Source: Nonomuraea angiospora | Lineage (GTDB): Bacteria > Actinomycetota > Actinomycetes > Streptosporangiales > Streptosporangiaceae | DNA length: 64,000 bases | Direction: 5' to 3' | NCBI RefSeq assembly: GCF_014873145.1 | Contig: NZ_JADBEK010000001.1 | Location: 11,470,001-11,534,000, forward strand | Shown here: positions 1-64,000 of the stretch, piece by piece | Layout: each line of letters begins with the position of its first letter | Numbering within the stretch: position 1 is the stretch's first letter | Notes under the pieces: model-generated | Told to the model about the DNA's origin: nothing | The model's input: only the letters and a program-made list of their open reading frames with translations | The model's database searches: none | Translations under genes and position numbers: made by a program

Positions 1-268
1 CCCGGCGCGGCGGGTCCACTTCAGCGTAGGCGAAGCCGAAGGGGATCTCCGAGCCGTTCGCGTCCGAGATCATGACTGCATCAAGCCGCCCGCTCGGCCG
101 GGCGTCGACGCGCATCCGATCAGCGGGCGTGTGATAGCCGGGCACGACGAACCATTGTTCGAGCTTGCTCGGCTCGACGAAGGCCGCGAAGACCCGCTCG
201 GCGCTGGCGTGCAGGCGGCGATGCACGGTGAATCCGCCGCTTGCGTCCCGTGGCGGCGTTTCAGACAT
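1..268 (-). CDS. SRPBCC/AHSA1-family protein (3' end off the window)
   Basis: The first 89 residues are visible; the gene runs leftward out of the window. The start is the ATG preceded by GGAGCACCACTAC. The reading MSETPPRD, then FTVHRRLHASAERVFAAFVE and KLEQWFV is the usual opening of AHSA1/SRPBCC (START-like) proteins, which form a helix-grip cavity for hydrophobic ligands and often sit beside ArsR regulators. No ligand can be inferred. The gene is read in the same direction as the DHFR-family gene behind it, so the two may be co-transcribed. Family membership is seen from sequence; the role is unknown. Confidence 0.8.
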   Translation of the reverse strand, partial: MSETPPRDASGGFTVHRRLHASAERVFAAFVEPSKLEQWFVVPGYHTPADRMRVDARPSGRLDAVMISDANGSEIPFGFAYAEVDPPRR

Positions 269-336
269 GTAGTGGTGCTCCTTTCGGCCTAACTTTGCCC
301 GGGATGGTCGTGGCGGTCATCGGCCGCCCCGCTCGG

Positions 337-885
337 TCACGCGTCGGGGTTGTGAAGGGTGAGGACGACGACCCCGGAGCCGAGCGTGCGGGTCCCGGTC
401 AGTTCGAGCTTCTTGGTGAGGCCGGGGTGGATGAGGAGGTCGCCCGCGTCGCCGACTCCGGCCAGGTGCGGGTGTACCCACAGGTGGAGCTCGTCGAGGA
501 GGTCCGCCTGCAAAAGGGCCTTGGCCACCGGGCCGTAGCCGTGCATCAGGATCGACGTGCCGTCCTTGGCGCGCAGCGCCCGGACCGCCTCGATCAGGTC
601 GCCGTCGAGCACGCTGGTGTTGTGCCAGACCGGCTCGCTGAGGGTGGTGGAGGCGACGTACTTGGAGATGGCGTTGATCGCGTCCGCGTACTTGCCGTCC
701 CTTCCCGGCCAGGCGCCGGCATACACCTCGTAGGTCTTGCGGCCCATCAGCATCGCGTCCGCGGCCCGGAGCTGCTCCAGCGCCAGCTCGTTGGACTCGT
801 CGTCGACGTAGTCGAAGTGCCACTTGTCCATGTGATTGACCACGCCGTCCAAGCTGACGAACGTGGAGTTGCTGATCGTTCCCAT
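337..885 (-). CDS. Dihydrofolate reductase-family (RibD C-terminal-like) protein
   Basis: The 182-residue product starts MGTISNSTFVSLDGVVNH, the typical first strand of RibD_C/DHFR-family flavin or NADPH-dependent reductases in actinomycetes. It continues with the family blocks LLMGRKTYE (here AMLMGRKTYEVYAGAWP), an ILMHGYGPVAKAL nucleotide-binding segment and a C-terminal LTGTRTLGSGVVVLTL strand. The frame stays open upstream to 1215, but the homologous part begins at this ATG, so I use 885. The family is clear; the substrate is not, and most relatives are uncharacterised. It lies just upstream of the SRPBCC gene on the same strand. Confidence 0.85.
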   Translation of the reverse strand: MGTISNSTFVSLDGVVNHMDKWHFDYVDDESNELALEQLRAADAMLMGRKTYEVYAGAWPGRDGKYADAINAISKYVASTTLSEPVWHNTSVLDGDLIEAVRALRAKDGTSILMHGYGPVAKALLQADLLDELHLWVHPHLAGVGDAGDLLIHPGLTKKLELTGTRTLGSGVVVLTLHNPDA

Positions 886-1824
886 GTGAGTTCCCGTCTC
901 GACCATCGCGCCGAATTGCCGCGGTTCAAGCGCGGCATCACTCATCGGCCGGCCGGCCCCATCCGTAGCCAGAGCATCAGCCCGTCCGAACGTGAACCTG
1001 CAACGCCCGATCGTCCTCAAGTGGCGGACGGGATGGGGTCGCGGCAAGGCACTTAATTCTCTGCAATCGAAATACGTCCGACCAGGCCATCCACTGGGCA
1101 TTCTCAGGGCATTGGCGGCAATCACGGCAGTAGCGTTGTGTGCGTTGAGCGGGCAGGTCAGTCCCGCCACGACCTTGGTGGTTGCTTCGCGATCAGGGAG
1201 CCAGGCCGCAGACAAGGGCGGGACGGTGATTCACCTGCCTACCAGCTAGTTACAGGCGAGGTTCGCAGGAGGCGGGTCAGCAGCACGCAGACCTGCCTCC
1301 TGCTTGTCCGGCACCATCCACCTGGCAGGGGCGACCTACCCGCCACCGCGGTGATCATCTCTGGTCACAGCGCCAAGAGACTCTGCGCCGCTCGATTCTG
1401 GGCAACGACGTTGGCCATCGCCTAAGCGTTGAAGATCTTGCCCAGCAGGGCAGCGCCGTCCCGGTCAGCGGAGTAATACCGGCGGCGTCGTCCACGCTCG
1501 TCGTACATGGCAACCTCGGGCTCGGCCGAATGCGGTCTCCCTCAGGCGACGCGGGAATGCTTCGTTCACGGTCGGGCCATCAGGGCTCACTCAGACGTGG
1601 ACACCTCACGCACGCATGGGGTGGGGCGGGAGGACCTGCGCAGCGCTTACCGCACGCCAACGGCGTGGTGCACGTTCTTAACGGTGTCCGCGGCGAGTCT
1701 CACCAAGGGGACCTTCCAGGGGTACCTATGAGGCGGGACCGATACCCCAAGACCGATCAAATCGGAACGGTCAAGGCCACGCAATCCCACCGCCGGTTGC
1801 TCGATGGTTGCTCTTCGGCTAACA
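886..1824. other. About 940 bases without a recognisable intact gene
   Basis: No open frame here has recognisable protein character. On the minus strand a short stretch near 1425-1540 reads MYDERGRRRRYYSADRDG and then a stop; it resembles the tail of a small winged-helix regulator but is too short to assign. The stretch ends at the left inverted repeat of an insertion sequence. Because the gene severed on the IS right side has no counterpart here, sequence on this side was probably lost or rearranged. Confidence 0.4.
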
Positions 1825-2995
1825 TGTGGGTGCCCGAAACTCGGCCGTTGGAGCTGACCTGAGGTTTGGCGTTCCCGTTCTGGCGGGCATGATCGCTGTT
1901 CATGGCGCTGCGGTTCCTTTACCTGATCTTCATCCGGCTCGCGGGTTGGTTGGTTGGTGTTGCTGGCTCGCTCGCGACAGTCGAAGGACGCGGAGATCCT
2001 CGTGTTGCGGCATCAGCTCGCGGTGTTGCGTCGGCAGGTGGCCAGGCCTCGGCCGTCGTGGGCGGATCGGGCAGTGATCAGCGCGCTGGCGCGGCTGCTG
2101 TCTCCGGCCGGTTGTCGGCGGTTGTTCGTGACGCCGGGCACGCTGCTGCACTGGCACGCCGATCTGATGCGGCGGCGCTGGACCTTCAAGCGCCGCAGCC
2201 AGGGGCGACCTCCCACCCGCGCCTCCATCCGGGCCTTGATACTTCGTCTGGCCTGGGAGAATCCGCTGTGGGGTTACCGGCGGATCGCCGGGGAACTCGC
2301 CGCTCTGGGCTACCGGGTCGGGGCCTCCACCGTGTGGCTCATCCTGAAGAAGGCCGGCATCAACCCCGCGCCACGACGCGCGGGACCAACCTGGAGTGAG
2401 TTCCTGCGTGCTCAAGCTGAGGGGATCTTGGCATGCGACTACTTCCACTGCGACACCGTGCTGTTCAAACGCCTGTATTGCCTGGTCGTCATGGAGATCA
2501 GCACTCGCCGGGTGCATGTGCTCGGCGTCACCGAGCATCCGACCGGGCCGTGGGTTGCCCAGCAGGCCAGGAACCTGATGATCGAGCTGGGGGACAGAGC
2601 GGAGGGGTTCAGATTCCTCATCCGCGATCGAGATACGAAGTTCATCACGGCGTTCGACGACGTCTTCACGGCCGCAGGCATCCGCATCCTCAAGACGGCA
2701 CCTCGCGCTCCGCGGGCCAACGCGCTTGTCGAACGCTGGATCGGCGGCCTGCGCCGAGAACTCCTCGATCGAATTCTCATCGTCAACGCCCGCCATCTAC
2801 GACGCGTGCTGGCCGCCTACGAGACCCACTTCAATGAGCATCGCCCGCATCGCTCCCTGGGCCAGGCCGCCCCGCTGCGAGCCCTTCCCGACCCGGTCGA
2901 GGACGATAGCAAGGTTATCCGACGTGACCGCCTCGGCGGGCTGATCCATGAATATGTACAGGTCGCATAGGGTGTCTGAGTTCTTGGCACCCACA
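1825..2995 (+). mobile_element. Insertion sequence copy 1, about 1.17 kb, rve/IS3-IS481-like
   Basis: The element is bounded by imperfect inverted repeats. The left end reads TGTGGGTGCCCGAAACTC from 1825. The reverse complement of the right end (about 2974-2995) reads TGTGGGTGCCAAGAACTC. Between them lies one transposase gene. A related element at 27855-29027 has the same layout and shares the GGTGCC-R-AACT core in its repeats. No target-site duplication is visible next to the repeats, and the right flank enters directly into the middle of an ABC-transporter ATPase gene, so the insertion was accompanied or followed by a deletion. The family name is inferred from the integrase-type catalytic domain. 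Confidence 0.8.
1902..2970 (+). pseudogene. IS transposase with DDE integrase core, N-terminal frameshift
   Basis: From about 1957 to 2970 the frame encodes a transposase of about 338 residues: an N-terminal helix-turn-helix segment (AEILVLRHQLAVLRRQV), a WGYRRIAGEL segment, and a DDE rve domain with acidic residues in ACDYFHCDT, IRDRDTKF and ANALVERW. The homologue at 27913 begins [20 protein letters not shown]. The equivalent start here, MALRFLYLIFIRLAGWLV at 1902, is in another frame. The shift falls in a run of GGTT units (1944-1955 followed by GGTG): three units are present where two would restore the frame. The catalytic part is intact and could still be read from TTG or GTG near 1954, so activity is possible but doubtful. 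Confidence 0.8.
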
Positions 2996-2997
2996 CG

Positions 2998-3270
2998 TTC
3001 GAAGGACGTCGCATCACGCTCGGCATCCGCCCCGAGTCGCTCACACGAGGCGACGCCGGACCAGACACCCTCACCGTGACAGGCCGCGTCACGCTCAGCG
3101 AGATGCTCGGCCACGATCACATGATCCACATCGGCGGGCTCTCCGCACCGCTCCGCGTACGAGAGCGATATAGCCCCGGCGCGGGTGAGACCGCCACTGT
3201 CCACGCCCACCCAGACGACATCCACGTCTTCCTCCCCGACGGCGACGGCAACCGAGCAGACCTCCCATGA
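2998..3270 (+). pseudogene. C-terminal fragment of an ABC-transporter ATPase (TOBE domain)
   Basis: Immediately right of the IS the frame reads FEGRRITLGIRPESL, then LTVTGRVTLSEMLG, and ends PDDIHVFLPDGDGNRADLP. This is the C-terminal OB/TOBE regulatory domain of MalK/PotA/UgpC-type importer ATPases, where GIRPE and a closing D-x-H-x-F strand are standard. The nucleotide-binding half (Walker A, signature, Walker B) is missing; the breakpoint coincides with the IS right end. The stop overlaps the next gene (ATGA), so this was the upstream gene of an operon with the FAD oxidoreductase. The fragment cannot drive transport. Confidence 0.8.
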
Positions 3271-4343
3271 CCGCGCCCACTCGTGTCACCGTCCTCGGCG
3301 CCGGCATCCTCGGAGCCGCCACCGCACACCATCTCGCTCGCCGGGGCGCGCACGTCACCGTCATCGACGCGGACACGCGCAATGCCCGGTCGACGACGGC
3401 GTCCTTCGCGTGTGTGAACGGCAGCGCGAAGACCGACCCCGGCCTCTCCGCCCTCAACGACCGCGCCGTCGAAGAGTACCGCCGCATCACCCACACCCTC
3501 GGAGAAGCCGCAGTCCGATTCACCGGCCAGCACTTCGTCGCCACCGACCCGGACTCCCTACGCATCGCCGAGCAGCGAGTCAACGCCGCCCGTTCCCGCG
3601 GATACGGCGGCGAGATCCTCCCCGTGGACGCGCTCCGCGAACGCGAACCCCACCTGCGCCTGGACACACCGCCACTCGCGGTCGCGTGGTTCCCCTCCGA
3701 CGGATGGGCCGACCCGGAAGCACTCCGGGCGCACTTCCTCACCGGCCTCATCACGCACCACCGCAAAGCCACCGCGATCAGCCCAACCAGATCAGGCCGC
3801 CTCCAGATCACCTTCGCCGACGGTGACCGAACCGAGACCGACCGCGTCGTAAACGCCACGGGCGCCGGAGCCGCCGACATCGAACTCCCCGTCTCGCGTC
3901 CGCCACTTCACGTCACGCCCGGGTTCGTCGTGGCAACGGACACCGCCACAGACCTCGTGACCACCGTCGTTCGCACCCGACAGCTCGGCATCCGCCCTGA
4001 CGGGTCTCGTCGTGCCCTTCTGCACAGCCACGACATCGACCGCCTCTTCGACCACGACCAGACCACAGCCGAACGCGCCGCCGAAACCCTCCTCAACCGA
4101 GCCCGACGGATGTTCCCGGACGCAGGCCACATCACTCCACGACGGATCACCCGAGGCTCACGACCGACACCCGCCGACGGCAAGCCGGCCATCGGCGAAA
4201 GCGCAAACCTCCCCGGCTACTACGAACTCTCCGCACACAGCGGGATCACCCTCGCACCACTCCTGGGCCGACTGCTCGCGACGGAGATCCTCACCGAGAG
4301 TCGTGACCCCATTCTCTCTCCCTTCCGACCAGACCGTCATTGA
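3267..4343 (+). CDS. FAD-dependent oxidoreductase, D-amino-acid/glycine oxidase (DAO) family
   Basis: The 358-residue protein opens with a dinucleotide-binding fold, VTVLGAGILGAATAHHLARRGAHVTVIDAD (GxGxxG with a terminal acidic residue that binds the FAD ribose). A central substrate domain follows, and the C-terminal block GSRPTPADGKPAIGES...YYELSAHSGITLAP re-enters the FAD domain, as in DadA/SoxB-type deaminating oxidases. It is cytoplasmic, with no signal peptide. It starts with ATG overlapping the stop of a truncated ABC ATPase (ATGA), which suggests the original operon imported and oxidised an amine or amino acid. The promoter was probably upstream of the lost ATPase part, so current expression is uncertain. 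Confidence 0.85.
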   Translation: MTAPTRVTVLGAGILGAATAHHLARRGAHVTVIDADTRNARSTTASFACVNGSAKTDPGLSALNDRAVEEYRRITHTLGEAAVRFTGQHFVATDPDSLRIAEQRVNAARSRGYGGEILPVDALREREPHLRLDTPPLAVAWFPSDGWADPEALRAHFLTGLITHHRKATAISPTRSGRLQITFADGDRTETDRVVNATGAGAADIELPVSRPPLHVTPGFVVATDTATDLVTTVVRTRQLGIRPDGSRRALLHSHDIDRLFDHDQTTAERAAETLLNRARRMFPDAGHITPRRITRGSRPTPADGKPAIGESANLPGYYELSAHSGITLAPLLGRLLATEILTESRDPILSPFRPDRH

Positions 4344-4479
4344 AGGCACTCAATTTCCACGAGCATGTGAACTGCTGACCGCCTTCAGTCGGGAAGGGTG
4401 GATCGCGCTCGCCCGATCGTGCGGCACCTGGCCTCCGCACTCCCGTGGCGCTGCTGCACCGCCACGAACGAGCCCACAA

Positions 4480-4617
4480 GCTGGTCCTGGCCAGCGGTCT
4501 TCCCCTCTGCGGCTACATGGCCTGAGGCATGGTGCGGCGACGCCGGCCCTGGCGACTCGACTACGGAATCGCGGGAAACCGCAGGTGGAAGTGGTAGGGC
4601 GCCCGGGCCACCAACTC
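4480..4617 (+). pseudogene. Tyrosine recombinase (phage-type integrase) C-terminal relic
   Basis: In one frame (from 4510) the sequence reads RLHGLRHGAATPALA, matching the conserved (I)RLHDLRHGAATLAL box of actinomycete integrases that carries the catalytic H-x-x-R. About 20 residues later comes KPQVEVVGRPGH, the decayed equivalent of KVV-x-x-MLGHSS. Directly before it, one base out of frame, SGLPL matches the preceding GLPPIRLH block. The catalytic tyrosine segment is not recognisable. This is a small, frameshifted remnant marking former site-specific integration. Confidence 0.6.
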
Positions 4618-4622
4618 CGAAC

Positions 4623-6362
4623 CTACGGATTGAAAGGTCGGGCGACTCCGGTTCGGGGGACGCCCGCGATGGCGTCCAGCCGCAGCGGCCTGCCGGAGTC
4701 TTTCAGCTCGTGCAGTGTCGGGCAGATCCAACCCCCCTCGAGGTACTCGTTCCAGGCGTAGATGAGGACCGCGTTGGCCGGGGTGCTCCCCGGGTGGGTG
4801 TTGCTCCAGCGAATCGCCCCGCCCAGGTGGGTCGCGATCTGTGCGGCCGTCGCCTGCTGGGTCCAGATGTCCTTGTGTCTGAGGTAGTCATCGGACGGCT
4901 GCGACCCCCAGGGCACCGGATAGTCGTATTGGGGGCGCGAGTCCCAGCCTGTCGACACTGTCGGAATGACCTGCCCTGCCGCGGTCGCGTACTCAGACCA
5001 CAGACGGGTCTCAAGGTCGGTGAGCGACGAATACGGCGCCCCATTGGTCTGCCCTGTCGAGTAGCGGCTCACCGCGTCGGCGCCCATCGCGGTCTTCGTC
5101 TCCGCCGCGTCCTTCGCGGTCCACCTCATGACCACGACGTACGGATCGGCCAGTCCTGCCTCGGCCGTCCTGGCTCGCATCTTGGCGACCCGGTCAGCGG
5201 TGGTGGGCCCCAAGAAGTAGATCAGCGGGCGTCCTCCCAGCACCTTCTGGTAGTTCGATTCGCCGAATCGCGTGACCAGTTCCGGCAGATACGTGTCCCA
5301 GTTCCATTCCGTTATGAGGGCGCACCAGTTGACCTGATTCTTGTACGCGCTCGACAGATACAGGTCCCTGGCTTGCCTCAGCTCCGGGTGGGAGTAGTAG
5401 TCGATGGCCCAGTAGTCGATACCGGCCGCGTGAGCGTACCGGATCTGCTGATCCATGATCGCCTGGCTGGTCTCGTCGCAGTTGACCGACTCGGTCACCT
5501 CGACGTTGACGTTGTCGACATACAGATCGGAGGTCTGGCTCGGGTTGGTCTGGAAGTGGAGTCTGTCGAGCGTCGCGGGGGAGCCGAGCAACGGGGTGTG
5601 GTAGACCTTGCGCACCCCGTCGACGAAGATGTCCACCCACGGCGTGGCCCCCACGGGCGGGGCCGGATCGACGATGACCCTGATCGAGTACCAGGTGTCG
5701 TCGGCGATGGCCTGGACGACCTGCCAGGTTCCTGAAGGGGTACGGCACACCAGCTGCTTGCCGCCGCCTTCCCGCCGGGTGGCAATGTCGACGACTGTGG
5801 TCGATCCACCGCCCACCAACGCTCGGGACCAGCCGCCTGCGGCCGTCTCCCTCCAGTCCCACCGTACGGTGACGGCTCGATCCTGGCCGGCGAACGTGCG
5901 AGACATCGCCGCCATTCCCGCGGTGGACGTGTCGTGCAGGTGCACGCTCTTGCCCTCGCGATCAGGGCTCTGCACGACCGACACCTCGGTGCCGGTCCCC
6001 GCCGACACGGTCCAGCCGGACGGGGCACCTCCCGTCGCCTCCGCATCGAAGCCTTGGTTGACCAGCACCGGCTCGGGCACGGTGATCTCCGAGTAGTACG
6101 GCATCCGGAAGTGATACTTCTCCGGCGACAGGAGGCGGTTCACGCCCATGCCATGCCTCGTGTCCAGGCCCGTATAGGCATCCCAGCGGATCGCCCCGAC
6201 CAGCGTACGGTCGGCGCGCGGCACCTGTTCACCCGCTGCCGCGGCTGGGCCGGCACCCGGCAGGCCCAGCGCGGCCCCGCCCGTCACTGCCGCTGCCACC
6301 TTGAGGACGTCCCGCCGGCTCGGCCCGTCACCGAAACCAGAATCCGACCTGCGAACAGGCAT
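4623..6362 (-). CDS. Tat-exported GH99/WbsX-like glycoside hydrolase-type protein
   Basis: The 579-residue product starts at an ATG with GGAGG 7 bases upstream. The N-terminus has a twin-arginine signal, PSRRDVLKVAAAVTGG followed by an AAA cleavage region, so the folded protein is exported. The segment at about 110-250 (VNQGFDAEATGGAPSGW to LYVDNVNVEV) looks like a concanavalin/LamG-type beta-sandwich. The C-terminal half has YAHAAGIDYWAIDYY and ends with LIYAWNEYLEGGWICPT, close to the WNEW-x-EG-x-x-LEPT signature of GH99-like/WbsX barrels, where the glutamate is a catalytic candidate. The sugar substrate is unknown. It is read divergently from other glycosidase remnants, which suggests a former polysaccharide locus. 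Confidence 0.75.
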   Translation of the reverse strand: MPVRRSDSGFGDGPSRRDVLKVAAAVTGGAALGLPGAGPAAAAGEQVPRADRTLVGAIRWDAYTGLDTRHGMGVNRLLSPEKYHFRMPYYSEITVPEPVLVNQGFDAEATGGAPSGWTVSAGTGTEVSVVQSPDREGKSVHLHDTSTAGMAAMSRTFAGQDRAVTVRWDWRETAAGGWSRALVGGGSTTVVDIATRREGGGKQLVCRTPSGTWQVVQAIADDTWYSIRVIVDPAPPVGATPWVDIFVDGVRKVYHTPLLGSPATLDRLHFQTNPSQTSDLYVDNVNVEVTESVNCDETSQAIMDQQIRYAHAAGIDYWAIDYYSHPELRQARDLYLSSAYKNQVNWCALITEWNWDTYLPELVTRFGESNYQKVLGGRPLIYFLGPTTADRVAKMRARTAEAGLADPYVVVMRWTAKDAAETKTAMGADAVSRYSTGQTNGAPYSSLTDLETRLWSEYATAAGQVIPTVSTGWDSRPQYDYPVPWGSQPSDDYLRHKDIWTQQATAAQIATHLGGAIRWSNTHPGSTPANAVLIYAWNEYLEGGWICPTLHELKDSGRPLRLDAIAGVPRTGVARPFNP

Positions 6363-6919
6363 AACTGACCTCCATCGATCCGATTTGGGGTGGCACGCTG
6401 ATCGCCACCGCTCAGCCCAGCGGAACCGGCTCTCGACCACGCTGCACAGCACCACGACAGGCCCGTGGAGCGCGTGGGAATTCGTGTCTCGGACACTAAC
6501 CGCGTACCACCGCCACCGCTAGCACCAGGTTGAGCGATATTGGGACTAAAGTGACCCGACAGCGACACCGAAACGGGCGCCACGGGCCGGCAGAAGTCCT
6601 GGGACGGCACTGCCGCGTTTGGCGAGCGGTTGCATTCGCGGTGAGCTTTCGCGCCGGCCTTCCTCGCTGGTGTTGCCGTCGCTCAAGCCGGGCTCGAGGC
6701 ACATAGGCAGCGCTCTGCGATCCGGAGAGTGATCGTCTAAATGCACGCCTCCCGGTGCGCCACCTTGCCCTGGCGAGCGATCGGTCAACTGTGTCCTACT
6801 TTTCCTCAATCCACGCCAAGGTGTATGAAGTTCCACCTCAATAGCATCAAAGTCATGCCAGAGAAGCGATATACAGCGGCTGACCATGGGCGCGGTGCGC
6901 GGCGGTGGACGGGGGGCGC
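6363..6919. other. Divergent intergenic region between two glycosidase loci
   Basis: These 557 bases separate the Tat-exported GH99-like gene (leftward) from the GH99-like remnant (rightward). No plausible coding frame is present. The right part is noticeably more AT-rich and would fit a promoter for the rightward gene, but I could not identify a convincing -35/-10 pair or operator. Confidence 0.5.
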
Positions 6920-7327
6920 ATGACCGAGCAGGCCGTGACGATCGCGGCGTACTACTTCCCGAACTACCACATCGATCCTCGCAACGAGCAGTGGCATGGC
7001 GAGGGGTGGACCGAGTGGGAGTTGATGAAGCGGGCGACCGCGCGGTTCGAAGGGCACCAGCAGCCCCGTGTCCCGCTCCATGGCTACCAGGATGAGGCCG
7101 ATCCGGCCGTGATGGCGGCCAAGATGGCGATGGCCACCGAGCACGGTGTCGACGCCTTCCTCTTCGACTGGTACTGGTACAGCGACCGTCCTTACCTGGA
7201 GCGGCCACTGGAGTCGGCCTTCTTGCGGAACGCAACGGCCTACGACATGAAGTTCGCGGTGATGTGGGCGAGGTCGTGGGCCGCATGCCGCCTTTTGCGG
7301 CAGGCATGGACGGAGACGACTCCGTGA
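6920..7327 (+). pseudogene. N-terminal fragment of a GH99/WbsX-like protein
   Basis: The start MTEQAVTIAAYYFPNYHIDP with QWHGEGWTEWELMK and EHGVDAFLFDWYWY is the characteristic beginning of GH99-like/WbsX barrels (AYYFPQ(F/Y)H...W-x-GF-TEW). A run of six G residues upstream of the ATG can serve as the ribosome site. The match stops after MKFAVMW, at about residue 120, where normal relatives continue for another 200 or more residues. The frame then reads into unrelated sequence and stops. The rest of the barrel, including the WNEW-EG catalytic region, is missing, so this is a broken gene joined to the next one by a deletion. Confidence 0.75.
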
Positions 7328-9603
7328 TCACCGAGCTGGTCGCCCATCCGTGTCTCGAACGTGTGACGGACGCCGAGTCCGCCGCCAAGGCCGTGGCCGG
7401 CCTCACCGGCTACGCCACGGGCGACGTGCCCCTCCTCGTCCGCCGCAGCGGAGCCGAGGCCGTCGCCCTGGTGACGGGAGCCTTTCCCAACGCAAGTGCC
7501 TACCCTCTGCGTGACGCTCCCCAAGGGATGTGGGCGGATCACGACTTCGACCCCGGGCGCTACGCTCCGGTCTCGACTGTCCGGGTCAACGCCGTCGTCG
7601 CGGAGGCCGAGGTCTGGAACCCCGCCACCGGCACACGCCAGGCCGCAGCCATCACGGTCAAGGGTCAGCAGTCCACGATCAAGGTGTTGTTGGACGGCGC
7701 ACCAGCCGCGATCGTGGTCTGGCGGGAAGGCGAAGCACCTCTCACGGCACCCGAGGCACCCTCGCCTGCCACTGTCGAGACGGACCTTTCAAGCGGCTGG
7801 TACGGCCGGCTCGTACCCACTATGGACAATACGTGGGGCGACCTGGCACCACCCGCAGCGACACCGGTCGACCAACTCCAGATCTGGAGCTTCACCTGGC
7901 AGAACGGAGACGCCGAGCAGGCAGCGAGGGCGACCTACGGCAACCGCGTCCGCGTGCTCGGACCCGTTCCGACCGAGCGGGCGCCGGCCGCGCTGGACCG
8001 CGACGCCGTCGGCCGCATCCTTGCCGGCGAATGGCCGCTGGTGGACGACGATGCGGGATGGGGGGTCTCGCTCTACTCCTCCAGCCGCGGCGCGGCTGAT
8101 CCCGGGCCCGGCACTCTCGGCCACAAGGGGCTGGTCAACGAGGAGTTCATCCGTGTCGGAAGGCCGGAAACAGGCACGATTTCGCGGGTACGAGCCGTCG
8201 TCGAGACTGACCGGCTCGGTGCCGCCGAGCTGATCGTCGGGGCCGCGGCCGGCAAACGTCTGTGGTGGAACGGCGTGGAGCTCCCGACAGGCAACGGCTA
8301 TCTAGCATCCGCCCGGATCGATATCGATCAACGCCTGAACGTCATCGAGTACGAGCTGTCCGACGCCGAAATCCACGTCGGCCTCGGGACACCTGCCGAG
8401 ACCGACGCCCTCGGCAGCTTCTTCTGCCTGACTCGTCCCGGTGAGTTCTCGCCCAGACCACAGTTCATGCGACTACCACCAGCGGTGCGTCCCGACGGCC
8501 AGGTCACCTACCGCGCCCGCGTACACCTCCGGCAAGACGCCACCGAAGGCGTCCTCATTGTCGGCGCCGCCACCGGCGTCACCGCATTTCTGGACGGCGC
8601 CGTGGTCGCCCGGCAGGAGAGGGTCGAGTACTACGGTTCCGCCTGGGCCGCGACGCCCGACTATTTCCGTCACGACCTCAGTCTGGAGGCAGGCGAGCAC
8701 CTGCTCGAGATCGTCGCCGACAGCACGCAGGCTGGGGACGTGGTCTACGTCGACCTCGTCGCCCGTACGAACTCCTCGGTCGTCACTCTGGTCAGCGGCT
8801 CCGGATGGGAGGCCGAGACCGGCGGCTGGAGAGGGCGCAGCATTGAACACCGCGGTCGCTGGGCCGAGTTGCAGCCCTGTCACGCGGCCGTACGACCGCA
8901 CCCGCTGCACGGAACGCCATGGCTGCATGGTGCACCGGCCCTTGGCACGACGGTGGACGCGATACACGTCACGGACGACATCACGCCAGCGCCGCAACAA
9001 CTGCGCACCATTCTGCCGGCCGGAGCGATCTCGGTACATTTGCCCCTCCGCCTCGGTGCCCGGGTCCTGCTGGACTGCGTCGAACAGCGGCTCGACGGAA
9101 CCACGCTCGACCTCGGCCGCCCCCTGCAGGCACCGACCGCGCTGGAGATCGTCACCGAACCGACCGTCGTCCTGCGCGGCGGTGGAGTGCTCTCCGGCCC
9201 CGTGACCGTCCGCACCGAGAAGGTGCCTGTCCCGCTGGGCAACTGGCACGCGATGGGTCTTGCTGGATGGAGCGGCGGAATGCGCTATTCCCGCACGGTG
9301 TCGGTTCCGTCCGGATCCGACTCGGCCGGGGTCCCGGTGCTCGATCTCGGCCGGGTACGCGGCACCGTCGAGGTAGCGGTCGACGGCGAGAAAGCAGGGG
9401 AAGCCTTCTGCGGCCCGTACCGGTTCGCCCTGCCTGGCACCGCGGGCCGCACGGTACGGATCGACATAACGGTGTACAACACATTGGCGCCGTTTCTCCA
9501 CGAGTCCACCCCCACGGCCTGGACGTTCCCCTCCCAGCTGGCCTCGGGTCTGCTTGGCCCCGTCACCCTGCTCACCCCGCAGGCGGTTCTCGCGGACTCA
9601 TGA
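7264..9603 (+). CDS. C-terminal jelly-roll part of a large glycoside hydrolase (GH106/GH2-like), probably truncated
   Basis: An open frame of up to 779 residues is intact to its stop. It contains repeated beta-sandwich modules: an accessory domain (VWNPATGTRQ, then LLDGAPAAIVVWREGE), a carbohydrate-binding-like module with LWWNGVELPTGNGY and a related one with VTAFLDGAVVARQE. The C-terminal jelly roll reads VLDLGRVRGTVEVAVDG, CGPYRFALPG and SGLLGPVTLL, as in the tails of alpha-L-rhamnosidase-like and GH2-like enzymes. No catalytic barrel precedes it. The first residues overlap the GH99 remnant in another frame, and no ribosome site supports the ATG at 7264. I read it as the non-catalytic C-terminal part of a gene whose 5' half was deleted. 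Confidence 0.6.
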   Translation: MGEVVGRMPPFAAGMDGDDSVITELVAHPCLERVTDAESAAKAVAGLTGYATGDVPLLVRRSGAEAVALVTGAFPNASAYPLRDAPQGMWADHDFDPGRYAPVSTVRVNAVVAEAEVWNPATGTRQAAAITVKGQQSTIKVLLDGAPAAIVVWREGEAPLTAPEAPSPATVETDLSSGWYGRLVPTMDNTWGDLAPPAATPVDQLQIWSFTWQNGDAEQAARATYGNRVRVLGPVPTERAPAALDRDAVGRILAGEWPLVDDDAGWGVSLYSSSRGAADPGPGTLGHKGLVNEEFIRVGRPETGTISRVRAVVETDRLGAAELIVGAAAGKRLWWNGVELPTGNGYLASARIDIDQRLNVIEYELSDAEIHVGLGTPAETDALGSFFCLTRPGEFSPRPQFMRLPPAVRPDGQVTYRARVHLRQDATEGVLIVGAATGVTAFLDGAVVARQERVEYYGSAWAATPDYFRHDLSLEAGEHLLEIVADSTQAGDVVYVDLVARTNSSVVTLVSGSGWEAETGGWRGRSIEHRGRWAELQPCHAAVRPHPLHGTPWLHGAPALGTTVDAIHVTDDITPAPQQLRTILPAGAISVHLPLRLGARVLLDCVEQRLDGTTLDLGRPLQAPTALEIVTEPTVVLRGGGVLSGPVTVRTEKVPVPLGNWHAMGLAGWSGGMRYSRTVSVPSGSDSAGVPVLDLGRVRGTVEVAVDGEKAGEAFCGPYRFALPGTAGRTVRIDITVYNTLAPFLHESTPTAWTFPSQLASGLLGPVTLLTPQAVLADS

Positions 9604-10236
9604 GAGCCCGCTTCGGCACTCGCGCCCGCGCGAGCTCTTCCAGCCGCCACGGATGGGCAGGCGCCTCCTCGAGTCGGGCGATGGTGGCGGCGACCGCAGG
9701 ATGGATGGCGGATTCGAGCGTCTCTTGTTCGGTGTCACCTCCGTCGGCCAGGGCGCCGAGCACCGTGACCAGCCGGCCCAGCACGCGGCCCGGCCGGCTC
9801 TGATCGGCTCCGAGGTCCCGTTCGAGGAGGGCGATCTCCGCGATGGCTCGTCGGCAATGGCCGGATCGATGGCGTGACCGCCACGCTCTGCGTGCCGGAT
9901 GCCAGCGGATCGGTCCACGGCATCCGACGCGTCATCGGGATGTCGTACAGCACCGCCGGCTAGGCCCGGAGCGCCTGGGCGGACAGGCAACAGTTGGCCA
10001 CGGTCAGATCGACGCAGTCCCGGAACCCGTGCCAGCACCGGGGCGGAGCACCATGACCTGCCCGCGCCGCAGCCGACGTTCGCCCGCGCAGGTCACGTGC
10101 CGGCCGTGACCGGTTCCGATCGCGGCGATCTCGAGGAAGTCGTGGGCGTGCGGCTCGAGATCGAGATCCAAGAAGTGGACGCCCGCCAGGACCGGCCCCC
10201 GGCGAACAGCGTATGCCTGTGCAGTGTGGCAGGCAT
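9590..10236 (-). pseudogene. AraC-family cupin regulator, heavily frameshifted
   Basis: Reading leftward from the ATG at 10236, pieces of one AraC/cupin regulator appear in changing frames. They are MPATLHRHTLFAGG, then GPVLAGVHFLDLDLEPHAHDF (metal-cupin-like strand), RRLRRGQVMVLRPGA, WHGFRDCVDLTVANC, an in-frame TAG, PAVLYDIPMTRR, and HPAVAATIARLEEAP-AHPWRLEELA. The last is the start of the DNA-binding helix bundle. The helix-turn-helix itself is deleted, and the end runs into the glycosidase gene. At least three frameshifts, a stop and a 3' deletion make it non-functional. It is divergent from a decayed PhyH gene. Confidence 0.75.
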
Positions 10237-10267
10237 GTCTACACCTACGACCGGGTGGTCCAGCAGC

Positions 10268-10553
10268 GACGTCGGCGCCGACGGCCAGGTGCCGGACGAG
10301 CTTGTGGCGGCGTACCGCGAAGACGGCCGGATCACCCTGCCCGCTCCGCGCCGGCGACCGCGCCTTCCACAGCGGCTACACCGGCCACATGGCGCTGCCC
10401 AACCGCACCGACCAGGCCCGCCTCGCGCACGTCGTCATCTACATGGACGAGGCCACCCGCTACAGCGGAACCAAGCACATCGTGACCGACACCCCTCGGA
10501 CTCATCGCAGGCGACCGGCTGGACAGCGGCACCTTCCCCCGCCCCTGGACTTA
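10268..10553 (+). pseudogene. Phytanoyl-CoA dioxygenase (PhyH)-family remnant
   Basis: Fragments of the C-terminal half of a PhyH-like Fe(II)/2-oxoglutarate oxygenase are readable. VPDELVAAYREDGRITLPAP lies in one frame. AGDRAFHSGYTGHMALPNRT and ARLAHVVIYMDEATRY, which hold the distal iron-ligand His and the 2-oxoglutarate Arg region, lie in a second. LGLIAGDRLDSGTFPRPW and a stop lie in a third. The N-terminal HxD part is absent. It lies head to head with the AraC pseudogene, and an intact PhyH gene of different sequence follows on the other strand. Confidence 0.7.
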
Positions 10554-10584
10554 GGGCGCCGGTGGTGCCCGTGCTCTGGGTTTA

Positions 10585-11430
10585 TCAGCACGTGACGTCT
10601 TTGCCTTCACTCCCGAAGATCTCAAGCCGACGCTCTTGCGGGATGTCCCGCGTACCAGCCGGCAGATAGTGCAGTTGAACAGCGCGCCGGCGAGTGTCAG
10701 TACGGTTGGCCGGGGTCCCGTGGTGCAGCAGGCCGTGAAAGAAGAGAACTCCGCCCGGCGGGAGCGGAACGACTGTGTCACGGGTCACCTCGACCTCGTC
10801 GTCACACAGTTGCCAGTCGCGACGCCTGAAGTGCACGACGGGGCCTTCGGTGTGACTGCCTGGGATCACATGCATGCAGCCGTTCTCGGGCGTGGCAGGA
10901 TCCAGGGCAATCCATACCCCGACGATCGGCGTCCCGGGCTCGTAGGGGAAGAAGGCATTGTCCTGATGCCACGGCTTCTCCCGCCCACCCCCAGGCGGCT
11001 TCAGCAGCGCCATGTCCTGGAACATCGTGAGATCCTCGCTGCCTGCCAACTGCCGGACGACTCGCAGCATCCGCTCATCGGTCGCCAGTTCGCGCAGGCG
11101 AGAATCCTCCTTGACGAACCACATGAACCTCCGCACGAGGTCCATGCGTTCGATTCCGGTCGCGGTGTCCAGGCGATCTGCGGCCCATGACTCGTACTGG
11201 ATGTCCGCCTGTCCCGGACTGGTCAAGACGTGGGACAGGCCGTCCAGGACGTCGTTGACCTCGCGCGGTTCCAGCACGTTGCGCACGGCGAGGTAACCCT
11301 CCACCGCGAACCTCGCGACATCGGCTTCGCCGACCTCATCGATCGACTCCACGAATGTGGCTGGCTTGTCGAACCGGTACAGAGCGCCGGGATAGCCGAA
11401 CTCGGTAGTCGTATCCGCGTGCGTGGCCAT
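10585..11430 (-). CDS. Phytanoyl-CoA dioxygenase (PhyH)-family Fe(II)/2OG oxygenase
   Basis: The 281-residue protein is a complete PhyH-type hydroxylase: EKPWHQDNAFF holds the HxD iron-binding pair, PENGCMHVIPGSH is the core strand, and HGTPANRTDTRRRAVQLHY holds the distal His and the Arg that binds 2-oxoglutarate. The ATG at 11430 has AAGGGG 6 bases upstream, which decides the start over the longer open frame. The enzyme is cytoplasmic and probably hydroxylates a small molecule or acyl chain; the substrate is unknown. An AraC regulator lies directly upstream on the same strand, and a decayed AraC/PhyH pair lies downstream. Confidence 0.88.
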   Translation of the reverse strand: MATHADTTTEFGYPGALYRFDKPATFVESIDEVGEADVARFAVEGYLAVRNVLEPREVNDVLDGLSHVLTSPGQADIQYESWAADRLDTATGIERMDLVRRFMWFVKEDSRLRELATDERMLRVVRQLAGSEDLTMFQDMALLKPPGGGREKPWHQDNAFFPYEPGTPIVGVWIALDPATPENGCMHVIPGSHTEGPVVHFRRRDWQLCDDEVEVTRDTVVPLPPGGVLFFHGLLHHGTPANRTDTRRRAVQLHYLPAGTRDIPQERRLEIFGSEGKDVTC

Positions 11431-11547
11431 GTCATGCCCCTTGCTTGCCAAGTGCGTGATCGATCCTTTCCAAGTGGAACGGCTGCAATCGACCGTAGAT
11501 CAAGGGGCACCTGGGCTACGACGGCGCGAGCCGGGGGTTGTGTGGGC

Positions 11548-12396
11548 TCAACCGGGGTTTGAACCACGCCAGCGACTTGGTGGGCAGCCTTGATTGTGTT
11601 GTGCGAATTGACGGGCGAAAAGGCGATAGTCGGTGTATCCCAACACCTGGGCAACCTCCGTGACGTTCAGGGCGGTCTCGGAAAGAAGCTCTCGAGCACG
11701 CTCGATCCGCACCGCGACGCAGTACGCACGAAACGTCCGACCCGTCGCGGCGTGAAACAGCCGCGAGAACGTGTCCGGAGCGAGTTTCGCGACCGCCGCG
11801 GCCTCGGCCAATGTCGTGCGCTGGTCGAGCCGCGAGCGGAGCATGTTGGTGGCAAGCTGCACTCGTGGGTCCAGCGGAGGCGGCAGGGCGCCCGCTGACC
11901 GGGCCGCCTGGATGTGCACCTCCATCAACAGCGCGGCCAGGTCTGCCGAGGCCTGAACCGGCCCCGAACTGTCGCGGCGGTGGATGGCACTGATCACTGT
12001 GCGGAGCCGCTGCCAGACCGCCGATGGTTCTGTCAGACTCACAACGCGCGGTGCCAGCAGTCGTGCGGCAGGTGGAGTCGGATAGTCGTAATGACAGTAG
12101 CCAACGTGTAGTCGATCGTCCTCGTCTTGGTCGACGTCGACCTCGTCGCCGGGCCGAAGCATCAATATCGTCCCGGCTGACAGGTGGATCGACCCGCCGG
12201 CCAATCTCGCCACGCCCTTCCCCGAGGTGACCGCCCAAAGGTCGAAGTCCGGGATTCTGTAACGCCATGCCCACCCCGGCTCACACCGCACCCAACTGGC
12301 AAACCGACCGGCCCGTGGCAGGTGCGTAGCTGCAGCGGCCGCCAACCTCCGCCAGATGTCCGGATCGGCGTAGTCGGCCGACGATTCGGCATCCAC
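11548..12396 (-). CDS. AraC-family transcriptional regulator
   Basis: The 282-residue protein has an N-terminal cupin sensor domain (FDLWAVTSGKGVARLAGGSIHLSAGTILMLRPGDEV) and a C-terminal double helix-turn-helix. The helix-turn-helix reads TTLAEAAAVAKLAPDTFSRLFHAATGRTFRAYCVAVRIERA, with the second half LNVTEVAQVLGYTDYRLFARQF. This is the usual AraC/XylS layout, with ligand binding in the first half. It precedes the PhyH gene with a gap of about 117 bases and probably activates it. The inducer is not predictable. Confidence 0.88.
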   Translation of the reverse strand: MDAESSADYADPDIWRRLAAAAATHLPRAGRFASWVRCEPGWAWRYRIPDFDLWAVTSGKGVARLAGGSIHLSAGTILMLRPGDEVDVDQDEDDRLHVGYCHYDYPTPPAARLLAPRVVSLTEPSAVWQRLRTVISAIHRRDSSGPVQASADLAALLMEVHIQAARSAGALPPPLDPRVQLATNMLRSRLDQRTTLAEAAAVAKLAPDTFSRLFHAATGRTFRAYCVAVRIERARELLSETALNVTEVAQVLGYTDYRLFARQFAQHNQGCPPSRWRGSNPG

Positions 12397-12457
12397 GGTC
12401 CAATCATGCCCTCTGCGTCAAGGTTGCCTGGAGCAAGGCTTGACCGGGCCAGGCGGC

Positions 12458-13234
12458 GCATCTCTGCCTCGACCTCAGCTCGGCTTCACCTCCGAGCGGC
12501 GCTGGCTGCGCTACGCCCGCGTCCACTTGGCCGGCCTGTTCCCCTACCTGCCTGGCCAGTCCGGCTACAACAAGCGCCTACGCGCCACCACCGGCCTCAT
12601 CCTGCACCTGATTCGCATCCTGGGCCGCGACACCAGCCTATGGAGTGACGACGTCTGGGTAGCCGACTCCACCCCCATCGAGTGCGGCCGCTCCCGCCAG
12701 ACCACCCAGCGCTCAGACCTGGCCGGCTGGGCCGAATACGGCTACTGCCCCTCCCACTCCCGCTTCTTCTGGGGCCTGCGCCTGCACCTGCTGTGCACCC
12801 TGGGCGGGCTGCCCGTCGCCTTCGCCCTGACCGGCGCCAAAGCCGACGAACGCCTCACCCTGCTGAGCATGCTTCAAGCCGACCCCGACCTGCTGGAGCG
12901 CCATCGCGGCCAGGACCTGATCGCCGACATGCAGTACTACGGCCGCGACTTCGAGCACACCCTGGCAACCGAAGGCATCCACCTGCTCCGCAAAGCCCGC
13001 AAAGGCGAACTCCCACGACCTGGCGCGCACCTGTTCAAACTCCTACGCCAGACCATCGAGTCCATCAACCAGACCCTCAAAGGCCAGCTCGACCTCGAAC
13101 GTCACGGCGGACGCACCCCAGCGGGCGTCACCATCCGCGTGATCACCCGCATCCTGGCCCTGACCACCGTGATCTGGCACAACGACAACACCGGCCAGCC
13201 CACCGCCCGATCACTCACCGCCTACGACCACTGA
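12458..13234 (+). pseudogene. IS982-family transposase, 5'-truncated
   Basis: The frame contains LGFTSERRWLRYARVHLAGLFPYLP, GYNKRLRA, VADSTPIECGRSRQTTQRSDLAGW, YGYCPSHSRFFWGLRLHLLC and a C-terminal WHNDNTGQPTARSLTAYDH, all standard IS982 landmarks. The acidic residues of ADSTP and IADMQYYG are present. The first 50-60 residues of a normal transposase of about 290 residues are absent; the sequence enters the family only at LGFTSE, directly downstream of the AraC gene's promoter region. The element is therefore immobile, although the rest is uninterrupted. A probable right-end repeat (TTGGAATCACCC) follows the stop. Confidence 0.8.
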
Positions 13235-13300
13235 TCCCACAGCACCCCTTGGAATCACCCATCTAGCCGTCGCTAGGCTGGCCGTTGCCGCATGCGGGCG

Positions 13301-13404
13301 CCGGCGCTCGCGGTCGGCGACGGCGCGCTCGGCTTCTGGTCCGCGCTGTCCGAGGTATTTCCACAGGCCAGAGCACAGCGCTGCTGGTTTCACAGAAGCC
13401 GTTA
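13301..13404 (+). pseudogene. IS256 (Mutator) transposase internal fragment
   Basis: A short frame reads PALAVGDGALGFWSALSEVFPQARAQRCWFHR before a stop. The D-G-A-x-GFW and QRCW-(F/V)-H pattern is the hallmark of the second catalytic aspartate and CxxH-like region of IS256/Mutator transposases. Only this piece survives. A matching C-terminal IS256 piece lies about 690 bases further on at 14089-14208, so other DNA replaced or interrupted the middle. Confidence 0.7.
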
Positions 13405-13447
13405 AGAATCAACACGGCGAGATGGAGGCGAGGAGAGCGGCTGCGGT

Positions 13448-14118
13448 TCAGTGGCGGGTTGGAGCGGGTGCGGGGTTATAGCCGTCGTGTTCCAGGAGTG
13501 GGCGGGTCTCGATGAGAGTGTTGCCGATCGTGCGGGGCTGACTTCGAACAGTTCGCTGAGGGCTTGCCGTGTGCAGGCTTTCCGCTGGTAGAGGATGGCG
13601 GCGAGGATCCGCTCGGCGTCGGTGATCTTCTGTTGGAAGATGCCGCCTCGGGCTCCGGGGAGTCGTTCACCACCGCGTCGCTGGTAGCGGAGGCGTTCAA
13701 GGCGGGCGGCTTGGAGCGGCGTGAGTCGCTCGATCATCTGGCGGAGTTCTTCGCGGCTCATCCCGGTCAGAGCGGGGTGCGAGAGCGTTTCAGAGATCCG
13801 GGGCCGCTGGGCTGGGGCGTCGTCGTTGTCCAGGAAATCGCGCAGCTGTGCGGCGGTGGTGAACCGCATGGTGGTGGCGGGGACCGTGACCTGCTGCTCG
13901 GTAAGCAGCTTGCGAGTCTCGGCGATCCAATAGCCGATCGTGAAGTCGCTGACCTCGAGCATGTCCGAAAGGACCTTCTGGGAGCAGATCTGGCGGAGGT
14001 AGACGACTGTGATCAGCACTCGGTCCGCGTTGGAGAGCAGGCTGTGGGACCCGGCGCCCTTGGCGCGGCGGCGTTCGCCGCCGCCCAACGGCGTTGGCGT
14101 GCGGTCAACGGCGCCCAC
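13448..14118 (-). pseudogene. HTH_Tnp_4-like transposase family protein, frameshifted
   Basis: The minus-strand frame holds two similar helix-turn-helix modules: LLSNADRVLITVVYLRQICSQKVLSDMLEVS and ITDAERILAAILYQRKACTRQALSELFEVS. Both resemble the HTH of IS5/ISL3-type transposases. After the second module the frame slips. The proper continuation, PRTIGNTLIETRPLLEHDGY and then a stop at 13448, is read after restoring one C in a run of four C (near 13540). No DDE catalytic domain is present. It sits exactly between two pieces of an IS256 transposase, which suggests nested insertion. Confidence 0.55.
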
Positions 14119-14208
14119 CTGGTCGCCCTGGTCCGCGCCGGCGCCACCTTCATCGACGGCAAGCTCGTCGAACGCCCGACAGAATCACCCGTCCCCACAG
14201 CCGCCTAG
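14089..14208 (+). pseudogene. IS256 (Mutator) transposase C-terminal fragment
   Basis: The frame QRRWRAVNGAHLVALVRAG followed by ATFIDGKLVERP and a stop matches the C-terminus of actinomycete IS256 transposases (VNAPHLVALVRAGA-F-GKLVER). It is on the same strand as the IS256 catalytic fragment at 13301-13404. About 170 residues that would normally connect them are missing. Assignment rests on memory of the family's C-terminal motif, so it is moderately sure. Confidence 0.55.
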
Positions 14209-14254
14209 GAACTCATGATCCACAGGTCTTGACTATTGCTCCCGGTGCCGAGAT

Positions 14255-14558
14255 ACGCTCCATCAAGAGCGGTGTACGTATGCTGCGGATGAACTCCGTC
14301 ATGGAGCGATGGGTTCAGACCTATCGACGCGAGCTGCTGGATCGAACCTTGATCTGAAATCAGCGCCACCTTCTGTCTGCGCTGCGCGAGTTCGAGACTT
14401 TCTGTAACGAACACCGGCCTCATCGGGCTCTCCGGCAGGCTTCTCCGCTTCGACCACTCGTTGATCCCGGCATCGACTCGGCCTCGATCGCCTCGTTGGG
14501 CATCCGCCGACGTGATCGGCTCGGAGGTGTACTGAAGGACTACCGACACGCGGCTTGA
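14255..14558 (+). pseudogene. IS3/IS481-like transposase C-terminal relic with a nonsense codon
   Basis: The frame reads SGVRMLRMNSVMERWVQTYRRELLDRTLI, a TGA at 14355, then NQRHLLSALREFETFCNEHRPHRALRQASPLRPL and finishes RRRDRLGGVLKDYRHAA. This is the tail of a DDE integrase-type transposase: the E of NSVMERW is the third catalytic residue, and NEHRPHRAL is the usual end block. The stop replaces a tryptophan codon (LI-W-NQRHLL in relatives). The first two catalytic residues are missing. Confidence 0.75.
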
Positions 14559-14617
14559 CCTGGCCGGATGACTAATCGGCACCCGCAGATCAGCCGGTCA
14601 GGCCGGACAGCGGGGGC

Positions 14618-14809
14618 AACCTCAACGACAGTAAGCACATCGACCTCGGGGATCTCAAGGGCAATGAGGGCAACCAGAACTACGCGATCCCTCGGGGCAC
14701 CGACATGGACAAGTTCTCCACGGTGACGATCCGGTGCGAGCGCTTCAGCGTCTCCTTCGGCGCGGTCGAGCTGAAGCAGGCTGTCTGTCTGGCCGGCCCA
14801 GGCGCGTAG
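14618..14809 (+). pseudogene. DM13 (electron-transfer) domain fragment
   Basis: The frame NLNDSKHIDLGDLKGNEGNQ continues NYAIPRGTDMDKFSTVTIRCERFSVSFGAVEL and stops. It matches the C-terminal half of DM13 domains, which end LKGN-x-GNQNY-IP-...-V-I-CDRFSVSFGAA. Full-length actinomycete DM13 proteins are secreted or lipid-anchored and carry a signal region before this. Here no start codon with a ribosome site is in frame, so only the domain's end remains, abutting the transposase relic upstream. Confidence 0.7.
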
Positions 14810-14824
14810 AGGCCGCGGGCAGGC

Positions 14825-14853
14825 TGGAGCGGGTGGCGTCGCCACCCGCTCCA
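14825..14853. terminator. Perfect 14-bp inverted repeat, terminator-like hairpin
   Basis: TGGAGCGGGTGGCG is followed, after one base, by its exact reverse complement. It lies 15 bases after the stop of the DM13 fragment, where a transcription terminator of the former DM13 gene would be expected. No T tract follows, as is usual for GC-rich actinomycete hairpin terminators. Confidence 0.55.
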
Positions 14854-15007
14854 CTGCTTGGTAGGGCACGAGCAGTGTCTCGCCCGGTGATCAGGCTCCA
14901 CAGTGCGGGGCCGCGCCCAGCGTCTGCTCGCGACGCGCCCGTCTGGCTGCCGGTCAGACGGTGGCGCGTTCCTGGACCCGCGTCGCCGCAAACGGGATGA
15001 TCCTGTG

Positions 15008-15886
15008 ATGGACTTCCGGCAGCTCGAGCGCTTTCTCGCAGTCGTGGACCACGGTGGATTCCACCGCGCGGCGGAGGTGCTCTATGTCGCGCAACCCTCG
15101 TTGTCGCAGTCAATCAAGCAGCTGGAGCGCGAGCTGGGCGACGCTCTGTTCCACCGGGTCGGCCGCGGGGTGGTGCTGACCGAGGCGGGCCGGGAACTGG
15201 TCGGGCCCGCGCGGATGGCCGTCCACGCGCTGGGTCTGGCCGTCGAGTCTGTCGAGGCGGTGCGCGGGCTGCGGACCGGCCGGCTGCAGATTACGGCGAT
15301 GCCGTCACAGGCCATTGCTCCGCTCGCCGAGGTGATCACCCGCTTCACCGCGCAGTACCCGGGCGTTCGGGTGGTGGTCCGCGCTGGTGCCACCGTGGAT
15401 GAGGTGGTGGAGGCCGTGCGTACCGGCCGGACGGAGCTGGGCCTGCTGGCCGGTGTAGAACTCCCGGAGCGGCCCGGGGTAGGGCTGCATCCGGTCGCTC
15501 GGCAGCGCTTCGTTGTCGTGACGCCGGCCGCCGAGCCGTTCCAGACGGGTGCGCGGGTGGCGACGAGCGACCTGTCCGGCCTGCGCGTGATCGCCGGGCA
15601 GACCGGTACGGGGATGCGCGCGGTCGTCGACGCGCTGATCGAATCCGGCGTCGAGCTGACGATCGCGGTGGAGACTGAACACCGTGAGGCGATCCTGCCG
15701 TTGGTGCTCGCAGGCAGCGGCATCGCCGTTCTGGCCGAGTCGTGGCGGGAGATCGCCGAGCGGGCGGGCGCCGTCGTCGCAGACCTCGATCCTGCTTTCT
15801 ACCTTGAAGTCGCCTACGTCAGCCACGAGGGCGGGCTCGGCCCCGCATCGCGCGCGTTCCTGGATATGGCCACCGAAAGGCAGTGA
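15008..15886 (+). CDS. LysR-family transcriptional regulator
   Basis: The 292-residue protein opens MDFRQLERFLAVVDHGGFHRAAEVLYVAQPSLSQSIKQLERELG, a canonical LysR helix-turn-helix. An effector-binding domain of the periplasmic-binding type follows from about residue 90 (TGRLQITAMPSQAIAPLAEVI). The ATG at 15008 is chosen because homology starts there. The next two genes (dehydrogenase and hydrolase) follow on the same strand after 62 bases, so it is probably their regulator. The pairing resembles dmlR/dmlA of D-malate users, but that is inference. Confidence 0.9.
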   Translation: MDFRQLERFLAVVDHGGFHRAAEVLYVAQPSLSQSIKQLERELGDALFHRVGRGVVLTEAGRELVGPARMAVHALGLAVESVEAVRGLRTGRLQITAMPSQAIAPLAEVITRFTAQYPGVRVVVRAGATVDEVVEAVRTGRTELGLLAGVELPERPGVGLHPVARQRFVVVTPAAEPFQTGARVATSDLSGLRVIAGQTGTGMRAVVDALIESGVELTIAVETEHREAILPLVLAGSGIAVLAESWREIAERAGAVVADLDPAFYLEVAYVSHEGGLGPASRAFLDMATERQ

Positions 15887-15948
15887 CGATCGGTCAGATA
15901 GGTAGCAGATATTGGACGCGACCTGGCGGGGCTGCTCGAATCGGTGCC

Positions 15949-16977
15949 ATGCACTCTCACCGCATCGCTGTGATCCCCGGGGATGGAATCGGTGTCGAGG
16001 TGTGCGGCGCGACCCGTGCCGTCCTCGACGCCGTCGGCCGCAGGCACGCCATCGCCCTCACCTACGACGAGTTCGACTGGTCCTGCGCGCGATATTTGGC
16101 CGAGGGCGCGATGATGCCCGCCAACGGGCTCGATCTCATACGTCACCATGACGCGATCTTCCTGGGCGCGGTGGGCGGGCCCGGTGTGCCCGATCATGTG
16201 TCGCTGTGGGGGTTGCTGATCCCGATCCGTCGGGGGTTCCAGCAGTTCGTGAACCTGCGGCCGATCCGGGGGCTCGACGGGCGGCAGGCCATCGATCTGG
16301 TGGTGGTACGAGAGAACGTCGAGGGCGAGTACAGCGAGATCGGCGGGCGCCTGTATCAGGGGACTCCGGCCGAGATGGCGGTGCAGGAGTCGGTGTTCAC
16401 CAGGCCGGGGGTGACCCGCATTGTTGACTACGCCCTGGACCTGGCCGAGCGGCGCGGCGGGCGGCTGACGTCCGCGACGAAGTCGAACGGGATCATCCAC
16501 ACGATGCCGTTCTGGGATGAGATCGTCGCCGAACGGGTCGCCGAGCGCCCCGCAGTGACGCTGCGCTCGGAGCACATCGACGCGCTGTGCGCCAAACTGG
16601 TGCTCGATCCGGCTCAGTTCGACGTGATTGTCGCGTCCAACCTGTTCGGCGACATCCTGTCCGACCTCGCCGCCGCCGTCGCGGGGAGCATCGGCCTCGC
16701 GCCCGCCGCGAACATCGACCCGACGCATGCCTACCCGTCGATGTTCGAGCCGGTCCACGGGTCGGCGCCGGACATCGCGGGCCGGGGGATCGCCAACCCG
16801 GTCGGCGCGATCTGGACGGCCACGATGATGCTCGACCATCTGGGGCACCCCGAGGCGTCGGCGAATCTCATGGCGGCCATCGAGAGCGTGTTCACCACGA
16901 CCGACGTGCGCACCCCCGACCTCGGCGGCAAGGCCGGCACCGAGGACATGACCCGCGCGATCATCGAAGCCCTTTGA
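15949..16977 (+). CDS. Tartrate/D-malate/isopropylmalate-type dehydrogenase
   Basis: The 342-residue enzyme belongs to the isocitrate/isopropylmalate dehydrogenase family: IAVIPGDGIGVEV at the start, VVRENVEGEYSEIGG, TSATKSNG, the metal-binding block SNLFGDILSDLAAAVAGSIGLAPAANI and MFEPVHGSAPDIAG. The blocks AMMPANGLDLI and SNLFGDILSDL, with ANIDP after it, are closest to tartrate dehydrogenase/D-malate dehydrogenase (TtuC/DmlA), which oxidise and decarboxylate 2-hydroxyacids with NAD+. The ATG at 15949 begins the homology; a GTG overlapping the LysR stop is possible. It is followed by a hydrolase after 8 bases. Exact substrate is uncertain. Confidence 0.85.
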   Translation: MHSHRIAVIPGDGIGVEVCGATRAVLDAVGRRHAIALTYDEFDWSCARYLAEGAMMPANGLDLIRHHDAIFLGAVGGPGVPDHVSLWGLLIPIRRGFQQFVNLRPIRGLDGRQAIDLVVVRENVEGEYSEIGGRLYQGTPAEMAVQESVFTRPGVTRIVDYALDLAERRGGRLTSATKSNGIIHTMPFWDEIVAERVAERPAVTLRSEHIDALCAKLVLDPAQFDVIVASNLFGDILSDLAAAVAGSIGLAPAANIDPTHAYPSMFEPVHGSAPDIAGRGIANPVGAIWTATMMLDHLGHPEASANLMAAIESVFTTTDVRTPDLGGKAGTEDMTRAIIEAL

Positions 16978-16985
16978 AGGAAAGC

Positions 16986-17876
16986 ATGAGTGCCCCGCTG
17001 CCCAGCACGTTCCAGTCACGCGCCGTCGACGTGGACGGCCTCGCCATTCACACGCTCGTCGGAGGCGACGGGCCGCCCGTGCTGCTCCTGCACGGCTACC
17101 CGCAGACGCACCTCATTTGGCACCACGTCGCCCCGGCGCTGGCTTCCCGGCACACGGTCGTGCTGACCGATCTGCGCGGATACGGCGACAGCGGCAAGCC
17201 AAAGCCGGTCACCGACGACGTCTACTCCAAGCGAGTGATGGCCCGCGACCAGGTCGGCGTGATGCGGGAGCTGGGATTCGACCGCTTCGCCGTGGTCGGC
17301 CATGACCGAGGAGCGAGGGTGGGCCACCGGATGGCCCTCGACCACCCCGGCGCCGTCCGGGCGTTGGCCGTCCTGGACGTCGTGCCGACCCGGCACACGT
17401 TCGCGCACGCCGACGCCGCGTTCGGCCTCGGCTACTACCACTGGTTCTTCCTCGCCGCCGGCAACGGCATCCCCGAGCGGCTGATCGGCAACGATCCCGA
17501 GTTCTGGATCCGCAGCCGGATGACGGCACGGCACTCCGGCGGCACTGCCTACGACGAGGCCGCGGTCCGGGAGTATGTCCGCTGCTTCTCCGACCCCGCC
17601 GCGATCGCCGCGTCGTGCGCCGACTACCGGGCGGCGGCCGGCGTCGATCTGGAGCACGACGACGCCGACGCGGCGGCGGGCCGGCGCCTGCGCTGCCCGG
17701 TGCTGGCGCTGTGGGGCGAGCACAGCTTCGTCGGCCGACACTACGATGTCCTGAAGGTCTGGCACGAATACGCCGAGCACGTCAGCGGTACGGCGCTGCC
17801 GAGCGACCACTACCTGCCGGAGGAAGTCCCGGCTCTCGTCACCGCAGAGCTGGAGGCTTTCCTGGCCAGGACCTGA
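16986..17876 (+). CDS. Alpha/beta hydrolase, haloacetate dehalogenase-like
   Basis: The 296-residue protein has the alpha/beta-hydrolase fold: oxyanion region LLLHGYPQTHLIWHHVAP, DLRGYGDSGKP, nucleophile elbow VVGHDRGARVGHRMALDHP (Asp nucleophile in GHDRG) and a C-terminal SDHYLPEE with the catalytic His. This set, with YYHWFFLA, is typical of fluoroacetate/haloacetate dehalogenases and related epoxide hydrolases, which attack carbon-halogen or epoxide carbons through an aspartyl ester. GAAGGAAAGC precedes the ATG. It follows the 2-hydroxyacid dehydrogenase closely: a haloacid could yield a hydroxyacid for that enzyme, but this link is inference. Confidence 0.85.
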   Translation: MSAPLPSTFQSRAVDVDGLAIHTLVGGDGPPVLLLHGYPQTHLIWHHVAPALASRHTVVLTDLRGYGDSGKPKPVTDDVYSKRVMARDQVGVMRELGFDRFAVVGHDRGARVGHRMALDHPGAVRALAVLDVVPTRHTFAHADAAFGLGYYHWFFLAAGNGIPERLIGNDPEFWIRSRMTARHSGGTAYDEAAVREYVRCFSDPAAIAASCADYRAAAGVDLEHDDADAAAGRRLRCPVLALWGEHSFVGRHYDVLKVWHEYAEHVSGTALPSDHYLPEEVPALVTAELEAFLART

Positions 17877-17880
17877 GACC

Positions 17881-17900
17881 GGGGCCCTGGCCAGGGGGCC
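17881..17900. terminator. Hairpin between convergent genes
   Basis: GGGGCCCTGG is followed at once by CCAGGGGGCC, giving a near-perfect stem in the 25-base gap between the convergent hydrolase and S9 peptidase genes. It could terminate both transcripts. Confidence 0.5.
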
Positions 17901-17901
17901 T

Positions 17902-19731
17902 TCAGGACCAGCGTTCCCCGCGCAGCGCCTTGCGGGCCAGCTCAAGCTCCAGCTCGATCTTGCCCGCCACCCCGTCGTTGCCGACGGGTTCGTGCCCGCC
18001 CTCGAAGAAGCGCAGCAGCACGTCACCGCCGGCGGCACGCAGCCGCCGCGCGTACTCCTCGGCCTGCCGGGCCGGTGTGCGGGTGTCGTGACGCCCCTGA
18101 TTGATCAGCACGGGCGCCCGCACGGCCTCGACGTAGGTCATGGGGGAGCTCAGCCGGAACCGCTCTTCGGCGAGCTCAGGCCGGCCGCCCAAGAACCCGC
18201 GCCAGGCCGCCTGCAGGGCGGGGTGCATGTCCTCGTAGGCGAGCTTCCAGTCGGCGAGCGCGACGAAGGCGAACCCGCCTGCGAACAGGTCCGGGAGCCG
18301 GCCGAGCGAGAGCAGCGTCAGGAAGCCGCCGTAGGAGGAACCGGTCATGAACACGGCCGAAGGGTCGGCGATGCCCTCGTCGACCAGCCACCGCCAGGCC
18401 GCCTCGACGTCCTCCAGCTCGCGGTCACCGACGGCTCCCCAGAACCCTTCGCGGAACGTCCTGCCGAAGGTGACGGAACCCCGGTAGTTCAGCGACGCAT
18501 AGGCGAAGCCCTCGGCCAGCCACGCCTGCGCGGCGGGATGGTACCCGCCCACGTCGGCGAGGTTCGGGCCGCCGTGCACCCGCAGGATCAGCGGCACCGG
18601 CCCGCTCGCGCCCTCCGGCGCCGCGACCCACAACTGCAGCGCCGTCCCGTCCTTGGAGGTGACGGTGACCGAACGCAGCGGGATCCCTGGCACGACGTTC
18701 TGCGGGGCGAGGACGCTGCGCGGCTCGCCCTCGCCACGGTCCAGGGCGAGCATCTCGAAGGGCAGGTCGGCGCGCTGGCGCAGCAGCCGGATCTGACCAC
18801 CGGGCCCGTAATGTGAGCCCCACTGGTTGGTCACCGCGCACGCCACCTCAGGGAAGAAGTAGGCGCCGTCAGGATGGGACACGCGCAGCAGCCGACCGGC
18901 CTGAAGGTCGTATTCGTACACGCGGTGGATGCCGCCGTCGACGTGGACGAGCAGCAGCCGGGCGCCGTCGTCGGACCAGTCGAGCGGGACGAGTTCACCC
19001 GTCAGCTCGGGCGCCTCGACGTCGGTCCGCGCACCGGTGAGGGGGTTCCACACCGCGGGCCGCGCGAACCCGGTCCGTTCCGTGCTCAGCAGCAGCCGGG
19101 GGTCTCCCGCGACCGGTGAGAACCGGACCCCGCGCAGGGGCGCGAGCGGCCCGTCCGAGACCGACGCCAGCACCGCGCCGTCGGAGGTGTCGAGCACCGT
19201 GACGGCGAAGCGGCGGATGCCGGGGTTGTGGTCCGTGGTGTCGATGCTCGCCAGCGCTCCGTCAGCGGAGACCAGGCTGTTCCATGCCTCGTTCCTGCTG
19301 CGGTACAGCCGGTGGGCGGCTGCGCCGGTCAGGTGGTAGAGCGTGAATCCCTCGTCGGTGACCGTCGCGATGACGACCGCCGAGCCGTCGCGTGCGACGT
19401 CGATGCCGCGAAGCGTGTAAGGGGGCAGCTCGGGTGTGAGGTCGACGGGTTCGCCGTCGACCGGGTAGGACCACAGATGGCCGACCTCGCCGCCGTCCTC
19501 GTCGTGCAGCACCAGTACGGACCGTCCGTCCGCGGCGGGCAGCGGGTTCGCGACGTGCGGCGGCAGGTCCGGCACCTGCAGAGTCTCGCCGGTGGCCGGA
19601 TTCCAGATGGACACCTCGGCGTCGCTGAGGCCCGCCGCGTAGATCATTTCAAGGTTGATGTCGCCGGGACAAGGACGGATGTCCTGGATGATCGGAGTGT
19701 TGAAGCGGTCGCGCCAAGCGTCAGAGGACAT
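17902..19731 (-). CDS. S9-family (prolyl-oligopeptidase-like) serine peptidase
   Basis: The 609-residue cytoplasmic protein has an N-terminal seven-bladed propeller region (repeats such as [18 protein letters not shown] and [19 protein letters not shown]). A C-terminal alpha/beta-hydrolase domain follows from about 370. It contains [13 protein letters not shown], the nucleophile [12 protein letters not shown], the aspartate in [10 protein letters not shown] and the histidine in FFEGGHEP, so the Ser-Asp-His triad is complete. The family cleaves short peptides, often after proline or as acylaminoacyl peptidases. It is the last gene of the oligopeptide importer operon, overlapping the upstream ATPase gene by 11 bases, so it probably digests the imported peptides. 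Confidence 0.92.
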
Positions 19732-20689
19732 TGATCAACTCCGGTTTGTGACAGGCGACGCCGTGGCCCCGCGCGTCGGTGACGAGCGGGGGGACCTCGG
19801 CGGCGCAGATCGAGCTTGCCTTCGGGCAGAGGGTCCGGAAGCGGCAGCCCGAAGGGGGGTCGGTCGGGCTCGGGACGTCGCCGGTCAGGATGATCCGGCG
19901 GCGGGCGCGCTCGGCCCGCGGGTCGGGGATCGGCACCGCCGACAGCAGTGCCTGAGTGTAGGGGTGGCGGGGACGCTGGTAGAGCTCGTCCGGCGGTCCC
20001 TGCTCGACGATCCGGCCGAGATACATGACGGCTACCTCGTCGCTGGCATGCCGTACCACCGACAGGTCGTGCGCGATCAGGAGGTAGGTCAGCCCGAGCT
20101 GGTCCTGGAGGTCCTCCAGGAGGTTGATGACGCCGGCCTGGATACTGACGTCCAGCGCGCTGACCGGCTCGTCCAGCACGATCACGTCGGGCTCGATGGC
20201 GAGCGCGCGGGCGATGCCGACGCGCTGGCGCTGCCCTCCGGAGAACTCGTGCGGGAACCGTCCGGCGTACCGGGGGTCGAGTCCCACGAGGTCCAGCAGT
20301 TCGGGGACGCGCCCGGTGTCGAGGCCGTGGGTCTCAAGCGCCTCGGTGAGGATCGCCCGGACGGTCATGCGGGGGTTGAGCGAGGCGTACGGATCCTGGA
20401 AGACCATCTGGATGCGCCGCCGTGACTGACGCAACCGGGCGGGCGGCAGCGCCGTGAAGTCGGTGCCGTCGAGAAGCACTTGGCCCGAGGTCGGTTCGAC
20501 GAGCCGTACCAGGCACGCGGCAAGCGTGGACTTCCCGCAGCCGCTCTCCCCGACGAGCCCGAGCGTCTTGCCCCGCTCGATCCGCAGCGACACCCCGGAG
20601 ACGGCCTGCACGGTGCCGGACCGGCGGCGGAACATGCCATTGCGTACCGGATAGGTCTTGACGAGGTCCGTGACCTGCAGCGCCGTCAT
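19721..20689 (-). CDS. Oligopeptide/dipeptide ABC transporter ATPase (OppF/DppF type)
   Basis: The 322-residue ATPase has Walker [13 protein letters not shown]-loop [11 protein letters not shown], signature [15 protein letters not shown], Walker [15 protein letters not shown] and switch His in LIAHDLSVV. The C-terminal oligopeptide-type extension ends with [11 protein letters not shown], a cysteine cluster typical of OppF/DppF. It pairs with the OppD-like ATPase encoded just upstream (ATGA overlap) to energise the OppBC permease. It is part of a six-gene operon under the putative TetR operator at 25265. Confidence 0.93.
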
Positions 20690-21666
20690 CGCGGCCGCAC
20701 CTCCTCCAGCTCAGCCGTACGCAGGCAGGACGCCGTGTGTCCATCGCCGATCCGGACCGGCGCCGGGACCGTCGTGTCGCACAGACCGGCGCGGGCGTGC
20801 TCGCAGCGCGGATGGAACGGGCAGCCCGGCGCCCGCGAGGGCTGGCCCGGGATCTGGTAGAGCCGTTCGCCGTGGCGGGCGTCGAGCCGGGGGAGCGAGG
20901 CCAGCAAACCCCTGGTGTAGGGGTGGGCGGGCGCGTAGAAGATCGGTTCGACGGCTGCCTCCTCGGCCTTCGTGCCCGCGTACATCACCAGCACCCGGTC
21001 GGCGACGCCGGCCACCACGCCCAGGTCGTGGGTGATCAGCATGAGCGCGGTCGCCGTACGCTGCTGGATCCGTCTGATCACGTCAAGGATCTGCGCCTGC
21101 ACGGTCACGTCGAGGGCGGTCGTCGGTTCGTCGGCGATGAGCAGATCCGGTTCGTTGGCGATGCTCATCGCGATCATGATGCGCTGCCGCATGCCGCCGG
21201 ACAGCTCGTGCGGGTACTGGTTCGCGCGCTTGGCGGGCGAGGGGATGCCGACCAGGTCGAGGAGCTCGACGACCCGCTCACGCAGCGCGGAGCGGGTGAC
21301 CGAGGGGTCGTGCACGCTGATGGCCTCGGCGATCTGCGCGCCGACGGTGTGCACCGGCGTGAGCGCGGTCAGCGCGTCCTGGAAGATCATCGCGATGCGG
21401 CGGCCCCGCAGTGTGCGAAGTTCGGACTCGGAGCGGCCCAAGAGCTCCTCGCCGCGGAACCGGATCGACCCCGTGACCCGGGCGCGGCCGGGGAGGATTC
21501 CGAGCACCGCCATGGACGTGACGCTCTTGCCTGAGCCCGACTCGCCGACGATTCCGAGCGTCTCGCCGGGCGCGACGGAGAACGAGAGCCTGGTGACGGC
21601 CGCGACGGTGCCGCTGTCCGTGGGGAGCTGAACGGTGAGGTCGTCGACCTCCAGCAGGGCATTCAC
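20686..21666 (-). CDS. Oligopeptide/dipeptide ABC transporter ATPase (OppD/DppD type)
   Basis: The 326-residue ATPase has Walker [12 protein letters not shown]-loop [11 protein letters not shown], signature [15 protein letters not shown], Walker [14 protein letters not shown] and HDLGVVAG. Its C-terminal [13 protein letters not shown] is the OppD-type cysteine segment. The start is GTG at 21666, with GGGAG 9 bases upstream, overlapping the OppC stop (GTGA). The frame remains open further upstream through OppC but without homology there. It functions with the OppF-like partner in ATP-driven peptide import. Confidence 0.92.
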
Positions 21667-22532
21667 GGGCGTGCTCCCTTCGGGTCGAAGGCGTCCCTGA
21701 GGCCGTCGCCGAGGAAGTTGATGGCCAGCGCCGTCAGGAGGATGAACAGGCCGGGGAAGTACAGCAGGTAGACCTTGCCGGTGCCGATCAGCCCGGATGC
21801 CTGGCTCAGCAGGTTGCCCCAACTGGACTCCGGAGGCTGCACACCGTACCCCAGGAAGGAGAGCGTCGATTCGACGATCACCGCGCTCGCCGCGCCGAGC
21901 GAGGTGCTCACGGCGATGACGCCGGTGAGATTGGGCAGGATGTGTCGCACGATGATGCGCGGCCGGGTCACGCCGAGCACGGTCGCCGCGGCGATGTACT
22001 CCTTCTCCCGCAGCGACAACACCTGGCCGCGCACGATCCTGGCCACCGTGGTCCAGCCGATGGCCGCCAGCACCGGGACGATCACGACCGGGGAACGGCC
22101 GGCGCTCTGGAGCACGACCGCCAGGACCACGATCGCGGGCAGGACGATGAACAGGTCCGTGATCCGCATGATGATCTCGTCTGCCCAGCCGCCGAAGAAG
22201 CCCGCCGCAGCGCCCAGCGCGGTGCCCACAATGGTCGCGAGCACGGCGACGGACAGGCCGATCGCCAGCGAGATCCGCCCGGCGTAGAGGAGCTCGGTGA
22301 GGTAGTCGCGGCCCAGTTCGTCGGTGCCGAACCAGTGCGCCGCCGACGGTGGCATGGGCCCGAGCGCCAGGTTCTGGGCGCCGCGCTCGTAGGGGGCGAT
22401 CAGGTCCGCCCCGAAGCAGCCGAGCAGCAGGAGCACGAGGACCGTGAGCCCGGCCACGGCCAGACGGTGGCGCAGGAACCGCCGGCGGGCCAGCTGCCAC
22501 GGGGTGCGTTCTGACGAAGACGCCGCGGTCAT
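21663..22532 (-). CDS. Oligopeptide ABC transporter permease (OppC/DppC type)
   Basis: The 289-residue inner-membrane protein has a cytoplasmic N-terminus, the OppC-type segment [24 protein letters not shown] and about six membrane spans. The EAA loop reads [24 protein letters not shown] and contacts the ATPases. The start ATG overlaps the OppB stop (ATGA), showing translational coupling. It forms the translocation pore with OppB. Confidence 0.93.
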
Positions 22533-23494
22533 CGGAGTCTCACTCTCGGATCGAGTACGGCGTAGGCGAGGTCGGCGAGCAGGTTGAACACGATCACGAC
22601 CACCGCGATCACCAGCGTCCACGGCACGAGGACGAACACGTCGCCCGCGAGCAGGGAGTCGAGGAACAACCGGCCCATGCCCTGGATGGCGAAGATCTGC
22701 TCGGTGACGACGAGCCCGCCGAACAGCAGGCCGGCGTCCACGGCGGTGACGCTGACGAAGGGGCCGAGCGCGGTGCGCAGGGCGTGCCGCGTGACGATCC
22801 GGCGCTTCGGCACTCCCTTGGCCCGCGCGGTCCGCACGTACTCGCTGGTGAGGGCGTCGAGCATCGTCGCCCGAGTGAACCTGCTCCAGCTCGCCACCAG
22901 GCCCACGGTCAGCGTCAGCACGGGCAGCACGAGATGGCGCGCGTAGTCGAGCGGGCCGCCGCCGTCCGGGGAGTGCAGGCCCACGAAGTAGAGCGGGGGA
23001 TCGGTCAGGCCGAGCAGTTCCTGCGGCCAGGCCGCGAGGATCTGGATGAGGATCAGCCCGAGCCAGAACGGCGGCATCGCGACGCCGAGGTAGGACAGCC
23101 CGGTGAAGGCCAGGTCGCCTGCGGAGTACTGCCGCACCGCCGAGTAGACGCCGACGGCCAGCGCGATCACCGCGGCGACGAGCACACCCCAGACGATCAG
23201 CTGCAGGGTGGTGCCGAGCGCGGGCAGGATCAGGCCGTGAACCGGGCCCGCCGTACGCGAGCTGACTCCCCAGTCGCCGGTGACGAACCGCGTGAGCCAG
23301 TGCCAGTACTGCACGGGGATCGACTGGTCGAGGCCGAGGCGCTCCGCCGCGCGGGCGAGCGCGCCGGGGTCGCGCCCGCCGCGCAGTTTGGCCAGCGGGT
23401 CGAAAGCGATCCTGACCGCCCAGAAGAGCAGGAAGGAGGCGATGAGTACGACGGGGACGGAGTAGAGCAGCCGCCGTGCGAGGTAGGCGAACAT
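22529..23494 (-). CDS. Oligopeptide ABC transporter permease (OppB/DppB type)
   Basis: The 321-residue membrane protein begins [24 protein letters not shown], the standard OppB start, and has about six membrane spans. The EAA-loop motif is [25 protein letters not shown]. The chosen ATG at 23494 is where homology begins. It lies 7 bases after the substrate-binding protein's stop and is coupled to OppC downstream. Together they move peptides delivered by the lipoprotein. Confidence 0.93.
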
Positions 23495-23501
23495 CGGCTT
23501 C

Positions 23502-25187
23502 TCAGCTCGCCAGGCCCCACTGGGCGAGGTTCCAGAACGGACCGCGCGCGGGGTCGATGGCCAGCGGACCACCGATCTTGTTGTTCCACAGCAGGATGTT
23601 GGGGATCACGTCGAGCGGCAGGAGGGCGGCGGAGTCGGCGAGAAGCTTGTCCGCCTGGCGGGAGACGTCGACGCGCCTGGCCTCGTCGAGTGACGACGCG
23701 GCCGTGTCCAGCACCTTGTCGAGGCCGGGCAGGTCGATACGTGACATGTTGAGCCCGGAGTAGCCGTTGTCTTCGGTGGGAACCGCGCTCGATGAGAAGG
23801 ACGCTTCGAGCGAGGGCTGGGGGAAGGTGTCGACGAGGGTCCACAGGCCCATCTGGAAGTCGCCCTTGGGGAGCTTGCTCGCGAACAGGTCCGTGGCCGA
23901 AGTGTTGTCGATCTTCACCTCGAAGCCGGCGGCGCGCATTTGCTCCTGCAGGATCTGCTCGGTCAGCTCGCGGCGCTTGTTGCCGGTCATCGTGCTGACG
24001 GAGAACGTCGCCCGGTTTCCCGCCTTGGCCCAGATGCCGTCGGATCCCTTGGCCCATCCGTCGCCCCGCATCAGGGAGTCGACCTTGGCGAGGTCGGGGA
24101 TGTACTGGGCGAAGTCGGTGCCCCCGTAGCGGCCGACGAGCGGGGTGTGCGCACTCTGGGCGGGCTCGTTGACGCCGAGCGCGCCGTACAGGCGAGTGAC
24201 GACCGCTTTGCGGTCGATCGCGTGCGAGACGGCCTGGCGGAACGTCACGGAGTCGAAGGGCGCTTTGGCGTTGTTGAACCAGATCGCTTCAAGGTTGCCC
24301 GACTCGGGATCGATGATCGAGCTCGCGTTGGGCAGCCCGCTCTTGATCTGGTCGATCGAATCGAGCTGCGGTGTGGGGTAGAGCGCGTCGAGCTGGCCGG
24401 TCTTGAACGCCTGGAACGCCGCGGCGGTGTCCGCCGTGAACTGGAAGGTGACCTTGTCGAGCTTGGGCTTGTCGCCCCAGTAGTTCGCGTTGGGCACGAG
24501 GACGACCGAGACGCCCTTCGTCCAGGACTCGATCTTCCACGGGCCTCCGCTCCAGGTGTAGCCGTCCTTCATCAGGGCACTGCGGTCCTTGCCCTTGAGC
24601 AGGTGGCTGGGGAGCAGGCCACTGCTGTCGCTGAACAGGCCCTTCCAGTTCGCGTACGAAGCGTCGAACGTGAAGACCGCCGTCTTGGGATCAGGCGTGT
24701 CGATCTTGGTGACGTGGCTGTACCCGGTCCGGTTCAGGACGTCCTTGCCGTCCCGGATCGCCAGTGCCGTATAGGCGAAGTCCTCCGACGTGATCGGCTC
24801 GCCGTCCGACCATACGGCCGCCGGGTTGATCCGGTAGGTGACCTTCTGCGGGGGTCCTGCGGCGACCTCGGGTTCTGACGCCATGACGTTCGTGGCCGCC
24901 AGCCCCCACGTGCCGTCGACCTTCCTGGGTTCGAACACCCGTGGAATCGTCGGGATGTCCATGATCCAGGTGCCCCAGATCGAGGTGGCACAGCTCGCGA
25001 TCCAGTCGGTGCAGTCCGGTTCCTGCTCGGCGCCGATGACGATGCTTCCCCCCTGACGCACCGGCGCGGCCGCCGCAGGGCGGGCATCGGACTTCAGGGC
25101 CGTGCCGGTGCCTCCGCTCGTGCACGAGGCCGCGAGGAGGGCGAGGGCGGCGAGCCCAATTGCTCCGAGTCTGAACCTGGTGCTCAT
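23502..25187 (-). CDS. Oligopeptide ABC transporter substrate-binding lipoprotein (family 5)
   Basis: The 561-residue protein has a lipoprotein signal, MSTRFRLGAIGLAALALLAASC, with a cysteine after the AAS lipobox, so it is anchored outside the membrane. The body is SBP_bac_5: VTYRINPAAVWSDGEPITSEDFAYT, PWKIESWTKGVSVVLVPNANYWG and FRQAVSHAIDRKAVVTRLYG are all diagnostic. AGAAAGG lies upstream of the ATG. It is the first gene of the operon (SBP-OppB-OppC-OppD-OppF-S9) and is divergent from a TetR gene, with a 19-bp operator between them. A peptide ligand is likely, though family 5 proteins also bind nickel or sugars. Confidence 0.92.
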   Translation of the reverse strand: MSTRFRLGAIGLAALALLAASCTSGGTGTALKSDARPAAAAPVRQGGSIVIGAEQEPDCTDWIASCATSIWGTWIMDIPTIPRVFEPRKVDGTWGLAATNVMASEPEVAAGPPQKVTYRINPAAVWSDGEPITSEDFAYTALAIRDGKDVLNRTGYSHVTKIDTPDPKTAVFTFDASYANWKGLFSDSSGLLPSHLLKGKDRSALMKDGYTWSGGPWKIESWTKGVSVVLVPNANYWGDKPKLDKVTFQFTADTAAAFQAFKTGQLDALYPTPQLDSIDQIKSGLPNASSIIDPESGNLEAIWFNNAKAPFDSVTFRQAVSHAIDRKAVVTRLYGALGVNEPAQSAHTPLVGRYGGTDFAQYIPDLAKVDSLMRGDGWAKGSDGIWAKAGNRATFSVSTMTGNKRRELTEQILQEQMRAAGFEVKIDNTSATDLFASKLPKGDFQMGLWTLVDTFPQPSLEASFSSSAVPTEDNGYSGLNMSRIDLPGLDKVLDTAASSLDEARRVDVSRQADKLLADSAALLPLDVIPNILLWNNKIGGPLAIDPARGPFWNLAQWGLAS

Positions 25188-25264
25188 GCTCTGACCTTTC
25201 TGGGGGTGATGAGAGGGAGAGTATTGGCAAGTCAGAAGCCAGGCAAGGGTAGTAGGCATGTTTC

Positions 25265-25283
25265 TAGTCAGTCACGTTGACTA
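25265..25283. promoter_or_regulatory. 19-bp palindromic operator in the importer/TetR divergent promoter
   Basis: TAGTCA, seven bases, TGACTA lies between the divergent importer operon and the TetR gene. The identical half-sites with identical 7-base spacing recur at 27170-27188 in front of the M20 peptidase gene. A TetR dimer site of this size is normal, and the adjacent TetR is the obvious candidate. Binding is inferred, the repeat itself is seen. Confidence 0.7.
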
Positions 25284-25319
25284 TGCTCTAGTCCGGTGCT
25301 CCGATCAGGTGGTGCGAAA

Positions 25320-26129
25320 ATGCGTGAACCGGCGGTGGCTCATCGGTCGACGAGGGAGGCTTTGGTGGCATCAGCACGCCAGTCGAAGGAGAAGCGTTCC
25401 AAGGCGGAGGCGCGGCCACGGCGCGCGCGTGACAGCCTCAACCGGGAGGTGATCCTCGCGGCAGCCGAGAAGATCGCTTTGCGCGACGGCCTGGACGCGC
25501 TGACCTTCCAGGAGCTCGGAAGCGAGCTCGAGGCCCACCCGACCTCGCTGTACCGCCATTTCAAGGACAAGGATGAGCTGCTTCTCGAACTGGTCGACAG
25601 CCTGAGAGGCCGTTCCTACGGCGGCACCGTCACGCCCACCGACGACTGGCGCGCCGACCTGCGCAACATCGCCCAGCGGGTACGCGAGCACTACCTCCGC
25701 TATGCGCCGTTCGCCCAGCAGATGGTCATGCGCACCACGCGACGGCCCACGGAATTCTCCAGCGTCGACTTCACCCTGGACGCTGTACGGCGGGCCGGAG
25801 TCGATGACGAGGAGGTGGCGCTCGTGCAGCGCGCGTTCGGCAGTTTCGTGCGTTCCGTGGCGAGCCTGGAGGCGGCCGTCCATGCGCTCGACCCAGAGGT
25901 GTGGCGCAGGGACGAACTCGCCTGGCAGGTGGAGTACCGGCAGCTCGACGCCGACACGTACCCCGCTATCGCCCACTATGCTGACCGGCTCCCTAGCCTC
26001 GGCGGCCCGTCCGCCTTCGACGTCGGCCTGGAGATGATGCTCGACGCGATCGAGGTGCGCGCCGAACGGTCACGAGCGCGTCAGCGTGTCGATCAGAGCG
26101 GCGACGAGTCGCGCCCGGTCGGCGAGTGA
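25320..26129 (+). CDS. TetR-family transcriptional regulator
   Basis: The 269-residue protein has a basic N-terminus and then the TetR DNA-binding domain, REVILAAAEKIALRDGLDALTFQELGSELEAHPTSLYRHFKDKDELLLELVD. A ligand domain follows (residues about 100-255, TetR_C-like). AGGTGG precedes the ATG by about 8 bases. It is divergent from the peptide importer operon, and its 3' end overlaps the convergent M20 peptidase gene by 60 bases. The shared operator at both promoters suggests it represses the importer, the S9 and M20 peptidases and itself, with a peptide or product as inducer. Confidence 0.9.
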   Translation: MREPAVAHRSTREALVASARQSKEKRSKAEARPRRARDSLNREVILAAAEKIALRDGLDALTFQELGSELEAHPTSLYRHFKDKDELLLELVDSLRGRSYGGTVTPTDDWRADLRNIAQRVREHYLRYAPFAQQMVMRTTRRPTEFSSVDFTLDAVRRAGVDDEEVALVQRAFGSFVRSVASLEAAVHALDPEVWRRDELAWQVEYRQLDADTYPAIAHYADRLPSLGGPSAFDVGLEMMLDAIEVRAERSRARQRVDQSGDESRPVGE

Positions 26130-27158
26130 GGCCAGGTCGACCCACTCGTGCTCCGCGTGGGCGCCGTCCCCCAGCGGGCCGAGGCCGTCGAGCGTGGGGA
26201 TTCCCAGCGCGCCGGTGAAGTTGGCGTCGGATGCTCCCCCCACCGCGACCTCTTCGGGATCTGGCAGTCCGAGGCGCGCCGCGGCCTTGCGGGCCGCCGC
26301 GTACAGTTCCCGGGAGCTCGCGGGCTCCAGCGGCGGACGGTTGACCTCGCCGTCGACCCGGACCACCGCTCCCGGGACGGTCGGGGCGAGCGCATGCATG
26401 TGCTCGTCAACGCGCGCCAACTCCGCCAGCTCCCAAGCGCGGACGTCCACGCGCAGGTGCGCGTGCGCGGGCACGGTGTTCGTGGCAGTGCCCGCGCGCG
26501 CGACCGTCGGGGTGACCGTCGTACCACGCTCGGGGTCAGCCAGCTCCGACACGGCCACTACCTGCGCGGCGAGTTCGAGCAGCGCGTTGACCCCGCGCTC
26601 CGGCTCCAGTCCCGCGTGGGCCGCCTTGCCGGTGATGTCTACACTGTAGAACGACCCGCCCTTGCGGGCCGTCTTGAGCGCTCCTGCCTGGCTGGGCTCC
26701 AGTACGAGTACGGCGCCGCAGGCACCGGCCATGTCTTCGACCAGCGCCCGCGAGGTCGCGGAGCCGATCTCCTCGTCGCCGGTGATCAGGATGCTCACTA
26801 TGGCGGGGTCGCGGCACTCGGCTAGCGCGGCGAACGCCGTGACCAGCCCTGCCTTCATGTCGAAAACACCCGGACCATACGCGCGACCGCCTTCGGCGCG
26901 GAACGGACGGCGGATGATCGTGCCGAGCGGCCACACCGTATCGGCATGACCGAGCAGCAGCACCCCGCCCTCTGCGGGCGCACGCCACAGCATGTGCGGA
27001 GTCCCGCCTACCGCGACGATCTCCGCCGGCCTGCCGAGCAGCGGCTCCCCCCAAGATCGCATCAGGGCATAACACCGCTCCAGCCCCTCGGTGTGACCGG
27101 ATGGCGACTCAACGGCCACCAGGGCGGAGAGGCGCTCGCACAGCAAGGCATGATCCAT
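26070..27158 (-). CDS. M20-family metallopeptidase (glutamate carboxypeptidase/CPG2-like)
   Basis: The 362-residue enzyme has the di-zinc ligands of the M20 family: GHADTVWP, YGPGVFDMKAG, ITGDEEIGS (general-base Glu and metal Glu), VLEPSQ and a C-terminal GDGAHAEHEWVDL. The dimerisation lid lies at about 175-290. I choose the ATG at 27158 because a good promoter (TTGAGA, 17 bases, TACAGT) ends 7 bases upstream, implying a leaderless mRNA; the longer start would fall inside the operator. The family removes C-terminal amino acids from peptides or folates. It belongs with the importer and S9 peptidase as a peptide-use unit. Confidence 0.9.
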   Translation of the reverse strand: MDHALLCERLSALVAVESPSGHTEGLERCYALMRSWGEPLLGRPAEIVAVGGTPHMLWRAPAEGGVLLLGHADTVWPLGTIIRRPFRAEGGRAYGPGVFDMKAGLVTAFAALAECRDPAIVSILITGDEEIGSATSRALVEDMAGACGAVLVLEPSQAGALKTARKGGSFYSVDITGKAAHAGLEPERGVNALLELAAQVVAVSELADPERGTTVTPTVARAGTATNTVPAHAHLRVDVRAWELAELARVDEHMHALAPTVPGAVVRVDGEVNRPPLEPASSRELYAAARKAAARLGLPDPEEVAVGGASDANFTGALGIPTLDGLGPLGDGAHAEHEWVDLASLADRARLVAALIDTLTRS

Positions 27159-27194
27159 GGCCAGAACTGTAGTCATGGACATTGACTATCTCAA
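27159..27194 (-). promoter_or_regulatory. Leaderless promoter with embedded TetR-type operator
   Basis: On the minus strand TTGAGA and TACAGT are spaced by exactly 17 bases, and the start ATG of the M20 gene follows 7 bases after the -10 box. The operator (TAGTCA, seven bases, TGACTA; 27170-27188) fills the spacer, so a bound repressor would block RNA polymerase directly. Confidence 0.65.
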
Positions 27195-27202
27195 GGGCTA
27201 AG

Positions 27203-27640
27203 GGCATGACTTTCTGAGGCGCGGGGCAGACCGGCATGACAGCCAGGTGTCATGTGGTGAGAGGTCGGCAGCCGCGCTTGTCTCGTCCCAGTTGGCCGGA
27301 CCCAGTCTCAGTAGACTTGGCGCATCCGCTCATTTGTGCCATCTTCGGCGAGACGAAGACGCTATGACCTGGACCAACGCGACGAGCGTTCTGGCGAGTT
27401 GCGCGAAGTTCACTGGCACGGCCGCGGATCAGGAGGTCTCAGCCGATCTGTCGCACCGCAGGTCACCGAGGTCATGGGTTCGCGATCTGTGCGAGCTCAG
27501 CTGGGACGGGACAGTGGGAATTCGATCCTGGGCCCGCCAGCGGGTTCACCAGCCTGGAGCGCTGCCTCGCTGTCTGTGCCCAGGATGCCTGGAGTGCCTG
27601 GGCCTCGGCGAGTTCGTTCCGCTGCTGGGAGAATCAGGTG
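27203..27640. other. About 440 bases of degenerate sequence
   Basis: No intact gene is recognised. Two short readings, DLCELSWDGTVGIRSWARQR in one frame and ERCLAVCAQDAWSAWASAS in another, look like pieces of one frameshifted small protein that preceded the nitrilase stub, but I cannot name it. Confidence 0.35.
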
Positions 27641-27703
27641 ATGACTGTCCTGAAGGTGGCTACGTGCCAGTTCCCGGTGAGCTCGGACATCGAGCAGAAC
27701 GCT
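27641..27703 (+). pseudogene. N-terminal stub of a carbon-nitrogen hydrolase
   Basis: A GGGAGAATCAGGTG ribosome site precedes an ATG that reads MTVLKVATCQFPVSSDIEQN, the usual opening of nitrilase/amidase-family carbon-nitrogen hydrolases (KVATCQFPV-D-x-x-N). After about 21 residues the similarity ends and unrelated sequence follows up to the insertion sequence at 27855. The catalytic Glu-Lys-Cys region is absent. Confidence 0.6.
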
Positions 27704-27854
27704 AGCGGCTCGTCTCTGAATGTTGACCCGGTAATTGATCTCGGACGGTGAACCCGTCAGGCTCGCTGCCTCTCCCTCCCTGTCAAAATAGACAGAGGTA
27801 ACAAACGGGCAGCCGAAATGATTATCAATCTCCAATTGGGCGGGCGTGTGAAGT

Positions 27855-29027
27855 CCTGTCCGGTGCCAGAACTGATGCAGGGGCCTGACCTGGTCTTCTA
27901 GGCTTAGTTCTCGTGCTGTTTCGACTTCTGTATCTGCTGGTGGTCAGGGTGTTCGGCTGGCTCGTGCTGCTCACTCGGGGCAGCGCTGCCAAAGAGGTGG
28001 AGATCTTGATATTGCGGCATGAGGTCGCTGTGCTGCGTCGCCAGGTCGCCCGGTCCAGGCCGGGCTGGGCCGATCGGGCGCTGCTGGCTGCACTGGCGAG
28101 GCTGTTACCCGCTCGCCTTCGACTGCATCGCATCGTGACGCCCGGCACGCTGCTCGCCTGGCACCGCAGGCTGGCCAAGAAGAAGTGGACCTACCCCGCC
28201 AAGCAGGGCCGACCCCCACTCTCCGAAGAGACCCGCGATCTGATCGTCCGGTTGGCGCGGGAGAATCCCCGATGGGGGCATCGACGCATCCAGGGCGAAC
28301 TCCTCGGTCTTGGATACAGGTTGGGGGAGGGGACCATCCGCCGGGTCCTGGCGGCGGCGGGGTTTGGGCCAGCGCCGCGCCGGGCTTCACCGACCTGGCG
28401 CCAGTTCCTCAGCTCTCAAGCCTCCGGCATCCTGGCATGCGACTTTCTCCACGTCGACACGGTGTTCCTCAAACGCCTGTACGTATTGTTCGTCATGGAG
28501 ATCGAAACACGGCGCGTGCATATCCTCGGTGTCACAGCTCATCCGACGGGTGCTTGGACGGCGCAGCAGGCGCGCAATCTGCTGATGGAACTGGGCGAGC
28601 GAGCCGACGGGTTCCGGTTCCTGATCCGGGACAGGGATGGCAAGTTCGGCGGAGAATTCGACGAGGTGCTCACCGGCGCGGACGTGCACGCCCTCAAGAT
28701 TCCGCCGCGCTCGCCGCGGGCGAACGCGTTCGCCGAGCGGTTCGTCGGCACGCTCCGGCGCGAATGCCTCGATCACCTTCTGGTCCTTGGTGAGCGCCAC
28801 CTTCGGCAGGTCCTGGCCGAATACGAGCGCCACTACAACGAGCACCGTCCGCATCAGGCACTGTCACTACGCCAACCCCTTCACGATCCAGCCGGGGTAG
28901 TCGAGCTCACGGCTCGAATAGAGCGACGAGGCGCCGTCTGCGGCCTGATCCACGAGTATCGCAGAGTCGCTTGACGACGCACGAAACCGCAGGCCAGCGC
29001 TACGAGCGAGTTTTGGCACCGGACAGG
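27855..29027 (+). mobile_element. Insertion sequence copy 2, about 1.17 kb, rve/IS3-IS481-like
   Basis: Inverted repeats bound one transposase gene: the left end 27855-27873 reads CCTGTCCGGTGCCAGAACT, and the right end 29009-29027, in reverse complement, reads CCTGTCCGGTGCCAAAACT (one mismatch in 19). The element has the same size and organisation as the one at 1825-2995, but the repeats and protein differ clearly, so the two are relatives rather than recent copies. No target-site duplication is obvious. It looks structurally complete. Confidence 0.85.
27913..28974 (+). CDS. IS transposase, DDE integrase core
   Basis: The 353-residue protein starts [20 protein letters not shown], continues with the helix-turn-helix [19 protein letters not shown], then [18 protein letters not shown]. 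The rve catalytic domain has its acidic triad in [17 protein letters not shown] and [10 protein letters not shown]. The end block [14 protein letters not shown] and final [10 protein letters not shown] match the shifted copy at 1902. The frame is uninterrupted, so this element may be active. Confidence 0.88.
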
Positions 29028-29280
29028 GCAGGACGAGCCGGCTTGGACAACTCTTGACCATCCGTAAGGCGACCGCTGACCGGCGACGCTGCGCAGACCT
29101 TCTGGCTTGATCTTCTGATGGTCATCTCTGGGGTCTGAGTTGACGGTGACGCCCTAAATGATCTACCGCGATACACGGTCCGTACACAAGAGCAACCAGC
29201 GAGCAACCAACCATGATCAACAACGAAGTCCGAGGCTGGCGAGAACCGAGAAACCCCAGGTCGAACGCGGTATTGAAGAG
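29028..29280. other. Intergenic region between the IS and the tRNA gene
   Basis: No gene is recognisable in these 253 bases. The tRNA 3' end faces this region, which would be the attachment side for an integrating element, but I see no second copy of the tRNA 3' end in the window. Confidence 0.4.
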
Positions 29281-29354
29281 TAGGGCGGGTGGGACTTGAA
29301 CCCACGACCCACGGATTATGAGTCCGATGCTCTGACCGGCTGAGCTACCGCCCC
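29281..29354 (-). tRNA. tRNA with CAU anticodon (elongator Met or Ile2)
   Basis: The minus strand folds as a full cloverleaf: acceptor GGGGCGG with CCGCCCT, D arm GCTC-AGCCGGTCA-GAGC, anticodon loop CTCATAA, a 5-base variable loop, and T arm GTGGG-TTCAAGT-CCCAC, with discriminator A. CCA is not encoded. CAU can be elongator Met or, if the C is lysidinylated, Ile reading AUA. The sequence alone does not separate them. Confidence 0.92.
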
Positions 29355-29577
29355 TGGATTAAGTTGTGTGGCGTGCGGTGGGACGTCGGAAGACCGTGCC
29401 GAGCCCCTGCGCATGCTAAGGCTAGAGCATCGGATGCGGTTGTGGCGTCCGGCCGAACGGGAGACGGGTCTCCGCGGATATCATTCCATGCCCGGCAGTG
29501 TTGTTGGAGCCTCGGTCGATCATATTCGAGGGCTTCGCTTCAAGCGGAGTCGTAAGGGATTGATGGGGCGGTAGCGC

Positions 29578-30108
29578 GTGGCCGTGACGCTGGTTTACGA
29601 GACGCACTCCGTCACCGTGGACAACGAGACGGGCATCGCCACCGGGTGGTTACCTGGGGAGCTGTCCGCGCGGGGGCGGGACCTGGCTGTGGAGCTGGGG
29701 GAGCGGCGGAAGGCGGTGGACGTTGTTTACGCCTCCGGCCTGCGGCGGGTCGTGCAGACGGCGGAGATCTCTTTTGCGGGCAGCGGCAAGGAGATCAGGC
29801 TCGGTCGGCGGCTCAGGGAGTGCGACTACGGCATCTACAACGGACGGCCGGTGAGTGAGGTGGCGGCGTTGCGGAGCAGGCACATCGATACGCCGTGGCC
29901 GGGTGGGCAGAGTTATCGGCAGGTCGTGGCGGAGGTGGCGGGGTTTCTGCGGGAGGTGATGGAGGAGTGGCAGGGGGGTCTGGTGCTCGTGGTGTCGCAT
30001 TCCGCCAATCGGTGGGCGTTGCAGAATCTGCTGGACGGGGCTCCGTTGGAGGAGTTGGTTGACGCGCCGTTCGAGTGGCGGCCGGGGTGGGAGTACGGCA
30101 TCGCCTGA
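29578..30108 (+). CDS. Histidine phosphatase-family protein with variant N-terminal motif
   Basis: The 176-residue protein has the phosphoglycerate-mutase fold. The usual LVRHGE-T is replaced by LVYETHSVTVDNETG, keeping the His but not the preceding Arg. VYASGLRRVVQTAEI, LRECDYGIYNGRP and the second catalytic His in LVVSHSANRWAL are present. The ETHS-T-DNE-G variant is a known actinomycete subfamily, so this is probably not decay. Substrate is unknown. The start is GTG at 29578 with GGGGCGG upstream. The gene is convergent with the LysR gene across a repeat region. Confidence 0.85.
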   Translation: MAVTLVYETHSVTVDNETGIATGWLPGELSARGRDLAVELGERRKAVDVVYASGLRRVVQTAEISFAGSGKEIRLGRRLRECDYGIYNGRPVSEVAALRSRHIDTPWPGGQSYRQVVAEVAGFLREVMEEWQGGLVLVVSHSANRWALQNLLDGAPLEELVDAPFEWRPGWEYGIA

Positions 30109-30171
30109 GGCGGGGAGGGTGGGGTGCCCTCCCCGGGGTGTGGGCTGCCCCTCGGGGTGGTGCCGGATGGC

Positions 30172-30320
30172 CAAGGGGTGGTGTGGGTGCCTCCGGATGC
30201 TGTGGGTCCCCGGGTGATGTGGATCCCTGGGTGATGTGGGCCCCCCGGGGTGGTGTGGGTCCTCCCGGGTGGTGGGGGTGCCCCCGGGATGGTGTGGGCC
30301 CCGGTGTGGTGTTTTGGGTC
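30172..30320. repeat. Degenerate tandem repeat of GC-rich palindromes, about 19-bp unit
   Basis: About eight imperfect units of the form GTGGGNCCCCCGGGNTGGT follow each other in the 262-base gap between two convergent genes. Each unit contains a small self-complementary GGGNCCC or CCCGGG core, so the transcript could fold into successive hairpins from either side. No gene lies in 30109-30370. Confidence 0.65.
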
Positions 30321-30370
30321 CCAAGCCCAGGTAGTGGTCTTCGGGGCGGGCACTATGGCGGGGGAGGGGC

Positions 30371-31303
30371 TTACGGGGCGGTGCCGTAGCCGGGGTTGCG
30401 TACCAGCCAGTCGTGGTAGACCGGGCTGCGGCGTACGGCGTCCAGGTGGGCCTGCTTGGCCTGTGCCACCACCCAGTCGGCCTCGCGGGCGGTGGGGTGG
30501 TGGCCGAGGAGTTGGCGCCAGCGCAGTGGCGCGCCGGCGAACGGCACCATGGTCAGGCCCTGGGCGGCCTGGTGGGTGGCCTGGCAGAGCACGACCGCGC
30601 GGCCGACCTGGGCGAGGTGGGTGCAGGTGGACACGTCGGTCTCGTAGATCGTGCCTGGGGTGAAGCCCGCCCGCGCGCACGCCGTGGCGAAGCAGTCGGC
30701 GAAGCAGCCGTCGCCGGGCGTCACCGCCCACTGTTCGCCGGCGAGGTCGGCGAGCTCCACCTCCTTCTCCTTGGCGGCCGGATGGTCCTCGCCGACCAGG
30801 CAGAACACGGGGTCGAGGCTGATCGTCTCCCATACGAGCGCGCCGGTGAGGGTGCCGGAGTCGCCGCAGGCGCCGGTCAGCACGTAGTCGAGGCGGCCGA
30901 GCTCGACCATGCTGGTCAGCTCGTGGGCCGACCAGGAGGTGTACGTGCTGACGGCCCCTTCCGCGGCGAGCCGGTCGACCAGGCCGCCCAGTATGGGGCC
31001 GTTGGTGGCGCCGATGCGGAATCCGGGGGAGGGGGCGGCGGCGAAACGTACGGCCTCTTCCTGCAGCTCCTGCGCCGCGGGAAGCAGTACTCGTGCCCTG
31101 GAGAGCACCAGCTCGCCCAGCCTGGTGGGTCGCGCGCCATGCCTGTCGCGCTCGAACAGCGTGCCGCCGAGCACCCGCTCGATGCGCTTGAGCTGGGCGG
31201 TCAGGGCCGGCTGGGCCAGCCCGAGCTGGGATGCGGCCTTGCTCACACTTCCCGCGTCCGCGACCGCACGGACGATCCTGAGGTGCCTGAGCTCGAGGTC
31301 CAT
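30371..31303 (-). CDS. LysR-family transcriptional regulator
   Basis: The 310-residue protein starts MDLELRHLRIVRAVADAGSVSKAASQLGLAQPALTAQLKRIERVLG, a standard LysR DNA-binding domain. Its effector domain contains FRIGATNGPILGGLVDRL and GRLDYVLTGACGDSG. There is no clear ribosome site before the ATG; TTGTTT, 17 bases, TACCGT ends 6 bases upstream and would give a leaderless mRNA. It is divergent from the two small genes at 31399-31859 and may control them. The inducer is unknown. Confidence 0.9.
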   Translation of the reverse strand: MDLELRHLRIVRAVADAGSVSKAASQLGLAQPALTAQLKRIERVLGGTLFERDRHGARPTRLGELVLSRARVLLPAAQELQEEAVRFAAAPSPGFRIGATNGPILGGLVDRLAAEGAVSTYTSWSAHELTSMVELGRLDYVLTGACGDSGTLTGALVWETISLDPVFCLVGEDHPAAKEKEVELADLAGEQWAVTPGDGCFADCFATACARAGFTPGTIYETDVSTCTHLAQVGRAVVLCQATHQAAQGLTMVPFAGAPLRWRQLLGHHPTAREADWVVAQAKQAHLDAVRRSPVYHDWLVRNPGYGTAP

Positions 31304-31398
31304 AAGGGGACGGTAAGGCGGCGATCTCTTACAAACAATGCCCATATGTCAGGAAATGTGACAGATATTGTCGGGGGTCTCTGGGGTAGGGGGAGCCC

Positions 31399-31626
31399 AT
31401 GACGACGATGGGAATAGATCCGGCGCAGCTCAGCGACGAGGATCTGGTCCGCGAGCTGCGGCAATTGCACACCACCCGGAGCGACACCTTCTTCCACGGG
31501 TCCGACGACGCTCTGGCGGTGCACACGTCCCGCATGAACGAACTGGAGTCCGAGTACCTTCGCCGCAACCCGGACCGCGAGGTCGACCCGAACCGGCTGA
31601 GGGAGGGGGCGAGACAGCGATCATGA
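31399..31626 (+). CDS. DUF6158-like small protein
   Basis: The 75-residue product reads MTTMGIDPAQLSDEDLVREL, RQLHTTRSDTFFHGS, DDALAVHTSRMNELESEYLRR, with a basic tail. This matches a small actinomycete family of unknown function (DUF6158 as I recall it). It is helical and soluble with no signal. GGGGGAG precedes the ATG. Its stop overlaps the next start (ATGA), so the two small proteins are made together and may form one unit. Confidence 0.8.
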   Translation: MTTMGIDPAQLSDEDLVRELRQLHTTRSDTFFHGSDDALAVHTSRMNELESEYLRRNPDREVDPNRLREGARQRS

Positions 31627-31859
31627 CCGACGGCCACGATGTACAGGCTCTGTCGGACATCGACGTCTACGTCTACGAGGCGGTGGCGTCCCTGGCGGTG
31701 GAGCACGGTGTGGCGGTACCGGCCGCGTTGGTGCGGGCGTCCGGGCTGAGCGAGGAGCAGGTGCGCGAGAGCCTCAAGCACCTGATCGAGCATGGGTACG
31801 TGGTGCCCAAGCAGGACGGCTACGCCCTCGGGGCCCACACGTTCGAGGTCGAGTACTGA
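31623..31859 (+). CDS. Small winged-helix-like protein
   Basis: The 78-residue protein includes DIDVYVYEAVASLAVEHGVAVPAALVRASGLSEEQVRESLKHLIEHGYVVPKQDGYALG. This is a compact winged-helix pattern: a GLSEEQVRESLKHL recognition helix, then a GYVVPK wing. It could bind DNA or act as a small regulator. The start ATG overlaps the stop of the DUF6158-like gene by 4 bases. The function is inferred from fold pattern only. Confidence 0.75.
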   Translation: MTDGHDVQALSDIDVYVYEAVASLAVEHGVAVPAALVRASGLSEEQVRESLKHLIEHGYVVPKQDGYALGAHTFEVEY

Positions 31860-32098
31860 GGGTGGTGCTGAGTCCCGCCCTTGTCCTGTGGCCATCGCGG
31901 GCATGATCTGCGGCTTGTGAACTGCAGGGTTCAGGGCCAGATGGCACGCGCCGGTGGTGGACTGGGGCCGCGTGGTTGAGTACCCGCTGCCCGGATGAGG
32001 TCTCGGCGGTGTGCGCGCTGCTCGCAGGGCCGGGCCGACGACGAGGACGAACGGGCGAAGGAGCCGGTCAGGGCGGGTGGATGCTCTGGCCTCGGGCC

Positions 32099-32159
32099 GG
32101 TCCCGCGAAGGACCGAGCCGGTCCCGCGAAGGACCGAGCCGTCCCGCGAAGGACCGGTC
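32099..32159. repeat. Three tandem 21-bp units with internal inverted repeats
   Basis: GGTCCCGCGAAGGACCGAG plus CC is repeated twice exactly and a third time partly. Each unit contains GGTCC and GGACC around CGCGAA, so each can form a hairpin. The array lies in the 403-base gap 31860-32262 between convergent genes. More GGCCGG- and GGTCAGGG-rich sequence continues to 32262 but no gene is visible. Confidence 0.75.
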
Positions 32160-32262
32160 AAGATGGGCCGGGCCAGGGCCGCGCAAGGTGGTGGTCAGGG
32201 CCCGGCCGGCCCGGGCCGCGAGGGGGCGGTCAGGGCCGGTTGCCGGGCCAGGGAGGGGGCGG

Positions 32263-32424
32263 TCAGAGGCGTTTGGCTCGGGCCCAGGCCACGAAGGCGC
32301 CGCCGAAGACGGCCATGGCGAGGCCGGTCCACAGGTTGATCGCGCTTCCGAGCGCCCCGGCGACGACGAGGATCACGCCGTACACCAGGAACAACCCGCC
32401 GATCACCATCCGAATGTCGCTCAC
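32263..32424 (-). CDS. 53-residue two-span membrane protein coupled to the symporter
   Basis: The product, [26 protein letters not shown] then INLWTGLAMAVFGGAFVAWARAKRL, has two hydrophobic spans and a basic tail. Its GTG start overlaps the stop of the sodium:solute symporter gene (GTGA), so it is translationally coupled. Small membrane partners accompany other symporters of this superfamily (for example DUF485 with acetate permease), but I do not recognise this family by sequence. A subunit or stabiliser role is inference. Confidence 0.7.
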   Translation of the reverse strand: MSDIRMVIGGLFLVYGVILVVAGALGSAINLWTGLAMAVFGGAFVAWARAKRL

Positions 32425-34052
32425 AGGATCACCCCGTACATCACAGCGGCCAGGACGAGGGCGCCCGTGCCGAGCAGCACCGGCGAGCGGTACCAGCGCG
32501 CGTCGCCCGCCAGCGCGTCGTCCTCCAGGTCGGTGGCGTTGAGCCCGTACACGAGCCCGCGCAGCTCCTCGGCGGGCTTGGGCGTGGTGACCAGCGTGAC
32601 CGCCACGGACACGATCACGTCCACGACGAACGCCACGCCCGCGCCCCAGAAGCTGGCGTTCAATTCGGTGCCGAAGTCCACGATCCCGGCCTTGAACGCG
32701 ATGTACGACGCGAAGGCCGCCAGCGTGCCGGCGAGCAGCCCCCAGAAGCCGGCCCACGGCGTCATCCGCCGCCAGAAGAGCCCGACGATGAACGTCGCGA
32801 AGAGCGGCGCGTTGAAGAACGAGAAGAGGGCCTGCAGGTAGTTCATGATGTTGGAGTAGCCGGCCGCGATGAACGCCGTCCCGACGCCCAGCGCCACGCC
32901 CGCCACGGTCGCGATCCGGCCCACCCGCAGGTAGTAGCCGTCGTCGCGGTCCGGCCGCAGGTGCGACTGCCAGATGTCGTTGGTGAACACCGTGTTGAAC
33001 CCGCTGATGTTGGCCGCCATCCCCGCCATGAACGAGGCCAGCAGCCCGGTCACCGCGACCCCGAGCACGCCGTTCGGCAGCAGGTCCCGCATGAGCAGCG
33101 GGATCGCGTTGTTGTACTCCTGCTCCTGCCCCCAGCCGCTGAACAGCACCAGCGCGATCATCCCCGGCAGCACCGTCACCAGCGGGATGAACAGCTTCGG
33201 GAACGCGGCGATGATCGGCGTGAGCCGGGCCGCGTTCGTGTTCCTGGCCGACAGCGCCCGCTGCACCTCGGCGAAGTTCGTGGTCCAGTAGCCGAAGGAC
33301 AGCACGAACCCGAGGCCGAACACGATCCCGATCCAGTGCGCGTGCATCGGGTTGTCACCCGCCGTGCCCGCCCACGTGTGCAGGCCGCCCTCGCCGAGAG
33401 TGCTCTGCCGTACCTTGTCCGCCAGCCCCGAGAAGCCGCCCACCTTGATCAGCCCGAGCACGGTCAGCGGGATCAGCCCGGCGAGGATCACGAAGAACTG
33501 CAGCACCTCGTTGTAGATCGCCGAGGAGAGCCCGCCGAGCGTGATGTACGCCAGCACGATCAACGCGGAGACCACCACCGAGACCGGCAGCGGCCAGCCC
33601 AGCAGGGCCTCCATGACCAGGGCGAGGGCGTAGAGGTTCACGCCCGCGATGAGGATCTGCGCGACCGCGAACGTGATCGCGTTCAGCAGCTGCGTGGCGC
33701 CGTTGAAGCGCCTGCGCAGGAACTCGGGGACGCTGCGGACCTTGGAGCGGTAATAGAAGGGCATCATCACGATGCCCAGGAACACCATGGCGGGCACGGC
33801 GCCGATCCAGTAATAGTGCACGGTCATGGCGCCGTACTGCACGCCGTTGGCCGCCATGCCGAGGATCTCGATCGCGCCCAGGTTGGCCGAGACGAACGCG
33901 AGCCCGGTGATCCACGCGGGCAGGCCGCGGCCGGCCAGGAAGAAGTCGAGGCTGGAGCTGATCCGCTTGCGGGCGGCTAACCCGATGGCCAACACGGTGG
34001 CGAAGTAGATCGCGATGAGAACGTAGTCGAGGAGGTTCACGTCGAGACGCAC
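32421..34052 (-). CDS. Sodium:solute symporter (SSS family, SGLT-like)
   Basis: The 543-residue protein has 13-14 membrane spans with SSS landmarks: the early [55 protein letters not shown] and [18 protein letters not shown], the last typical of sugar-type members. [24 protein letters not shown] is the sodium-site region. It should import a sugar or similar solute with Na+. The start is GTG at 34052; a second GTG four codons on is possible. A 53-residue membrane protein is coupled downstream. Confidence 0.9.
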
Positions 34053-34137
34053 GGCGAGCCCGCTACCCCGGAAACCCGCGATATCACGCGGGCCGCGCCG
34101 CCTGGGGCGCGGCGCTGAACGCGGATACTGTCAGGGA

Positions 34138-34920
34138 GTGAACGTCGCCGATCTCAGCCCGGCACAGGCGCGGGAGCGCTTCCGCGCCGGCGAGCGCGTG
34201 CCCACGGCGGGGTGGTGCCGGGGGTGGACGCAGGCCAACCTGATCGCGGTGCCGCGGCGGCTGCGCTACGAGCTGCTGCTGTTCGCCCACCTCAACCCGC
34301 GGGCGTGCCCCGTGCTGGACGTGGGGGAGCCGGGCGCCTGGTCCACGCCGCTGTTCCCCGGCGACCTCCGTACCGACCTGCCCGGATACCGGCTCTACCG
34401 CGACGGCGAGCCGGTCGCGGACCTCGGCGACGTGGTCGAGCAGTGGCGGGACGACCTGGTGCCGTTCCTCATCGGGTGCAGCTTCACCTTCGAGCGGGCG
34501 CTGCTCGCGGCCGGGGTGCCGGTGCGGCACCTGGAGCTGGGGACGAACGTGCCGATGTACGTCACGGACGTGGCCTGCGAGACCGCCGGGAGCCTGTCGG
34601 GGCCGCTGGTCGTGTCGATGCGGCCGGTGCCGGACGAGCTGGTGAAGACGGCGATCGAGGTGAGCGGCCGGTATCCGCTGGTGCACGGGGCGCCGGTGCA
34701 CGTCGGCGACCCGGCGGGGATCGGGATCCGCGACCTGGGGCGGCCGGACTTCGGCGATCCGGTCGAGGTGCGGGAGGGGGAGGTGCCGCTGTTCTGGGCG
34801 TGCGGGGTGACGCCGCAGGCGGCGGTCATGGCCAGCGGCGTCGAGTACGCGATCGGCCACCTGCCGGGGCACATGGCGATCCTGGACGCCCGCGACGACG
34901 ACTACCGCGTGCCGTCCTGA
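34138..34920 (+). CDS. D-glutamate cyclase-like / DUF1445 hydro-lyase family protein
   Basis: The 260-residue protein has the conserved blocks of the YcsI/DUF1445 family: [61 protein letters not shown] and the C-terminal [15 protein letters not shown] with IGHLPGHM. Members are annotated as putative hydro-lyases, and mammalian relatives are D-glutamate cyclases. The GTG at 34138 follows CAGGGA; the leader is short. It is divergent from the symporter gene and has no close partner. Confidence 0.88.
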
Positions 34921-34974
34921 CCGCGTGGCGTCGTGACCGCGTGCCGTCCTGACCGCGTGCCGTTGTGACGGTGT
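34911..34974. repeat. 16-bp tandem repeat running through a stop codon
   Basis: Four consecutive 16-base units (GCCGTCCTGACCGCGT and variants with two to four changes) begin inside the last codons of the preceding gene and continue past its TGA. The unit length is not a multiple of three, so copy-number change would not alter the protein. The region to 35115 contains no other recognised feature than the upstream region of the SecY-like gene. Confidence 0.75.
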
Positions 34975-35115
34975 GCGGCCGGGCGGCGTCGCTGTCGGGG
35001 CGGCGTGCTGTCCTGATGGCGTGCTGGACTGATGCTCGTGTACGCGGATTTGCGTACGCGGGTGCCTCGTCTCGGCGGACGACGCCGGGCGCCGCCCAGG
35101 TCAGACTCCTTGACC

Positions 35116-36405
35116 ATGCTGACCGTCTTTACCAGGGCGTTCCGGGTGCCGGAGCTGCGTAAGAAGCTGCTGTTCACGCTGGGACTCATCGCGTTGTTCC
35201 GCCTCGGGCAGCTCATGCCCTCCCCGGGGGTGGACGTGGTGGCCGTGCGGGAGTGCGTGGGGTCGGCCAGGGGCGGCCTGTTCGACATGGTGCAGATGCT
35301 CAGCGGGGGCGCGATGCTGCAGCTGTCGGTGTTCGCGCTGGGCGTCATGCCGTACATCACGGCCAGCATCATCATGCAGCTCTTCGCCGTGCTGGTGCCC
35401 CGGCTGGAGGCCCTCAGGAAGGAAGGGCAGCGGGGCCAGGCGAAGATCACCCAGTACACGCGGTACCTGACCGTCGGGCTCGCCGTGCTGAACGCCGGGA
35501 CGATCGTCGCGCTCGCCCGCTCCGGGCAGCTGCTGCCCGGGTGCTCGAAGCCGCTGCTGCGTGACGAAGGGCTGCTGCCCGTGGCCGTGATCGTGCTGAC
35601 CATGGTGGCCGGGGCCTGCGTGGTGATGTGGCTCGGCGAGCTGGTCACGGACCGGGGCATCGGGAACGGCATGTCCATCCTGATGTTCACGCAGGTCGTG
35701 GCCGTCTTCCCGGGATACATGGCGAAGATCTTCGTGATGAGCCCGGTGAGCTTCGTGGTGATGACGGCGGCCGGGCTGTGCCTGGTGGCGGCCGTGGTGT
35801 TCGTGGAGCAGGCGCAGCGGCGGATCCCCGTGCAGTACGCGAAGCGGATGGTGGGTCGGCGGATGTACGGGGGCGGCAACACCTACATCCCGCTGAAGGT
35901 GAACCAGGCGGGGATCGTGCCGGTGATCTTCACCTCCTCGCTGCTGTACCTGCCGACGCTGGCGGCGCCGATGCTGGGGGACTCGGCCCGGACGTGGGTG
36001 GAGCTCAACCTGACCTCGGGGACGCATCCTCTCTACATGAGCGTGTACGTGCTGCTCATCGTCGCCTTCGCCTACTTCTACGTGTCGATCACCTTCAACC
36101 CCGTGGAGGTGGCGGACAACATGCGGCGCTACGGGGGATTCGTTCCCGGGATCCGGCCGGGCGGGCCCACGGCGCGCTACCTGGCGTACGTGCTGTCCCG
36201 GCTGACCGCGCCCGGGGCGCTCTACCTGGGGGTGCTGGCGCTGCTGCCGCTGGTGGCGTTCGCGATCCTCCGGGATCCGGGTACGCAGCAGAACTTCCCG
36301 TTCGGCGGGACGAGCGTGCTGATCATGGTGGGGGTCGGGCTGGACACCGTCAAGCAGATCGAGTCCCAGCTCCAGCAGCGCAACTACGAAGGGTTCCTGC
36401 GCTGA
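35116..36405 (+). CDS. SecY-family preprotein translocase channel protein, orphan paralogue
   Basis: The 429-residue protein is a ten-span SecY: FRLGQLMPSPGVDV, the plug region GLFDMVQMLSGGAMLQLSVFALGVMPYITASIIMQL, LGELVTDRGIGNGMSILMF, RRIPVQYAKRM, NTYIPLKVNQAGIVPVIFTSSLLYLP and FNPVEVADNMRRYGGFVPGIRPG. All main SecY blocks are present, so it should form a translocation pore with SecA/SecE. It is not next to ribosomal genes or adk/map as the housekeeping secY is, nor next to secA2 or glycosylated-substrate genes. It is therefore probably a second, specialised or duplicate SecY. No strong ribosome site precedes the ATG. The next convergent gene ends 1 base away. Confidence 0.88.
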   Translation: MLTVFTRAFRVPELRKKLLFTLGLIALFRLGQLMPSPGVDVVAVRECVGSARGGLFDMVQMLSGGAMLQLSVFALGVMPYITASIIMQLFAVLVPRLEALRKEGQRGQAKITQYTRYLTVGLAVLNAGTIVALARSGQLLPGCSKPLLRDEGLLPVAVIVLTMVAGACVVMWLGELVTDRGIGNGMSILMFTQVVAVFPGYMAKIFVMSPVSFVVMTAAGLCLVAAVVFVEQAQRRIPVQYAKRMVGRRMYGGGNTYIPLKVNQAGIVPVIFTSSLLYLPTLAAPMLGDSARTWVELNLTSGTHPLYMSVYVLLIVAFAYFYVSITFNPVEVADNMRRYGGFVPGIRPGGPTARYLAYVLSRLTAPGALYLGVLALLPLVAFAILRDPGTQQNFPFGGTSVLIMVGVGLDTVKQIESQLQQRNYEGFLR

Positions 36406-36406
36406 G

Positions 36407-37321
36407 TCACACGCTGAGCCCGGCTCGGATGGCGAAGACCACGAGCTGGGCCCGGTCCCGGGCGCGCAGCTTGAGCATGGCGCGGCTGACGTGGGTGCGT
36501 ACGGTGTCGGGGCTGATCACCAGCTCCCTGGCGATCTCCTCGTTCGACCGGCCCGTGGCCACCCACGCCACCAGCTCCCGTTCGCGGGGTGTGAGCGTCT
36601 CCAGCCCTTCGACCGGCTCGGTGCCGTGCCGCCCGAACATCCCGATGACCTTCTTGGTGATCGCCGGTGACAGCAGCGCCTCGCCGGCCGCCACCACGCG
36701 TACGGCGTTGACCAGCTCCTCAGGGGCGCTGTCCTTGAGCAGGAAGCCGCTGGCGCCGGCCTGGAGGGCGGCGAAGACGTACTCGTCGACGGCGAAGGTC
36801 GTCACCACGACGATCCGGGTGGCGCGCAGCCCGGGGTCGTCGGCGATGGCCCGCAGCACGGCCAGGCCGTCCATGCCGGGCATGCGGATGTCGAGCAGCA
36901 GGACGTCGGGGCGGGTGCGGCGGATCAGCGCGAGCGCGGCGGCGCCGTCGGCGGCCTCGCCCACGTACTCCATCCCGGGCGCGCGCTCCAGCAGGGCCCG
37001 CAGCCCCATCCGCACGACCGCCTGATCGTCGGCGACTGCCACCCTGACCACGCCGTCCGGGACGGTCGCGCCGCCGAGGGACGTGGTGCCATCCGGGACG
37101 GTTGCGCCGCCGAGGGAGGTAGCGCCGTCCGAGGTGGCCGCGCCGTCCAGGGGAGTCGGGCCGTACGGGGCAGTCACGCCGTCCGGGACGGTTGTGCCGC
37201 CCGGGGTGGCTGCGCCGTTCAAGGGGGTCACGCCGCCCGGGGAGGGCACCCGGTTCTGGGCCGAGGCGCCGTCCGGGGAGGGCACGCGGTCCGGGGTGGG
37301 GGCGCGGTCCGGGGTGGTCAC
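36407..37321 (-). CDS. NarL/LuxR-type response regulator with a repetitive N-terminal extension
   Basis: The receiver domain starts at about residue 91 (VVRVAVADDQAVVRMGLRALLE), with the phosphoacceptor Asp in DVLLLDIRMPG and Lys in FLLKDSAP. The C-terminal LuxR helix-turn-helix is LTPRERELVAWVATGRSNEEIARELVISPDTVRTHV. The preceding 90 residues are 15 hexapeptides such as TTVPDG, ATSLGG, VTAPYG, an extension not found in normal relatives. The GTG at 37321 overlaps the kinase stop (GTGA), which supports this start, although a GTG at the receiver itself is an alternative. It is phosphorylated by the kinase encoded upstream. Confidence 0.85.
   Translation of the reverse strand: MTTPDRAPTPDRVPSPDGASAQNRVPSPGGVTPLNGAATPGGTTVPDGVTAPYGPTPLDGAATSDGATSLGGATVPDGTTSLGGATVPDGVVRVAVADDQAVVRMGLRALLERAPGMEYVGEAADGAAALALIRRTRPDVLLLDIRMPGMDGLAVLRAIADDPGLRATRIVVVTTFAVDEYVFAALQAGASGFLLKDSAPEELVNAVRVVAAGEALLSPAITKKVIGMFGRHGTEPVEGLETLTPRERELVAWVATGRSNEEIARELVISPDTVRTHVSRAMLKLRARDRAQLVVFAIRAGLSV
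37052..37321. repeat. 18-bp tandem repeat, 15 degenerate units, in frame
   Basis: On the minus strand fifteen 18-base units (for example GCAACCGTCCCGGACGGC) encode hexapeptides ending mostly in PDG, LGG or PDR in front of the receiver domain. All units are in frame with each other and with the response regulator. The pattern is a coding minisatellite. Confidence 0.8.
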
Positions 37322-38406
37322 GCGGAGGTCCGGGGGAACCGGGCGGTCACCTGGAAACCGCCGCCCTCGCGCGGCCCGGCGGCGAGGTGGCCGCCCGCTT
37401 CGGTGACCCTGGCGCGCATCCCGGCCAGCCCGCGCCCCTCGCCCGAGCCCGAACCCGAACCCGAGCTCGTACGGCCCGCGCCCCGATCGGCCACCTCCAC
37501 CACGAACTCGCCCGGAGCGCCGCCCACTCGCACGAGCGCCCTGGTGGGCCCCGCGTGCCGCAGCACGTTGGTCAGCGACTCGCGCACCACCCCGTAGACG
37601 GCGGTCCGGAGATGGGCGGGCACGGTGAGATTCGCGGGCTCGACGTCCACCGGCAGGCCCGCCGCCCGCACGCCGTCGATCAGCCCGGCGAGGTCGGCCC
37701 CCGGCGGGTCGATGCCGTCGAGCGCCGCCCGCAGCTGGGCGAGCGCCGTCGTGCTGGTCTCCCTGATCGCCCGCAGCGAGGCGCGCGCCTGCTCGGGGTC
37801 GTCGTCGAGGGTGACGAGGGCGATCCCGGCCTGCATGGCGATGGCGGCCAGGCCGTGCCCGGCCGCGTCGTGCACCTCGCCGGCGATCCTGGCCCGCTCC
37901 GCCGCCAGCAGGTCGGGCCCGGCGCCGTCGGCAGAACGCTCCGCCGCCGGCAGGTCGGGCCCGGCGCCGTCGCCGGAACGCACCGTCGTGAGCCGGTGGG
38001 GCTGTGCGGCGGGGATGCCCCACGCCACCGGCTCGGCGGCGCCGGTCTCGGCGACAAGCGCCGGGGACTCAGCGCGTACGGGCTGGGCGAAAAGCGGCTC
38101 GGCAAGAAATGGCTCGGCGAGAAGCGGCTCGGTGAGAAGTGGTTCGGCGAGAAGTGGTTCGGCGAAAAGCGGTTCGGAGAGCACGGACTCGGCGGAGAAC
38201 GGCGGTGACTCGGCGTCCGCGGCGGCGGCAGCGGCCGCGGCGCGGGCCTGGGCGAGGCCGCTGAACGACCACGGGACGGCCAGCCAGCCCGCCCACGCCA
38301 GCATGATCACGACGGGGACGTCGCCGAACCGGGGCAGGCGTGACAGGGCCGCGAACGACCGGCGCAGGCGGCCGGCCCTGTGCGTCTGCTCCGTCACCAT
38401 CCCCAC
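37318..38406 (-). CDS. NarL-type sensor histidine kinase with repeat-rich linker
   Basis: The protein has up to 362 residues and a short membrane segment (VPVVIMLAWAGWLAVPWSF). A linker of repeated pentapeptides follows (AEPLL, TEPLL, AEPFL, AEPLF), then a duplicated DGAGPDL-AAERS segment. HisKA_3 reads ARIAGEVHDAAGHGLAAIAMQAGIAL (phosphoacceptor His in EVHD), and the ATPase domain has VVRESLTNVLRHAG and GRGLAGMRARVTEAGG. Normal relatives carry four or more membrane spans where the repeats are, so the sensor domain seems replaced or lost. The start is GTG 38406 or ATG 38400. Its stop overlaps the response regulator start. Confidence 0.85.
   Translation of the reverse strand: MGMVTEQTHRAGRLRRSFAALSRLPRFGDVPVVIMLAWAGWLAVPWSFSGLAQARAAAAAAAADAESPPFSAESVLSEPLFAEPLLAEPLLTEPLLAEPFLAEPLFAQPVRAESPALVAETGAAEPVAWGIPAAQPHRLTTVRSGDGAGPDLPAAERSADGAGPDLLAAERARIAGEVHDAAGHGLAAIAMQAGIALVTLDDDPEQARASLRAIRETSTTALAQLRAALDGIDPPGADLAGLIDGVRAAGLPVDVEPANLTVPAHLRTAVYGVVRESLTNVLRHAGPTRALVRVGGAPGEFVVEVADRGAGRTSSGSGSGSGEGRGLAGMRARVTEAGGHLAAGPREGGGFQVTARFPRTSA
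37895..37978. repeat. 42-bp tandem duplication inside the kinase gene
   Basis: Two adjacent 42-base copies, differing at few positions, encode DGAGPDLPAAERS and DGAGPDLLAAERA just before the phosphoacceptor helix. The duplication keeps frame (14 codons) and lengthens the linker into HisKA_3. Confidence 0.8.
38068..38190. repeat. 15-bp tandem repeat, about seven units, in the kinase gene
   Basis: On the minus strand units close to GAACCACTTCTCGCC and GAGCCGCTTCTCGCC repeat, encoding SEPLF, AEPLL, AEPLL, TEPLL, AEPFL, AEPLF, AQPVR. All are in frame and sit between the membrane segment and the catalytic part. Confidence 0.8.
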
Positions 38407-38444
38407 CCGGCCAAGGCTCGTGTTGCCCCGATCCTAGCGAGCTT

Positions 38445-38834
38445 TCACAGGTTCCGGGTCTGGCGCGGGCCCTCCAGCCCCCACGAGGTGATCTTCTTCG
38501 GGGTGATCCTGATGATCTCTCTCGAGAAGTACGGCACGGGCGGGTCGACGTCGCTCAGCGCCTCCGCCGTGCCCCTGATCTCGATGCCGCGCACGACCCA
38601 CGGATCGACCGAGGCCAGGTCATCGACGACGAGGGCCACGGTGCTGCCCTTCTCGACGTTCCTGAACTTCTTGGACGCGCCCATGGCGTGCCCGCCGATC
38701 GTGATCGTGCCGGTCGCGGCGTCGACGAAGAAGCCGACCGGGTTGTTCTGCACCTGGCCGCCGGGCGAGACGGAGGCCAGCCGGCCGAGGTGCTGCGAGG
38801 ACAGGTAGTCAAGTTCCGCTGGTGTGAAGGTCAT
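38445..38834 (-). CDS. PPOX-class F420-dependent enzyme
   Basis: The 129-residue protein is a pyridoxamine-5'-phosphate-oxidase-like split barrel: LSSQHLGRLASVSPGGQVQNNPVGFF, GASKKFRNVEKGSTVALVVDD and VRGIEIRGTAE. These are the usual blocks of actinomycete F420-binding PPOX proteins that reduce unknown small molecules or bind F420, flavin or haem. It is a single gene on the minus strand between the kinase and the phosphotriesterase-like gene. Confidence 0.85.
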   Translation of the reverse strand: MTFTPAELDYLSSQHLGRLASVSPGGQVQNNPVGFFVDAATGTITIGGHAMGASKKFRNVEKGSTVALVVDDLASVDPWVVRGIEIRGTAEALSDVDPPVPYFSREIIRITPKKITSWGLEGPRQTRNL

Positions 38835-38868
38835 GCAGGCGAGTCTGCAACCTTGACATTGGTTGGGG

Positions 38869-39786
38869 TCAAGCCATTCCGGCTGTGAGCCAGCGCACCG
38901 GGTTCGCGGTGGTGATGAGGCCGATCGTGTCCTCGCCGACGCCCGCCTCGCGCAGGCGCGGCAGCAGGGCGTGGAAGAGGTGCGCGTAGCCCGGCCCGTC
39001 GTACTTGCGCAGCTGCGCCACCCGGCTCAGCCCCGTGCTGATCAGCAGGCGTTCCGCGTGGCCGTCCTCGATGAGGCCGAGCGCGATCCTGGCCGCCTGG
39101 TCGGCGCCCAGGCCGAGCACGCCCAGGCTCACGTACGCGCCCGCCTCGGCGATCTTCCTGGCCGCGCCCAGGTCGGTGCCCGCGTAGCCGACGGCCACCC
39201 GGGAGCCCGGCAGGCCCTGGCCGAGCAGGATCTCCAGGAGCGCGGGGGCATGCGCGCCGTGCGTGGCGACGGGCAGGCGCGACTTCAGCGAGGCGCGGGC
39301 GGCGGCGACCAGGCAGCGCTCCTCGCGCGGCGTCGGCTCGGCGCCCCAGGTGCCGACCTCGCCGATCACGCCGGGGAAGACGCCCATGTCGTCCACGCCG
39401 CTGAGGATCTCGTCCATGAGCCGGGCGGTGAGCGTGTCCACGTCCGCGTCGCCGACGTTCGTGAACGGCTCGGCGAACAGGCCGGTCGAGGCGATCACCG
39501 GCACCCGGCTGCCGGCCGCCATGCGGGCCAGGGCGGCGGCGTCGCGGCCCATGCCCACGCAGGTCAGGTCGACCACCAGGCCCAGGCCGTCAGCCTGGCG
39601 AAGCTCGCGGAGCTCGGCGGTGACGGCCGACTCCTCGTCGAGCCACCGGTGCGGGTCCGAGTCGATGCCGACGGCCCAGCGCATGTCGGTGCGCAGGTGC
39701 TCATGGGGGAGTACGGGGCCGGTGATGGCCGCGGCGCGTACGGGACCGGTGACGGTGCGAAGCAAGACCTCGGGCATAGCAGACAT
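38869..39786 (-). CDS. Phosphotriesterase-family protein lacking some metal ligands
   Basis: The 305-residue barrel has the first metal pair (PVLPHEHLR), GEVGTW at the position of the bridging residue (Glu rather than carboxylated Lys) and VATHGAHAP for the next His. The following ligand is changed: VAVGYAGTD carries Tyr where GH-x-D is normal. The final Asp of LLSxD is replaced in LLISTGLSR. The paralogue at 57720 has all of these residues intact. The fold is certain, but hydrolysis by the standard two-metal mechanism is doubtful; it may use one metal or act on other chemistry. Confidence 0.85.
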   Translation of the reverse strand: MSAMPEVLLRTVTGPVRAAAITGPVLPHEHLRTDMRWAVGIDSDPHRWLDEESAVTAELRELRQADGLGLVVDLTCVGMGRDAAALARMAAGSRVPVIASTGLFAEPFTNVGDADVDTLTARLMDEILSGVDDMGVFPGVIGEVGTWGAEPTPREERCLVAAARASLKSRLPVATHGAHAPALLEILLGQGLPGSRVAVGYAGTDLGAARKIAEAGAYVSLGVLGLGADQAARIALGLIEDGHAERLLISTGLSRVAQLRKYDGPGYAHLFHALLPRLREAGVGEDTIGLITTANPVRWLTAGMA

Positions 39787-39926
39787 TAACCGATGTTTGC
39801 CGGAAGTAGCCTCTTCTGGCGGGAAATTTTGCCGTCAGCAGGGTTTTCGCCATTGCTAGTCGCCTGCAAGTGGGCACCCAGTAGCGGCCCGTATCCTGGG
39901 TGACATACCGACTGCCGGGGGGAATT

Positions 39927-40382
39927 GTGCAGGTTCAGAACTCCGACACCGGCGACGCCGACCTGCTCAAGGGTGAGGCCGCCGAGCATTCCAGCATGCC
40001 CGAACGCCGTACGGGCCTTCACGGGTGGCTGGACGGGATCAGGTCCACCCGCACGGGCGCGCTCACGCTGAAGATCGTGTTCGGCGTGATCGGGACCGTC
40101 ATGGTGGTGGCCGGGCTGATCATGGTGCCCTTCCCCGGACCGGGGTGGGCGGTCGTGTTCGCCGGGCTGGCGGTGCTGGCCGTGGAGTTCCACTGGGCGC
40201 GCAGGGTGCTGGAGTTCGGCAAGCGCACGCTGCACGCCTGGATGGAGTGGTACAAGCGGCAGGGCTGGCTCGTGCGCGTCGTCGTGCTCGTCGTGACGGT
40301 GGCCGCGGCCGCGGTGATCGTCTACTTCGGCCTGCGCACGCTCGGCTTCGACGCGATCGCGTTCGTCCGGGGTCACATATAG
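39927..40382 (+). CDS. PGPGW-motif membrane protein (TIGR02611-like)
   Basis: The 151-residue protein has a soluble N-terminus and then two or three membrane spans with the family signature LIMVPFPGPGWAVVFAGLAVLAVEF and a final span RVVVLVVTVAAAAVIVYFG. GGGGGGAATT precedes the GTG at 39927. The family is widespread in actinomycetes and has no known function. A perfect palindrome directly follows the stop. Confidence 0.85.
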   Translation: MQVQNSDTGDADLLKGEAAEHSSMPERRTGLHGWLDGIRSTRTGALTLKIVFGVIGTVMVVAGLIMVPFPGPGWAVVFAGLAVLAVEFHWARRVLEFGKRTLHAWMEWYKRQGWLVRVVVLVVTVAAAAVIVYFGLRTLGFDAIAFVRGHI

Positions 40383-40406
40383 ATCGGTCCGGTATACCGG
40401 ACCGAT
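40383..40406. promoter_or_regulatory. Perfect 24-bp palindrome
   Basis: ATCGGTCCGGTA is followed immediately by its exact reverse complement. It starts on the base after the stop of the PGPGW gene and lies 30 bases before the GTG of the secreted propeller protein. It could be a rho-independent hairpin (10-bp stem, TATA loop) or a dimer operator. The choice is open. Confidence 0.6.
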
Positions 40407-40436
40407 ATTCCGCGCTTTACTGCCTATTCTGCGGGC

Positions 40437-41381
40437 GTGATCGCCAAAATCGCCATCGCGCTGTCCTTAACGCTTTCCGGCCACGTGACCGCGGGGTTCA
40501 CGGGGCCCGCCGCCCAGGCGGACCTCGTCCTCCCCGGCACGGGGGGTGTGAAATATCGCGAAACGACGGGTGATCCGGTACGCCTGACCGCCTACGGCCT
40601 CGGCACCAAGCGCACCTACCTCAGGTCCACGGCCAAGAGCACGTTCACCTGGGAGCAGGCGCTGTCCGAAGTGTCCGTCGCGCCCGGTGGCCGGCTGACG
40701 GCAGGCGTGCCCAGGGCGTACCGGTCGGGCTTCGACTCCCTGATCGTCACCGACCGCACCACGGGCGCCGCCAACCGGATCCGGACCGTCAAGAAGCCCC
40801 TGACGGCTTCCTACGCCTCCTGGTCCCGCGACGGGAAACAGGTCGCGCTCACCGTCGAGCAGAAGACCGGCGGCACGTGGCGCGTGATCGGCTACACCGT
40901 CGTGGACGTGGCCGCCAGGACCGCGCGCACGATCAGGGTCACCGGCCTGAGCGCGAAAGCGGGCTTCTGGTGGAGCCCCGACGGCAACCTCGTCTCCAGG
41001 TACGGCACCGGGCTGCGTATCTACCGGGCCCTGGACGGCGCGGTCCTGCGCACCTACGCCGGAGCCGGCCTGCCGACCGGCCCCGAGGACTCGTTCTCGC
41101 CGTCGGGCACCCGCCTGACGACCTGGTGCCCGTCGCGCTTCAAGGAACAGCTCTGCCTGGTCGACCCGGCCACCGGCAAGATCGCCCAGCGGGTGAACGC
41201 CCGGCCGGAGGCGCTGTTCGGCTGGTGGGACGACAGCCACGTCATCGCCGTCGTGGCGCGCGGCACGGCCTACCGGCTGGTGGTGCTGGATCTGACCGGC
41301 AAGGCGACGCGCGTGCTCGCGGAGCTGCCCCGTACGACGTGGGACGCGGACCTCTGGCTCTCCTTCACCCGCGGGTCATAG
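40437..41381 (+). CDS. Secreted beta-propeller-like protein
   Basis: The 314-residue protein starts with a signal peptide (MIAKIAIALSLTLSGHVTAG, then a PAAQA cleavage region). Propeller-like strands follow: GLGTKRTYLRSTAKSTFTWEQALSEVSVAPGGRLTAG, ASWSRDGKQVALTVEQ, FWWSPDGNLVSRY and SFSPSGTRLTTWCPS. The repeated W/FSPDG blocks are WD40/TolB-like. The function is unknown. The start is GTG, and the 3' end overlaps the convergent GroES-like gene by 6 bases. Confidence 0.8.
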   Translation: MIAKIAIALSLTLSGHVTAGFTGPAAQADLVLPGTGGVKYRETTGDPVRLTAYGLGTKRTYLRSTAKSTFTWEQALSEVSVAPGGRLTAGVPRAYRSGFDSLIVTDRTTGAANRIRTVKKPLTASYASWSRDGKQVALTVEQKTGGTWRVIGYTVVDVAARTARTIRVTGLSAKAGFWWSPDGNLVSRYGTGLRIYRALDGAVLRTYAGAGLPTGPEDSFSPSGTRLTTWCPSRFKEQLCLVDPATGKIAQRVNARPEALFGWWDDSHVIAVVARGTAYRLVVLDLTGKATRVLAELPRTTWDADLWLSFTRGS

Positions 41382-41717
41382 ATAGAGGCCGGTGCCGTGG
41401 TCGGTCTCCTGGGTGGCCACGGCGTGCAGGTCGCGCTCGCGCATCACCAGATAGACCTGCGCGTGCACCTCGACCTCGGACTGCTCGTCCGGGTTGAAGA
41501 GCACCTTGTCGCCCACCTTGACCGAGCGCACGTTAGTGCCGACGCCGCACACCTCGCCCCAGGCCAGCCGGTTGGCCATCTTGACCGTCGCGGGGATGAC
41601 GATCCCGGAGCCGCTGCGCCGCTCCTCGGCCTCCGGCTCCAGCTTGATCATGACCCGGTCGTGCAGCATCTGAATCTCGAACTTGGGCTCTACCACAGCC
41701 CACAGTTTACGAGCCAC
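41376..41717 (-). CDS. GroES-like (Cpn10) protein, solitary
   Basis: The product of up to 113 residues contains the Cpn10 core: MLHDRVMIKLEPEAEERRSGSGIVIPATVKMANRLAWGEVCGVGTNVRSVKVGDKVLFNPDE. The mobile loop (ERRSGSGIVIP) that docks to GroEL is recognisable. The ending, RERDLHAVATQETDHGTGLYL, differs from canonical GroES and marks an actinomycete-specific paralogue family. No groEL lies nearby. The start may be this GTG or the one at 41696. A GroEL partner role is inferred. Confidence 0.82.
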   Translation of the reverse strand: MARKLWAVVEPKFEIQMLHDRVMIKLEPEAEERRSGSGIVIPATVKMANRLAWGEVCGVGTNVRSVKVGDKVLFNPDEQSEVEVHAQVYLVMRERDLHAVATQETDHGTGLYL

Positions 41718-41745
41718 GACACCCGCGAGACTCCGGAAGTCGCGA

Positions 41746-42693
41746 TCACGGCAGCCTGAGCTCGGCGAACACGGGCCGGTGGTCGGTCCCCTTCAACGGC
41801 AGCACCCGGAACTCCCGCACCGCCATCCGCGAGTCCGCCAGCACATGGTCGATCGCCACGCCGGGCAGGTCCACCCGCGACCCCTCCTGCGGCCAGGTCG
41901 CCACGAACCCCCGCCCCATGACGTCGGCCGCGTCCCGGTAGCCGCTCGCCAGCAGGGCGCGTACCGGCATGTGGTCGAGCGTGGCGTTGAAGTCGCCCGC
42001 CAGCACCCGCGGCTCCTTGCCCGCGGGCGGCAGCGCCTCCAGGCCGGACTGCCAGCACGGCTGCCGGCCGATCCGCTTGGGCGCGCACGGGTGCACCGAC
42101 ACGATCTCTACGCGGGCCCCGCCGGGATGCCTGAGCCAGGCCCTGGCCTGCCCGAAGCCGCCGTAGTTGATGGCCTGCCCGGCCGTGAGCGGGTGGCGCG
42201 CGTACACGGCCGACCCGCCGACCCCCTCCCTCGGGCGCGTGACGGCGTACGGCAACCTCGCGCGCACCCCGGCCCGGTCCAGCCGCCGCATGGCGTCCGG
42301 CGTGAACTCCTGCAACGTCAGCACGTCCGGCCGCAACCTGCTGATCAGCGCCATCAGCTCGGCCGTGTCAGCCCGCCCCACCAGCAGGTTCGCCGCCAGC
42401 ACCCGCAGCACCGGCCCGCCGGCGTCGGGGTTGCCGTCCGCCAGGGCCCGGGGGAGCACGGCCGGCACCAGCGCCAGCACCGTGACCAGCGCGACCGTGC
42501 CCGCCGCCCACCGCCGCAGCAGGCAGGCCAGCGCCAGGCTCACCACCGCCGCGCACACCGCGTACGGCGTGTACGCCACCACCGGCACCCACGGCCAGTC
42601 CGGCTCGAACCCGCTCAACCGCACCGCCGCCCACCCCGCGAACGGCACCACCACGATCCAGCTCACCCATGTCCGCACGTCCTGTATCGCCAC
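41746..42693 (-). CDS. Membrane-anchored endonuclease/exonuclease/phosphatase-family protein
   Basis: The 315-residue protein has two or three N-terminal membrane spans (WIVVVPFAGWAAVRL, VPVVAYTPYAVCAAVVSLALACLL, AAGTVALVTVLALVPAVL). An external EEP domain follows: LRVLAANLL, PDVLTLQEF, VLAGDFNATLD, VAIDHVLADSR and GTDHRPVFAEL hold the metal and catalytic Glu, Asp-x-Asn and Asp-His pairs. Relatives hydrolyse phosphodiesters in nucleic acids, lipids or sugars. It is divergent from the M20 gene. The start GTG at 42693 is the best fit, without a strong ribosome site. Confidence 0.82.
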   Translation of the reverse strand: MAIQDVRTWVSWIVVVPFAGWAAVRLSGFEPDWPWVPVVAYTPYAVCAAVVSLALACLLRRWAAGTVALVTVLALVPAVLPRALADGNPDAGGPVLRVLAANLLVGRADTAELMALISRLRPDVLTLQEFTPDAMRRLDRAGVRARLPYAVTRPREGVGGSAVYARHPLTAGQAINYGGFGQARAWLRHPGGARVEIVSVHPCAPKRIGRQPCWQSGLEALPPAGKEPRVLAGDFNATLDHMPVRALLASGYRDAADVMGRGFVATWPQEGSRVDLPGVAIDHVLADSRMAVREFRVLPLKGTDHRPVFAELRLP

Positions 42694-42729
42694 GAAACGC
42701 GATCCGGGTTCATGAGTAAGGTGTGCACC

Positions 42730-43998
42730 ATGCGCGACGTGGAGGCCGGCGTCCTGAACGCCATCGACGAGGCCGAGACCGTGAATCTGCTGGCCGAGAC
42801 CGTCGGCGTCCCCAGCGTGACCGGCACCGACGCCGAGTCGGAGCTGCAGCACCGCTTCGCCCGCCTGCTCACCGAGGCCGACATGGACGTGGACGTCTGG
42901 AAGCTCGACCTCCCCGGCCTGGCCGCCCGCCCCGGCTTCCCCGGCACCGAGGCGCCCAGGAGCGAGGGCTACGGCGTGGTGGCCGTGACAGGTGGAGAGG
43001 GCACGCCCGCGCTGGCGCTGCAGGGGCACGTGGACGTCGTCCCGACCGGCGACCTGTCCAAGTGGGAGGGGCGCGACCCGTTCGCCGCCCGGATCAGCGG
43101 CGACGTGCTGCACGGCAGGGGCGCCTGCGACATGAAGGCGGGCCTGGTCGCGAACCTGGCCGTGGCGCGGGCGATCAAGAAGGCCGGGGTCAGGCTGGCC
43201 AGGCCGCTGGCCGTGCACTGCGTGATCAGCGAGGAGGACGGCGGGCTCGGCGCGTTCGCCACGCTCGCCCGGGGGCACACGGCGCAGGCCGCGGTCATCA
43301 CCGAGCCCACCAGCGGCGCGGTCATCACGGCCAACGCGGGCGCGCTGACCTTCCGGCTGGAGATCGCCGGGCGGGCCGCCCACGGGGCCACCCGGCACGA
43401 GGGGGTCAGCGCGGTCGAGGTGTTCTGGCCGGTGTTCGAGGCGATCAGGCGGCTGGAGACCGAGCGCAACCGGGACGTTCCCGATCCCTCTCGGCCCGGC
43501 CTCTTCCGTGGCGACGGAGCGCCGTACCCGATCGAGGTCGGCACCGTGCGCGCGGGCGACTGGGCCAGCACCGTGCCCGACCTGCTGGTCGCCGAGGGGC
43601 GGCTCGGGGTCCGGCTGGACGAGGACCCGGCGCAGGCGCGGGCCGCGTTCGAGGAGGCGGTCGCCGGCGTCGCCCACCCCTGGCTGCGCGCGAACCCGCC
43701 GGTGGTGACGTGGCCCGGCGGCCAGTTCGCCAGCGGCCGGCTGCCCGCCGGGCACGCGCTGCTGGACGAGGTCGGCCGGGCGGTCGCCGACGTCACGGGC
43801 GCGCGGCCCGCAGAGGCGGCGGCGCCGTACGGGAGCGACCTGCGGCTGTACGCGGCCGGCGGGATCCCGACCCTGCACTACGGCCCCGGGGACGTACGGT
43901 ACGCCCATGCCCCCAGGGAGCAGGTCGAGCTGAAGGAGCTGCGCGAGGTCACGCGGGCACTGGCACTGCTCGTGGTGCGCCGCTGCGGAGCACTCTGA
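42730..43998 (+). CDS. M20-family peptidase/deacylase (ArgE/DapE-like)
   Basis: The 422-residue enzyme has metal-site blocks LQGHVDVVPTGD, GRGACDMKAGLVA, VISEEDGGLGA, ITEPTSG and a C-terminal HYGPGDVRYAHAPREQVEL. The dimer domain lies in the middle. AAGGTG precedes the ATG at 42730 at good distance, so I prefer it to the in-frame ATG at 42712. ArgE/DapE-type enzymes remove acyl groups from amino acids; the precise substrate is unknown. Confidence 0.87.
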   Translation: MRDVEAGVLNAIDEAETVNLLAETVGVPSVTGTDAESELQHRFARLLTEADMDVDVWKLDLPGLAARPGFPGTEAPRSEGYGVVAVTGGEGTPALALQGHVDVVPTGDLSKWEGRDPFAARISGDVLHGRGACDMKAGLVANLAVARAIKKAGVRLARPLAVHCVISEEDGGLGAFATLARGHTAQAAVITEPTSGAVITANAGALTFRLEIAGRAAHGATRHEGVSAVEVFWPVFEAIRRLETERNRDVPDPSRPGLFRGDGAPYPIEVGTVRAGDWASTVPDLLVAEGRLGVRLDEDPAQARAAFEEAVAGVAHPWLRANPPVVTWPGGQFASGRLPAGHALLDEVGRAVADVTGARPAEAAAPYGSDLRLYAAGGIPTLHYGPGDVRYAHAPREQVELKELREVTRALALLVVRRCGAL

Positions 43999-44016
43999 GC
44001 AGGCTCGGGTGCAATT

Positions 44017-44028
44017 GGACTAGAGTCC
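44017..44028. promoter_or_regulatory. Palindromic site GGACTAGAGTCC at the TetR start
   Basis: GGACT-AG-AGTCC lies 5 bases before the ATG of the TetR gene and overlaps a possible -10 box (TAGAGT), which would give a leaderless mRNA. Such GGACT palindromes are common TetR autoregulatory operators. Binding is inferred. Confidence 0.6.
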
Positions 44029-44033
44029 GAATC

Positions 44034-44633
44034 ATGTCGGAGTCCCTGGAGCTTCTGGTCGGCCAGCCGGTGAAGGAGCGGGCGGACGCGGCCCGCAACC
44101 GGGAGAAGGTGCTGGCCGCGGCCGCCCGGCTGTTCGCGGAGAAGGGCGTGGAGGCGGTCTCGATGGACGCCGTCGCCGCGGCGGCCGGGGTGGGCAAGGG
44201 CACGCTCTTCCGGCGCTTCGGCGACAAGTCGGGGCTCGCCGTGGCGCTCCTCGACGCGCGCGAGCGCGAGCTGCAGCAGCGCGTCCTGTCCGGCCCGCCG
44301 CCCCTCGGGCCCGGCGCCCCCGCGCCCGAGCGCCTGACCGCCTTCGTGGCCGCCTATCTCGACTACCTCTTCGCCCACCTGGACCTGGTCCGCATGTCGG
44401 AGACCGCCAGCCCGGGGGCCCGCTACCGGATCGGGGCCTACCGCTTCTGGCACCGGCACGTGGCGATCCTGCTGGCCGAGTGCCGCCCGGGCGTCGACGC
44501 CGACCCGCTGGCCCACGCGCTGCTGGCCGCGACGGGCGCGGAGGCGGCCGCGGCCCTCAAGGACGCCTACGGCCCCGACCGCGCGGCCACGGCCGTCACC
44601 GCCCTCGCCACCGCCCTCACCACCGCCCCCTGA
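44034..44633 (+). CDS. TetR-family transcriptional regulator
   Basis: The 199-residue protein has REKVLAAAARLFAEKGVEAVSMDAVAAAAGVGKGTLFRRFGDKSGLAVALLD as its DNA-binding domain, with the GTLFRRFG recognition helix of the TetR family. A helical ligand domain follows. It stands alone behind the M20 gene and is convergent with the siderophore ATPase gene; both end in a shared hairpin. A palindrome over its own promoter suggests autorepression. Confidence 0.9.
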   Translation: MSESLELLVGQPVKERADAARNREKVLAAAARLFAEKGVEAVSMDAVAAAAGVGKGTLFRRFGDKSGLAVALLDARERELQQRVLSGPPPLGPGAPAPERLTAFVAAYLDYLFAHLDLVRMSETASPGARYRIGAYRFWHRHVAILLAECRPGVDADPLAHALLAATGAEAAAALKDAYGPDRAATAVTALATALTTAP

Positions 44634-44652
44634 CCGCCGGGGGGTGGTCAGG
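44629..44652. terminator. Bidirectional hairpin at convergent gene ends
   Basis: CCTGACC and GGTCAGG flank 10 bases, covering the stop codons of both the TetR gene and the convergent ABC ATPase gene. The stem is short, but the placement suits a shared terminator. Confidence 0.45.
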
Positions 44653-45445
44653 CGGAGGTGGAGACGCGGCGGCGGGATTCGGGGACGATGAGCGGGGTGC
44701 CGGACTGCGGGTCCGGGATGATCTCGCAGCGCAGGTCGAACACCCGGCGCACCAGCTCGGGCGTGACGATCTCCGTCGGGTCCCCCTCCGCGACGATCTC
44801 GCCGGCCCGCATGACGATCAGGTGGGTCGCGTACCGGCAGGCCTGGTTCAGGTCGTGCAGGACGGCCACCATGGTGCGCCCGGCCTCGTGCAGGTCGGCG
44901 CAGAGGTCCAGCACCTCGATCTGGTGGGAGATGTCCAGGAACGTGGTCGGCTCGTCCAGCAGCAGGATCGGCGTCTCCTGGGCCAGCGCCATGGCCAGCC
45001 ACACCCGCTGCCGCTGCCCGCCCGACAGCTCGTCCACGATCCGGTCGGCCAGTTCCGCCACGTCGGTGGCGCGCATGGCCTCGGACACGGCCGCCTCGTC
45101 GGCGCGCGACCACTGCCGCATGAGCCGCTGGTGCGGGTAGCGGCCGCGGGCCACCAGGTCGGCCACGGTGATCCCGTCCGGCACGACCGAGCTCTGCGGG
45201 AGCAGGCCCAGCCGCCGCGCCACCTCCTTCGACGGCAGCGACGTGATCACGCTCCCGTCCAGGTGGACGGCGCCGGACTCCGGCCTGAGCATCCGGGCCA
45301 GGGCGCGCAGCAGGGTGGACTTGCCGCAGGCGTTCGGGCCGATGATCACGGTGAAGGACTCGTCGGGGATCGCCACGCTCAGGCCGGTCGCCACGACCCG
45401 CTGGTCGTAGGCGAGGGTGAGATCAGTACCTGACAAACGGGCCAT
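44648..45445 (-). CDS. Iron-siderophore ABC transporter ATPase (FecE/FepC type)
   Basis: The 265-residue ATPase has Walker A VIIGPNACGKSTLLRAL, LPQSSVVPDGITVADLVARGRYPHQ (typical of Fe-siderophore ATPases), signature [17 protein letters not shown], Walker B LLLDEPTTFLDI and HDLNQACRYA. Its ATG overlaps the upstream permease stop (TGATG). It energises the two FecCD permeases and is the third gene of an operon controlled by an iron box at 47558. Confidence 0.93.
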   Translation of the reverse strand: MARLSGTDLTLAYDQRVVATGLSVAIPDESFTVIIGPNACGKSTLLRALARMLRPESGAVHLDGSVITSLPSKEVARRLGLLPQSSVVPDGITVADLVARGRYPHQRLMRQWSRADEAAVSEAMRATDVAELADRIVDELSGGQRQRVWLAMALAQETPILLLDEPTTFLDISHQIEVLDLCADLHEAGRTMVAVLHDLNQACRYATHLIVMRAGEIVAEGDPTEIVTPELVRRVFDLRCEIIPDPQSGTPLIVPESRRRVSTSA

Positions 45446-46452
45446 CAGTGGCGGTCCTTCCGCAGGAGCAGGGCGAGGTACGTGCCGCCGATCGCGGCGG
45501 TCAGCACGCCGACGGGCAGCTGGGTGGGGGCGAGGACGCGCTGGGCGGCCAGGTCGGCGACGGTCAGCAGGACGGCGCCCATGAGCGCCGAGGCCCCCAT
45601 CGTCACCCCGGCCGAACGCGTGAGCCGCCGGGCGAGCTGCGGCGCGGCGAGCGCGACGAAGACGACGGGCCCCGCGGCGGCCGTGGCCACCCCGGCCAGC
45701 AGCACGCCGGCGGTGATCGCCACCGCGCGCACGACCTCCACCCGGATCCCCATGGCCTTGGCGGCGTCGTCGCCCATCTCGATCATCCGCATCGGGCGGG
45801 CCACGAACGCGCACACCGGCAGCAGCACGGCCAGCGCGACCGCCACGGGGACGGCATGGTCCCACCCGCGCCCGCTCAGGCTGCCGGTGAGCCAGGCGCC
45901 CGCGGTGGCGGCGTCGTTGATGTTCGCCTTGGTCAGCAGGTACGAGTTGACCGCCAGCAGCAGCGCGTTCGCCCCGATGCCGACCAGGACCAGCCGGTAG
46001 CCCTGCACGCCGCCGCGGAAGGCCAGCGCGTACACGAGCGCGGCCGTGACCACGCACCCGGCCAGCGCGCCGCCGGCGATCGCCATCGCCGAGCCGCCCG
46101 CCACGACGGCGACGATGCCGCCCGTCGAGGCGCCGGCGGTGAAGCCGATGAAGTCGGGGCTGCCCAGGGGGTTCCTGGTGAGGCTCTGGAAGATCGCGCC
46201 GCTCAGCCCGAACGCCGCGCCGACCAGCAGCCCGGTCACCACGCGAGGGGCGCGGAGCTTGTTGACGATCAGCTCGGCGACCGGCGTGCCCTGGCCGAAG
46301 AGCGCGGAGACGATGTCGGGCACGGGCACCGTGAACTCGCCCGTCGAGATGGCCGCCACGGTCACCGCGCAGGCGACCACGACGAGGAGCGCGCCGACGA
46401 GCAGGGCGCGGGGCGCGAGCCGTACGGACCAGGGGCCGACCCGGATGGTCAC
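45445..46452 (-). CDS. Iron-siderophore ABC transporter permease (FecCD family)
   Basis: The 335-residue membrane protein has the FecCD blocks RAPRVVTGLLVGAAFGLSGAIFQSLTRNPLGSPDFIGFTAGA, GDDAAKAMGI and AGPVVFVALAAPQLARRLT, with about ten spans. The GTG start overlaps the preceding permease stop (GTGA). It pairs with the other permease as a heterodimer. Confidence 0.92.
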   Translation of the reverse strand: MTIRVGPWSVRLAPRALLVGALLVVVACAVTVAAISTGEFTVPVPDIVSALFGQGTPVAELIVNKLRAPRVVTGLLVGAAFGLSGAIFQSLTRNPLGSPDFIGFTAGASTGGIVAVVAGGSAMAIAGGALAGCVVTAALVYALAFRGGVQGYRLVLVGIGANALLLAVNSYLLTKANINDAATAGAWLTGSLSGRGWDHAVPVAVALAVLLPVCAFVARPMRMIEMGDDAAKAMGIRVEVVRAVAITAGVLLAGVATAAAGPVVFVALAAPQLARRLTRSAGVTMGASALMGAVLLTVADLAAQRVLAPTQLPVGVLTAAIGGTYLALLLRKDRH

Positions 46453-47531
46453 AGCGCCGCCACCCGCCTCCGCCTGGCCAGCAGGATGAAGATCGGCGCG
46501 CCGATCACCGCCCACACGATCCCCACCTGCACCTCTCCGGGCCGGGCGATGACCCGGCCCACCACGTCGGCCGCCAGCAGCAGCACCGGCGCGGCCAGCG
46601 CCGAGTAGGGGAGCACCCACCGCTGGTCGGGCCCTACCACCGCGCGCACGGCGTGCGGCACGATGAGCCCCACGAACCACAGCGGCCCCGCGGCGGCGGT
46701 CGCCGCGCCGCACAGCAGCGTGACGGCCACCCCGGTCAGGACCCTGGTACGGTTCACGGCCACGCCGAGCGCCCGGCCCGCGTCGTCGCCGAGGGCGAGC
46801 AGGTTGAGCGGCCTGGCCAGCAGCAGCCCGAGCACCAGCCCGGCCGCCATGAACGGCGCCAGCCGCAGCAGCGTGTCGGCCGTCTGCCCGGCCAGCGACC
46901 CGGTCAGCCAGAACCGCATCCGGTCGAACGTCTGCGTGTCCATGCGCAGGATGGCCGAGGCGACCGCCGTGCACACCATGCCGAAGGCCACGCCGGCGAG
47001 CGCGAGGCGTACCGGGCTGGAGCCCGAGCGGCGCGCGGAGGCCAGGGCGTAGACGACGGCGGAGGCCAGCGCGGCGCCGCCGAAAGCGAACCAGATGTAG
47101 ACCGCCGGATCGGACAGCCCGAACAGGCCGAGCGCCAGGGTCACGCCGAGCGCGGCCCCCTGGTTGATGCCCAGCAGGCCGGGGTCGGCCAGCGGGTTGC
47201 GGGTCAGGCTCTGCATGAGCGCCCCCGCCAGGCCGAGCGTCGCGCCGACGCCGAGGCCCAGCAGCGTGCGCGGGACGCGCAGCTCGCGGATGACCGTGTG
47301 GTCGTTGGAGCCGTCCGGGGCGAGGAAGGCGTCGATCACCGTCGAGAACGGCACGGACCGCGCCCCCAGCGCCACGCTCGCCATCGACACGAGCGCCAGC
47401 ACGCCCACCGTGACGACGAGCCCGGTGGCGAGCACGAAGGCCCGCCCCTTCGGACCCGCGGCGGGAGCGGGGTGGCCGGTCGGAGGCGGATCGTCCTCCA
47501 CGGTCGTGGCCGTGTCGTCAGCCGGGCGCAC
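46449..47531 (-). CDS. Iron-siderophore ABC transporter permease (FecCD family)
   Basis: The 360-residue membrane protein shows RVPRTLLGLGVGATLGLAGALMQSLTRNPLADPGLLGINQGA, GDDAGRALGVAVNRTR and GPLWFVGLIVPHAVRAVVG. I place the start at GTG 47531 because AGAGGGGG precedes it; an upstream TTG would lie inside the iron-box region. It is the first gene of the permease-permease-ATPase operon, divergent from the binding protein. Confidence 0.9.
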   Translation of the reverse strand: MRPADDTATTVEDDPPPTGHPAPAAGPKGRAFVLATGLVVTVGVLALVSMASVALGARSVPFSTVIDAFLAPDGSNDHTVIRELRVPRTLLGLGVGATLGLAGALMQSLTRNPLADPGLLGINQGAALGVTLALGLFGLSDPAVYIWFAFGGAALASAVVYALASARRSGSSPVRLALAGVAFGMVCTAVASAILRMDTQTFDRMRFWLTGSLAGQTADTLLRLAPFMAAGLVLGLLLARPLNLLALGDDAGRALGVAVNRTRVLTGVAVTLLCGAATAAAGPLWFVGLIVPHAVRAVVGPDQRWVLPYSALAAPVLLLAADVVGRVIARPGEVQVGIVWAVIGAPIFILLARRRRVAAL

Positions 47532-47557
47532 CCGACCCCCTCTCGTAGCGGTCAAAC

Positions 47558-47576
47558 TTAGGCAAGGCTAATCTAA
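47558..47576. promoter_or_regulatory. Iron box (IdeR/DmdR type) for the permease operon
   Basis: TTAGGCAAGGCTAATCTAA matches 15 or more of 19 positions of the IdeR/DmdR consensus (TTAGGTTAGGCTAACCTAA, from memory). It lies just upstream of the permease operon, so this should be repressed when iron is plentiful. Confidence 0.8.
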
Positions 47577-47587
47577 ACAGCTAGTAA

Positions 47588-47606
47588 GTAGGCAAGCCTA
47601 ACCTTA
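47588..47606. promoter_or_regulatory. Second iron box, for the binding-protein gene
   Basis: GTAGGCAAGCCTAACCTTA agrees with the same consensus at about 14 of 19 positions and ends 11 bases before the chosen start of the siderophore-binding lipoprotein. Two boxes 30 bases apart serve the divergent pair. Confidence 0.75.
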
Positions 47607-47616
47607 GGAGATGGAC

Positions 47617-48639
47617 ATGTCGGGACCGGTTCTGCCTCGCAGGGGCTTCCTGGCGTCCGCCGCGGGCCTCGCGGCGGCCCTGACGCTGGCGGCGTGCGGC
47701 GGCGAGCCGGCGGCCACCGGCGGGTCCGCCCCCGCCGCCTCGGCCCCTGCCACTCCGGGCGCGGCCCAGGGCTGGACGTTCACCGACGACCGCGGCAAGA
47801 AGGTCGAGCGGCCCAAGGCCCCGTCCAGGATCGTCGCCCAGGTCGGCGCGGCGGCCGCCCTGTGGGACTTCGGCGTGCGCCCCGTCGCCGTCTTCGGCCC
47901 GCACAAGCTCAAGGACGGCTCCAAGGACCCGCAGGTCGGCAACGTCGACCTCGCCAAGGTCCAGGGCCTGGGCAACGTGTGGGACGAGTTCAACGTCGAG
48001 CAGTACATCGCGCTCCAGCCAGACCTCCTGGTCAGCAGCATGTACGTCAAGGGCACCCTCTGGTACGTGCCCGAGAAGTCGAAGGACACCATCGAGCAGG
48101 TCGCCCCGACCGCGGGCATCATGCTGACCGGCCGCAGCGCCACCCAGGTGATCGGCAAGTACGAGGAGCTGGCCAGGTCGCTCGGCGCCGACATGCAGGG
48201 CGTGCCCGAGGCCAAGGCCCGCATGGAGGCCGCCACCAAGGAGCTCGCCCGGTTCGGGAACCTCAAGATCCTCATGATGTCCGGCGGCGCCGACGCGATG
48301 TGGGTGGTCAACCCGCCGGAGTACCCGGACATCGTGCACCTGATGGACGCGGGCCTCGACGTCGTCAAGCCCGCGAAGGTGGACGAGGGCGGCTTCTTCC
48401 AGACGCTGAGCTGGGAGAACGCCGACGAGTACGACGCCGACGTGATCCTCTACGACACCCGCACCCAGTCGCTCAAGCCCGAGGAGATGATGAAGAAGCC
48501 CACCTTCGCCAAGCTCCCCGCGGTCAAGGCCGGCCAGCTCTACCCGTGGAACGCCGAGGCGCCCTACAGCTACCAGGGCTACGCGGCCTTCCTCGAAGGG
48601 CTGGTGGCCAACCTGAAGAAGGCTAAAGAGCTCCCCTGA
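47617..48639 (+). CDS. Siderophore-binding lipoprotein (FecB/FhuD-like)
   Basis: The 340-residue protein has a lipoprotein signal, RRGFLASAAGLAAALTLAAC, with the lipid-anchored Cys. The PBP fold of class III binding proteins follows (RIVAQVGAAAALWDFGVRPVAVFG, IALQPDLLVSSMY, VILYDTRTQS). AGGAG with 6 bases to the second ATG (47617) decides the start. It delivers ferric siderophore to the divergently encoded FecCD-FecE system. No biosynthesis genes lie nearby, so it may serve a foreign siderophore. Its 3' end overlaps the convergent helicase-associated gene by 17 bases. Confidence 0.9.
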   Translation: MSGPVLPRRGFLASAAGLAAALTLAACGGEPAATGGSAPAASAPATPGAAQGWTFTDDRGKKVERPKAPSRIVAQVGAAAALWDFGVRPVAVFGPHKLKDGSKDPQVGNVDLAKVQGLGNVWDEFNVEQYIALQPDLLVSSMYVKGTLWYVPEKSKDTIEQVAPTAGIMLTGRSATQVIGKYEELARSLGADMQGVPEAKARMEAATKELARFGNLKILMMSGGADAMWVVNPPEYPDIVHLMDAGLDVVKPAKVDEGGFFQTLSWENADEYDADVILYDTRTQSLKPEEMMKKPTFAKLPAVKAGQLYPWNAEAPYSYQGYAAFLEGLVANLKKAKELP

Positions 48640-51040
48640 CCTCGACGATCTCGGCGAGGGGGAACTCGAGGTAGTCGCCCGCCTCCTCGCACCACGCGTC
48701 CAGCGCGGCGCCCTTGAGCTCGCCGTGGCTGATCGTGGCGGTCAGCCCGTCGGTGAGCGTGATGCCGGCGCGCACGCCCCGGTCGACCACGAACCCGAGC
48801 AGCGACTGCTGGGCCGTCGGCAGCCTGGTCGCCATCCGGCCGATGATCGCCCACGTGCGGCCGTTCCTGTCGTCGGCGGTCCGGCCGGCGGAGACCAGGC
48901 GGCGGGCGTGCTCGTACGGGTCGGGCGTCGGCTCGGCGAGCATGTAGGGGACCTCCAGCTCCGCGAGGCCGGGGAACTCCGACAGCTCGGCCACCTGGCC
49001 GCCCGGCAGCAGGATCAGCTTGCCGTTGGGCGGCTCCTCGGGCCTGGCGCGGTGGATGGTGATCTGGCCGGTGTCGGCGACGGGCACGGGGGAGTAGCCG
49101 ACCTCGCGCAGCGCGGCCAGCGTGCGGTCGGCCGGCGCGGAGCTCACCAGCACCGTGGGCGCGAGCAGCCGCAGGCCCAGCCGGCCCAGCCGCCGGTGCG
49201 CGGCGATCTCGGCCAGCAGCGCGGGGTCGCCGGCCTGGACGACGCATCCGACGGTGGTGACGGTGACCTCGCCGTGCCTGCGCGCGGTGTCGCGTACGAG
49301 GTATTCGAGCGGCTGCGGGATCGTGCCGACCCCGGCCAGCTCGTCGAGCAGCGCGTCGGCGTCGTAGCCGTGGTCGAGGGCCCGGCGCACGCTCTCGGTC
49401 GTGAACCGCCACACCGAGGCCGCGCCCCGCGACTCGCGGTCGGCGGCCCGGTCGAGCAGCGCCGCCAGCTCCGCCGACGGCGGCCCGGTCACGACCGCGG
49501 TCAGGTCGGGGCCGAACAGCGCGCTCCTGCGCACGCTGGCCAGCGCCCTGGTGGCCGCCTCGGCCAGCACGGGGTCGTGCTCGACCATGGGCACGGCGTC
49601 GTCGTTCTCGTCGCCCGGTCCGGCGGTGAGCCCGGCCAGCGCCCGGCCGAGATCGGTGATCGCGTTGTTGGCCAGCAGGCCCAGCAGCGTGGCCTCGTCG
49701 AGCACGGCGGGGGCGGCGGCCAGCAGCAGCTCCAGGTCGAGCAGCGGCGCGTGCCAGTGGACGTTGGCCACGAGGCTGTCGCGGTCGGCGAACGCCGTGC
49801 CCGCGGGCAGGCCGGACAGCACGGGCAGCACGGCCCTGCGGATCCTGGCGATCGCGCTGCCCGAGGGGTCGTCGCCGAGCACGGTGCCGTACTTGCCGTC
49901 GACCTTGCGCAGCGACGAGCGCTCCATGCGCCACCAGGCCGCCAGCAGCACCCGCAGCCGCGCCGAGCCCTCGTCGAGCCGCCACCGGTCGAAGCGCTCG
50001 GTGGGGATCATGCCGCCCGACCGCTCGTCCCAGGCCAGCAGCCTGGCCACCGCGCAGACCTCCAGGAGCAGCCGCGTCTCGTCCTCGTCGCAGCCGGTCT
50101 CCTTGGCCACCCTGCGCACCTCGCGCACGCCCACGCCGCCGGTCTTGAGCAGGGGCAGCGGGGTCTTGGCGGTGTTGTCGAGGAGGGCGGCGCACCGCTC
50201 GACCACGTGCGGTGCGGCCAGCGTCATCAGATGGTCGACCTCCTCGGGGTCGACCGGGATGGTGGCCACCTCGGGCGCCTCGGGCCGGAAAGCCGGGTGG
50301 TAGCCGGGGCCGCGCAGGCAGATCGCCACCTCGCGGGGGATCTCCGCGACGTGCCAGCTCGGGCGGAAGAGCAGGCCGTGGTCGGCGCACCACTTCTCCG
50401 GCGTGCCGGGGGTGACGAACCGGCCGCCGTCGACGTTGAGCGCCGGGCCCTGCCAGGCGAACCGGTCGAGCAGTGGGATCGTGCCGTCGGGCGCGCCGCG
50501 CAGCAGCGCGTTGAGGCGCTCGCGGTCGGCGAGCGCCTCGGCGACTCGGGTGATGACGCGGCGCTTGTGGCCGTGGGAGGACAGGCCGAGGTTGCGGGCC
50601 AGCGCGTGCAGCGCGTCGTTGCCGATCGACCAGGAGTTGAGGTAGTGGTCGAGCGGCTCGCCCAGGCTGAGCGGGGCGGACCACCAGCGGGCGACGCCCT
50701 CCGCGAGATGGATGACGCCGTCGTCGCCCGGCCAGGCCAGCGCGTGGTCGTAGAGGTGCTCCAGCCACGGGGTCACCTCTTCGACCGGCGCGTCCACGAA
50801 GCCGGCCAGCCGCTCGGCCGTGGGGCGGGTCATGGCCAGGGCGGCCTCGGCGAGCTGCAGGCAGGGCAGCGGCAGGGCCCGCAGGGCCTCCATCACGGCG
50901 AAGCCGTTGCTCAGCCGCTGGGCCAGGGTGTCGAGCCGCCGCGGCCAGGGAGCGGCGATGGCGTCGGGCCGGTTGGCCAGGATACGGCCCAGCCTGTCTT
51001 CGTTCAGTTTTCGCAGCCAGCCGAGCAGGTGATCTTCCAT
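48623..51040 (-). CDS. Helicase-associated (XPB/Ssl2-like N-terminal domain) protein
   Basis: The 805-residue protein lacks Walker motifs. It starts HLLGWLRKLNEDRLGRILANRPDAIAAPWPRRLDTLAQRLS and has a C-terminal block PNGKLILLPGGQVAELSEFPGLAELEV preceded by RRHGEVTVTTVGCVVQAGDPALLAEI, matching the Helicase_C_3/XPB-associated family of actinomycetes. These proteins accompany an XPB-type helicase in many genomes, but no helicase is adjacent here. A DNA-repair or transcription role is inference. The ATG at 51040 starts the homology. Confidence 0.82.
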   Translation of the reverse strand: MEDHLLGWLRKLNEDRLGRILANRPDAIAAPWPRRLDTLAQRLSNGFAVMEALRALPLPCLQLAEAALAMTRPTAERLAGFVDAPVEEVTPWLEHLYDHALAWPGDDGVIHLAEGVARWWSAPLSLGEPLDHYLNSWSIGNDALHALARNLGLSSHGHKRRVITRVAEALADRERLNALLRGAPDGTIPLLDRFAWQGPALNVDGGRFVTPGTPEKWCADHGLLFRPSWHVAEIPREVAICLRGPGYHPAFRPEAPEVATIPVDPEEVDHLMTLAAPHVVERCAALLDNTAKTPLPLLKTGGVGVREVRRVAKETGCDEDETRLLLEVCAVARLLAWDERSGGMIPTERFDRWRLDEGSARLRVLLAAWWRMERSSLRKVDGKYGTVLGDDPSGSAIARIRRAVLPVLSGLPAGTAFADRDSLVANVHWHAPLLDLELLLAAAPAVLDEATLLGLLANNAITDLGRALAGLTAGPGDENDDAVPMVEHDPVLAEAATRALASVRRSALFGPDLTAVVTGPPSAELAALLDRAADRESRGAASVWRFTTESVRRALDHGYDADALLDELAGVGTIPQPLEYLVRDTARRHGEVTVTTVGCVVQAGDPALLAEIAAHRRLGRLGLRLLAPTVLVSSAPADRTLAALREVGYSPVPVADTGQITIHRARPEEPPNGKLILLPGGQVAELSEFPGLAELEVPYMLAEPTPDPYEHARRLVSAGRTADDRNGRTWAIIGRMATRLPTAQQSLLGFVVDRGVRAGITLTDGLTATISHGELKGAALDAWCEEAGDYLEFPLAEIVEVRGAL

Positions 51041-51120
51041 CTGTGAGCAACTCTCATGGGGTCGCACGCGGGGACTCACCGTGAGCCATGAGCATCCACG
51101 GTAATGCAGATCACCCCCGG

Positions 51121-51615
51121 TCAGGAGAGGACTGCCCAGACGATCTTTCCGTGAGGTGCAAGTGCGGACCAGCCCCAGCGGAGGCTGAGTGATTCGACGA
51201 TGTGGAGTCCGAGGCCGCCGGTGTCAAGGGGGCCAGGGTATCGCAGCACCGGCACCGATGAGCCGGGATCGGTGAATGCGCCGGTCACGAGGGGTCCCCG
51301 GCGGACGAGGGACATGTGGACGGGGCGCTGGCAGTGGGGCTCGTCCAGATGCAGGCCGTGGCGCAGCGCGTTGGTGGCGAGCTCGGAGACCACCAGCTCC
51401 ATGTTCTCGGACAGCTCGGTGAGCCCCCATCCCGACAGCGTGCCGGTGGTGAAGCTGCGGGCCGAATGGACCGAGGCGGGGCTGGGCGGGAGCACGAACG
51501 TGGCGCTCGCGGACGGGCCGGGGACCAGCAGATCGCGGGCCGCCTCCGGCCACCAGCCGACCGGAGGCCACCAATCGAACGTGGTCCACTGGCCGGGTGC
51601 CGTGGTGGATTGCAC
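51121..51615 (-). CDS. ATP-binding anti-sigma/RsbW-like protein
   Basis: The 164-residue protein contains a GHKL ATPase domain: ENMELVVSELATNALRHG (N box), VTGAFTDPGSSVPVLRY and GGLGLHIVESLSLRWGW (G boxes). Such small ATPases are regularly divergent from Scr1/DUF397 genes in Streptomyces-type actinomycetes, where they act in development or signalling. I use the GTG at 51615; an upstream GTG at 51663 would add residues coded by GTGCA-rich promoter DNA. Confidence 0.82.
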   Translation of the reverse strand: MQSTTAPGQWTTFDWWPPVGWWPEAARDLLVPGPSASATFVLPPSPASVHSARSFTTGTLSGWGLTELSENMELVVSELATNALRHGLHLDEPHCQRPVHMSLVRRGPLVTGAFTDPGSSVPVLRYPGPLDTGGLGLHIVESLSLRWGWSALAPHGKIVWAVLS

Positions 51616-51773
51616 GTGATCATTCTGCGACAAACTCTCGTGCAGGTGCAAGAGCGAATGCACGTGCAGACAACCCGTGCAGGCGCTACGGTTGCCCTCA
51701 AATGGTCAATATGGGGGAAAGGGGATCTTGTCCGCGGCCCATGATCTTTCGGCCGTGAAGTGACAGACTGTAC

Positions 51774-51920
51774 GTGCATACCCCGCAACATGCGGTGGGC
51801 CGCCGATCGCAGCTCACCGTAAGTGCAGACTCCGCTACTCGTGGCGGTCCGCCGGAGGCGGCCCACCATGGGTGCATACTCCGCTACTTGCGGTGGACCG
51901 CCGAACGCGGCCCACCGCGT
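51774..51920. repeat. Three tandem 49-bp direct repeats upstream of the Scr1 gene
   Basis: Units start at 51774, 51823 and 51872, each opening with GTGCA(T/G)AC(T/C)CCGC and each ending in an imperfect inverted repeat (GCGGTGG...CCCACCGC type). They fill the space between the divergent ATPase and Scr1 genes. GTGCA also recurs several times at 51610-51680, including the palindrome TGCACGTGCA. This looks like an operator array. Confidence 0.8.
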
Positions 51921-51947
51921 CGCAAGGAAACGAACAAGGAGCAGCAC

Positions 51948-52814
51948 GTGTCCATTGATCCGCCCGGTTCTGCTTCGACCGTACGGCGCATCATGCTGGG
52001 GGCGAGTCTCAGGCGCCTGCGTGAGGCCTGCGGGCTCGACCGCGGACAGGCCGGATTCCACATCCGGGCGTCCGAGTCCAAGATCAGCCGGATGGAGCTC
52101 GGGCGCGTCGGTTTCAAGACACGTGACGTGGAAGACCTGCTCACCCTGTACGGCGTCGTCGACGATGCCGAGCGCCGTGCCCTGCTGGAAATGGTTCGCG
52201 AGGCCAACACCCCCGGGTGGTGGCACAAGTACTCGGCCGAGCTGCCTTCGTGGTTCACCACTTACGTGGGCCTGGAGGAGGCCGCCGAGATGATCCGCAC
52301 CTACGAGGTGCAGTTCGTGCCCGGTCTGTTGCAGACCGCCTCGTATGCGCGATCGGTATTCCAGCTTGGCAACCCCGGTCTGAGTCCGGACAAAATCGAA
52401 CGCCGCGTGCATATGCGCATGCAGCGTCAGGAGCGCTTCACGCAGAAGGACGGACCCCGCCTTTGGGCCGTCATCGACGAGGCAGCGCTCAAGAGGACCA
52501 TCGGCGGGCGGGAGGTCATGGCGGAGCAGCTCCAGCATCTGCTGGAAGTGGCTGCCCTTCCCAACATCACCATTCAGGTGATGCCCTTCAGGTTCGGCAA
52601 GCACGCCGCTGAAGGGGGCGCGTTCAGCATCTTGCGGTTTCCCGAGTCCGACTTGTCGGACGTTGTCTACGTCGAGCAGCTCTGGGGTGCCCTGTACCTG
52701 GACAAACGCGAGGACATCGACCCGTACCTCACGGCCATGGAGCAGTTGTGCGTGGAGAGCACCACGCCAGGGGGCACCGTCGAGCTCATCGGCGGTCTTC
52801 TCAGAAAGATGTAG
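51948..52814 (+). CDS. Scr1-family (DUF5753) helix-turn-helix regulator
   Basis: The 288-residue protein has an XRE-type DNA-binding domain (LGASLRRLREACGLDRGQAGFHIRASESKISRMELGRVGFK). The DUF5753/Scr1 domain follows: EAAEMIRTYEVQFVPGLLQTASYARSVF, RMQRQERFTQKDGPRLWAVIDEAALKR and MPFRFGKHAAEGGAFSILRFPES. AAGGAG precedes the GTG at 51948. The DUF397 gene begins on the base after its stop. These pairs act as regulator and small antagonist in Streptomyces (BldB/WhiJ-like systems). Confidence 0.92.
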   Translation: MSIDPPGSASTVRRIMLGASLRRLREACGLDRGQAGFHIRASESKISRMELGRVGFKTRDVEDLLTLYGVVDDAERRALLEMVREANTPGWWHKYSAELPSWFTTYVGLEEAAEMIRTYEVQFVPGLLQTASYARSVFQLGNPGLSPDKIERRVHMRMQRQERFTQKDGPRLWAVIDEAALKRTIGGREVMAEQLQHLLEVAALPNITIQVMPFRFGKHAAEGGAFSILRFPESDLSDVVYVEQLWGALYLDKREDIDPYLTAMEQLCVESTTPGGTVELIGGLLRKM

Positions 52815-53051
52815 ATGAACCAGACCTACAACGGCATGCCCGCGGCGAACCTGACTCAGGTCGCCTGGCGCAAGAGCCGCTACAGCAACTCGCAGGGCAA
52901 CTGCGTGGAGCTCGCCGAGCTTCCTGACGGGGGGATCGCGGTCCGCAACTCGCGCTTCCCCGACGGCCCTGCCCTCATCTATACCCGCGACGAGATCCGG
53001 GCCCTGGTGCTCGGGGTTAAGGACGGAGAGTTCGACGGCCTGCTCGTTTAA
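52815..53051 (+). CDS. DUF397-family small protein
   Basis: The 78-residue protein shows VAWRKSRYSNSQGNCVELAELPDGGIAVRNSRFPDGPALIYTRDEIRALVLGVKDGEFDGL, the complete DUF397 pattern (W-KSSYS-G-NCVEVA...VRDSK...F). Its ATG follows the Scr1 stop with no gap, so they are coupled. It probably binds the regulator. A strong hairpin terminator follows. Confidence 0.93.
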   Translation: MNQTYNGMPAANLTQVAWRKSRYSNSQGNCVELAELPDGGIAVRNSRFPDGPALIYTRDEIRALVLGVKDGEFDGLLV

Positions 53052-53062
53052 CAGCCTTGTAA

Positions 53063-53099
53063 CCTCCGGCGCGCCCGCTTAACGGGGGCGCGCCGGAGG
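53063..53099 (+). terminator. Strong hairpin terminator after the Scr1/DUF397 operon
   Basis: CCTCCGGCGCGCCC and GGGCGCGCCGGAGG form a perfect 14-bp stem around a short loop, 12 bases after the DUF397 stop. Confidence 0.85.
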
Positions 53100-53139
53100 C
53101 TTAACAGCCCGGCCTTCTGTTGCCGAGAGGATCGGGGTC

Positions 53140-53397
53140 ATGCTCGACCAGATGACCCTGTATCCGATCGCCGACGACGTGCTGTTCGCACCCGGCGGCA
53201 AGGTCGTGATCCGCACGTATGGCGTGGCGCCCGCCACTGCGGGGGCCTCCGTCTCTTACCGGACCTGGGTGACCGGCCTGCGCGACCAGCCGCGGTACTG
53301 GCACTGGGGTCACTTCGAGGACGCCGCCTCCGGGCACCGCAGGGTCCTGGAGTGGCTCACGGGGCGGGGGCCGCAACCTTCCCAAGCGCTGACCTGA
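53140..53397 (+). CDS. Small hypothetical protein
   Basis: The 85-residue protein MLDQMTLYPIADDVLFAPGGKVVIRTYGVA, VSYRTWVTGLRDQPRYWHWGHFE, HRRVLEWLTG is soluble, with no signal or known motif. GAGAGGATC lies upstream of the ATG. I do not recognise a family. The coding frame shows actinomycete third-position GC bias, which supports that it is real. Confidence 0.65.
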   Translation: MLDQMTLYPIADDVLFAPGGKVVIRTYGVAPATAGASVSYRTWVTGLRDQPRYWHWGHFEDAASGHRRVLEWLTGRGPQPSQALT

Positions 53398-53411
53398 TCG
53401 CTATCCTCGTG

Positions 53412-53427
53412 CCAAGCAACCGCTTGG
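53412..53427. promoter_or_regulatory. Palindrome CCAAGC-AACC-GCTTGG
   Basis: A perfect 6-bp inverted repeat with a 4-base spacer lies 10 bases before the start of the next gene, right over its expected promoter or leader. It resembles, but is not the same as, the CAAGCGCTTG sites at 56841 and 56913. Confidence 0.45.
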
Positions 53428-53437
53428 TAGAGGAGGC

Positions 53438-54199
53438 GTGGTGCGGCGCGCGATCCACCTGATCGAGGAGGTCGACTTCCGGCCGATGAACTCCAGGCGG
53501 CCCCTGGAGTACCTCACCTGGCTGACCCGCTACAAGCGCGAGGACGAGAGCCGGGCCGCGCCCTCGCTCACCTCCGGCATGTCCATCAGGTCCCGCGAGA
53601 TCGACCTGGTGGGCGCCTTCTACGCGGTCGGCATCACCGGCCATCCGCAGTTCAAGGCCGTCACGCTCTGGGACTGCCACGGCGGGTGGGACGGCGGCTG
53701 GCGGCAGATGATGGAGATCTACCAGGGCGTCGACGAGCGGCTCTTCCTGTCCGACATCGACGACCTGCGCTTCTCCGCCTTCTCCCGGCCCCTCGGCGCC
53801 GCGCCCGGCTGCCCGCCGCTGTCCGAGGCGCCCGCCGCCGAGCTCTACCTCTTCGAGAGCGCCCGCGTGCGCCCGGGGGCCGCGCTCGACTACCTGCACG
53901 CGGTGCGCACCGAGCGGGCGCCGCTGCTCGCCGAGCACGGCCACACCCTGGCCGGGCTGTACGAGGTGCTGTTCTGCGACACCGAGGCCGTCACCGTCTG
54001 GGCCGTCTCCCTCGACGACCACCTGGCCACCCAGCGCGCCCGCGACGCCGCCCTGGGCCTCGACGACGAGGTCGCGCCCGATTCCCGGCTTCTGGACTGG
54101 AGCAAACGGGCCCGCGACTATCTGGAAGGGCCCTGGCGTGAGACGCTGCTGGCACCGTTCCCCGGTTGCCGCCTGGCTCCGGAGGTCCCGCCGGGTTAG
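53438..54199 (+). CDS. Hypothetical protein with two ferredoxin-like halves (NIPSNAP-like)
   Basis: The 253-residue protein has FRPMNSRRPLEYLTWLTRYKREDESRAAP, KAVTLWDCHGGWDGGWRQMMEIYQG, and in the second half ELYLFESARVRPGAALDYLHAVRTERAPLLAEHGHTLAGLYEVLFCDTEAVTVWAVS. The latter resembles the dimeric alpha-beta barrel NIPSNAP pattern. There is no signal peptide. AGGAGG immediately precedes two GTG codons (53438, 53441); the second is better spaced. The function is unknown. Confidence 0.75.
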   Translation: MVRRAIHLIEEVDFRPMNSRRPLEYLTWLTRYKREDESRAAPSLTSGMSIRSREIDLVGAFYAVGITGHPQFKAVTLWDCHGGWDGGWRQMMEIYQGVDERLFLSDIDDLRFSAFSRPLGAAPGCPPLSEAPAAELYLFESARVRPGAALDYLHAVRTERAPLLAEHGHTLAGLYEVLFCDTEAVTVWAVSLDDHLATQRARDAALGLDDEVAPDSRLLDWSKRARDYLEGPWRETLLAPFPGCRLAPEVPPG

Positions 54200-54219
54200 C
54201 GTCGGCTGCGGAGGTGGCC

Positions 54220-54973
54220 ATGACGGACTCCTACCTCTCCGCGCCGCCGCCGCAGCCCGGCCGTGCTGGGCGTGTCGTCCGTGATGGTCCCGTACGCCGA
54301 GCAGGTCGCGCTCATGGACGACCTGCTCGCCGAGCTGAGCGGGCCCCAGTGGGAGGCCCCGATCGCCGGGCACGGCACGGTCAGGGGGCTGGTGGAGCAC
54401 CTGGCGGCCAACGACGCGACCGTGGCCCGCTTCATGGGCGTGCGCGGCACGAGCGGCCTGCCCGTCCACCGGCGCTGGCGCGAGCAGGCCGGCGGCCTCC
54501 TCGAACGGGTCTCCACCGGCAGCGAGGTGCTGCTCGGCGTCGAGGTCGCGCTGGCGGGGGCGCGGCCGGCCCGCGCGCCGCTGCGCCAGGCCCTGATCCA
54601 GCGCACGTTCGAGACGTGGACGCACGCCGACGACATCAGGGCCGCCACCGATCGCTCCCAGGAGCCGCCGCGTCCCGAGCACGTGCACATGATCGCCGAG
54701 TTCGGGCTGGCGCTGCTGCCCCGGGCGATGCGGGAGCCGCGCCGCGACGTCTCGGCCACCGTCGTGCTGACCGGGCCGGGCGGCGGCACCTGGACGATCC
54801 CGCTGTCGCCCGCCTCCGGCCACGTCGCTGTGCTGGTCTCGGCCGGCGCGGTGGACTTCTGCCGGCTGCTGGCCAACCGCCGGCCGCCCGACTCCTTCCC
54901 GTACGCCGCCGAGGGCGACTCCGCCCTCGCCCGCGACATGATCAGCGCCGCCGCCACGCTGGGGTGCGATTGA
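54220..54973 (+). CDS. DinB/maleylpyruvate-isomerase-type (MDMPI) protein, possible N-terminal frameshift
   Basis: From 54263 the frame reads VMVPYAEQVALMDDLLAELSGPQWEAPIAGHGTVRGLVEHLAANDATVARF, then FETWTHADDIRAAT, which is the mycothiol-dependent isomerase/DinB four-helix fold (metal His in VEHL and HADD). A strong ribosome site, GCGGAGGTGGCC-ATG at 54220, is one base out of frame with this; one C fewer around 54255-54262 would join them. Without it, translation would start at GTG 54263 or later with no ribosome site. In actinomycetes such domains are often fused to anti-sigma zinc fingers, and a sigma-like gene follows. Confidence 0.7.
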
Positions 54974-55019
54974 TGGCGACGGCATCAGGGCGACCGGGCC
55001 CGCCTCGCGGAGTGAGGCC

Positions 55020-55286
55020 ATGAACAGCGACATGGAGTTACGTACGCGGCTGACGGCCGGTGACCTCGACGCGCTGGCCGACGCCTACGACCGGCACGGA
55101 CCGTACGTGTACGGGGTCGCGGTCAGGGTCACCGGCAGCCGGGCGCACGCCGAGGAGATCACCCAGAACGTGTTCACGGCCCTGTGGGAGCAGCCGCTCT
55201 CCTACGACCCCGCGCTGGGGTCGCTGCGCGGCTGGCTGGTCAGCCGGGCCCTGCACGAGTCGGCCGTGCGCTCGAAGGTCGGCTGA
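55020..55286 (+). CDS. Sigma-70 region 2-only protein
   Basis: The 88-residue product is TRLTAGDLDALADAYDRHGPYVYGVAVRVTGSRAHAEEITQNVFTALWEQPLSYDPALGSLRGWLVSRA, a full ECF sigma region 2 (core-RNA-polymerase and -10 binding). The frame stops at AVRSKVG before any region 4, and a convergent gene starts 4 bases later. GGAGTGAGGCC precedes the ATG. It is either a sigma factor truncated by deletion or a small region-2-only regulator. It follows the DinB-like gene, suggesting a former sigma/anti-sigma pair. Confidence 0.75.
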   Translation: MNSDMELRTRLTAGDLDALADAYDRHGPYVYGVAVRVTGSRAHAEEITQNVFTALWEQPLSYDPALGSLRGWLVSRALHESAVRSKVG

Positions 55287-55290
55287 TCCG

Positions 55291-55887
55291 TCAGCTGATC
55301 GGGGCGTTCCAGGTCAGGAGCACGGGCTCGGCGTGCTCGTAGCCGAGCCGCGAGTACGTGCCCGTGTCCAGCTTCAGCAGCCTGCCCTCCTCGGGCCCGA
55401 GGCCCAGCCAGCGGGCGGCCAGCACGCGCAGGAAGTGCCCGTGCGCCACCAGCGCCACCCGCCCCCCGGCCCTCCCGGCCCGCTCGATCACCCGGTCGGC
55501 GCGGGCGGCCACCTGCTCGGCGCTCTCCCCGGGGTGCTCGGCGTCGCCGGGGATCACGCCGTCCCGCCACAGGTACCAGCCGGGGTGGCTCTCGCGGATC
55601 TTCGGCGTGGTGATCCCCTCGTAGCCGCCGTAGTCCCACTCCCACAGGTCCGGGTCCACCTCGTAGCCGTTCAGGCCGGCCAGCTCCGCCGTGCGCCGGG
55701 CGCGCTGGGCGGGGGAGACCAGCACCAGGTCGAACGACTGCCCCTTGACCAGCGGCGCCAACGCCCTGGCCTGGTCCTCGCCGTGCTCCGTCAAAGGCAG
55801 GTCCGTACGTCCGGTGTGCTGACCCGCCTTGCTCCATTCGGTCTCACCGTGCCGGAGCAGCAGCATCTCTTCCATGGAGTCCATCAT
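55291..55887 (-). CDS. Histidine phosphatase (phosphoglycerate mutase-like)
   Basis: The protein of up to 198 residues has LLLRHGETEWSKAGQHTGRTDLPLTEHGEDQARAL, VLVSPAQRARRTAELAGL, EWDYGGYEG and RVALVAHGHFLRVLAARWLG, the full phosphohistidine active site (RHG, second Arg, Glu, HGH). The match with GQHTGRTDLPLTE is typical of actinomycete acid or sugar phosphatases. Several ATGs are possible (55887, 55884, 55875). Confidence 0.9.
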   Translation of the reverse strand: MMDSMEEMLLLRHGETEWSKAGQHTGRTDLPLTEHGEDQARALAPLVKGQSFDLVLVSPAQRARRTAELAGLNGYEVDPDLWEWDYGGYEGITTPKIRESHPGWYLWRDGVIPGDAEHPGESAEQVAARADRVIERAGRAGGRVALVAHGHFLRVLAARWLGLGPEEGRLLKLDTGTYSRLGYEHAEPVLLTWNAPIS

Positions 55888-55913
55888 CCGGTATGCCCGG
55901 TTCCGGCCCGGCG

Positions 55914-56822
55914 TCAGGTGGCGAGCTCCTCGACGACGGGGGCGAAGGCGTCCAGGTCGCGCTCGTGATGCACCACGAAATACGAAATATCGTGCTCATC
56001 CCGCCAGTAGCGGAGCTTGTCGATGATGTCGGCGCGGGTCCCGAGCAGGACCTGCGGCGTCTCGCCGAGCGACGAGCTGTCGGCCGCGCTCCACGCCTCC
56101 TCCGCCTTCCGCTCGCCCACCTGCATGACGCTCGTCCCCAGCTCCAGGGCGTCGTAGCGCTCGCCCGCGGCCTCGCGCACGATCCGGAGCTTGCGCAGGA
56201 ACGCCGCAGGCCCGCCGTCCCGGTCGTCGGGCCCGCTCCCGTCGGGCCGGACCCGCATCCCGAGGTTCACGACGTCCGCCTCTTCGGCCGCCAGCCGCAG
56301 CATGCGCGGCCCGCCTCCGCCGAGCGCGATCGGTGGGTGCGGTCTCCGTACGGGCTTGGGCCGCTGGTCGAGGCCGTCGATGCGGTAGTGCTTGCCCTGG
56401 AAGCTGAACGGCCCGTCCCCCCAGAGCCCCTTGAGCACGGCCACGGCCTCCCGCAGCCGCTCCACCCGCACCCCCGGCGGCTCCAGGGCCAGCCCGGCCC
56501 CGTCGTAGTCGCGCGCCATCCACCCGGTCCCGATCCCGACCTCCAGCCGTCCGCCGGACAGCAGGTCGAGCGTGGCCGCCTCCTTGGCCAGCACGGCCGG
56601 ATGCCGGAAGTCGTTGGCGAACACCAGTGTGCCGACCCGTAGCCTGGTGGTGGCGCAGGCGGCCGCCGTCAGCGCGGCGATGGGCGCGAACCTGGGGCCG
56701 ACGAGATGGTCGGGCACGAGGAGCACGTCGTACCCCTGCGCTTCGAGCCGCCGGGCCTTCTCCGCCCAGGCCGCGCCCGACCCGGCCTCCCGTACCACCG
56801 CCCCGAACCTGAACCGCCGCAC
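55914..56822 (-). CDS. LLM-class F420-dependent oxidoreductase
   Basis: The 302-residue luciferase-like barrel has FRFGAVVREAG, LEAQGYDVLLVPDHLVGPRFAPIAAL, LRVGTLVFANDFRHPAVLAKEAATLDLLSGGRLEVGIGTGW and PPIALGGGGPRMLRLAAEEADVVNLG. All are hallmarks of TIGR03621-like F420 enzymes, which transfer hydride to or from small organic molecules. The GTG at 56822 has GGGAGG upstream. It is divergent from the PhyH-phosphotriesterase-P450-SDR operon, with two CAAGCGCTTG sites between, so it probably belongs to the same pathway. Confidence 0.9.
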   Translation of the reverse strand: MRRFRFGAVVREAGSGAAWAEKARRLEAQGYDVLLVPDHLVGPRFAPIAALTAAACATTRLRVGTLVFANDFRHPAVLAKEAATLDLLSGGRLEVGIGTGWMARDYDGAGLALEPPGVRVERLREAVAVLKGLWGDGPFSFQGKHYRIDGLDQRPKPVRRPHPPIALGGGGPRMLRLAAEEADVVNLGMRVRPDGSGPDDRDGGPAAFLRKLRIVREAAGERYDALELGTSVMQVGERKAEEAWSAADSSSLGETPQVLLGTRADIIDKLRYWRDEHDISYFVVHHERDLDAFAPVVEELAT

Positions 56823-56840
56823 GGTGCCTCCCGTCGTCCC

Positions 56841-56854
56841 GAGCAAGCGCTTGG
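56841..56854. promoter_or_regulatory. Operator GAGCAAGCGCTTGG, LLM side
   Basis: The 14-mer holds the palindrome CAAGCGCTTG and is the exact reverse complement of the site at 56913. It lies about 19 bases upstream of the LLM gene start. It resembles TetR-type sites; the KstR2 pattern A-n-CAAG-nn-CTTG-n-T fits except for the last base. Confidence 0.7.
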
Positions 56855-56912
56855 GCGACACTGTACGCGCCCGCCGGCCGGGCGGCTCGGCGGAGGGCAA
56901 ATCGCGGGTTTA

Positions 56913-56926
56913 CCAAGCGCTTGCTC
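56913..56926. promoter_or_regulatory. Operator CCAAGCGCTTGCTC, operon side
   Basis: This mirrored copy lies 19 bases before the ATG of the PhyH gene. ACCAAGCGCTTGCT fits the KstR2-type consensus fully. Each site is equally far from the gene it faces. The regulator is not encoded next to them. Confidence 0.7.
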
Positions 56927-56944
56927 AGGTGCCAGACTGTGGGC

Positions 56945-57727
56945 ATGGAGATCCCGGTGCGCCAGGTGACGGACGACGAGGCGGCGTTCTTCGGTGAGCA
57001 CGGCTGGGTGCGGCTCGGCCGGCTGATCGACCCGGGCACCGCCGCGGCCCTGCGCGAACGCGCCACCGGGATGCTGAACGGGCGGTCCAGGAGCCACGAG
57101 ACGCTGGTCGACGAGGCGTTCGGGCAGTCCAGGGACATCGCGGCGAGCGACGAGATGTTCGGCGCGCTGACGTCGAGCCCCGAGATGGGACGTAACGCCG
57201 TAAAGCTGCTGCGCGGCGTCCGGGCCGTGCGCGTGCAGGTCACCAACCTCCTGGTCAAGGAGGCGGGGGAGCACGGCGCGACCGAGTTCCACCAGGACTT
57301 CCCCTGGATGCCCATGGACCGCTCGGCCATGCTGACCGTCTGGCTGGCCCTCGCCGACGTGCCCGCCGACATGGGGTCGCTGCGCTTCTACGACCGCTCG
57401 CACCGCTACGGTCTGCTCGGCCGGAGCTTCACCCGGCCGGGGGACGACCAGCTCACCCAGCACCCGTGGCTCAAGGAGCTGGAGCTGTCGCCGCCGCTCG
57501 ACCTCAAGGCGGGCGACGCCACCGTGCACCACGCCCTGACCGTGCACGGCGCGCCCGCGAACCGCCGCGACAGCCCGCGCCTGTCGTTCACCGTGACGTA
57601 CTTCGACGCCGACGCCCTCTACACCGGCCTGCCCTACCGGCAGACCGACGGGCTCGGGCTCGAGGTCAACCGGCCGTTCGAGCACGAGAGGTTCCCCGTC
57701 GTGAGCCTCGGAGGCCCGGATGCCTGA
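56945..57727 (+). CDS. Phytanoyl-CoA dioxygenase (PhyH)-family Fe(II)/2OG oxygenase
   Basis: The 260-residue enzyme contains ATEFHQDFPWMPMD (HxD iron pair), MGSLRFYDRSHRYG, and HHALTVHGAPANRRDSPRLSFTVTYFDAD with the distal His and 2-oxoglutarate Arg. It should hydroxylate an organic substrate with O2 and 2-oxoglutarate. It is the first gene of a four-gene operon, overlapping the phosphotriesterase-like gene by 8 bases. A CAAGCGCTTG site lies over its promoter. Confidence 0.9.
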   Translation: MEIPVRQVTDDEAAFFGEHGWVRLGRLIDPGTAAALRERATGMLNGRSRSHETLVDEAFGQSRDIAASDEMFGALTSSPEMGRNAVKLLRGVRAVRVQVTNLLVKEAGEHGATEFHQDFPWMPMDRSAMLTVWLALADVPADMGSLRFYDRSHRYGLLGRSFTRPGDDQLTQHPWLKELELSPPLDLKAGDATVHHALTVHGAPANRRDSPRLSFTVTYFDADALYTGLPYRQTDGLGLEVNRPFEHERFPVVSLGGPDA

Positions 57728-58676
57728 GACCGTGCGGGGGCCGGTGGCGGACCTGGGGGCGACGCTCATGCACGAGCACGTCTTCGGGTTGAGCCCCGAG
57801 ATCCTGTGGAACTGGCCGGACATCCCCGAGGGATGGGACCTCGAGACGCGGGCGCGCGAGGCGGCGGGCAAGCTCGACGCGCTCAAGGCCGAGGGCATCG
57901 ACACGATCGTGGACCTGACCGTGGTGGGGCTCGGGAGATACATCCCCGCCGTCCAGCGCGTGGCCGAGCTGACCGGCGTGAACATCGTGGCCGCCACCGG
58001 CCTGTACACCTACGACGCGCTGCCGCCGTACTTCGCCAACCGGGGCCCGGGGTCGCTGTTCGGGGGGCCGGACCGGCTGGCCGAGTTCTTCGTACGGGAC
58101 ATCGTCGAGGGGATCGGCCGGACCGGCGTCAAGGCGGCCATGCTCAAGTGCGCCTCCGACCACCTGGGGATGACCAAGGGCTGCGAGCGGGTGTTCCGGG
58201 CGGTCGCGCAGGCGCACCTGGAGACCGGCGCGCCGATCACCACGCACTCCCACAGCGCCTCCAGGGGCGGCCTCGAACAGCAGCGCCTCCTGGGCGAGCT
58301 GGGCGTGGACCTGGGCAAGGTGGTCATCGGGCACGCCGGGGACTCCACCGACGTGGCCTACCTGGAGGAGCTGATCGCCAACGGCTCCTACCTCGGCATG
58401 GACCGCTTCGGCATCGAGACGATCAGCCCGTTCGAGGACCGCGTGGAGATCGTGGCGAAGATGTGCGAGCGCGGACACGCCGGAAAAATGGTCTTAAGTC
58501 ATGACTCGTACTGCTTCAATGACCGCTTCGACGCCGACGTCGTACGGCGGCGCCACCCCAACTACCACCTTCTCCATGTCCCCCGCGACGTCGTGCCCGA
58601 GCTCCGCAAGAGGGGCGTCACGGACGACCAGGTCCACCAGATGCTCGTCGACAACCCGCGGAGGATCTTCGCATGA
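57720..58676 (+). CDS. Phosphotriesterase-family metal hydrolase/lactonase
   Basis: The 318-residue barrel keeps all two-metal residues: ATLMHEHVF, KAAMLKCASD (Lys at the carboxylated position), ITTHSHSAS, VVIGHAGDST and MVLSHDSYCF. Relatives are phosphotriesterases and lactonases; in a catabolic operon, lactone or ester opening is more likely than organophosphate hydrolysis. It overlaps the genes on both sides (8 and 4 bases). Confidence 0.9.
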   Translation: MPETVRGPVADLGATLMHEHVFGLSPEILWNWPDIPEGWDLETRAREAAGKLDALKAEGIDTIVDLTVVGLGRYIPAVQRVAELTGVNIVAATGLYTYDALPPYFANRGPGSLFGGPDRLAEFFVRDIVEGIGRTGVKAAMLKCASDHLGMTKGCERVFRAVAQAHLETGAPITTHSHSASRGGLEQQRLLGELGVDLGKVVIGHAGDSTDVAYLEELIANGSYLGMDRFGIETISPFEDRVEIVAKMCERGHAGKMVLSHDSYCFNDRFDADVVRRRHPNYHLLHVPRDVVPELRKRGVTDDQVHQMLVDNPRRIFA

Positions 58677-59875
58677 CCGGTGACATCGAGGACTTCGACG
58701 TCAGTTCGGACTGGCACGTCGCCGACCCGTACGACTTCCTGCGCAGGCTGCGCCACGAGCGGCCGGTCTTCCGCAGCGAACACCTCGGCGCGTACGTCCT
58801 GACCCGCTACCCCGACGTGCGCGCGGCCTACGGCGATCCGCGGCGCTTCTCCTCCGAGGGCTCGCTCACGATCTCCCGCAGCCTGACCCGCGAGACCAGG
58901 GAGAAGCTGGGCGAGCACGGCTCGTTCCTGTCCAGCTTCGTGGCGAACGTGGACCCGCCCGACCACACCCGCCTGCGCCGATCGGTGTCGAAGGCGTTCA
59001 CGCCGCGCGCCGTGGCGGCCATGGAGCAGGAGTTCCGGCGGCTCAACGAGGACCTGCTCGACCGCCTGGAGCCGCGTAAGAGCGCCGACTTCGTCGGCGA
59101 GATCGGCCACGAGCCGTCGATCAAGCTGACCGCCCGCTTCATCGGCGTGCCCGAGTCCGACGAGGCGTTCGTGCAGGCGCACGTCAAGGACTGGTTCCAG
59201 CTCTTCCTGTCGCCGCAGCCGCCGCGGCGCCAGCTCGAACTCGCCGACAGCTTCCTGACCTACCTCGACTACGTGGACCGCCTGGTCGCCTCCCGGGCCA
59301 AGGACCCGCGGGACGACTTCACGTCCCTGATGACCTCCCTGATCGGCGCGGAGCTGACCCACCGCGAGGTCGTCGAGCTGATCTCCACGATCCTGCTCGG
59401 CGGCAACGACACCGTCCCCAACCAGCTCGGCAACACCGTCCTGCGCCTGCTGCGGGAGGGCGCCTGGCCGGTGCCGCCCGACCTGGTCGCGAACGCCGCC
59501 GAGGAGTGCATGCGCATCGACGGCGCGTCGCTGGGCTCGTTCCGCTACGCCGTGACCGACATCCTCCTGCACGGCGTGACGATCCCGGCGGGCGCCCTCG
59601 TCCTGCTCTCCACCGACTCCGCCGCCCACGACGAGAGCGTCTTCCCCGAGCCGGAGCGCTTCCTGATCGACCGGCCGAACGCCGCCGAGCACCTGGTCTT
59701 CGGCTACGGCATCCACTTCTGCGTCGGCGCCGCGCTCGGCCGCCTGCAGCTGCGCACCGCGCTCGACGTGCTCGGCCGCCGCCTGCCCGACCTGCGGCTC
59801 GTCCCCGGCGCGCCGGTCGCCCACCGCAAATCGATCGTGGGCCGCGGCCTGACGTCCCTGGCGGTGGAGTGGTGA
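58673..59875 (+). CDS. Cytochrome P450
   Basis: The 400-residue protein has the bacterial P450 layout: the I-helix region ISTILLGGNDTVPNQLGN (GG-N-DT in place of AG-x-DT), the ExxR-type helix EECMRIDGASLGSFRYAVTD, and the haem loop VFGYGIHFCVGAALGRLQLRTAL with the Cys ligand. It needs a ferredoxin and reductase, which are not encoded here. It should oxidise the pathway substrate. Start and stop overlap the neighbours by 4 bases each. Confidence 0.93.
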   Translation: MTGDIEDFDVSSDWHVADPYDFLRRLRHERPVFRSEHLGAYVLTRYPDVRAAYGDPRRFSSEGSLTISRSLTRETREKLGEHGSFLSSFVANVDPPDHTRLRRSVSKAFTPRAVAAMEQEFRRLNEDLLDRLEPRKSADFVGEIGHEPSIKLTARFIGVPESDEAFVQAHVKDWFQLFLSPQPPRRQLELADSFLTYLDYVDRLVASRAKDPRDDFTSLMTSLIGAELTHREVVELISTILLGGNDTVPNQLGNTVLRLLREGAWPVPPDLVANAAEECMRIDGASLGSFRYAVTDILLHGVTIPAGALVLLSTDSAAHDESVFPEPERFLIDRPNAAEHLVFGYGIHFCVGAALGRLQLRTALDVLGRRLPDLRLVPGAPVAHRKSIVGRGLTSLAVEW

Positions 59876-60735
59876 GCGGCGGCCCCTCAGGCGGCCCCTC
59901 CGGCCGCCCCTCTGGCCGGTTCGACGGCCGGGTCGCGTTGGTGACGGGCGCGGGCTCGGGCATCGGCGCGGCCTGCGCGGCGCGGCTGGCCGCCGAGGGC
60001 GCCCGCGTCGGCGTCCTGGACCTGCGCGCGGCCGGGGCGAAGTCCACCGCGGCCGCCATCCGCGCCCACGGCGGCACGGCCATGGCTCTGACCTGCGACG
60101 TCTCCGACGAGAAGCAGGTGGAGGAGGCGGTCGCGACCCTGGTGGAGTCGTTCGGCCGGGTGGACGTCCTGCACTCCAACGCCGCCGCGCTCGACGCCGC
60201 CGTCTACGGCCGCGACCGGGACCTGGACTCGCTCGACGTCGGGGTCTGGGACCGCACGATGGAGGTCAACCTGCGCGGCGCCATGCTCATGGTCAAGCAC
60301 ACGGCGCCCGCCATGCCGGACGGCGGCGCCATCGTCCTCATGTCGTCGGTGTCCGCCCTGGTCGGGGACGAGGTCCACGCCGCGTACGGGGCCTCGAAGG
60401 CGGCCCTGATCGGCTTCACCCGTTACGTGGCCACGATGTACGGCTCCCGCGGCGTGCGCTGCAACGCCGTCGCCCCCGCCCTCGTCCTCACCCAGGCCGC
60501 CCAGCGGGCCCTGAGCCCAGGGCAGCTCGCCGACAAGGCCGCCGAACGGCTCCTGCCCTGGCCGTGCACCCCCGACGACGTCGCCAACCTGGTGTGCTTC
60601 CTCGCCTCCGACGAGGCCCGCTGCATCACCGGTCAGACCCTGACCATCGACTCCGGCACCCTGGCCCACCGCCCGCAGCACGCCGTCCAGCGCTGGCGCG
60701 ACCTGAACGACGGGCCCACTGACTGGGCCCGCTGA
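59872..60735 (+). CDS. Short-chain dehydrogenase/reductase (SDR)
   Basis: The 287-residue enzyme has VALVTGAGSGIGAACAARLAAEGARVGVLDL (cofactor site with Asp, favouring NAD), catalytic Ser in IVLMSSVSALVG, and YGASKAALIGF with the Tyr-x-x-x-Lys pair. The N-terminus carries a short GGPSGGPSGRPSG repeat before the fold. The GTG overlaps the P450 stop (GTGA). It probably oxidises the alcohol made by the P450 or PhyH enzyme. A strong terminator follows. Confidence 0.92.
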   Translation: MSGGPSGGPSGRPSGRFDGRVALVTGAGSGIGAACAARLAAEGARVGVLDLRAAGAKSTAAAIRAHGGTAMALTCDVSDEKQVEEAVATLVESFGRVDVLHSNAAALDAAVYGRDRDLDSLDVGVWDRTMEVNLRGAMLMVKHTAPAMPDGGAIVLMSSVSALVGDEVHAAYGASKAALIGFTRYVATMYGSRGVRCNAVAPALVLTQAAQRALSPGQLADKAAERLLPWPCTPDDVANLVCFLASDEARCITGQTLTIDSGTLAHRPQHAVQRWRDLNDGPTDWAR

Positions 60736-60752
60736 CCGGGCCCCACTGACGC

Positions 60753-60788
60753 CGATGGGCGGGCGCCGCGCGGGGCGCCCGCCCATCG
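60753..60788 (+). terminator. Strong hairpin terminator after the PhyH-PTE-P450-SDR operon
   Basis: CGATGGGCGGGCGCC and its exact reverse complement are separated by 6 bases, a 15-bp stem 17 bases after the SDR stop. It marks the end of the operon. Confidence 0.85.
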
Positions 60789-60857
60789 AGCCAACCGGCC
60801 GTCATGCTGTGATGTGGGAAGATCCTCCCCATACGTGCGGTGAACAGGGGAGGTCTC

Positions 60858-61715
60858 ATGAAGCCGGTGGCGGTCGGGCTGGTCGGAGCGGGCCCGTGGG
60901 CGGAAATGGCGCACGCGCCGATGCTGTCCAAGGGGCCGCACACGCGGCTGGCCGGAGTGTGGGCCCGCCGTCCCGAGGCCGCCGCCCGGCTCGGAGCGCC
61001 GGTGTTCGAGCGCGTCGAGGAGCTGTTCGACGCCTGCGAGGCCGTGGCGTTCTGCGTGCCGCCCGCGGTCCAGGCCGAGCTCGCCGTCCGGGCCGCCCGC
61101 GCGGGCAAGGCGCTGCTGCTGGAGAAGCCCCTCGCGGACACGCTGGACGGTGCGCGGCGCCTGGCCGAGGCCGTCGCGGAGGCGGGCGTGGCGTCCCAGC
61201 TGGTGCTCACCCTGCGATACGCCGTCCAGACCCGCGCCTTCCTCAGCCGGTGCGCCGAGATCCAGCCGTTCGGCGGCCACGCCGTGAACATCTCCGGCAC
61301 CCTCCTCGGCGACCACCCCTTCGCCACCCCCTGGCGGCTGGAGCGCGGCGCGCTGCTCGACGTCGGCCCGCACGTGATCGACCTGCTGGGCGCCGCGCTC
61401 GGCCCGGTGACCGGCGTGCGCGCGCACGGCAACCCGCTCGGCTGGACCGGCCTGCTGCTCGAGCACGAGGGCGGCGCGGTCTCCCAGGCGTCGCTGTGCA
61501 TGAGCGCCGTGGGCGAGCTGCCGCCCCAGACGTTCGCCGTGTACGGCCGCACCGGCAGCGCCGTGCTCCCGCACTTCGACGACGACCCCCTGGACACCAT
61601 CGCCGAGGAGTTCGCCGCAACGGTGCGGAACGGCGGTGGCCACCCTCTCGACGCCGCCCACGGGCTCCGGCTCCAGGAGATCATCGCCGAAGCGGAGTCC
61701 CAACTGGCCCCTTGA
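60858..61715 (+). CDS. Gfo/Idh/MocA-family oxidoreductase
   Basis: The 285-residue protein starts MKPVAVGLVGAGPWAEMAHAPML (NAD(P)-binding fold) and has VAFCVPPAVQAELAVRAARAGKALLLEKPLADTLDGARRLAEAV with the EKP signature. The C-terminal domain includes LLDVGPHVIDLL. The ATG at 60858 has GGGGAGG upstream, so it is separately translated after the terminator. Family members oxidise sugars, inositols or related polyols; the substrate here is not predictable. It is downstream of the P450 operon and may add to that pathway. Confidence 0.9.
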   Translation: MKPVAVGLVGAGPWAEMAHAPMLSKGPHTRLAGVWARRPEAAARLGAPVFERVEELFDACEAVAFCVPPAVQAELAVRAARAGKALLLEKPLADTLDGARRLAEAVAEAGVASQLVLTLRYAVQTRAFLSRCAEIQPFGGHAVNISGTLLGDHPFATPWRLERGALLDVGPHVIDLLGAALGPVTGVRAHGNPLGWTGLLLEHEGGAVSQASLCMSAVGELPPQTFAVYGRTGSAVLPHFDDDPLDTIAEEFAATVRNGGGHPLDAAHGLRLQEIIAEAESQLAP

Positions 61716-61731
61716 CGACGCGGGCATCCGG

Positions 61732-61860
61732 AGGATTGATAGCGTTTGTCCGATGCGCAGGGTCGCAGCGAAGTCCGGTGAGAGTCCGGCGCTGTCCCGC
61801 AACTGTCATAGCCAGGTCGCCTGCCTCTGCGCTGACGTCATCAACCCTCGTGGAAAAGGG
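61732..61860 (+). ncRNA. Cobalamin (adenosylcobalamin-type) riboswitch
   Basis: The leader contains GAAGTCCGGTGAGAGTCCGG, then CGCTGTCCCGCAACTGT and AGCCAGGTCGCCTGCC. In order these are the conserved core, the B12-box region and the 3' arm of cobalamin riboswitches. A later ATCAACCCT...AAGGGTGAT hairpin can serve as the expression platform. It precedes a B12 importer operon, which fits repression by the vitamin. Boundaries are approximate. Confidence 0.88.
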
Positions 61861-61913
61861 TGATCCGTCGCTCAAACGCGGGTCTCTCGGTTCCGACAGT
61901 GAAAGGACTTCTC

Positions 61914-62870
61914 GTGAGGCCCCGACGTACGGCCCTCGCGGGCGCGCTGCTGGGAACGCTGATCCTGGCCGGGTGCGGCCAGACCGGCACCACGGCCACC
62001 CCCTCCGCCGCCCCCACCGCTTCCTCCGCCCCCGCCTCTGCGGCGGGCTTCCCCGTCACCGTCGAGGCGGGCAACGGCAAGGTCACCCTCGCCAAGAAGC
62101 CCGAGCGGATCGTCTCCCTCTCGGCCACCCACACCGAGACGCTCTTCGCCATCGGCGCGGGCTCCCAGGTCGTCGCCGTGGACGACCAGTCGAACTACCC
62201 GCCCGAGGCCCCCAAGACCGACCTGTCCGGCTTCAAGCCGAACGTCGAGGCCATCGTCGCCCAGAAGCCCGACCTGGTCATCGTCTCCAACGACATCGAC
62301 CAGATCGTCGCCGAGCTGGGCAAGGTGAACGTGCCCGTCCTGCTCGAACCCGCCGCCACCAAGCTCGACGAGGCGTACGAGGAGATCGCCGAGATCGGCG
62401 CGGCCACCGGCAACCAGGCCAAGGCCGACGAGGTCGTCTCCGGCATGAAGACGGCCATGGACAAGCTGGCCGCCGAGGCGCCCAAGGACAAGAAACTCAC
62501 GTACTACCACGAGCTCGACCAGACGCCGTACGCGGCGACGTCCCAGACGTTCATCGGCCAGGTCTACGGCCTGTTCGGCCTCACCAACATCGCGGACAAG
62601 GCGCCCGACCAGGCGGGCGGCTATCCCAAGCTGTCGGCGGAGTTCGTGGCCCAGGCCGACCCCGACATGATCTTCCTCGGCGACGTCAAGTGCTGTGGGC
62701 AGAGCAAGGACACCCTGGCCAAGCGGCCGGGCTGGAAGGGCCTGTCGGCCATCAAGAACGACCAGGTGATCCAGCTCGACGACGACCTGGCCTCCCGCTG
62801 GGGGCCGCGCGTCGTCCAGCTCGCCGAGTCCATCGGCGCCGCGGTCGCCAAGGCCGGGGCCAAGAGCTGA
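61914..62870 (+). CDS. btuF: Vitamin B12 ABC transporter binding lipoprotein (BtuF-like)
   Basis: The 318-residue protein has a lipoprotein signal (TALAGALLGTLILAGC). The class III binding fold reads KKPERIVSLSATHTETLFAIGAGSQVVAVDDQSNYPPEA, VEAIVAQKPDLVIVSNDIDQIVAELG and DPDMIFLGDVKC. I use the GTG at 61914, with AAAGGA upstream. The cobalamin riboswitch in its leader identifies the likely ligand as a corrinoid; by protein alone it could bind a siderophore. It is followed by permease and ATPase genes. Confidence 0.88.
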   Translation: MRPRRTALAGALLGTLILAGCGQTGTTATPSAAPTASSAPASAAGFPVTVEAGNGKVTLAKKPERIVSLSATHTETLFAIGAGSQVVAVDDQSNYPPEAPKTDLSGFKPNVEAIVAQKPDLVIVSNDIDQIVAELGKVNVPVLLEPAATKLDEAYEEIAEIGAATGNQAKADEVVSGMKTAMDKLAAEAPKDKKLTYYHELDQTPYAATSQTFIGQVYGLFGLTNIADKAPDQAGGYPKLSAEFVAQADPDMIFLGDVKCCGQSKDTLAKRPGWKGLSAIKNDQVIQLDDDLASRWGPRVVQLAESIGAAVAKAGAKS

Positions 62871-62872
62871 CC

Positions 62873-63907
62873 ATGGCGGCACAGGCCGGCCCGTCCAGGG
62901 CCAGACCACTCTGGATCGCGTGCGCCCTGGGCGTGCTGGCCGTCTGCATGATCGCCGGGCTGCTGGACGGGGCGGCCGACATCTCGCCCTGGCAGGTGGT
63001 GCTCCAGGCCGTGGACTGGCTGCCGTTCGTCCACGTGGACTCCGGGCTCGCGCCGGTCGAGCAGGGGCTGCTGTTCGAGCTGCGGCTGCCCCGGGTGCTG
63101 GTGGCCGCGGTGGTCGGAGGGCTGCTGGCCATGGCGGGGGCGGGGTACCAGGGCGTGTTCCGCAACCCGCTCGCCGACCCGTACCTGCTGGGCGCCGCGG
63201 CCGGGGCCGGCCTGGCCACGACCGTGGCCATCGTGCTGCTGCCGGAGTCGGGCGCGAGCATCCCCGTCGCGGCCTTCCTCGGGGCCGTGGGCGGGGTGTT
63301 CCTGGCGTACACGCTCGGCAACACCGCCGGGCGCTCCGGCGGCACCGCGACGCTGGTGCTGGCCGGGGTGGCGGTCACCTCGTTCCTGACCGCGATCCAG
63401 ACGTTCGTCCAGCAGTTCAAGGTCGAGGAGCTGCAGCGCGTCTACTCCTGGATCCTCGGCGACGTCGGCGGCGGGTGGGACCAGTTCTGGCTGGTGCTGC
63501 CGTACGCGGCCGTCTCGGCCGTGCTGCTCCTGCTGCACGGGCGGATGCTGGACGTGCTGTCCGTGGGCGACGAGGAGGCCACCAGCCTCGGCGTGCCGGC
63601 GGCCAGGGTGCGCCTGACCGTGCTGCTGGCCGCCTCCCTGGCCACGGCGGCGGCCGTGGCGGTGAGCGGGCTGATCGGGTTCGTGGGCATCGTCATCCCG
63701 CACATCGTGCGGCGGCTGGCGGGCGGCTCCTACCGGGTCGTGCTGCCGCTCTCGCTGATCGGCGGCGGGGCCTTCCTGGTGCTGGCCGACCTCATCGCGC
63801 GTACGGTGATCGCGCCCGCAGAGCTGCCGATCGGGGTGGTGACCATGTTCGTGGGGGCGCCGTTCTTCGTCGGCGTCCTGCGCATGACCAGGCGGACGGC
63901 GACGTGA
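62873..63907 (+). CDS. btuC: Vitamin B12 ABC transporter permease (BtuC/FecCD family)
   Basis: The 344-residue membrane protein has LRLPRVLVAAVVGGLLAMAGAGYQGVFRNPLADPYLLGAAAGAG, GDEEATSLGVPAARVRLTV and GLIGFVGIVIPHIVRRLAGG, the FecCD/BtuC blocks, with about ten spans. It starts 2 bases after the binding-protein stop, and its stop overlaps the ATPase start (GTGA). It forms a homodimeric pore for cobalamin. Confidence 0.9.
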   Translation: MAAQAGPSRARPLWIACALGVLAVCMIAGLLDGAADISPWQVVLQAVDWLPFVHVDSGLAPVEQGLLFELRLPRVLVAAVVGGLLAMAGAGYQGVFRNPLADPYLLGAAAGAGLATTVAIVLLPESGASIPVAAFLGAVGGVFLAYTLGNTAGRSGGTATLVLAGVAVTSFLTAIQTFVQQFKVEELQRVYSWILGDVGGGWDQFWLVLPYAAVSAVLLLLHGRMLDVLSVGDEEATSLGVPAARVRLTVLLAASLATAAAVAVSGLIGFVGIVIPHIVRRLAGGSYRVVLPLSLIGGGAFLVLADLIARTVIAPAELPIGVVTMFVGAPFFVGVLRMTRRTAT

Positions 63908-64000
63908 TCGGCACTCAGGCGCTGTCGGTACGGCTCGGCGACCGCGAGGTCGTCTCCGACGTCTCGCTCCAGGTCCGCGGCGGCGAGTGGCTGGCGATCA
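63904..64000 (+). CDS. btuD: Vitamin B12 ABC transporter ATPase (BtuD-like), 5' end only
   Basis: The first 32 codons are visible, reading VIGTQALSVRLGDREVVSDVSLQVRGGEWLAI, the opening strands of an ABC ATPase just before Walker A. The GTG overlaps the permease stop (GTGA). The rest lies beyond the window. The role follows from position in the riboswitch-controlled operon. Confidence 0.8.
   Translation, partial: MIGTQALSVRLGDREVVSDVSLQVRGGEWLAI

Follow-up and report, generated by a model that had tools for sequence, protein, structure and literature searches.

Hypervariable tandem-repeat linkers in both partners of a Nonomuraea two-component system

Why do both partners of one two-component system (TCS) carry in-frame tandem repeats, and how far does the length of the linkers in which these repeats lie matter to the system? 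Membrane histidine kinases are mostly modelled as passing their signal by helix movement along a linker of critical length and register. The locus that raises the question is an operon on the minus strand of the window, the 64,000-nucleotide stretch of DNA analysed here (G000:C1:11470001-11534000), which belongs to a single 13.09-Mb contig of a Nonomuraea-type chromosome, that of a soil actinomycete; the genomes nearest to its source in the relatives search are named Nonomuraea. The operon encodes a sensor histidine kinase and a NarL-type response regulator (RR), with the following features.

37318..38406, minus strand: sensor histidine kinase gene, an open reading frame of 362 codons from the GTG at 38406, with the ATG at 38400 as a possible alternative start
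38209..38325, minus strand: conserved hydrophobic membrane segment with Ala-rich tail, GDVPVVIMLAWAGWLAVPWSFSGLAQARAAAAAAAADAE (alignment, Kyte-Doolittle scan)
38074..38178, minus strand: seven 15-bp/pentapeptide units, kinase linker part 1 (TRF 38081-38193; units read off)
37978..38025, minus strand: conserved island AWGIPAAQPHRLTTVR within the hypervariable kinase linker (motif search, alignment)
37897..37980, minus strand: 42-bp tandem duplication (14 aa x 2), kinase linker part 2 (TRF 37895-37985, 91% matches)
37702..37899, minus strand: HisKA_3 dimerisation/phosphoacceptor domain (EVHDAAGHG), residues 170-235 (Pfam)
37435..37467, minus strand: SSGSGSGSGEG repeat directly ahead of a GRGLAGM motif (sequence)
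37327..37602, minus strand: HATPase_c domain, residues 269-360 (Pfam)
37318..37321, minus strand: GTGA overlap of kinase stop and RR start, with the RR GTG at 37321..37319
36407..37321, minus strand: NarL-type RR frame, 304 codons counted from the overlap GTG
37052..37321, minus strand: 15 x 18-bp/hexapeptide array, RR N-terminal linker (units VTTPDR...ATVPDG)
36407..37051, minus strand: RR receiver and LuxR-type HTH, with a possible internal start at the GTG codon 37051-37049

The kinase matches HisKA_3 at 66.8 bits (cut-off 24) and HATPase_c at 40 bits (cut-off 26.4), passing both Pfam thresholds, and is of the HisKA_3 type (HPK7, DesK/NarX/LiaS-like). The phosphoacceptor pair H177 and D178, together with N278, G322 and G324, which we take to be residues of the N and G boxes, is invariant in 63 aligned homologues (P0001 numbering). 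The regulator is of the NarL type, with matches to Response_reg at 99.2 bits and to GerE at 66.7 bits, both above the Pfam cut-off. Its best NCBIfam match is NarL at 158.5 bits, below the cut-off of 250 for that model, and the NCBIfam cut-off was reached by 0 of the 25 RR models listed (105 matched). The kinase also contains a GS repeat, SSGSGSGSG, at 37435-37467, at what is presumably the ATP-lid position ahead of GRGLAGM; the initial annotation had overlooked it.

That annotation had described fifteen 18-bp hexapeptide units ahead of the receiver, about seven AEPLL-type pentapeptides and a 42-bp duplication in the kinase, a GTGA overlap between the genes and the preservation of frame by all three arrays. 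Each of these is present in the sequence, the hexapeptides at 37052-37321 and the overlap at 37318-37321. The pentapeptides read SEPLF-AEPLL-AEPLL-TEPLL-AEPFL-AEPLF-AQPVR, of which the seventh is degenerate; the two 42-nt copies (37897-37980) are RSGDGAGPDLPAAE and RSADGAGPDLLAAE; and the hexapeptide array, at exactly 15 x 18 nt, ends directly at the receiver codon 37051. The 15-, 18- and 42-nt arrays all keep the frame, TRF matches across the rows of the operon range from 61 to 91%, and the 15 hexapeptide units are degenerate. The observed TRF coverage of 205 nt in the kinase linker and 270 nt in the RR linker was reached by 0 of 500 codon shuffles in each case.

A kinase match at E <= 1e-60 is present in 35 of 54 genomes of the genus, source included. 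The RR gene and a convergent SecY gene adjoin in all 19 named loci, and a phosphotriesterase-like neighbour is found in 17 of the 19, the sequence covered for L050 and L053 lacking it; the conserved neighbours indicate that this is one, vertically inherited operon. Among the best 120 of 282 kinase homologues found, of which the alignment holds 63, the typical layout is a basic N-terminus, a single very conserved hydrophobic segment, a linker and the core. The linker, taken as the distance between the membrane motif and the HD motif, spans 65-251 residues in these 120 and is rich in Pro, Ala and Gly, with 14.2% Pro. The RR linker spans 0-94 residues across orthologues. The repeat units and sequences of the linkers vary from species to species, whereas gene order and the functional parts are conserved.

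Variation is apparent even among close relatives. The homologues P0003 and P0004 are both listed as N. angiospora; their catalytic parts are 99.5% identical and their N-termini identical, yet their linkers of 81 and 95 residues are one 14-residue unit apart, and P0001 and P0003 share 97.4% catalytic identity with linkers of 121 and 81 residues. The 14-residue unit occurs in 1, 2 or 3 copies among P0001-P0005, and such unit-sized differences between close relatives are those of a coding minisatellite, although differences of single near-exact units in drafts may include assembly collapse. Comparison of repeat number among orthologues, which the initial annotation had suggested, revealed hypervariable linkers and no fixed repeats of constant length, and its proposal of local slippage with selection for signalling agrees with unit numbers that shift among close relatives while the frame and the catalytic and receiver parts remain intact. 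GC-rich repeats are error-prone, and draft assemblies in many contigs are common among the relatives; it is very improbable, however, that the arrays are an artefact of assembly or sequencing, since the window lies within a single 13.09-Mb contig, the units are degenerate rather than exact copies, and independent relatives carry different arrays at the same sites.

Arrays are concentrated in the linkers. Among 32 distinct Nonomuraea loci, after removal of duplicates between two collections, with L002-L008 set aside as paralogues and L033 and L050 dropped because the sequence covered lacks the membrane motif, arrays with a TRF score of at least 50 occur in 17 kinase linkers and 11 RR spacers. 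At a score of at least 60, they occur in 16 of 32 kinase linkers and in 7 of 19 in-frame RR linkers of at least 10 residues, covering 2234 nt and 995 nt, respectively, against codon-shuffle means of 60 and 17 and maxima of 218 and 164. In 17 long loci, L050 and L053 being excluded from the percentages, arrays account for 20.0% of the bases in kinase linkers and 34.3% of those in RR spacers. The corresponding values are 4.0% for kinase cores, 0.4% for the RR body, 0% for SecY, 0-1.1% for the remaining labelled flanking genes and 1.7% for sequence without a label. Intergenic pieces between labelled neighbours, window included, contain 3.8%. Repeats are clearly tolerated in the linkers. The linkers are several-fold richer in arrays than intergenic pieces of the same loci, and therefore tolerance alone may be insufficient to explain the excess, although GC content also differs.

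The periods listed for kinase linkers (at most three per locus, 32 loci) are all multiples of 3, and the sole exception among those listed for RR spacers is a 10-bp period in L022, whose spacer lies outside the overlap frame. The units of 15, 18 and 42 nt in the window are all divisible by three, unlike those of a phase-variable on/off locus. The initial annotation had regarded frame-keeping in two partner genes as unlikely by chance; against the genome background it is not special. Twenty 20-kb stretches of the source genome (400 kb) contain 36 arrays at a score of at least 100; the period is divisible by three in 15 of 15 arrays within probable coding ORFs versus 8 of 21 elsewhere, a contrast that is somewhat inflated because the crude ORF and GC3 test for probable coding can be escaped by frame-breaking arrays. 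Coding arrays keep frame genome-wide, and frame preservation is therefore uninformative about these two partners; the genome background rules it out as a sign of special selection on the pair.

The window contains 9 arrays at a score of at least 100, 4 of them within this operon. Of 97 other kinase-like places in the genome, 40, mostly the best-scoring, were examined as paralogues: 3 of the 40 have an in-frame array at a score of at least 80, and an array ahead of the receiver is found in 2 of the 35 that have a same-strand receiver match. L108, a second TCS of the source genome, carries arrays in both partners. In 15 of the loci found for its family (L157-L171, source included), the kinase stop and the receiver lie 8 to 212 nt apart, and an array with a period of 6 to 36 precedes the receiver in 6 of them. 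The L108 pair behaves alike; this operon, although a strong case, is therefore not the only one of its kind.

Whether the hexapeptides form part of the regulator depends on where translation starts. It is quite likely that the RR is translated from the overlap start, because that start is conserved and Arg and Lys are low in its frame. An RTGA overlap start that is in frame and open through to the receiver is present in 33 of 46 distinct loci; L026, in which the receiver match began too late, was left out of this count and has an open in-frame linker. Of the Nonomuraea loci with a spacer of at least 20 nt, 22 of 29 have an overlap start that is in frame and open, against an expected one third (P = 3e-6, kinship ignored), and in L016, L028, L031 and L032 it is the only in-frame ATG, GTG or TTG upstream of the receiver. 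Arg and Lys together account for 4.5% of RR linker residues in the overlap frame versus 22.5% and 32.1% in the other frames (19 loci), a pattern like that of the kinase linker, which is certainly translated (6.9% versus 24.7% and 25.9%). The window array itself has 3.3% versus 17.8% and 30.0%, with GC3 of 0.922, GC1 of 0.722 and GC2 of 0.733. L022, with a spacer that is out of the overlap frame, has 27.2% Arg and Lys in the receiver frame, and its first-listed period is 10 bp.

The alternative, that translation of the RR begins at the GTG codon at 37051 and that the hexapeptide array serves as no more than an intergenic spacer, is rather doubtful in the face of this conservation and composition, but several observations are in its favour. 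The receiver-start residue, where it is Val, is encoded by GTG in 16 of 16 loci; another Val site, however, is likewise GTG in 22 of 22. The spacer lies outside the overlap frame in L012, L014, L019, L022, L030 and L033, and another start must therefore work there. L012 and L014 are nevertheless low in Arg and Lys in the receiver frame (11.0% and 16.2%, with 3.7% in L020), so composition alone is no proof of the overlap start. Differences between hexapeptide units by codon position (39, 30 and 24) lack enrichment at position 3, several of the listed database RR models are about 216 aa long and start near the receiver, and the window overlap start has no clear Shine-Dalgarno sequence by eye. 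Two RR isoforms, from the overlap and internal starts, are possible.

The initial annotation had further suggested that the repeats tune linker length. In its adaptive form, this would mean that array copy number is selected, singly or jointly, for tether length and gain, as a slow contingency device. The higher array content of the linkers than of nearby intergenic DNA is in line with this, as is the scarcity of differences between neighbouring pentapeptide units at codon position 2 (10, 1 and 9 at positions 1, 2 and 3). Kinase and RR linker lengths also correlate, with a Spearman coefficient of 0.50 (n=33), or 0.43 within Nonomuraea (p=0.03, n=26). This raw correlation is not upheld as joint tuning by ten hand-picked tree pairs, few as they are, in which the length changes of the two linkers have the same sign in 4, opposite signs in 3 and are zero in 3 (3, 2 and 2 among the seven that are strict sisters). 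Kinase-linker lengths of the 120 homologues, distributed modulo 7 as 14, 13, 13, 21, 14, 21 and 24, exhibit no heptad-register preference (p=0.27, kinship ignored). Unit sizes and sequences are unlike between species, and RR linkers of 0-1 residue occur in L034, L037, L051 and L056. The evidence for tuned linker length is weak, the positive part being the length correlation and the negative part the picked pairs and the absent heptad preference, and adaptive tuning appears unlikely.

A role for the arrays as functional multivalent peptides, for example as docking motifs for partner proteins, is more improbable still. The RR hexapeptides of the window, L021, L024 and L025 follow a loose (A/V/P)-(T/A)-x-x-(D/E)-G pattern by eye, and the AEPLL-type units keep E and P, but other orthologues have unrelated units or none.

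Upstream of the kinase linker, 14 of the 19 positions 34-52 (P0001 numbering) of the membrane segment are invariant among the 63 aligned homologues, with the consensus LxWxGWLAVPWS..GL.QA. A query with this segment matches 36 of 200 genomes of the order, source genome included. A simple Kyte-Doolittle scan of the 120 homologues finds one hydrophobic span in 109 and none above threshold in 11, and so a DesK-type multi-span sensor region was not found in any of them. This contradicts the proposal of the initial annotation that the repeats stand where relatives have membrane sensor spans: the homologues have one hydrophobic segment or none, followed by the linker. Three to six hydrophobic spans are present in class-level relatives (L154-L156) and in the paralogues L002-L004, which have 3-5. 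The distant relatives L140 and L141 have two spans each by the same scan, one of those in L141 being the conserved segment itself. Their extra hydrophobic sequence sits N-terminal to the conserved segment and not at the repeats, and loss of sensor spans at the repeat site is therefore ruled out. By the positive-inside rule, a basic N-side and a single span would place the kinase outside the cell. The N-side of the segment is basic, and the segment is therefore more likely to be re-entrant or monotopic.

A second conserved element lies within the hypervariable linker. Of the 120 homologues, 110 have the motif W[GAS][ILVM][PA] downstream of the membrane segment, several of the ten negatives carry near variants such as WCIPA, WRIPS and YGIPA, and residues W127 and P130 of this W-G-I-P island are nearly invariant. 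The persistence of the island inside the linker indicates that part of the linker is under selection. The membrane segment and island together are not covered by the Pfam and NCBIfam models searched.

Taken from sequence, these observations are probably best explained by an ordinary, vertically inherited DesK/NarL-type TCS in which two linkers, disordered as judged from composition alone, are tandem-repeat hotspots and linker length is hardly constrained. Minisatellites, many of which exist in the source genome, would arise by slippage or unequal recombination in DNA of very high GC content, and purifying selection would remove the arrays that break frame or strike folded domains. Surviving arrays would then pile up between the membrane anchor and the kinase core and at the kinase/regulator junction, where they would extend the RR N-terminus via the coupled GTGA start. 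The kinase would most likely be a membrane-tethered enzyme on a flexible tether, and for that reason linker length would be nearly free. A floppy tether is the simplest reading of the linker lengths and composition, and the arrays themselves are probably of little function. That a conserved membrane segment and W-G-I-P island are joined to the core by a freely evolving linker would argue against a rigid coiled-coil relay. A more tentative possibility is that the membrane segment and W-G-I-P motif constitute an input module that passes its signal to the core without a rigid helix, perhaps by membrane clustering or by docking of the motif onto the core, in which case both linkers could be freely rebuilt by tandem repeats.

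Among proteins of solved structure, DesK of Bacillus subtilis (PDB 3gig, 5ium; E 4.5e-13) is the best match to the kinase core (residues 168-358), and it is likewise a membrane-anchored kinase of the HisKA_3 type. Unlike DesK, the family described here has one hydrophobic segment and a hypervariable linker of 65-251 residues to the core. As described in excerpts from PMC7465017, the cytoplasmic domain of DesK is rotated when the transmembrane segments approach, so that the catalytic His becomes exposed; a coiled coil is also depicted on the cytoplasmic side. The regulator shares receiver and HTH with NarL/LuxR-type regulators (NCBIfam NarL, MadR and MctR models) but differs in the 90-residue hexapeptide extension of its frame before the receiver. 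In engineered (PATCHY) linker variants of photoreceptor histidine kinases, as given in part of PMC11164954, light-repressed variants favour one coiled-coil register and inverted ones span several; the length of a sensor-to-core linker varies in both cases, but the lengths here are natural and without register. A published description of a system such as this one was not found in the open-licence PMC literature.

The archaeal Borg elements provide the closest parallel for the repeats. Excerpts from PMC9879509 describe in-ORF repeat units that are all divisible by three, against 14-38% of intergenic ones, and near-perfect repeats that build disordered regions and change fast. The source genome resembles the Borgs in this respect, with 15 of 15 coding arrays divisible by three versus 8 of 21 elsewhere, whereas the arrays of this operon, with 15 degenerate units and TRF matches of 61-91%, are not near-perfect nucleotide repeats and differ from those that the excerpts describe in belonging to a bacterial chromosome and in occurring in the two partners of a single signalling pair. 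In-frame repeats that build disordered segments are already known, and they would seem to recur here in degenerate form in both signalling partners. The operon is also a clear example of protein segments, new and probably disordered, that have been built from minisatellites on a bacterial chromosome. The surprise is that the system seems little affected by linker length: there are many natural indels at the sensor-core linker, the ends of the operon and gene order are conserved, and the system is apparently kept. The orthologue set amounts to a natural mutational scan with which to ask whether a floppy tether allows a sensor kinase to function.

Further tandem repeats are present in the window, both outside the kinase/regulator operon and within it. 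These repeats, together with a SecY gene and two loci elsewhere in the same genome, are as follows:

34904-35023: array with a 16-bp unit, nearly all of it in the gap that separates the second SecY gene from an adjacent ORF
35032-36405, + strand: second SecY gene, full-length (TIGR00967, 398.9 bits)
37435-37467, - strand: Gly-Ser repeat in the operon kinase, directly ahead of GRGLAGM
51770-51917: array with a 49-bp unit
G000:C1:12242300-12246900: locus L095, where a 622-codon kinase open frame carries ~15.5 copies of a 15-bp unit near its N-terminal end
G000:C1:7535000-7539600: locus L108, a second kinase/NarL-regulator pair with arrays in both partners

The Gly-Ser repeat constitutes an additional repeat site, located within the catalytic domain of the kinase.

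The second SecY gene, one of two SecY genes in the genome, is convergent to the kinase/regulator operon in all 19 of the named loci checked, among them that of Sinosporangium (L053), and the kinase may be linked to this SecY.

At the kinase/regulator junction, the kinase C-terminus carries an array in two of the loci, comprising 5.3 copies of a 21-bp unit in L130 and three copies of SAETV in L136, and therefore either gene is able to take up junction repeats. The kinase C-terminus of L020 and L039 extends into the normal regulator frame, and these loci consequently lack the overlap start seen elsewhere. In the L108 family, the regulator N-terminus is hypervariable among relatives, and that of the relative L167 contains a PQPQPQ run.
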